Part shown: in pieces, positions 1 through 25,176 of the stretch
Position numbering within the stretch: position 1 is the stretch's first letter
How the letters are laid out: every line of letters starts with the position of its first letter
Origin: a virus
IMG/VR virus record: IMGVR_UViG_3300007541_000197
Location: 1-25,176 of that record
Strand: one strand, 5' to 3'
Length of the DNA: 25,176 nt
Program-made: the position numbers and the translations under genes
Notes under the pieces: generated by a model
Told to the model about the DNA's origin: nothing
Database searches by the model: none
The model's input: the letters and a program-made list of their open reading frames with translations, nothing else

Positions 1-1
1 C

Positions 2-85
2 GTGTATATACATACTGGATATCTGCCAGATGCTGCATTAATCAGTTTAGATAGAAATCCATATCAATTCTTAATCCCGGCCTAA
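2..85 (+). CDS. C-terminal end of an unidentified protein (cut by left edge)
   Basis: Frame 2 is open from the left edge to a TAA at 83-85 and gives 27 residues ending NPYQFLIPA. The other two forward frames stop at about 39 and 54. The stop lies 3 nt before the next ATG, the same tight packing seen in the rest of the late operon, so this is probably the tail of a real upstream phage gene. Too little is visible to assign a function. Confidence 0.45.
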   Translation: MYIHTGYLPDAALISLDRNPYQFLIPA

Positions 86-88
86 CCC

Positions 89-643
89 ATGCGCCCGAGT
101 CGAATAATATTAGCAACGGGTGGTGGTAGTACAGTCACCGGCACCGGGGCAATCACGGAGGGGGTTGGTGTTGTATCCGGATCAGGGGTTAGAGGGGTAA
201 CCGGGTCAAGTACGATCGTGGAGACTGTAGGCGCTATTGCAGGAATAGCCACAAGAGAAGTCACCGGGTCGGGATCATTAGCAGGATTGGTTGGGGTCAT
301 ATCCGGTTCAGGAACGGTTGGGAATGTCGTTACTGGCACAGGTGCGATCGCGGAAGGAGTGGGTGTTGTATCAGGATCAGGTATCCGGGAGATTATCGGA
401 TCGGGGTCAATGACAGAGTTGGTTGGTGTACTCTCTGGTACGGGTTCCCGCGTCATCACAGGATCGGGATCATTGACTGAATTAACAGGAACCCTCTCTG
501 GGGCAGGTTCCCGCGTCATCACAGGCTCAGGGGCTGTTACGGAAACCACAGGACGTATCATCGGCGTCGAGGTGCCTTCTAACATAGGAGGCGGTGGGCG
601 TGCCAAGATGGGTATGACTACCATTGGTAGGATCATGAACTAA
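89..643 (+). CDS. Glycine-rich protein of 21-residue tandem repeats
   Basis: A 184-residue protein built almost entirely from a repeating 21-residue unit, roughly [AS]-hydrophobic-TE-x-VGV-x-SGSG-x-R-x-x-TGSG. There are about six units at residues 21-148 (one lengthened to 23), a degenerate seventh, and a unique basic tail containing GGGGRAKMG. There are no cysteines, few charged residues and no signal peptide. Regular Gly/Thr/Val repeats suggest a beta-solenoid or other extended beta structure; this is inference. The gene starts 3 nt after the upstream stop, has no clear Shine-Dalgarno sequence, and ends in TAATG, which shares one base with the terminase start, so it reads as part of the late operon. 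Its place directly before the large terminase is often that of the small terminase, but the composition does not fit that family. It could be a head or fibre decoration protein. Function unknown. Confidence 0.65.
   Translation: MRPSRIILATGGGSTVTGTGAITEGVGVVSGSGVRGVTGSSTIVETVGAIAGIATREVTGSGSLAGLVGVISGSGTVGNVVTGTGAIAEGVGVVSGSGIREIIGSGSMTELVGVLSGTGSRVITGSGSLTELTGTLSGAGSRVITGSGAVTETTGRIIGVEVPSNIGGGGRAKMGMTTIGRIMN
149..598 (+). repeat. 63-bp tandem coding repeats
   Basis: DNA repeats of 63 bp underlie the 21-residue protein repeats. For example, the 20-mer ggttcccgcgtcatcacagg occurs at 443-462 and again exactly 63 nt later at 506-525. A ggtgttgtatc block near 168 recurs about 195 nt later (three units plus a 6-nt insertion). 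The last unit, from about 533, is degenerate. Confidence 0.8.
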
Positions 644-2172
644 TGGAGAAGAAACAACCCAGTTCCAAAGAACAGGAGTTAATGAAGGACCTGCTTCAGT
701 TCAAGTACGACCCCTACGCATTCTCACTATACAATTTCCCGTGGGGAGTAGAGAAGACCCCTCTGGAGATGTTCGAGGGGCCGAGGAACTGGCAACGTGA
801 TGACATGATGCGTATTGCCGACCATCTTCAGTTAGATCAAGAGAAGCGACGCATCGGACTACCACCGACTCCGTTATACCTTGCCAGATCAAGTGGTCGT
901 GGTATCGGGAAGTCGGCGGGTGTTGGAATGCTATCAGACTGGTTCATGAGTACGTGGTGGGGCGGGACTGAGATCATCACAGCCAACACGGAAGCTCAGC
1001 TACGGTCAAGAACAATGGCTGAAGTGGGTAAATGGATCACGATGGGTTTGAACAGCCACTGGTTCGACAAGAGCGCAACCAGTGTTCGACCGGCGTCATG
1101 GTTTGCACAGCTTTTACAAAAACAGTTAAAGATTGACACCCAATACTACTACGCCGACGCTCAGACATGGAGCGAGGAGAACCCGGACGCCTTCGCGGGG
1201 GCCCACAGTATGATTGGCATGATGCTGGTCATGGATGAAGCGTCGGGCATCCCTGACAACATTTGGAGTGTGAGCGACGGGTTCTTCACGGACTTGGCTG
1301 AGATGCGATTATGGATATGCTACTCGAACCCTCGAAGGGCAAGCGGTCGATTCTTCGATTGCTTCCATAGTAACGCGGGATTCTGGCAAACCAAAAGTAT
1401 TGACAGTCGCACAGTGGAAGGCGTCGATCAGTCGGTCTACAATCGTATCATCGAGATGCACGGAGAAGACAGCGATCCAGCCCGTGTTGAGGTGAAGGGA
1501 CAATTCCCCAGGCAAGGTGATGCACAGTTCATCTCTCGGGAAGTGGTAGTTGAAGCCCAGAAGAGAGAACCCTTTTATGATCCTGACGCACCATTAATAA
1601 TGGGAGTGGACATCGGTCGTGGTAACAATGACTTTTGTGTGGCACGTTTCCGCCAGGGCAAAGATGCCAAGAGCATACCCCCGACCAAGTGGAAAGCCCC
1701 CACCTTTATGGAATCGGCCAGGAAGATCGCGTGGTTGATGGACAAATACAACCCGGATGCCGTGTTTATCGATCAGGGTATGGGATCTGCGGTGGTTGAG
1801 ATCCTGAAGAGCATGAAATACAGAACCCGAGAAGTGGCATTTGGGGGAAAGTCAACCCGTGACGAATATGCCTATAAACGGACAGATATGTATGCCTTTC
1901 TCAGAGACTGGTTGGTTGATGGGGGTTGTATTGATAAAGACCCCGATTTGTACACGGATCTGACTGCCGTGGAATATAAGGAGTACGGCGCTTCCCGTGA
2001 TAAGATTATCCTGGAGCGGAAAGACGAGTTGAAAAAACGCATTGGACGGTCGCCGGATGATGGGGACGCCTTAGTGTTAACCTTTGCAGAACCGGTAGCC
2101 CGGAGAGACATTCGGGCAGCAAGAAGAAGCAGAACCCCTGTAGCGAAGGGGCTTGACGCCCCAGTGCTCTGA
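643..2172 (+). CDS. terL: Terminase large subunit (packaging ATPase/nuclease)
   Basis: A 509-residue DNA-packaging motor that pumps DNA into the prohead through the portal and cuts concatemers. The N-terminal ATPase has a Walker A-like SSGRGIGKSAG at residues 83-93, a Walker B LVMDEASG at 195-202 with catalytic-type Glu199, and a motif III-like CYSNP at 226-230. The C-terminal RNase H-like nuclease shows acidic residues in GVDIGRGNND (321-330), FIDQGMG (375-381) and PDDGDAL (471-477). The length is normal for the family. The ATG shares one base with the stop of the repeat-protein gene (TAATG). No small subunit is recognisable nearby; it may lie to the left of the window. Confidence 0.96.
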   Translation: MEKKQPSSKEQELMKDLLQFKYDPYAFSLYNFPWGVEKTPLEMFEGPRNWQRDDMMRIADHLQLDQEKRRIGLPPTPLYLARSSGRGIGKSAGVGMLSDWFMSTWWGGTEIITANTEAQLRSRTMAEVGKWITMGLNSHWFDKSATSVRPASWFAQLLQKQLKIDTQYYYADAQTWSEENPDAFAGAHSMIGMMLVMDEASGIPDNIWSVSDGFFTDLAEMRLWICYSNPRRASGRFFDCFHSNAGFWQTKSIDSRTVEGVDQSVYNRIIEMHGEDSDPARVEVKGQFPRQGDAQFISREVVVEAQKREPFYDPDAPLIMGVDIGRGNNDFCVARFRQGKDAKSIPPTKWKAPTFMESARKIAWLMDKYNPDAVFIDQGMGSAVVEILKSMKYRTREVAFGGKSTRDEYAYKRTDMYAFLRDWLVDGGCIDKDPDLYTDLTAVEYKEYGASRDKIILERKDELKKRIGRSPDDGDALVLTFAEPVARRDIRAARRSRTPVAKGLDAPVL

Positions 2173-2209
2173 TGCTACGTTTCATTTAATCACAATAGGA
2201 GACGAATCT

Positions 2210-2413
2210 ATGTCCAGTCTATTCGGTGGGGGCGGTCCCACTCCTCCACCTCCTCCACCTCCGGCACCCACTCAGGATAGTGCGTCAGTGCAGGCCGCTG
2301 CTGCAGAAGAGAGAAAACGTCGTCAGTTGGCACAGGGTCGAGCATCGACTATTCTAGCCGGTGAGGTTTCTGATGAACCAGAAACCGCACGTAAGAAACT
2401 ACTGGGATCATAG
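2210..2413 (+). CDS. Small polyproline protein upstream of the portal
   Basis: A 67-residue protein that begins MSSLFGGGGP, followed by a run of seven prolines, then an Ala/Glu/Arg-rich helix, a GRASTILAGE segment and a C-terminal RKKLLGS. Small proteins with a proline run and an RxSTIL motif are common just before head-tail connector genes in podoviruses; their role is unknown. The start at 2210 is preferred over an in-frame ATG at 2153 because taggagac at 2196-2203 is a good Shine-Dalgarno sequence at the right spacing, and the earlier start would run back into the terminase gene. Confidence 0.75.
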   Translation: MSSLFGGGGPTPPPPPPPAPTQDSASVQAAAAEERKRRQLAQGRASTILAGEVSDEPETARKKLLGS

Positions 2414-2415
2414 AA

Positions 2416-4065
2416 ATGGCTGATAACTTGGGTCAAGATTCCAGAGCAGACGCTGTAATTAAGCGCGCCGATCAACTCAAAGGGAACCGGTCTAACTGGG
2501 AGTCCCACTGGGAAGAGGTGGCCGAACGGGTATGGCCCAGCTACAGCACCCTGTTTGAAGCGGGGAACTACGCCGACGCTTCTAAAGGGGAAAAACGCAC
2601 CCAAGAGCAGTTCGACTCAACCGCCTCGATTGCCCTGACCCGGTTCGCCTCTGCCATGGAGTCCATGTTGACTCCACGGAATGGGATATGGCACCAGCTA
2701 AACGCGACCAACCCCGATCTAATGAAGATGCGGGAGGTTCGGTTATGGTTTGACGAAGTAAATCGACTACTGTTCAAGTACCGTTACATGCCGAACGCCA
2801 ACTTCGCATCCCAGATTCACGAGATTTACATGTCGTTGGGGGCGTTTGGCACAGGTAGCATGTTTGTCGATGACCTGATCGTGCGTGGGCGGAAGAGCGG
2901 TATCCGATATAAATCTATGTTCTTGGGTGAGGTGTTCTTCTGCACCAATCATCAAGGTATCGTAGATACCGCGTATCGTCGGTTCCCCATGACAGTTCGT
3001 CAGATGATCCAGCAGTTCGGAGACGCTGTACCAAAAAGTATCGCAGAGAACGCAGATAACAACCCTGACAAAAATTACGAAGTTATCCACTGTATTCGTC
3101 CAAACGATGAGATGGAAACGAATAGGGCTGACTTCAGGGGTATGCCGTTCAGATCAATCTATGTTTCAGTAGAAGGTCGAGCCGTACTGAAGGAAGGGGG
3201 TTATGAAACCTTCCCGATGCCTGTCAGTCGTCATGTCACTACTCCCGGTGAACTATACGGTCGTAGTCCGGCGATGCAGGTTTTACCGGCCATCAAGACC
3301 CTGAATGCCGAGAAGAAGACAGTTCTGAAGCAGGGTCAGCGAATTGTAGACCCGGTGCTGCTTGCGTATGACGATGGGGTTTTGGACTCATTCAGTATGG
3401 CCCCTGGTGCCCTGAACTACGGTGGTGTGAACGAGCAAGGTCGATCCCTGATCCAAACACTACCCACCGGCAGCTTGGCAATAGCCAACGAGATGATGAA
3501 CGATGAGAGGGCCGTGATTAATGATGCCTTCCTTGTCACCCTGTTCCAGATCCTTGTGGACACGCCTCAGATGACCGCTACAGAGGTCATGGAGAGAGCC
3601 AGGGAGAAAGGGGCACTATTGGCCCCGACGATGGGCAGACAGCAATCTGAGCTTCTCGGACCCATGATTGAACGGGAACTCGATATTCTGAGCCGCCAAG
3701 GTAAATTGCCGCCGATGCCCCAAGTCCTGATTGAGGCTGAGGGTGAGTATAAGATCGAGTATGACTCCCCCTTATCTCGGGCACAGAAAGCTGAGTCAGG
3801 TGCAGGCACCATGAGAACAATCCAGTGGGCTGCAGAGATCGCGGCTCAGGCTCAGGATCCGTCACCCATGGACTGGTTCAACTTTGATGAGATTGTTCCA
3901 TATCTGGCCGATGTGAACGCTATGCCGGTTCGTTTCCTCACCAGTGAGGATGACGTGAAGCAGAAACGCCAAGGTCGCCAGCAGCAGGCTGAGACACAAC
4001 AACTCATTGACGCAGGCCCATCGGTGGCCGCGATGATGAAGTCGGGTGTTGGAGCACCCACATGA
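2416..4065 (+). CDS. Portal / head-tail connector protein
   Basis: A 549-residue protein of the phage head-to-tail connecting family (PF12236; T7 gp8-like). The portal is a dodecameric ring at the vertex through which DNA enters and leaves and to which the tail is attached. Supporting features are the N-terminal RADQLKGNRSNWESHWEEV helix, the ERVWPSY segment, FASAMESMLTPRN, GELYGRSPAMQVLPAIKTLN (about residues 278-297) and the C-terminal helical region with ATEVMERAREKG, all typical of this family. Length is normal. It lies 2 nt after the polyproline gene and overlaps the next gene by 4 nt (ATGA). Confidence 0.94.
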   Translation: MADNLGQDSRADAVIKRADQLKGNRSNWESHWEEVAERVWPSYSTLFEAGNYADASKGEKRTQEQFDSTASIALTRFASAMESMLTPRNGIWHQLNATNPDLMKMREVRLWFDEVNRLLFKYRYMPNANFASQIHEIYMSLGAFGTGSMFVDDLIVRGRKSGIRYKSMFLGEVFFCTNHQGIVDTAYRRFPMTVRQMIQQFGDAVPKSIAENADNNPDKNYEVIHCIRPNDEMETNRADFRGMPFRSIYVSVEGRAVLKEGGYETFPMPVSRHVTTPGELYGRSPAMQVLPAIKTLNAEKKTVLKQGQRIVDPVLLAYDDGVLDSFSMAPGALNYGGVNEQGRSLIQTLPTGSLAIANEMMNDERAVINDAFLVTLFQILVDTPQMTATEVMERAREKGALLAPTMGRQQSELLGPMIERELDILSRQGKLPPMPQVLIEAEGEYKIEYDSPLSRAQKAESGAGTMRTIQWAAEIAAQAQDPSPMDWFNFDEIVPYLADVNAMPVRFLTSEDDVKQKRQGRQQQAETQQLIDAGPSVAAMMKSGVGAPT

Positions 4066-4331
4066 GTGTGCTGGAGAGGGCGCGCAACTTCCTGTCTGGC
4101 CGACAACGGGCCTACAAGCTGACGTTTGGCGGCGTGGCCGGGGACACTGTATTGCAGGACTTAGCCCAATTTTGTAGAGCACACGAATCATGTTTCCACC
4201 CTGACGCTCGCGCATCGGCGCTGATGGAGGGGAGGCGTGAAGTATGGTTGAGGATCAAGGAGCATCTTGATCTAACAGAAGAGCAACTGACTGAGTTGCA
4301 TATTCCACAACAAAGGAAGATACAGAAATGA
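4062..4331 (+). CDS. Bbp19-like phage protein
   Basis: An 89-residue protein resembling Bbp19 of Bordetella phage BPP-1 and similar small proteins found between portal and scaffold genes. The recognisable core is LAQFCRAHESCFHPDARAS followed by LMEGRREVWLRIKEHLDL. It is charged and helical, with no membrane segment. Its biochemical role is not known to me; position implies a part in head or connector assembly. It overlaps the portal stop by 4 nt and the next start by 4 nt, so translation is probably coupled. Confidence 0.8.
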   Translation: MSVLERARNFLSGRQRAYKLTFGGVAGDTVLQDLAQFCRAHESCFHPDARASALMEGRREVWLRIKEHLDLTEEQLTELHIPQQRKIQK

Positions 4332-5191
4332 GTGAAGAAGCAATCACCTCCGGTGAGACCGGGGACGGTGGTGCCAATACTGGTGCCGCAAGTGTAGATA
4401 CGGGTACCAGCGATCAATCGTGGTACGCAGGGTTCGATGAAGATACCCAAGGCTGGATGGAGAATCGGGGTCTAACTAAGCTGGACCCAACGGCAGCCCT
4501 TGAGAACGCTGTCAAAGGTTTCCGTAACGCAGAGAAATACGTGGGCACCCCCCACGAAAAACTGTTAACCCTGCCTGACTTCGACAAGGCGGATAAAGTA
4601 GAACTGGATCAGTTCTACACCAAGCTGGGACGGCCTTCGGATGCTAATGGGTACGAACTGCAGGTGCCAGAGGGTCAACCCACTGAGTTTGCGGATTTTG
4701 CTAAAACCATGTTCCACGAGGCGGGTTTAACGGATCGACAAGCGAAGGTTATTAACGAGAAGTGGAATGACTACGTTGCCGGTCAGGGTGAGTCACAGGT
4801 TGAGCAGTACCAGGAGAACCTGAAACAGCAGGATGCTGCGCTTCGGAAGGAGTGGGGGGAAGCCTACGATGATCAGATCGACAAGGCTAAATCCGCTGCC
4901 CGTGAGTTCGGGTTACAGGAGAACCAGATTGACGCTATGGAGAAGGCCCTGGGGTTCGATGGTCTAATGAAGTTCATGTCGAATATTGGTTCCAAACTGG
5001 GTGAAGACACCTTCATTACAGGCGGAAACAGTAATGGTGACTTTAACGGTAAGCTCACCCCAGCAGGTGCTCAGGCTCGGATCAAGCAGCTTCAGGGTGA
5101 CAAGGATTGGTCGTCAAAATACATTGCTGGAAACATCGAAGCCCGTGCTGAGATGGAGAAACTGATGAAGGCTGCATACCCCGATGTCTGA
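4328..5191 (+). CDS. Putative scaffolding protein
   Basis: A 287-residue acidic, Gln/Glu/Lys-rich protein directly before the small basic gene and the capsid gene, where podovirus scaffolds are found. It has a disordered acidic N-terminus (residues 1-30), a motif WYAGFDEDTQGWMENRG at about 36-52, a LGRPSDANGYEL segment, and a long coiled-coil-like helix with repeated Gln/Glu at about 150-190. The C-terminal region contains ARIKQLQGDKDW. Proteins with the GWxENRG and LGRPxxxxGY elements are commonly annotated as phage scaffold or capsid assembly proteins. Scaffold would coat the inside of the prohead and leave before packaging. Confidence 0.75.
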   Translation: MSEEAITSGETGDGGANTGAASVDTGTSDQSWYAGFDEDTQGWMENRGLTKLDPTAALENAVKGFRNAEKYVGTPHEKLLTLPDFDKADKVELDQFYTKLGRPSDANGYELQVPEGQPTEFADFAKTMFHEAGLTDRQAKVINEKWNDYVAGQGESQVEQYQENLKQQDAALRKEWGEAYDDQIDKAKSAAREFGLQENQIDAMEKALGFDGLMKFMSNIGSKLGEDTFITGGNSNGDFNGKLTPAGAQARIKQLQGDKDWSSKYIAGNIEARAEMEKLMKAAYPDV

Positions 5192-5438
5192 GAACGCCGT
5201 TCACGACACCAGAATGCGATGCCTTGAACTCGCACGAACTCTCGTCAGCCCGTCTGTAGATGATATGGCTGGCGAGGTAATTAAAGTTGCACGAAAGCTT
5301 TACGATGAAGGTATCTTGTGCAATGATGTGAGTAATACCAGGGACACGCCCAGACGCGGTAAGCGTAGAGGCCCCCAAGGGAAACAACCAGATGGCCCCT
5401 CTCCTGATGAGGACACGCCAGGGAATGTGATCGCCTAA
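5184..5438 (+). CDS. Small hypothetical protein between scaffold and capsid
   Basis: An 84-residue protein overlapping the scaffold gene by 8 nt. The N-terminal half forms a helix (RMRCLELARTLVSP) followed by VIKVARKLYDEG. The C-terminal half is basic and disordered (TPRRGKRRGPQGK) and ends acidic. Short proteins of the type 'RxxCLELA ... A..LYxF/G' occur at this place in many BPP-1-like phages, but their function is unknown. The coupled start and conserved place support a real gene. Confidence 0.7.
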   Translation: MSENAVHDTRMRCLELARTLVSPSVDDMAGEVIKVARKLYDEGILCNDVSNTRDTPRRGKRRGPQGKQPDGPSPDEDTPGNVIA

Positions 5439-5477
5439 AAGGGTCGCAATCTTTTGTATTATCATTAGGAGACTGAA

Positions 5478-6368
5478 ATGTCTGTAAATATCCCTACACA
5501 TTACGTGCAGCAGTACAGCACGAATATCCAACTCCTGCTTCAGCAGAAGGGGTCCAAACTCCGCAACGCGGTGACCATGGGTTCCCATGTTGGCAAGCAA
5601 GCTTCCCCGGTCGATCAGTTTGGCGCTGTTGAGATGCAGCCGGTATCGGGTCGATTTAACGCCATGCCCCGCGTTGACGCGGCCACGGATCGTCGGTGGG
5701 TCTTCCCGTCGGACTTCGATCTGCCTCAACTTATCGACGAGTTCGACAAGTTGCGCCTGATCACCGACCCGTCTTCGGCCTACGTGGCAAACGCTGTCAT
5801 GGCCGCAGGTCGCCAGTTCGATAAGCTGATCTGTGCGGCCTTCACCGGCACCGCCAAGACCGGCGAGACTGGTAGCACTTCGACCATCTTCACCGCTGCG
5901 AACGAGGTGGATGTTGCCGTTGGTGGTGCGAACTCAAAACTGAACGTCGCTAAGATTAAGGCTGTGAAAGAGTTGATGATGGCGAACTTCGTCGATTTCG
6001 ACATGGAAGAGGTGTTCATCGGTATCACCGCTGCAGACCATGCTTCCCTGTTGAACGAGATCCAGGTGATCAGCACGGACTTCAACTCCAGACCAGTTCT
6101 GGTCGATGGTAAGGTCCAACAGTTCTTGGGGTTCAATTTCATCCACTGTGAGCAGATCGAGACCTCTCTGGCTGGCACCAACGAAGTAACCCTTCCGGTG
6201 TGGGTCAAGTCTGGTATGTATCTGGGGCTTTGGAATGATATCAACAATTCCATCTCCCGGCGTAATGACCTGCAAGGGGAACCTTGGCAGCTTTACACTA
6301 AAATGACCGCTGGTGCCACCCGTCTTGAAGAAGACAAGGTGTACGCTATCGAGTCTTACCGGGCATAA
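5478..6368 (+). CDS. Major capsid protein
   Basis: A 296-residue protein expected to build the icosahedral head. It starts MSVNIPTHYVQQYSTNIQLL, then QQKGSKLRNAV, and contains DRRWVFPSDFDLPQLIDEFD (about residues 74-93), AAGRQFDKLICAAFTG and a C-terminal LYTKMTAGATRLEEDKVYAI. This layout matches the capsid proteins of BPP-1-like podoviruses, which have an HK97-type fold. A good Shine-Dalgarno sequence (aggaga) precedes the ATG. Codon use is richer in G/C-ending codons than in the flanking genes, as expected for the most highly expressed phage gene. Confidence 0.92.
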   Translation: MSVNIPTHYVQQYSTNIQLLLQQKGSKLRNAVTMGSHVGKQASPVDQFGAVEMQPVSGRFNAMPRVDAATDRRWVFPSDFDLPQLIDEFDKLRLITDPSSAYVANAVMAAGRQFDKLICAAFTGTAKTGETGSTSTIFTAANEVDVAVGGANSKLNVAKIKAVKELMMANFVDFDMEEVFIGITAADHASLLNEIQVISTDFNSRPVLVDGKVQQFLGFNFIHCEQIETSLAGTNEVTLPVWVKSGMYLGLWNDINNSISRRNDLQGEPWQLYTKMTAGATRLEEDKVYAIESYRA

Positions 6369-6381
6369 TTAGGAGAGTATC

Positions 6382-6873
6382 ATGGCAACAGAAGATCTTA
6401 ACTCTGGTGTAATTACCAATCGAGACGCCACTCCTGTGGTGTTGACTACCGCTAACCCCGGCACAGTTCGCCGCGCCTACGGCAAGGTCGAGTGTGCTGG
6501 AGGTGATGCGGGGTCTACTTATCGGTTCTGTCATGTTCCATCGAATGCAAAGATGGTACGGTGTTTCTACTCATGTGACGACCTCGGTACCGGTGTTACG
6601 ATGAACGTCGGTCTATATCAAACCACTGGTAACGGTGGTGCGGTAGTAGATCAAGACTTCTTCGCATCGGCGCTTGATGTGGCCACTGCAGCAGTAGGTA
6701 TCACCGAGATCACCTTTGAACGTGGTGCCACATTGATCGCAGAGGCCGAGGAGCCTTTGTGGGAACGACTGGGTCTGTCAGCAGACACTAATCGTGACTA
6801 TGATGTTGTAGCAGTATCCGCGTCTGCGGCGGCTACCGGTACGATGGTTGTTTGGGTGGAATACGTAATCTAA
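6382..6873 (+). CDS. Head decoration-like protein (Bbp16-like)
   Basis: A 163-residue beta-rich protein directly after the capsid gene, with Shine-Dalgarno aggagag at about 6371-6377. It starts MATEDLNSGVITNRDATPVV and later has MNVGLYQT and LIAEAEEPLWERLGLSADTN. The size, beta character and place behind the capsid fit a decoration or cement protein as in BPP-1. The decoration role is inferred from family and position. The head gene block ends here with a terminator. Confidence 0.7.
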   Translation: MATEDLNSGVITNRDATPVVLTTANPGTVRRAYGKVECAGGDAGSTYRFCHVPSNAKMVRCFYSCDDLGTGVTMNVGLYQTTGNGGAVVDQDFFASALDVATAAVGITEITFERGATLIAEAEEPLWERLGLSADTNRDYDVVAVSASAAATGTMVVWVEYVI

Positions 6874-6881
6874 CCCGATCG

Positions 6882-6906
6882 GAGGGGGTTTCGGCCCCCT
6901 CTTTTT
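6882..6906 (+). terminator. Rho-independent terminator after the head genes
   Basis: A 7-bp perfect GC stem, GAGGGGG (6882-6888) pairing with CCCCCTC (6895-6901), with a 6-nt loop TTTCGG and five T residues (6902-6906). It lies 9 nt after the decoration gene stop and before the next Shine-Dalgarno sequence. It would lower transcription of the tail genes relative to the head genes, a placement like the T7 terminator behind gene 10. Confidence 0.9.
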
Positions 6907-6925
6907 CCACTAATAGGAGGCTATC

Positions 6926-7120
6926 ATGGCCGACAAGTTTTATTCCGTAGTGTTGGGTGAGGAGATGACTCACGAGGTCACTGAAGGTGCATCTACTTCA
7001 AGTGAAGCAATCGAGTTGCGAGTTGCTGACTCAATCTACACTACTAAACTCGATGTGATCCTCGGTCTTGAGGCAATCATGAACCATCTCAAAACGACCG
7101 AAACTAGCCCAATCGCGTAG
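6926..7120 (+). CDS. Small hypothetical phage protein
   Basis: A 64-residue protein with a strong Shine-Dalgarno sequence (aggagg) 6 nt before the ATG. The N-terminal half is beta-like (MADKFYSVVLGEEMTHEVTE), followed by IELRVADS and a helical C-terminal segment LDVILGLEAIMNHLK. Short proteins of this kind sit between capsid/decoration and tubular protein A genes in related phages; no function is known to me. Confidence 0.75.
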   Translation: MADKFYSVVLGEEMTHEVTEGASTSSEAIELRVADSIYTTKLDVILGLEAIMNHLKTTETSPIA

Positions 7121-7127
7121 GTGACCT

Positions 7128-7700
7128 ATGGCATCTGAGGTTGGAATATGTAATAGAGCGTTACAAAAACTGGGTGCCTCTTCCATATTATCGTTGACGG
7201 AGGACAGTACCGAAGGTAGGGCTTGTAATCTCGCTTATAAGCCGGTGAGAGACGCCCTGCTGCGCTCACATTGGTGGTCATTTTCCATAAAAAGGGCAAG
7301 TCTGGCCGCGTCCTCAACGTCCCCTCTCTTCGGGTACGACAACCAGTTTCCATTACCAAGCGACTATTTAAAATTGGTCCCACCGGATCATCGTGAAAAG
7401 GTCTACATGACTGACTGGAAACTAGAAGATGGGTTTATTCGTACCAATGACGATGCACCATTGGAGATACGATACGTCAGCCGGGTAACCGATCCCAACA
7501 AGTTCGACGCCCTGTTCATCGAAGCCCTATCTGCTCGATTGGCGATGGAGATGTGTGAACAATTAACCCAGAGTAATGCTAAACGGCAGTTGGCAATGCA
7601 GGAATATCAAGACAGTATTCGGGAAGCAAGAAAGCACAACGCATTCGAGAACCCTCCTGTGGAGGCCCCAGACGGCTCTTGGATAACGAGTAGGTTGTAA
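7128..7700 (+). CDS. Tail tubular protein A-like adaptor (gp11-like)
   Basis: A 190-residue protein forming the ring between portal and tail nozzle in T7-type virions. The start MASEVGICNRALQKLGASSI is a family signature, followed by ACNLAYKPVRDALLRSHWWS (about residues 32-51), FPLPSDYLKLVPP and a C-terminal helical part (LSARLAMEMCEQLTQS). Length fits the family (about 190-200). It is followed by tubular protein B with a 1-nt overlap (TAATG). Confidence 0.92.
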   Translation: MASEVGICNRALQKLGASSILSLTEDSTEGRACNLAYKPVRDALLRSHWWSFSIKRASLAASSTSPLFGYDNQFPLPSDYLKLVPPDHREKVYMTDWKLEDGFIRTNDDAPLEIRYVSRVTDPNKFDALFIEALSARLAMEMCEQLTQSNAKRQLAMQEYQDSIREARKHNAFENPPVEAPDGSWITSRL

Positions 7701-9715
7701 TGAAGGCATCTCCCAGCCAAGAGTCATTTAACGCAGGAGAGTTTTCTGAGTTGATGGCTGCCCAGGTACGGTTCGACAAGTACCGAAATGCTGCCAAGAT
7801 AGTCGAGAACATGATTCCGCTGGTGCAAGGTGGGATGATGCGCAGATCGGGTACTAAGTATGTAGCCGAGGTTAAGACCAGTTCTAAGTCCACAAGACTA
7901 GTCTCGTTCCAGTTCTCAGTAACACAAGCATATATCCTAGAATTCGGAGACCAGTATCTTCGATTTTACAGGGACCGGGGGCAAATCGAGAGTGGGGGCT
8001 CCCCCTATGAGATCAGCACCCCTTATGTCGAAGCTGATTTATTCCAGTTGAAAGTCACCCAGTCTGCGGATGTGATCTATATCACACATCCCGACTATAC
8101 TCCACGTAAATTAAGTCGGACAGGTCATACCTCTTGGACCTTGACAACGATCAATTTCCTCGACGGTCCGTATTTGGTGACCAACGTCGGTACCACGACC
8201 ATCACCCCCTCCGCTACTACAGGGTCTGTTACTTTAACGGCCAGTGCCGCCCTATTCGCTTCAACAGACGTGGACCGGTTGGTGCGTTTGAAACACTCAT
8301 CAACATGGGGGTATGCTAAAATCACGGCATACACAGATACCACTCATGTCACCGCTACAGTAATCAGCACTCTAGGCGGTACTGGTGCCGTGACAGACTG
8401 GCGACTAGGGTTGTGGAGTGATACCACCGGATACCCATCAACCTGCATTTTCTTTGAAGACCGGTTATGTTTTGCTGGAGGTGACTACTCTCCCCAACGA
8501 GTAGATATGAGTGTAGTGGGCGATTATGAAAACTTCGCCCCTTCCGCAACAGATGGACTGGTTGCAGATGACAATGCTGTAGCGGTCACTTTAAACGCGA
8601 ACGACGTGAACGTCATTCGGTGGATGGTTGACGATGAGAAGGGTCTGCTGATAGGAACAACCTCGGGGGAATGGATCGTAAGACCTTCTTCTCTGCAAGA
8701 GGCTATCACACCGACTAATGTCGCAGCCAAGAGATCGACTGCTTACGGAAGCGATAACCTTCAGGCACTCCGGGCCGGCAAATCTGCCCTGTATGTACAG
8801 CGAGCGGGACGGAAGGTGCGAGAACTGGCCTACGTTTACGAGGTGGACGGGTTCCGTTCACCGGACATGACCATCCTGGCAGAACACGTTTTGGCGGGAG
8901 GTGTGACGCAGTTCTCGTATCAACAAGAACCTCAGTCCGTAGTCTGGTTTGTCCGGGCTGACGGTCAACTTGTGGGATTAACGTATGAACGGGATCAGGA
9001 TGTGATTGGTTGGCATCGACATATCCTCGGTGGGTCCTTTGGTAATGGTGACGCCGTGGTGGAATCGGTAGCCGTAATTCCAACCCCGGATGAAACAGCC
9101 GACGAACTGTGGCTAATTGTTAAACGAACAGTGGATGGGGGGACTGTGCGATATGTCGAATATATGACCCCCAAGTTCGACGATACAGGCACAGAGGACG
9201 CGTTCTTCGTGGACTGTGGGCTGACTTACGACAGTACAGCAACAACAAGTATTAGCGGTCTTGACCACCTGGAAGGAGAGACATTGCAAGTGTTATCCGA
9301 TGGATCTACTCATCCCGATGTCGTAGTAACAAGTGGGAGTGTTACGCTGGCTAGATCATCAAGTGTGGTCCATCTAGGCTTGAAGTATATATCCAACATA
9401 CAGACCTTGCGAATCGAAGCGGGTGCTGCAGACGGGACTGCTCAGAGTAAAACCAAACGAATCCATCGGGTAGGCATACGACTTTATAAAACCCTTGGTT
9501 TAAAGTTTGGACCTTCCACATCAACACTGGAAGTTTTACCATTTAGAACTTCTGCTGACGCGATGGGGAGTCCTCCTGCATTATTCACCGGGGACAAGTC
9601 CGTGGCGTGGAACGGTGGATATGAGAAAGAAGGTTACATGTATTTCCGGCAGGATCAGCCGCTACCGTTCACCCTACTGGGTATCTTCCCGCAGCTTGTA
9701 ACCCAGGATCGATAA
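7700..9715 (+). CDS. Tail tubular protein B-like nozzle protein (gp12-like)
   Basis: A 671-residue beta-rich tail nozzle protein. N-terminal SQESFNAGEFSELMAAQVRF and NMIPLVQGGMMRRSGTKYVA (about residues 38-57) are typical of the family, as are YILEFGDQYLRFYRDRGQI, CIFFEDRLCFAGGDYSPQRV and VKRTVDGGTVRYVEYM further on. It would form the hexameric tube through which DNA and internal proteins leave. It is shorter than T7 gp12 (about 790). It sits between tubular protein A and the gp13-like gene, with 1-nt overlaps on both sides. Confidence 0.92.
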   Translation: MKASPSQESFNAGEFSELMAAQVRFDKYRNAAKIVENMIPLVQGGMMRRSGTKYVAEVKTSSKSTRLVSFQFSVTQAYILEFGDQYLRFYRDRGQIESGGSPYEISTPYVEADLFQLKVTQSADVIYITHPDYTPRKLSRTGHTSWTLTTINFLDGPYLVTNVGTTTITPSATTGSVTLTASAALFASTDVDRLVRLKHSSTWGYAKITAYTDTTHVTATVISTLGGTGAVTDWRLGLWSDTTGYPSTCIFFEDRLCFAGGDYSPQRVDMSVVGDYENFAPSATDGLVADDNAVAVTLNANDVNVIRWMVDDEKGLLIGTTSGEWIVRPSSLQEAITPTNVAAKRSTAYGSDNLQALRAGKSALYVQRAGRKVRELAYVYEVDGFRSPDMTILAEHVLAGGVTQFSYQQEPQSVVWFVRADGQLVGLTYERDQDVIGWHRHILGGSFGNGDAVVESVAVIPTPDETADELWLIVKRTVDGGTVRYVEYMTPKFDDTGTEDAFFVDCGLTYDSTATTSISGLDHLEGETLQVLSDGSTHPDVVVTSGSVTLARSSSVVHLGLKYISNIQTLRIEAGAADGTAQSKTKRIHRVGIRLYKTLGLKFGPSTSTLEVLPFRTSADAMGSPPALFTGDKSVAWNGGYEKEGYMYFRQDQPLPFTLLGIFPQLVTQDR

Positions 9716-10134
9716 TGGATGTCGTGCCTTTTAAGAGAGAACACTTGATGAACATTCTCATCCAGAACCAACAAGAAGGATTCCAAGAGATGTTGACCCC
9801 TTTCGTCATGAGGCAGTTGGAGAAAGACGGATTTACGGCCATAGACGACGGGGAGATATTAGGGTGTGCTGGAGCTACAGAACTGTCACCCAATCGAGCT
9901 TTGGTGTGGGCTTATATATCACGCAATGTAGGTTCCCGAATGATACATATCACCAGAGCGGTTAAAAGGTACTTGAGCATCGCCCCTTACCGCCGTATCG
10001 AAATGGATGTGGACTGCGATTTCCCAGAAGCCCACAGATGGGCACGGATGCTGGGGTTCGAGCTTGAGTGTGAGCGCCGCCGCGCTTATACTCCAGATGG
10101 TAAGGACTGTGCATTATATGCGAGGGTTTTGTAA
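9715..10134 (+). CDS. T7 gp13-like / GNAT-fold internal protein
   Basis: A 139-residue protein with an N-acetyltransferase-like layout: N-terminal VPFKREHLMNIL helix, an IDDGEILGCAGATEL beta hairpin, a helix pair in the middle and a C-terminal FPEAHRWARMLGFELECERR, which resembles the last GNAT helix-strand. It is similar to the T7 gp13/DUF2833 family found between tubular protein B and the internal core proteins. Whether it binds acetyl-CoA is not clear: the central R/QxxGxG/A loop is weak (SRNVGSRM). An assembly role is inferred from position. Confidence 0.78.
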   Translation: MDVVPFKREHLMNILIQNQQEGFQEMLTPFVMRQLEKDGFTAIDDGEILGCAGATELSPNRALVWAYISRNVGSRMIHITRAVKRYLSIAPYRRIEMDVDCDFPEAHRWARMLGFELECERRRAYTPDGKDCALYARVL

Positions 10135-10575
10135 ATGGCTGTGCTAACTATAGTAAGCATGGCGGTCTCGGCGATGAGTGCGATATCCCAAGGTCGCCAG
10201 CAAAAAAATGCTGCTGAATATAACGCTGCCGTTGCCAACAACAACGCAATCGCCGCAAGACAACAGGCAGCAGCAAATGCACAAGCGCAAGATCGAGAGT
10301 CGCGCAGACGTATTGGTGCGGTAAGAGCGGGGTACGGTGCATCAGGGGTATCACTGGAAGGCTCTCCCTTGGATATTATCGAACAATCCGCGATGGAGGC
10401 CGAACTGGATCGTCAGAATATACTGTACGCTGGTGATCTGAAGGCGCAGGGATACGAGAACACAGCGACGCTGGAACGGTCGAAAGGGAAGAATGCGATG
10501 TCTAGTGCATACTTTAAAGCAGGCAGTTCGTTGTTATCCGGTGCATCCAGTTACGGAATGAATAGGACAAGTTGA
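10135..10575 (+). CDS. Internal virion protein B-like (gp14-like)
   Basis: A 146-residue protein that starts with a hydrophobic helix (MAVLTIVSMAVSAMSAISQG) and continues with an Ala/Asn/Gln-rich helix. A GAVRAGYGASGVSLEGSPLD element at about residues 62-81 is characteristic of phage internal virion B-type and related proteins, and a Ser/Gly-rich C-terminus follows. In T7 the equivalent protein is ejected and forms a channel part in the outer membrane. The gene begins directly after the previous stop. Confidence 0.85.
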   Translation: MAVLTIVSMAVSAMSAISQGRQQKNAAEYNAAVANNNAIAARQQAAANAQAQDRESRRRIGAVRAGYGASGVSLEGSPLDIIEQSAMEAELDRQNILYAGDLKAQGYENTATLERSKGKNAMSSAYFKAGSSLLSGASSYGMNRTS

Positions 10576-12425
10576 TGCCAAAAATCAGAGAATACACCCA
10601 ACAAACAACTGCTCAAGGCTCCATTGGGGGTCGGCAGGCTACTGCGCAGGACTTCGGAGCGAGTCCCTTTGGTGACATGGCTGATGCTGTCAATCAGATC
10701 CAACAGGTTCAACAGAAGAAGCAGAGCCGGATTGATACGATCCAACGTGTTCGTGCCCTAAATGAATACGACACGTTTGCCAGAGATAACTTAACCAAGA
10801 TCCAAGCGGAACAGGACTTCACAGACCCCCAAGTCCTATCATCTTACGGTGAGGCTCTGGCGGAGAAGAGAGATGAGCTTCTTCAGGGTCATGGGGGAAG
10901 CGGGGACAGCAGACTACAGCTTGAAGCGATGTTGGAACAGGCGCGTGGGAGTCACGCGGGGACGGCCTCGAAAACGGCAATTCAATCCCAGAAGGCGTTG
11001 ATTAACGACCACATATCATCAGTCAGAAAGACTCTCTCCAGTCAGGCAGGTGTTTCACCAGACCTGATAATGGAGCACATGAGTTCATGGGACGCCGAAG
11101 TCGATCAGATGTCAGGTGCCCTGAGTGAAGAGGAGCAGACTGCCCACAGACTGACTGGTCGCGGTGAGATATTGAAGTCTGGTGTCCAGACCCTGCTCAT
11201 CCAGGGGGACTTGAGTCAAGTGGATCAGTTACTGTCATCACCATTGGTGATTGATTCCATGTCTGCCTCCGATATGCGGTCGATGAAGTTGCAAGTGGTT
11301 AAGAAGCGCAGGGAAAACGAGATTGAAAATAACAAGGGTCTACAGAAGCTGCAGGAAACGGCTCAAATATTAGGTGTACCTGTTGAGCAGATCACACAGG
11401 ATCAAAGGCTGAGGCTGGCCGGGTTAGCACCCACAGCAGGCCCGCAGTCTTACGCCGATAAAGTGAGGGACGCGGAGACCGTGTTGGGTCGGCAGCTAAC
11501 GCAAGATGAAAAGCAAAACATCGTTGGACTGGAATCCTCTCAACCTGACTTCGGTAAAGGAATCATTGGGCAGTCCCTAAATATCCTGAACGACTCAGCT
11601 AACGCAGTGGCGTATGGTTTGGCTGATGAGCGGGAAGTCACGATGTTTGAGTCCGCACTGAACGAATACATGAAACCCCAACAGTACAAAGACCCCCAGA
11701 CAGGGGACATCCAAACCATTCGCAGAACCCCGGCCAGACACATTCTGGAAGCAGCCCGTCGTGCTGGTATTCCGATCCCGGGGGGTCAGGCTGCTACAGG
11801 GGAGCAGGTTGAACAGACACCGGAAGTAGCAACTGATAAGTTCTTGGATTTGAGTGGGGAGGCACCCACTGTGCCCCCGGAGGAGACACTGTGGGCTGCC
11901 GCAGGTGCAGGTAACGTGACAGGGCCCCTCCCGGCTATTCGGCAGCAGGTTGGTCGGCTGCCTGTGGTGGGAGAGAACATCGGAGGTATGATCGGGTCTG
12001 GGGCGGCAAACCGAGCCAGAACAATGATCCCTGCATTACAGAACCGACTGGTCAACGTGTTCCAGAACAACCCGAGGTATGCTGAGGGTGAGAGGGTGAA
12101 CATCAAGGAGGAGATTTCCATCCAACCTTCACTAATCGACAATCCTACTGCCTATAAAGAGCGGTTGCTGGCCGTGGATGACCAACTGGTGGCCAGGTAC
12201 AATGATGCCATTAAGAATACATCTGATATGAAACTGGATGCAGAATATCGGATGCAGGCAATGCGGGTTGCGGTCGGCATCCAACAGTTCCGGGAACGTT
12301 TGGGTATCCCACCAAGAGTGAAGACGGTTGATGAGGCGATGTCTTACCCGCCTGGATCGATTATCATCGGACCCAATGGCAAAGAGTACCGCATCCCAGA
12401 GAGAGGTCAGAATGCCGGAGAATAA
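10575..12425 (+). CDS. Internal virion protein C-like (gp15-like)
   Basis: A 616-residue largely helical protein, Gln-, Glu- and Asp-rich, with coiled-coil-like stretches (about residues 40-300) and a Gly/Pro-rich region near 390-470. It follows the gp14-like gene with a TGATG overlap; a nearby aggac serves as Shine-Dalgarno. The ATG at 10575 is preferred over an in-frame TTG one codon earlier. Position between the gp14-like gene and a very large internal protein gene suggests an ejected core protein. Residue-level similarity to T7 gp15 is not evident, so the name rests on gene order and composition. Confidence 0.72.
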   Translation: MPKIREYTQQTTAQGSIGGRQATAQDFGASPFGDMADAVNQIQQVQQKKQSRIDTIQRVRALNEYDTFARDNLTKIQAEQDFTDPQVLSSYGEALAEKRDELLQGHGGSGDSRLQLEAMLEQARGSHAGTASKTAIQSQKALINDHISSVRKTLSSQAGVSPDLIMEHMSSWDAEVDQMSGALSEEEQTAHRLTGRGEILKSGVQTLLIQGDLSQVDQLLSSPLVIDSMSASDMRSMKLQVVKKRRENEIENNKGLQKLQETAQILGVPVEQITQDQRLRLAGLAPTAGPQSYADKVRDAETVLGRQLTQDEKQNIVGLESSQPDFGKGIIGQSLNILNDSANAVAYGLADEREVTMFESALNEYMKPQQYKDPQTGDIQTIRRTPARHILEAARRAGIPIPGGQAATGEQVEQTPEVATDKFLDLSGEAPTVPPEETLWAAAGAGNVTGPLPAIRQQVGRLPVVGENIGGMIGSGAANRARTMIPALQNRLVNVFQNNPRYAEGERVNIKEEISIQPSLIDNPTAYKERLLAVDDQLVARYNDAIKNTSDMKLDAEYRMQAMRVAVGIQQFRERLGIPPRVKTVDEAMSYPPGSIIIGPNGKEYRIPERGQNAGE

Positions 12426-15198
12426 CCAGTCTTTTAACGATTTCGACCAAATGCTGATCCCGGTGGACGGGAGTGCGGCACCGGCAGATGATTTTGACAG
12501 TATGTTGGAGCCTGTTGGTCAGGGTCCCACTGCTGTAGCGATGGGCGGTGCTGCGGGTCAGGCTGGTGCTGGTGAGATGGTCGAAAGCGGCTCCCTTTTA
12601 GGTGGTGCGATCGTGGGCGCCCGTGTTGGTATGCAAGCCGGTGCTCAGACCGGAGTCCCTGCGATGACAGCATTGGGCGGCATTGGTGGTGGGTTGGTAG
12701 GTGCATTTGCTGGTCGAGAAATAGGACATCAGGGTCGCAGAGTGTTATCCGAAACCAATATCCCTGGTACTGATACCGCGTTTGCGGTCAACTCTGTTGA
12801 TGATCTGCCACCGGATCTTCGACCTGCAGGCATCGCGGGGGAAGTGTTCTTCGGTTCCGCAGTGCCAACCACGATGACGATGAATGCCGCTCTACGCGGG
12901 GCATCGTTTGAAGGTAAAACACTCGTTGGGAAGTGGACCAATTCGATGTTAGATACAATCCGCTCCTCCCCTAAAGCATTCATGACAGCAGAAGGATTTT
13001 CTGCTGGAGGTGCTGCTGCTGGAGGTGCCATCGCGGAAGAACTGGCCCCCGGTGAAGGAGGGGTGCGACTGGGTGCCGAGGTTGCTGGCGGATTGTTTAA
13101 CCCATCCAGACTCCTGGCGACCAGCGGTCGTCTCACTAAACAGGTGTGGGATCGTGTCTCTCAAACGCTATCCCCTGCATCCCGGCAGAATGAGGCTGCA
13201 CGAATCCTTCAACAAATCGTGACCGATGCGGGGGAAGATCCTGTCATGTTGGCACGAATGTTGAAGGAATCCAACTTAACGGGTACCAACCAAACGATTG
13301 CTCAACTCACAGGCTCTCCGGCTTTAGCTGCCATGCAGAAGAAACTAGGGGAGTACAGTGCTAACTTCGGCGCTGAGACAGGGAGAATGGCAACCGAAGG
13401 CTTGGACGCGGTGAAGGACATGATCGGCGCCCTGCATAATATCGGAGACCCTTCTGCTTTAAGAGAGGCTGCACGGTTGAAGAAGCAGTATTTCTCTATG
13501 GTGTTGTCATCTCGTCTACAAGCGGCTGAAGGAGAGGCCCTTTCCGCCGCGCAGCAGATAGCACGGGACACCCCAGATGCTGTTGCTGAGATCAGCACAA
13601 AAGCCAGAGAAGCTGTGGGAACAGCCCTCAGAGAATCCCGCAAGGTTGAGTCTGAACTGTGGGGAAGGGTACCCAAGGACATGCAGATGTCGGGTGATAA
13701 TTTTGTGGAAACATTGCGCTCACTGAAAGCGGAGCTACCTTCCACCACGAAGTTGTCCAGTGTGGAAGGGATGGGTGAGATCCTATCTTTTGCGAAACGG
13801 GTAATCCAAGACAAGACTCCACTGACTACAGGTGAGATGATTCTTTTCCGCAGCCGTGTGCTGGAGTTGCAACGGGATGTGCTGAAAGGGGCAAACGCCA
13901 AGCCTTCGGTGGCTCGGAGACTCGGTATCGTGGCTGACTCCGTACTTGATGATTTGGACGCCAAACTGAAAAACGTGTCCATCCCTTCGGTGCCCGGAGG
14001 GTTCAATGTCGCAGAAGTCTATGACGAGGCTCGGTTCTTCTCCCGTGCGCTGAACGAAACTTTCAAGCGATCTTTCGTGGGTAAGGCGTTGGCAGACTCC
14101 GCCTACGGTCAGACAGTATCCCCGGAACTCATGCTGCGAAAAGCAATGTCGGGAGGACGGGAGGCTGCTTCACTAAAAATGCAGGAGCTTGAGGATGCCA
14201 CGACTTTCCTGAAAAGTATGAACCGTGAAAGTGCTGAGTCCCTGCAAACCTTTGACACGATGATTGACTCCCAGGAGAGGATGATCCGAATAATGGCCTC
14301 TGAATCCATTGACTCCGCTACCGGGAAACTGAGTCAGAAGAAGTTATCCGACTTCGTGAGGAACCATTCTGAGTTGTTAAACAGGTTCCCCGAAGCAAAG
14401 GCTGATTTAACAAAAGCATTGTCCTCCGCAAAAGCGTTGTCGGATTTGGAAAACTCGGTCAACAATGTAAATAAACTGGTGTCACAGAAAGCAGCATTCG
14501 CTAAGGTGTTGGAATTCGAACATCCAGTGGACGCTGTGAGGAATGCGATCAAGAGCAAAGAACCTATCAAAGCGATGTCGGGTTTGGTGAGACTTGCTGG
14601 AAAAAACGAGGATTCTCTGGATGGACTGAAGGCATCAATTTATGATTATGCTGTATCTGCGTCTACCACAGGACAGCAGGGGTTGTCGTTGAGCAAATTC
14701 AGTAAAGTGATGTTTGACCCGATTAGGGAAGGGCAACCAAGTCTGGCAGAGTTGATGGTTAAAACCGGGGCGATGGATGCAGGGGATCTGGATAGAAGCA
14801 AAAAGCTGCTGCTTGAGGCAGCCCGGATCGAGTCAACTTTTAGACCCGGAATGGCGGTGGATGACATAAATAGTCCCTACGATATGATGGTGGACTTGAT
14901 GTCCAGGGTCACGGGCGCAGTCGGTGCCACTAAACTGTTCGGAGGTAGTGCGCAAGGGCACGGCATCCTGGTTGCCGGTGCTGGTTCGAGGTTCGGGCAG
15001 TCGGTGTTCAAGAAAGTACCAGCCGAAAAAGTCAGAGAGGTGTTGATGAGGGCGACAATTGATAAAGATTTGGCTAAACTGTTACTAACTCAGCCGACAA
15101 ATCAAGCTCAACGTATAAAGTTGGGTGCTCAAATGCACTCCTATCTTATCACCAGTGGCATGATTTCTCTGAAAGATTCAACCGAGGATGACCAATGA
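12412..15198 (+). CDS. Large internal virion protein (gp16-like)
   Basis: A 928-residue protein, the largest in the window. It begins with two copies of a DFDxMLxPV motif (residues 10-18 and 28-35), followed by a Gly/Ala-rich amphipathic or membrane-active segment (about 44-102, many GxxxG spacings), then mostly helical sequence to the end. These traits fit an ejected protein that spans the cell envelope during genome delivery. No lytic transglycosylase motif like that at the N-terminus of T7 gp16 is seen. The start at 12412 is chosen because of an agaggt Shine-Dalgarno sequence just upstream; it overlaps the previous gene by 14 nt. An in-frame ATG at 12328 would overlap far more. Confidence 0.75.
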   Translation: MPENNQSFNDFDQMLIPVDGSAAPADDFDSMLEPVGQGPTAVAMGGAAGQAGAGEMVESGSLLGGAIVGARVGMQAGAQTGVPAMTALGGIGGGLVGAFAGREIGHQGRRVLSETNIPGTDTAFAVNSVDDLPPDLRPAGIAGEVFFGSAVPTTMTMNAALRGASFEGKTLVGKWTNSMLDTIRSSPKAFMTAEGFSAGGAAAGGAIAEELAPGEGGVRLGAEVAGGLFNPSRLLATSGRLTKQVWDRVSQTLSPASRQNEAARILQQIVTDAGEDPVMLARMLKESNLTGTNQTIAQLTGSPALAAMQKKLGEYSANFGAETGRMATEGLDAVKDMIGALHNIGDPSALREAARLKKQYFSMVLSSRLQAAEGEALSAAQQIARDTPDAVAEISTKAREAVGTALRESRKVESELWGRVPKDMQMSGDNFVETLRSLKAELPSTTKLSSVEGMGEILSFAKRVIQDKTPLTTGEMILFRSRVLELQRDVLKGANAKPSVARRLGIVADSVLDDLDAKLKNVSIPSVPGGFNVAEVYDEARFFSRALNETFKRSFVGKALADSAYGQTVSPELMLRKAMSGGREAASLKMQELEDATTFLKSMNRESAESLQTFDTMIDSQERMIRIMASESIDSATGKLSQKKLSDFVRNHSELLNRFPEAKADLTKALSSAKALSDLENSVNNVNKLVSQKAAFAKVLEFEHPVDAVRNAIKSKEPIKAMSGLVRLAGKNEDSLDGLKASIYDYAVSASTTGQQGLSLSKFSKVMFDPIREGQPSLAELMVKTGAMDAGDLDRSKKLLLEAARIESTFRPGMAVDDINSPYDMMVDLMSRVTGAVGATKLFGGSAQGHGILVAGAGSRFGQSVFKKVPAEKVREVLMRATIDKDLAKLLLTQPTNQAQRIKLGAQMHSYLITSGMISLKDSTEDDQ

Positions 15199-16349
15199 CA
15201 GTCTCCAGCGAAACCAACAAGGTATCCTACGCGGGTAACGGCTCGACCACCGACTTTTCCACCAGTTTTGTGTTCCTTGACGATGCTCACATATTGGTCA
15301 CGTTGGTGGTTGACGCAACCGGCGTCGAGACTACCCAGACGATCACCACCGAATACACCCTAGTAGGGGCGGGTACCGGGAGCGCGGGTACCGTCACGAT
15401 GCTAACGGCCCCGGCATCCGGGGAGACCCTGATCATCAGTAGAAACATATCACTGACCCAAGAAACCGACTATGTAGCCAACGACCCCTTCCCAGCTGAG
15501 ACTCATGAGGAAGCCCTGGACAAGCTGACCATGATCGACCAACAACAGCAGGAGGAGTTAAGTCGTTCTATTCGATTCCCCCTATCCGTGGATTCTGGGG
15601 TAAGTAATGAGATCCCGACACCGACAGCAAACTATTTCCTGAAGTTCAACTCTACAGGTGACGCTATTGAAGCTGTTGCATTAAGTGATACAGGTACTCA
15701 GGTGGGTGCAGTTACCTACGAAAACCTGAACGCCAATGGTGATGTGGGTACAGGTGCTGATCAAGTTGCAGCAGGTAATCATAATCATTCAGGAACCTAT
15801 GAGCCAGCCCAGACTGCAGCATCCCAGGCAGAAATGGAGGCTGGGTCAGAGACCGCCTTGCGATCGATGTCACCTCTTAGAGTCAAACAGGCGATCACGG
15901 CTCTTTCTATGGGAATTCCTGCTGGCTCGGTTTTACCTTTCGCAATGTCTAGCGCCCCTTCTGGATATCTTGAATGCGATGGCACGGCAATAAGCCGATC
16001 TACCTATTCAGATCTATTTTCTGCGATAGGGACTACCTTCGGGACTGGTGATGGCTCAACAACATTCAATATCCCAGACCTCAGGGGAGAGTTTATTCGT
16101 GGATGGGATCACGGAAAGGGGACGGATAGTGGACGAACGCTTGGCTCATCACAGAGTGGAGCTATAGAGAGTCACAGCCACGGCTTTAGTAGTTCTCAGG
16201 CGACAAACAACACATCCCTGAACGGTGGGACAAGTTACGTGCAGTTGAGCGGACAATCTCCAGGAGCAAACACCGCTAGCACAGACACAACGGGTGTTAG
16301 TGAAACCCGTCCACGAAATATCGCGCTTATGTATTGCATTAAATATTAA
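15195..16349 (+). CDS. Tail fibre protein with collar domain
   Basis: A 384-residue receptor-binding fibre. Residues 1-130 form the virion attachment domain (SYAGNGSTTDFSTSF, then FPAETHEEALDKLTMIDQQ), typical of podovirus fibres. The middle has a GNHNHSGTYEP shaft motif at 194-204 and a trimerisation-type SETALRSMSPLRVKQAI at 218-234. Residues 243-300 are a phage tail collar domain (PF07484-like) with PFAMSSAPSGYLECDGTAIS and FNIPDLRGEFIRGWD. The C-terminus carries HSHG (327-330) and ends ETRPRNIALMYCIKY. It overlaps the upstream gene by 4 nt and is short for a fibre. Confidence 0.9.
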   Translation: MTVSSETNKVSYAGNGSTTDFSTSFVFLDDAHILVTLVVDATGVETTQTITTEYTLVGAGTGSAGTVTMLTAPASGETLIISRNISLTQETDYVANDPFPAETHEEALDKLTMIDQQQQEELSRSIRFPLSVDSGVSNEIPTPTANYFLKFNSTGDAIEAVALSDTGTQVGAVTYENLNANGDVGTGADQVAAGNHNHSGTYEPAQTAASQAEMEAGSETALRSMSPLRVKQAITALSMGIPAGSVLPFAMSSAPSGYLECDGTAISRSTYSDLFSAIGTTFGTGDGSTTFNIPDLRGEFIRGWDHGKGTDSGRTLGSSQSGAIESHSHGFSSSQATNNTSLNGGTSYVQLSGQSPGANTASTDTTGVSETRPRNIALMYCIKY

Positions 16350-16361
16350 TCGGAGATTGAT

Positions 16362-16952
16362 ATGTCGGCACCTACCTATTACAACTACCACCCAGTAACC
16401 GGAGAATATTTAGGGGCTACATATGCCCTGGTTGACCCAAAAGAAACGAAGGTTAATGAATCGACCGTGTATCTAGGCCCACCTGCGAACGCTACAGATG
16501 ATGTACCACCAGTAACAGGGGCAAATCAAGTTGCTATATATAATAACGGGTGGTCGGTTATGCCAGATCACCGAGGGGAAGTCTATTGGCTGCTGGATGG
16601 ATCGCGCCATGAGATAGTAAGCGTAGGAATTGATCCGCCTAGTGGCAGCTTTTCTTCGGAACCAGTTATCCCCCTCACCACTGATGAGAAGCTCGAAGCC
16701 ATCAAATCCGCAGTGCAATATAAGTTAGACAGCACAGCTAAGACTTACGGCTACGACTCCATTCTGACCGCTGTTACTTATGTAGGCTCTCCGGTGGTTA
16801 AGTTCGACGGTGAAGCTATAGCGTTTAGGAACTGGCGAGCTAACTGCTGGGACACTTGCTATACCCTTTTGGCTCAATGGCAAGCTGGGCAGATCAACGA
16901 GATGTCACCTACTGAAGTGGTGGCGTTGCTACCTTTATTTGTGGAGCCATAA
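16362..16952 (+). CDS. Putative tail fibre assembly/attachment protein
   Basis: A 196-residue protein directly after the fibre gene. The N-terminal half starts YYNYHPVTGEYLG and contains VYLGPPANATDD and YNNGWSVMPDHRGEVYW, patterns shared with many fibre-associated phage proteins. The C-terminal part (IKSAVQYKLDSTAKTYGYDS ... FRNWRANCWDTCYTLLAQW) resembles the helical tail of tail-fibre assembly chaperones. It probably helps the fibre fold or attaches to it; this is inferred from both sequence pattern and position. Confidence 0.75.
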   Translation: MSAPTYYNYHPVTGEYLGATYALVDPKETKVNESTVYLGPPANATDDVPPVTGANQVAIYNNGWSVMPDHRGEVYWLLDGSRHEIVSVGIDPPSGSFSSEPVIPLTTDEKLEAIKSAVQYKLDSTAKTYGYDSILTAVTYVGSPVVKFDGEAIAFRNWRANCWDTCYTLLAQWQAGQINEMSPTEVVALLPLFVEP

Positions 16953-17278
16953 TGGAAACACTACTTCTACTTTTATCCGGTTATACGCTGTTCCTCATGA
17001 CATGGGTTTTTTATTTGGCATTGATGAACCTAAAGAAGGTTCGGCATTCTCTGCACCCAATCGCCAAAGCTCAAGCATACGTACTGCTATTCGTTGGGTA
17101 CATTTTAGATGTAACCCTGAACATCACGGTAGGGACAGTGCTTTACGCCGACCCACCTAGGGAACTGTTATTCACAGCACGACTTCAACGATTGAAAAAG
17201 AAAGGCGGATGGAGGGGAGATATGGCGCGGTGGATGTGCGATCACTTACTGAATCAATTTGACGTAGGGCATTGCTGA
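16952..17278 (+). CDS. Two-TM conserved phage membrane protein of the lysis block
   Basis: A 108-residue protein with two hydrophobic segments, at about residues 2-26 (LLLLLSGYTLFLMTWVFYLA) and 41-66 (AYVLLFVGYILDVTLNITVG). A basic soluble C-terminus follows with PPRELLFTARLQRLKKKG and a final CDHLLNQFDVGHC. Proteins with this pattern are widespread in phages; their function is not settled. The location just before holin and endolysin suggests a role in the membrane or lysis. The start shares one base with the preceding stop (TAATG). Confidence 0.8.
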   Translation: METLLLLLSGYTLFLMTWVFYLALMNLKKVRHSLHPIAKAQAYVLLFVGYILDVTLNITVGTVLYADPPRELLFTARLQRLKKKGGWRGDMARWMCDHLLNQFDVGHC

Positions 17279-17388
17279 TGGATGGCGAACGGAAGCTAGG
17301 ACTCATTCTGTGGGCGGTCATAGGGGTAATCGTTTCCGTGGTCGTTGTTCCGATTTATATTATTTTTCATGTTCTTGGAGTAATTTAA
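17278..17388 (+). CDS. Single-TM 36-residue peptide in the lysis block
   Basis: A 36-codon ORF. Its ATG overlaps the previous stop by one base (TGATG), and it ends 1 nt before the holin start. It has a short charged N-terminus (MDGERK) and a single strongly hydrophobic segment from about residue 7 to 36 (LILWAVIGVIVSVVVVPIYI). It exactly fills the gap between two lysis-region genes and has an agggc element 8 nt upstream. It could be a small holin, an antiholin or a holin modulator; none of these can be chosen from sequence alone. Confidence 0.65.
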   Translation: MDGERKLGLILWAVIGVIVSVVVVPIYIIFHVLGVI

Positions 17389-17389
17389 G

Positions 17390-17797
17390 ATGCCTGTACC
17401 ATTAGCGTTACTCGCCCCTCTGTTGGGTATCGGTGAGAAGGTCATAGACAAAATATGGCCTGATCCGGAAACGGCGGCTCGGGCTAAAATCGAGATGGCT
17501 AACGAGTTTGCAAACATTGACTTGAAGCAAGACCAGTCTTTTCGAGACTTCATCGTGGCATATGAAGGTCGAGGGGATCAGGTTCACCCATTCGTCCAGA
17601 TACTACGTGGTACAGTCAGACCCATCATCACGTACACGTTGGCGGGGTTCTTCTTGTACGGATTTATCCAAGGACCGAGTGCTGTTGACCCCGACACGAT
17701 GACGATGCTCTGGCAGCTTAACCTAATCAGCATGGGGTTCTGGTATGGCGAACGGGCACTGAAAAACCTGGGGGTAGACCTCGGAAAAAAGTCATGA
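17390..17797 (+). CDS. Holin, 3-TM type
   Basis: A 135-residue membrane protein resembling the 3-TM holin family found in phages and gene transfer agents (GTA_holin_3TM type). It has an N-terminal hydrophobic stretch (residues 2-14), the family-typical WPDPETAARAK (23-33), a cytoplasmic helix, and two TM segments near 75-95 (RPIITYTLAGFFLYGFIQ) and 104-122 (MTMLWQLNLISMGFWYG), followed by ERALKNLG. Holins permeabilise the inner membrane so the endolysin can reach peptidoglycan. A ggag lies 9 nt before the ATG, and the stop overlaps the endolysin start by 4 nt. Confidence 0.82.
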   Translation: MPVPLALLAPLLGIGEKVIDKIWPDPETAARAKIEMANEFANIDLKQDQSFRDFIVAYEGRGDQVHPFVQILRGTVRPIITYTLAGFFLYGFIQGPSAVDPDTMTMLWQLNLISMGFWYGERALKNLGVDLGKKS

Positions 17798-18192
17798 GCA
17801 AAGAACACTTCCATTGCGGGATCACCTTGCAAGACTTCGAGCCGTGGGAGTTCTTCTGCCCATGCTGTGGTCGGGAGAGAATGAACAAGGGGACTCTGTT
17901 ACGTAACCAGATGCTGCGCACCGCCTACGGTAAACCTCTCGGCATCGTGAAAGGTGGTGGCTGGCGATGTGAGAACTATGAGAAGTCGGACACTTCCGCT
18001 CACCGGGAAGGAAGGGCTGCGGATTACGCCTATCCCATTGAAGACCACGACACCTTACTTGGTTTGGGGTATGAACTAGGCTTCACCGGCAAAGGGGATA
18101 AGTGCAAAGGGGGTAAATATCAGTTACACTTGGATGACGCTGACGAGATTCCCGGTTTAAGACCGAGACCTTTCAAGTGGACGTACTCTTGA
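17794..18192 (+). CDS. Endolysin, peptidase M15A-type
   Basis: A 132-residue zinc peptidase that cleaves peptidoglycan cross-links. The M15 signature SAHREGRAADYAYP (residues 69-82) and the C-terminal YQLHLDDAD (109-117) give the predicted zinc ligands His70, Asp77 and His112, with Asp114 also near the site. The N-terminal FEPWEFFCPCCG (15-26) is normal for the M15A (M15_3) family. The usual SGyRC is read as GGWRCENY at 55-62. No signal peptide is present, which agrees with release through the adjacent holin. Confidence 0.9.
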   Translation: MSKEHFHCGITLQDFEPWEFFCPCCGRERMNKGTLLRNQMLRTAYGKPLGIVKGGGWRCENYEKSDTSAHREGRAADYAYPIEDHDTLLGLGYELGFTGKGDKCKGGKYQLHLDDADEIPGLRPRPFKWTYS

Positions 18193-18244
18193 CCCTAAAC
18201 CCCGGTGAGGATCGTGTAGGTATGATTGAAATGGTGAAAAAACA

Positions 18245-18595
18245 ATGGGAAACATCCAGCCGCCAAAAGACTACGTCCCCGAACGGACGACGAGTAACCG
18301 ACTTGCCGCTGTCATGCAACAGGCTGCTGGCTCCCTTATTGTCGCGACCATCGTGGCGCTGGTTTCTCTGGGAGGCAATCTCTGGAGTCGCGCTGGCGAT
18401 CATGATAATTCTATTCTTCGGTTAGAATCATCCCAAACCAGAGACACCCGTGAGATCCGGGCAGAACTCTATCAGCTAACAGAGTACATCAACACCCTGA
18501 AGAAGTACATCGAGGTTGTCCAAAATCGACAGCGGGAGATCGAGTTGGAACTTCGTGAAAACTCGGCTAACGATAAGTCATTCAGGTCTCGGTAG
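18245..18595 (+). CDS. TM-anchored coiled-coil protein, possible Rz-like spanin
   Basis: A 116-residue protein with an N-terminal cytoplasmic part, one hydrophobic segment at about residues 27-46 (AAGSLIVATIVALVSLGGNL) and a long charged coiled coil (about 60-110, with LYQLTEYINTLKKYIEVVQN). This topology and the place after holin and endolysin suggest an i-spanin (Rz-like) or another lysis-associated membrane protein. Only a weak Shine-Dalgarno sequence is visible. The only in-frame start after the preceding in-frame stop is this ATG. Its last 14 nt overlap a convergent lipoprotein gene on the other strand. Confidence 0.7.
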   Translation: MGNIQPPKDYVPERTTSNRLAAVMQQAAGSLIVATIVALVSLGGNLWSRAGDHDNSILRLESSQTRDTREIRAELYQLTEYINTLKKYIEVVQNRQREIELELRENSANDKSFRSR

Positions 18596-18725
18596 CCCAC
18601 TTCACAATCACACAGTCCCTGCACAGTGATGGGGGTGGTTGCTCCACGGGATCTTGAACCACGGGGTCCCTGTTTACATCAATGGACGTTAGACACGCTG
18701 TTACGACAAGTAGCACTTTGATCAT
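18582..18725 (-). CDS. Small lipoprotein, possible Rz1-like o-spanin or early surface lipoprotein
   Basis: A 47-codon ORF with a strong Shine-Dalgarno sequence (aggagg, 9 nt before the ATG). The product starts MIKVLLVVTAC: a short basic n-region, a hydrophobic core and a lipobox V-T-A-C with Cys11. The mature part is proline-rich (PVVQDPVEQPPPS) with Cys35 and Cys38. A short lipoprotein with a proline run resembles outer-membrane spanin subunits such as lambda Rz1. It lies on the replication strand, however, so an early role such as superinfection exclusion is also possible. It overlaps the 70-residue gene by 47 nt in another frame, and the convergent coiled-coil gene by 14 nt. Confidence 0.6.
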   Translation of the reverse strand: MIKVLLVVTACLTSIDVNRDPVVQDPVEQPPPSLCRDCVIVKWATET

Positions 18726-18891
18726 AGCGAGACACCTCCTCCCGTAGTTTCCTGATAATCCGGCTCGACTCTTCCACTATTGCCTCGAACGCACGTAGTT
18801 GTAGCTGCTGTTCCTGATACAATTTAGCCCAATAATAGGGGTCTGTCTCCATTGCTTCTGCGATCTCATCTATTGTGTATTCGTCCATCAT
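18679..18891 (-). CDS. Small hypothetical helical protein
   Basis: A 70-residue acidic helical protein that starts MMDEYTIDEIAEAMETD, continues with YYWAKLYQEQQLQLRAFEAI and ends with a charged helix SSRIIRKLREEVSRYDQ. It has no membrane segment or signal peptide. A good aaggag lies 5 nt before the first ATG (18891) and 8 nt before the second (18888); either could be used. The gene overlaps the helicase stop, so translation is probably coupled. No family is recognised. Confidence 0.65.
   Translation of the reverse strand: MMDEYTIDEIAEAMETDPYYWAKLYQEQQLQLRAFEAIVEESSRIIRKLREEVSRYDQSATCRNSVSNVH
18735..18742 (-). promoter_or_regulatory. Shine-Dalgarno sequence of the small lipoprotein gene
   Basis: ggaggagg on the minus strand, lying 9 nt before the ATG at 18725 and inside the coding sequence of the upstream 70-residue protein. 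It is one of the best ribosome-binding sites in the window and supports the lipoprotein ORF as real. Confidence 0.6.
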
Positions 18892-21233
18892 CCGTTCTCC
18901 TTCATCTGTCGATACTTCTTAAGTGCATTACGGAGAGAGGTCTGACTCTCATCTTTTTCTTCCAGGGACATCGCTTGCGCTTGGTCGAGGGTATTCTCCA
19001 TCAGTATCCTATGGCAGATCGCTGGCACCCCGAGGCCTTGTCTACGAATACGAGCTATAAACTGCAGGTACAGATCCAGTGACCAGATCAAGCCGAACCA
19101 TACGAGGATGTGTCCGTTCTTCTGTAATCCGTCAACACCATGCCCCATACTATTGTGGGAAATAAACACCTCCCCTTCGGTGTTCCTGATTAGGAACCTG
19201 TGCCGTGGACCGCAGTTCACGAGGTCGTAGACATGCGCCTTTCTCGTCGTTTCATATTCTTCGGATCTCGACTCTTCCCGTAAGGCGACCTCTCGCAATC
19301 CGCTACCGCTTCGTCCCCGGTCATACCACGATTCAATCTCATGATTAACATCATCTTGCTGAACCCGCTCCGTCTGACCAATTCCGCGAGATGTATCCTT
19401 TCCCCTTGGTAAGTGACTACTCGATTGTTCCTCTTGTTTGACTGCTGATCGAACATTGAAACCCAAGTGCAGTTCTCCTTGCAGTAAGGACCATTCACGT
19501 TGATTCTCTCGATGGTTAGATCGTCCGAATATCCTTCCGACATATCGGTGTAGAAGTTCTCGAATACCTCCCATTCTGGGCAGACTGCGATCCCACGTCC
19601 CCCGTAGTTGCGGGACTCCTTCTCGGTCCTTGGATTGTTGCACCTCTCCCTCATACCCCTCCATATCCGGTAGATACGAGTGTGGGTCATCTGGTGCCAA
19701 TTCTCCCCCACGCAGAATCGACAGTGACTCCGGTTTTCCCGGTTGTGCTTTACATAGTTTTGGTGAAGCATGATCTGACCGGTCTGACATTTTAGACACA
19801 CAACCGATGCCTGTGTACGGTATTTTCCCCCGGTAAATCGCTTCTCCGGCAGTTTTCTTATTAGTTCTAGCATGCTGCCCCTCCACCCATTCGTTATTGA
19901 TCAATATCTTGTGGTCAGGGGTCATCGTAATACCGAACACGTTGATGACCTCCTTGTAACCGGAATAACTGCAACCATCGTGGGATACAAATTCAACCCC
20001 ATCGAACACATGATCGTCGCGGTCAACGTCAACAATTCTGACCCATCCATTCCGTTTTGTCAATACTTGGGTGTCCGGGTGGAGACACGCCGGGTGACCT
20101 ATCATCAGGGCGCAGTCATCATTCTTCCACCGGGACATTGCGTTGTTCAGGGCAGTCTCTGATTTGCAGTCGGTCAGGTTGATCGGGCGGAGATGTTTAA
20201 ACCGTTCCATGATACGCTCTGCATCTGCCCGGTATGAGTAGGCACACAACACAGGGGACCCCCCGGCCTCCTCGATGATGTCCTCCAGGGCATCCAGCTT
20301 CAGGTCATGTATGTGTTCCCACTTCGGGATGCCGGGGATCGGGTAGACAAACCCGTTCGAGAATTGAAGGCATTTATTCGTCAGGGATGCCTTATTGAAC
20401 ACCTCCACGTCGGTTCCGTTATCAAGCTGGAAGAAGAAGTCCTTCTCTAACTCCTCATATTTCCGCCGCAACCCTTGAGGCATATCAACCCGAATGTCAT
20501 TCACTATGAGGTCGGGCAGCGGGTTGTAATCCTCCGCTGACATCTGCATCGTGATGTCACCGATTAACGCCTTAATGGTATCCTCGGTGTCCGGGAATGC
20601 TTCGTACTTGTAGGCTGACTTCTTGTAGTAGAACCGTTCGGTGAAGGCAGTCTTACTGGTACCCAGTCGGACACCTTGGTCTAATACCAAGTACTGCCCA
20701 TGAAGATCCTTGTACCCGTTGGCAGCCGGGGTACCTGTGAGACCGGTAGTCCAGTCGAATGCAGGTAGGATCTTTCGGAAGGCGGATACCCGCTTCGTGG
20801 TGCTGTTCTTCATTTTCGAGATTTCATCCCACACCACCCCGTTGAACGGGATCGGGCGATCCTTCTTGATATAGTAGGTGATTAGCGTGTCAGCGAGCCA
20901 CTTCAGATTTTCATAATTGATAAGGTATACATCAGCCTTCTGCATCAGAGCACGGGTGCGTTGGTCTTTGCTACCTGACACCATTGCAAACTTCAGATGC
21001 TTGGTGTGTGACCACTTCAGAGCCTCCTGACGCCACACGAGTCGGATCACGCGGATCGGGGCCACGATAAGGACTCCACGCAGAAACCCGGCATTCAGCA
21101 GATGGGCGATGCTGGTGAGGGTGATCGCGGTCTTTCCCAGACCCATGTCGGCCCATACCGCAGAGTGAGGGTGTGTGGACTGGAAGTTGGATGCCTTCTT
21201 TTGGTAGTCGTGAAGCTGATCAGGATTTAGCAC
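18888..21233 (-). CDS. SNF2-type DNA helicase precursor with intein
   Basis: A 781-residue precursor. The extein is a superfamily 2 helicase of 469 residues, as found in phage replication modules. Walker A is ADMGLGKT (residues 28-35), motif Ia is LIVAPIRV, the DEAD-like motif II is VVWDEISKMKN (133-143) and motif III is TGLTGTPA (163-170). Motif V is split by the intein at HPA|C, resuming N|SMGHGVDGLQ. The final motif VI lies in LQFIARIRRQG. The intein covers residues 383-694 and the +1 residue is Ser695. The start codon is GTG, supported by ggggag 6 nt upstream; it overlaps the VRR-NUC gene by 7 nt. Splicing is required for a continuous motif V, so an unspliced protein should be inactive. 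Confidence 0.94.
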   Translation of the reverse strand: MLNPDQLHDYQKKASNFQSTHPHSAVWADMGLGKTAITLTSIAHLLNAGFLRGVLIVAPIRVIRLVWRQEALKWSHTKHLKFAMVSGSKDQRTRALMQKADVYLINYENLKWLADTLITYYIKKDRPIPFNGVVWDEISKMKNSTTKRVSAFRKILPAFDWTTGLTGTPAANGYKDLHGQYLVLDQGVRLGTSKTAFTERFYYKKSAYKYEAFPDTEDTIKALIGDITMQMSAEDYNPLPDLIVNDIRVDMPQGLRRKYEELEKDFFFQLDNGTDVEVFNKASLTNKCLQFSNGFVYPIPGIPKWEHIHDLKLDALEDIIEEAGGSPVLCAYSYRADAERIMERFKHLRPINLTDCKSETALNNAMSRWKNDDCALMIGHPACLHPDTQVLTKRNGWVRIVDVDRDDHVFDGVEFVSHDGCSYSGYKEVINVFGITMTPDHKILINNEWVEGQHARTNKKTAGEAIYRGKIPYTGIGCVSKMSDRSDHASPKLCKAQPGKPESLSILRGGELAPDDPHSYLPDMEGYEGEVQQSKDREGVPQLRGTWDRSLPRMGGIRELLHRYVGRIFGRSNHRENQREWSLLQGELHLGFNVRSAVKQEEQSSSHLPRGKDTSRGIGQTERVQQDDVNHEIESWYDRGRSGSGLREVALREESRSEEYETTRKAHVYDLVNCGPRHRFLIRNTEGEVFISHNSMGHGVDGLQKNGHILVWFGLIWSLDLYLQFIARIRRQGLGVPAICHRILMENTLDQAQAMSLEEKDESQTSLRNALKKYRQMKENG
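19217..19873 (-). CDS. HNH-type homing endonuclease nested out of frame inside the intein
   Basis: A 218-residue protein wholly inside the intein coding sequence, same strand, +1 frame. The N-terminal zinc ribbon has CLKC (Cys26, Cys29) and CRFC (Cys51, Cys54). The nuclease core contains IWRGMRERCNNP (70-81), NYGGRGIAVCPEWEVFENFY (89-108), LTIERINVNG (119-128) and CKENCTWV (131-138), then QQSNKRNN. This matches the phage HNH/beta-beta-alpha-metal family with the usual pattern LTIxRIxxNGxYxxxNCxW. A C-terminal helix-turn-helix-like segment (162-190, LAELVRRSGFSKMMLIMRLN) would bind DNA. The ORF starts just after splicing block B and ends inside block F. It has its own Shine-Dalgarno sequence, so it is probably made as a separate protein. 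All motifs are intact, with no frameshift visible. Confidence 0.9.
   Translation of the reverse strand: MLELIRKLPEKRFTGGKYRTQASVVCLKCQTGQIMLHQNYVKHNRENRSHCRFCVGENWHQMTHTRIYRIWRGMRERCNNPRTEKESRNYGGRGIAVCPEWEVFENFYTDMSEGYSDDLTIERINVNGPYCKENCTWVSMFDQQSNKRNNRVVTYQGERIHLAELVRRSGFSKMMLIMRLNRGMTGDEAVADCERSPYGKSRDPKNMKRRERRMSTTS
19878..19884 (-). promoter_or_regulatory. Internal Shine-Dalgarno sequence for the nested endonuclease
   Basis: ggagggg on the minus strand. Its ggagg core ends 6 nt before the ATG at 19873. It lies within intein codons for W-V-E-G just after block B. It decides the endonuclease start and is the evidence for translation independent of the helicase frame. Confidence 0.75.
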
Positions 21234-21544
21234 AACCCACTCCCCTGTATCCGATCAACCGGCATACCCAGATGAACCATATCCATGATGTATTTCCCAC
21301 CGTCCACCGTGTCCACCACGAACACGGCGACCTTGTTCCCCCGCAGCCGGGCAATCTCTCGCTCCTGTGCCGGGGTGGGTTTCTTCCCGGTCTTCTTGAA
21401 CTCGATGAAGAATATAACCCCTGTGGGAGTCACGAACATTCGATCAGGCACCGCAGCCCTCGCAGGTGATGAGAACTTATAGTGGTCGATTCCCCGTGTC
21501 TTGGCGTACCGGCAGACCCTTGACTCAATGTCTTTTTCTAGCAT
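21227..21544 (-). CDS. VRR-NUC domain nuclease
   Basis: A 105-residue single-domain nuclease of the VRR-NUC type (PD-(D/E)xK superfamily). The motif residues are Pro33-Asp34 in AVPDRMFV, Glu48 and Lys50 in IEFKKTGKKP, then TPAQEREIARLRGNKVAVFV. An N-terminal acidic residue is present in LEKDIESRV. Phage VRR-NUC proteins usually sit next to an SNF2 helicase, as here; a role in processing replication or recombination intermediates is inferred. The ATG directly follows the polymerase stop, and the end overlaps the helicase GTG by 7 nt. Confidence 0.92.
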   Translation of the reverse strand: MLEKDIESRVCRYAKTRGIDHYKFSSPARAAVPDRMFVTPTGVIFFIEFKKTGKKPTPAQEREIARLRGNKVAVFVVDTVDGGKYIMDMVHLGMPVDRIQGSGLC

Positions 21545-23422
21545 TTATCTCAACCCCATTATCAGTTTCTCGACTTCGTTCACATAGTAGTCGTAGTTAA
21601 TATCGTCCCTTGCATCCCGTATGTCATTGCACACACAGACACGCCATCCCTTTTGCACGGCTATCCTCCGATTCTCGGTCTTACCTTCTCGGATCATCTT
21701 GGGTGTCGGGGGCATGATCTTCACCAGTTCCCCGCCCTCATCACTCACATAGTACCGGGTGAGGTTCTGTACCAGTTCGTCCACACCGTCCCGATGAACC
21801 ACCAGTCGGGATGATTTGGGAACCTTGACGCGCAACATGAAGTCCCACTGACAGTAAGGTTCGTGTGCGTGAAGGATCACTTCATCCCGGATATTCCCAC
21901 CCTGTAGCAGAATCTTCTCGGCAACCTTGGGGACTACCAGTGCAGAGGCGTTCTGGTGCCACTGGAGATTGTACTCGTATGCCCCTTTGCGTTTGACCCC
22001 ACCGTTCTCATACTCCCCGATGTAGTTGTTCACATCACGAATGAACATCCTTGAATAGACTGCCTCTTCCAGTTCCAACCCGGTGGCGTTCTGCCACCAC
22101 CCGGCAACCGCGTCCACCAAGAACGTGGCATCCCGGCGAACTCTGACAGTCATGCCATCGGTGTTCACTTGGATCATCTCCAGATCGGGGATCTTCATCA
22201 GGTTCTCAGCCAGCCAGCACAGTAGAAGTTGACCGTTCAGGGTGATCGTCATCGTGTAGAGTGGATCGTAGAAGATGCTGAACCGACTGTTCGAGTCCCC
22301 GTATACACCGTTCAGGGCCAGCTTCAGCATGGCGTTGATGGCGGGGAACTGCTTCTTCGGGTGAGCCTTACGCTGTTCATACACATCTTGGTAAATGGTG
22401 CAGAACTGTTCCCCTAAGTGAGCCGGGTAAAATCGGTTGGCTATAGCAAGATTCGGGTAATAACTGGCGACATCCAGATCAATGATCACCCATTCCTCAT
22501 CGGACTCAACGACCTGGGACTCCACGGAACCATGGATACCACCGAGTCCGAAGTCAAATTCAAATCCGTTCACAGTAGCCGTCAAATCCTTGAATACACC
22601 CTTGGTCTCCGTGATGACCTGCTGCTTCAGCCAGTCCAGTACCCGGTTGAACTCGGGCTGCTCAAACCGGACCCACGGAAGGATAGCCTGAGTCAGATGT
22701 ATCTGGGGGCGTTTCGTCTGCCTGGGCTGCCGACCCTCCGGGCCATACTCGTATAACTCGACACCGGCCTGCTCCAGACGCATGGCGAAGTAGTCCTTGC
22801 CGATCTTGGTGTCGTTGTGGTTCATGAAGTCCCGACCGTACTTCTGGGTCAGTTCCTCCCGAAACTCGATCATCGGGGTGGTCTCTTTGTAGAATGACAG
22901 AGTTGCCTTCAGATCGTTCTCTAGATACTCCGTCAGCAAATTCTTCTGGTTGTCATTCAGATAGGTGCCCACCTCGAAAGGTAGTTCCTGGATATTGTCC
23001 ATCCTCATAGAGAACTCCAACGCCTTCAGGCTGGTTCTCCGGGCGTTGTTGTCGAAGTGGTGGATCTTATACAGGTCGATCTGGGGGATGATCCGATCTT
23101 TGGTGTAGACCTGATGCGCCCACCGGTCATCCCCGTCCTGTGATCCGATGATCGCCATGGCCTTGTTGTAGAGAACATCGGCAGTCGCCCGACCCATCTT
23201 CAGGAAAGTGTGGATAATGGGGTAATCGAACCCGATATTGTTGAACCCGACCATTGTGGTGCTGGATGATTGTAGGGACCGGAGATACTGCATCAATTCA
23301 TCGGACTGATCACGCCTGTCGGAGATTTCAAAGACCCCCCAGTTCCCCGTCAGGTCCATGAACCCTGCGAGGAAGCAGTTGGGGTAGGTCTCCAAGTCAT
23401 AGATGATGGGGACGTGGTTCAT
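21545..23422 (-). CDS. DNA polymerase, family B-like, with 3'-5' exonuclease
   Basis: A 625-residue replicative polymerase. The exonuclease domain has ExoI YDLETYPN (Asp9, Glu11), ExoII GFNNIGFDYP (59-68) and ExoIII YLENDLKAT (166-174). The polymerase domain has motif A DLDVASYYPNL (315-325), motif B KLALNGVYG (367-375) and motif C VNTDGMTV (419-426), the pattern of family B (DxxSxYP, Kx3NxxYG, xTDx). Motif A to motif C spans only about 107 residues, so the palm is compact. Motif C reads NTDG rather than DTDS. The family A pattern (T7 type) is absent. A gagg-like Shine-Dalgarno sequence lies upstream. Confidence 0.88.
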   Translation of the reverse strand: MNHVPIIYDLETYPNCFLAGFMDLTGNWGVFEISDRRDQSDELMQYLRSLQSSSTTMVGFNNIGFDYPIIHTFLKMGRATADVLYNKAMAIIGSQDGDDRWAHQVYTKDRIIPQIDLYKIHHFDNNARRTSLKALEFSMRMDNIQELPFEVGTYLNDNQKNLLTEYLENDLKATLSFYKETTPMIEFREELTQKYGRDFMNHNDTKIGKDYFAMRLEQAGVELYEYGPEGRQPRQTKRPQIHLTQAILPWVRFEQPEFNRVLDWLKQQVITETKGVFKDLTATVNGFEFDFGLGGIHGSVESQVVESDEEWVIIDLDVASYYPNLAIANRFYPAHLGEQFCTIYQDVYEQRKAHPKKQFPAINAMLKLALNGVYGDSNSRFSIFYDPLYTMTITLNGQLLLCWLAENLMKIPDLEMIQVNTDGMTVRVRRDATFLVDAVAGWWQNATGLELEEAVYSRMFIRDVNNYIGEYENGGVKRKGAYEYNLQWHQNASALVVPKVAEKILLQGGNIRDEVILHAHEPYCQWDFMLRVKVPKSSRLVVHRDGVDELVQNLTRYYVSDEGGELVKIMPPTPKMIREGKTENRRIAVQKGWRVCVCNDIRDARDDINYDYYVNEVEKLIMGLR

Positions 23423-23539
23423 CGTAAAACCCTCTTCGTATAGTTATTAGATGTGGGCCTCTCACCCACCCGGCGGTTGCACTGATTGCAGTTTATCGGG
23501 ACGTGTCCTGCACTCCGCTAATTCCAAGGTCCCCTTGAT

Positions 23540-24286
23540 TTAAGACTGAGGCAGTCCGGGAATCCCTGGCAGTCCGGGAATCCCTTGCGCCGCAGGAGCC
23601 GGCTGATGCCCTTGGAACGGCGCAGCTGGCATACCGGCAGCCGCAGGAGCCGTAGGCTGCCCGAACTGTGGCTGTGGGGTTCCTGGGGCGGGAGCAGGCA
23701 TACCGTTTGGGAGACCAGTTGGAGTGGCGGGGGCTTGAGCCTGCACATTCCCGAACAAGGTAGCCGCATCGACCCCGGCATCCCCACCCAGAGGTTCACC
23801 GTCACCCGTCTTCATGACTGCCTGGAGGCCCACACCAATACCCACGTTCCCCTTCGTGTTGTAAGTGAACAGACGGATACCCACAGCAGCCACACATCCG
23901 GCGTAAATTTTACCCCGGTCGAGTACAGGCTGACGGGTCTCATCGACCACGGCAGGCTGACGATCCTCTTGTGCCGATGCACTCAGGACCCACAGGTTCT
24001 CGACGCGGGTGTCACCTTTGTAGACGAACCCACCCTGTGAGTTCATCTTATCGGCAGCCTTGGTTACAGGCCACCGGAACTGGGGTAAATTGACCATGTT
24101 CTTGGTCATCTCACTGGATGCTGCTAACTCCTGGGCCTTCTGGTAAACAATACCCGCAGTGGCATCGTCTACTAACAGAGCAGCGGAATACTTGCCGTTG
24201 TTGTCCAGGGCGAACAAGTGGGGGAACGAGAGAATCACGTTCTCAATAACGAACACTTCGGTTCCCGATGATTTCTGGTTACTCAT
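23540..24286 (-). CDS. ssDNA-binding protein, DUF2815-type
   Basis: A 248-residue protein with an N-terminal DUF2815-like OB-fold region (about residues 1-165): FVIENVILSFPHLF, LPQFRWPVTKAADKM, GDTRVENLWVLSAS and AAVGIRLFTYNTKGNVGIGV. This family is found beside DUF2800 and polymerase genes and binds single-stranded DNA during replication. The C-terminal 80 residues are Pro/Ala/Gly-rich and end in PGLPGIPGLPQS, an unusually long tail. The start at 24286 is chosen because of aaggag 8 nt before the ATG; an in-frame ATG at 24340 lies inside the upstream gene and has no such site. Confidence 0.85.
   Translation of the reverse strand: MSNQKSSGTEVFVIENVILSFPHLFALDNNGKYSAALLVDDATAGIVYQKAQELAASSEMTKNMVNLPQFRWPVTKAADKMNSQGGFVYKGDTRVENLWVLSASAQEDRQPAVVDETRQPVLDRGKIYAGCVAAVGIRLFTYNTKGNVGIGVGLQAVMKTGDGEPLGGDAGVDAATLFGNVQAQAPATPTGLPNGMPAPAPGTPQPQFGQPTAPAAAGMPAAPFQGHQPAPAAQGIPGLPGIPGLPQS
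23550..23585 (-). repeat. Tandem 18-bp repeat in the ssDNA-binding protein tail
   Basis: Two perfect adjacent copies of an 18-bp unit (plus-strand reading ggcagtccgggaatccct) encode a doubled Gly-Ile-Pro-Gly-Leu-Pro unit near the C-terminus. The unit length keeps the frame, so copy number could vary by slippage. Confidence 0.9.
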
Positions 24287-24296
24287 GATTAACTCC

Positions 24297-25176
24297 TTAC
24301 TGCAGCCACGCGGGGATCGCTGACTGTTCGGTTTTAACATCTTTGAAGAGGGTGTTTACGTCCTTCACCACGGCTTCCCGTGAGTCGGATTCCAGGGCAA
24401 CCTGCAGGGAACCCGAGGATTTTGTGACGTAGTTCTCCTCGATATTCTTGAGTTGCCGCGGGGACAGTGATGCCTTGACCTCCTCTCCTTTTTTCTTCTT
24501 CACCCAATTCACCTTTTCTATTTGGGCGACACTGATCAGCTTCTGAGGATAGATCACATCCTTCGGGACACCCATTCGCTTCAACTTATCAGCCATCTCA
24601 TCCTCGGGAAGTGCCCACTTTCGGCTACCTCGACCACGGACCAGCTTCAGACCAGGGATTGATTCGCCCTTGTCCAGTCGTTTGAATGCCGCCTTCTCCA
24701 CGGACTCCAAGAATGACCGGATCAAGGGAACCGCCTCCAGTATCTCCACGATCTGGGCGTCGGTTAGTTCGTTGGGATCCTGATCTGCTGACTGTTGGGC
24801 AAGTGCTACCGACCCCACTTTATCGAACATGACCTGAGCATCAGCCAACGCTTTGTCAGTCAGAGATGAACACGGTTTAGCCTTACACCACTTGCACTGA
24901 ATGTCGCCGGGGATCAGGGGCGCGTCGGGACTGTCGGTCTCATCCGCCCGTACCTTATAGTGAGCAATAAACACTGAGATAGATGTAGGATGAATCTCAT
25001 CAGAACTGATCGGATTTATCCCCTTTACCCGGAGCTTCGGTTGAATGATCGTCATCTTGATCTTCTCGAAGGGGACGTTACCGGAGGCATCCATGTACTC
25101 CTTCAGCACTCCCAAGGCGTACAGGGTCATTTGATCATTATCTTTAGCCGACACCGGGATCATGCCGTCCTTGTAG
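24297..25176 (-). CDS. DUF2800 / Cas4-like PD-(D/E)xK nuclease (5' end cut by window edge)
   Basis: The visible part starts inside the conserved YKDGMIPVSAKDNDQM-x-LYALG segment, part of the nuclease core of DUF2800 proteins, so at least the N-terminal half lies beyond the window and the ATG at 25163 is internal. A cysteine cluster CKWCKAKPC (about 24 codons after VRADE) resembles the iron-sulphur or zinc ligands of Cas4-type nucleases. The C-terminus is charged (VNWVKKKKGEEVKASLSPRQ). It is the first gene visible in the replication operon and lies 10 nt from the ssDNA-binding protein start. A recombination or DNA-end processing role is inferred from the family. Confidence 0.85.
   Translation of the reverse strand, partial: YKDGMIPVSAKDNDQMTLYALGVLKEYMDASGNVPFEKIKMTIIQPKLRVKGINPISSDEIHPTSISVFIAHYKVRADETDSPDAPLIPGDIQCKWCKAKPCSSLTDKALADAQVMFDKVGSVALAQQSADQDPNELTDAQIVEILEAVPLIRSFLESVEKAAFKRLDKGESIPGLKLVRGRGSRKWALPEDEMADKLKRMGVPKDVIYPQKLISVAQIEKVNWVKKKKGEEVKASLSPRQLKNIEENYVTKSSGSLQVALESDSREAVVKDVNTLFKDVKTEQSAIPAWLQ

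Follow-up and report, generated by a model that had tools for sequence, protein, structure and literature searches.

A phage helicase intein with an HNH-family endonuclease gene nested in an overlapping reading frame

Closest described systems

In canonical large inteins, such as PI-SceI and the LAGLIDADG inteins, the endonuclease lies in frame and is part of the excised intein. In fractured genes, reportedly recognised by Dassa in 2009 (cited in PMC10448857), a free-standing endonuclease is said to be situated between the two halves of a split intein. The element described here, found in the SNF2-type helicase gene of a phage, bears similarities to both. As in canonical large inteins, a splicing domain and a putative homing endonuclease make up what would be one mobile unit at a conserved site of the host gene; unlike in those inteins, the endonuclease would be a separate polypeptide encoded in another frame, with the in-frame linker serving as filler. 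As in fractured genes, a gene for a free-standing homing-type endonuclease lies between two intein halves, but the host gene, which in fractured genes is broken in two, is in the present case one continuous ORF overlapping the endonuclease gene (a split form, L153, is described below).

Published phage insertions show other combinations of these features. Cyanophage CL131 possesses an in-frame HNH_3 intein (PMC6293099), and the closest parallels with respect to frame usage are the ShiLan domain and the Pacc40 gp60 insertion, where out-of-frame (‘hidden’) HNH genes reside in phage methylase genes (Arsenault, Gosselin and Gogarten 2025; PMC11855218). The methylase of phage Applejack also contains an out-of-frame HNH gene, and no splicing motifs are given for the HNH site (PMC12613952). 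ShiLan and the present element have in common an HNH gene in another frame of a stop-free, in-frame insertion into a phage gene, a patchy distribution and a proposed separate translation (PMC11855218). In the ShiLan and Pacc40 gp60 insertions, however, no intein splicing blocks are detectable, and the inserted segment is presumed to remain in the protein (PMC11855218), whereas the HNH gene of the present element is enclosed by a complete splicing domain and occupies the +1 frame (many polymerase inteins have theirs in +2). A literature search by frame wording, with most subscription papers outside its reach, found only ShiLan-type reports; the union of an intein with an out-of-frame HNH gene appears to be undescribed, both halves being already known.

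The interrupted helicase gene and its intein

The window, i.e. the whole stretch of 25,176 bases that was analysed and that constitutes the virus record, encodes a terminase, a head-tail adaptor, a major head protein, a polymerase, an ssDNA-binding protein and an exonuclease, and its virus is therefore a tailed phage. Elsewhere in the window, a mirror-image pair of 184-aa ORFs (82-636 on the minus strand and 89-643 on the plus strand) spans glycine/threonine-repeat sequence; the plus-strand ORF resembles a repetitive protein upstream of the terminase, and its minus-strand partner is probably spurious. The helicase gene is a single 781-codon ORF, uninterrupted by stops throughout, in which 312 codons belong to the intein (Table 1).

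Table 1. Window coordinates of the helicase gene, its intein and the nested endonuclease gene
Feature	Position	Strand	Details
SNF2-type phage helicase gene with intein	18888..21233	-	781-aa precursor; PF00176 E=9e-16, phrog_62 E=8e-115
Helicase N-extein	20088-21233	-	part of the 781-aa precursor ORF
Helicase C-extein	18888-19151	-	part of the 781-aa precursor ORF
Intein, 312 codons, in helicase frame	19152..20087	-	Cys1 ... HisAsn, then Ser+1; helicase residues 383-694
N-terminal splicing half, blocks A and B	19812..20087	-	intein residues 1-92; pLDDT above 90; Foldseek matches to mini-inteins
Intein linker	19254..19811	-	residues 93-278; predicted disordered, near-neutral, stop-free; endonuclease core encoded by the same DNA
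C-terminal splicing half, blocks F and G	19152..19253	-	intein residues 279-312
Nested HNH-family endonuclease gene, +1 frame, 218 aa	19217..19873	-	ATG 19873; TAG 19217 inside block F
GGAGG Shine-Dalgarno-like sequence	19880..19884	-	6 nt upstream of nested ATG; within intein codons W-V-E-G
Zinc-ribbon-like cysteines of nested enzyme	19712..19798	-	C26-x2-C29 ... C51-x2-C54
Beta-beta-alpha core of nested enzyme	19439..19519	-	residues 119-145; predicted secondary structure; likely catalytic (putative assignment)
HTH-like helical tail of nested enzyme	19289..19399	-	residues 159-195; probable DNA-binding part (putative function)

What could be the purpose of coding twice over the same DNA? We consider it highly probable that the element is a mobile intein performing two jobs in two overlapping frames, namely splicing in the helicase frame and homing by a free HNH endonuclease encoded in the +1 frame. 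In the helicase frame, a mini-intein composed of blocks A, B, F and G would excise itself from the helicase precursor and so render the insertion harmless, while its linker of roughly 190 residues would be a passive filler with the sole requirement of containing no stop codons. In the +1 frame, internal initiation would produce a free-standing endonuclease of the HNH family, which would cut inteinless helicase motif V genes in co-infecting phages, and the repair following cleavage would copy the whole element into the empty site.

The splicing part of this proposal begins with the junctions, HPA/CLHPDTQ... and ...FISHN/SMGHG (the slash marks the boundary), both of which fall within SNF2 motif V. 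Intein residues C1, T56/H59 and H311-N312 are invariant across 32 sequences and Ser+1 is present. The intein with in-frame blocks A, B, F and G that an earlier note had read from the DNA is confirmed, down to the exact coordinates. In the AlphaFold (AF2) model of the intein frame, the splicing ends reach pLDDT values >90 and linker residues 93-278 stay <50; its top Foldseek matches are the DnaX, DnaB and gp41-1 mini-inteins (probability 1.00, E from 2e-3), so that the HINT fold is recognised by the placement of the modelled ends on solved mini-inteins. The modest E values are probably a consequence of the disordered linker. At the level of sequence profiles, TIGR01445 gives a weak match to the intein N-terminus that falls short of the cut-off (E 0.0035), a PDB sequence search with the intein profile returned no match, and the linker frame matches no family, the endonuclease being absent from the intein's own frame.

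Could the insertion instead be of the ShiLan type, i.e. an HNH gene placed into a host gene whose in-frame product stays unspliced? The published methylase cases provide a precedent for this out-of-frame arrangement (PMC11855218), but blocks A, B, F and G are invariant here, with Cys1, His-Asn and Ser+1, the high-confidence ends match mini-inteins, the insertion sits in a conserved helicase motif, and exactly the splicing blocks are retained in HNH-less derivatives (see below), all of which makes an unspliced product very unlikely.

The nested gene, its conservation and selection

The nested ATG is positioned just past block B, and the third frame across the middle of the intein contains many stops. 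As the earlier note had claimed, the +1 frame encodes within the intein a 218-residue protein, which matches phrog_3377 ‘HNH endonuclease’ with E=2e-47 and four more endonuclease PHROGs below 1e-17. Its AlphaFold model has a mean pLDDT of 86.8 and resembles viral HNH endonucleases in structure comparison; sequence and fold searches of the PDB found no solved relative, and a Pfam search gave no match. Among the motifs predicted beforehand, the zinc-ribbon cysteines (C26, C29, C51 and C54 of the CxxC...CxxC pattern) are conserved and the tail is helical and HTH-like, but the HNH-like core calls for one correction: the classical His-Asn-His triad is not conserved and not present as such (LTIERIxVN...N134C...Q143QxN146K), with a beta-beta-alpha fold predicted, Asn134 invariant and a first strand without His. 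Because of this, the HNH family label and the presumed nuclease chemistry rest on homology.

The layout is not confined to the window. A scan of viral contigs with a two-sequence HNH alignment returned only L004, which has a helicase 42% identical, an HNH protein 55% identical and the same layout. Intein-based scans of viral contigs brought the number of non-identical inteins at the helicase site to 32, comprising four deletion derivatives and 28 distinct full-length inteins, all 28 of which share the nested-ORF layout that the earlier note had suggested seeking in homologues, in helicases down to about 29% identity. A first scan of bacterial genome contigs found no relative of the helicase intein, nor did a search of plasmids. 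L022 and L038 each have a further intein C-block (at 4016-4374 in L022) with an HNH match in another frame, situated some 4 kb upstream of the helicase intein on the same contig.

A start codon (ATG or GTG) is found at intein nt 215 in all helicase-site homologues, and T is the last base of the intein codon contributing to it in 34/34 sequences (exteins use T in 35%; product about 1e-18). About half of the helicase-site inteins also have GGAGG 6 nt upstream of this start; the choice of Glu codon in it does not exceed extein usage (19/27 vs 17.3 expected, p=0.55), and the ribosome-binding site may therefore be a by-product of the W-V-E-A motif. It is conceivable that the HNH protein is produced by ribosomal frameshifting, fused behind the N-terminal intein half, rather than by internal initiation. 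Such a mechanism would suit the +2 class of polymerase inteins, many of which offer no candidate start other than an NTG made up with a conserved Trp codon (NNN-TGG), this triplet being CTG in Jerseyviruses, and whose HNH frame runs open from roughly nt 90 of the intein onwards. In the helicase class, by contrast, the start codon is retained in every case and the HNH frame is shut a few codons upstream of it in some members (for example L019, from nt 205), which makes frameshifting unlikely.

The two frames differ markedly in what selection maintains. When the HNH codons of the window were resampled synonymously according to their own usage, 12.3 intein-frame stops were expected and 0 were observed, a value that 0/4000 resamples reached; over 19 inteins, 0 stops contrast with an expectation ranging from 196 under their own codon usage to 231 under that of the exteins, in a test that took inteins with a complete frame from sets found by intein similarity, so that broken inteins are under-sampled. 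One broken case is known at the helicase site (L020, in which a single indel shifts both frames), and eight HNH relatives outside these inteins, found in the first HNH scan, have 4-29 stops in the same register. In pairwise counts for overlapping genes, made on one close cluster and three diverged pairs, the HNH frame has a dNN/dNS of 0.05-0.20, i.e. strong purifying selection, and the linker frame a dNN/dSN of 0.28-1.02, i.e. nearly free drift. From the low ratio of the former and the near-neutral ratio of the latter, it follows that the endonuclease is maintained as a sequence and the linker only as an open frame. The nested ORF is neither a product of chance nor a sequencing error. The earlier note had called for such a comparison of both frames and had reasoned that homologues with a stop-filled or unselected +1 frame would speak against it; in the homologues analysed here the frame is open, its start is conserved and it is under purifying selection. 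As far as coding sequence can tell, its central claim that one DNA stretch specifies both a splicing linker and a free-standing homing-type endonuclease is thus borne out, with both frames conserved and the HNH frame selected.

These results bear on three further explanations. If the HNH frame were a dead or fortuitous ORF in a large intein of which only the intein frame counts, a missing classical triad would be unsurprising, but purifying selection falling on the HNH frame and not on the linker contradicts this, as do the HNH PHROG matches in 19/19 homologous members tested, the conserved start codon and the well-folded model; we regard it as highly improbable. If the element were a group I intron in which the HNH gene is intron-encoded, it would agree with the label ‘type I self-splicing intron’ that the depositors of SO-1 gave to a related polymerase insertion; yet introns need no open frame while stops are strictly avoided here, the intein blocks are conserved, and no Rfam intron is present in the window or in nine relatives, so that an intron is extremely improbable. 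As a candidate class, the group I intron with an HNH ORF was rejected, there being no Rfam match and no recognisable intron RNA structure. Finally, sequencing or assembly frameshifts might have displaced an originally in-frame endonuclease, and L020, L109 and L127 do carry broken frames or an ambiguous base; but fixed frame offsets common to >90 distinct inteins, from independent assemblies as well as isolate genomes, contradict this and render it scarcely conceivable.

Empty sites, polymerase relatives and meaning

Inteinless alleles, which the earlier note had recommended looking for in related phage helicases, exist: 80 helicases, 73-76% identical to that of the window, have an empty site, on a list that is biased to empty sites (an insertion splits the match) and from which no frequency can be read. 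The closest of these alleles, L182, is the sister and nearest relative of the window helicase. Average identity is 64% for intein blocks vs 43% for exteins, the blocks being also more constrained. HNH and helicase distances are correlated (rho 0.72), and occupied or empty status needs only 3 changes on the tree; judged from these sequences, the helicase intein is likely mobile, with neither recency nor frequency of movement implied by the two values. The enzyme can also be lost. L067 shares 95% identity with the full-length L076 at the sites that can be aligned, has a 438-nt in-frame deletion within the HNH core and is a natural mini-intein derivative, and L018, L035 and L037 carry additional in-frame HNH deletions with the intein frame and splicing blocks retained. 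Survival of the splicing part without the enzyme is as expected if the splicing part alone protects the helicase.

How general is this arrangement? Polymerase-type inteins from isolates (Sodalis phage SO-1, Salmonella VT223 and Ent1, Escherichia AV129, EBPR siphovirus 2, Vibrio 97.13, Streptococcus Javan113, Caulobacter GB2A, APSE-1 and APSE-2), together with 80 viral contigs, were sorted by HNH profiles and then dereplicated. The resulting 66 complete-frame inteins, mostly from DNA polymerase genes (one, L163, is the helicase intein L015 again), are divided between HNH genes in +1 (33) and in +2 (33), frame 0 holding none; they show 0 intein-frame stops vs about 423 expected, and 893 stops in the third frame. 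Scanning bacterial genome assemblies with polymerase-type inteins yielded 14 loci, 12 of which have an HNH gene, always out of frame; in L109, the HNH gene is in frame only after a frameshift. The earlier note had believed the arrangement to be rare, but it is widespread by the measure of these sequences, as the out-of-frame HNH gene is the sole HNH arrangement among >90 related, distinct inteins, in sets gathered by similarity to this kind that say nothing on inteins at large.

Two members had been annotated as nested ORFs in polymerase inteins and belong to the same class by HNH-profile scan: SO-1 gp39 within gp38, labelled a group I intron endonuclease, and APSE-1 P46 within P45, an ORF without assigned function; neither was read as the nested HNH gene of an intein. 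P46 (L094:2931-3353) occupies the +1 frame of the P45 polymerase intein, inside the HNH-matching frame. In the Salmonella Jerseyvirus polymerase inteins L046 and L096, the +2 HNH frame has no ATG, GTG or TTG near block B, and a CTG within CTGG is aligned there. L098, L112, L115, L269 and L271 are mini-inteins of 135-158 aa with no HNH match, some of them at sites with nested-HNH relatives.

A broken form is seen in L153 (L153:2150-5192, "AN INTERMEDIATE"), where the polymerase N-half and N-intein end at 4270, the HNH frame is open over 4237-4890, and a further ORF, beginning at 4887, encodes the C-intein together with the polymerase C-half, its ATGA being shared with the HNH stop. This is the layout of a fractured gene, likely with a split intein derived from the overlapping form, and it suggests a route from the latter to split inteins. 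Taking a wider view, we lean, with considerable reserve, towards the idea that phage inteins with an out-of-frame HNH gene form a large, undescribed ‘entangled’ class, in which the overlap would guard the endonuclease from frameshift decay and allow its expression independently of the host protein, and which would have arisen at least twice (+1 and +2). On this view, in-frame deletion would turn members of the class into mini-inteins, and a break in the intein frame, of the kind seen in L153, would leave split inteins accompanied by free endonucleases.

In such elements, the two defining activities of a mobile intein would be separated into two overlapping genes, and the Jerseyviruses and Dhillonviruses are cultured isolate phages in which this separation can be tested. 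Many phage inteins recorded as lacking an endonuclease may carry one in another frame. The comparison also touches on the ShiLan puzzle of how an out-of-frame HNH gene can spread without harm to its host gene, since here protein splicing would restore the host gene. The overlapping form is a natural example of a sequence entangled with a conserved host gene; it is relevant to the question of how homing endonucleases avoid decay, and it would provide a path along which split inteins with a free-standing endonuclease could arise.
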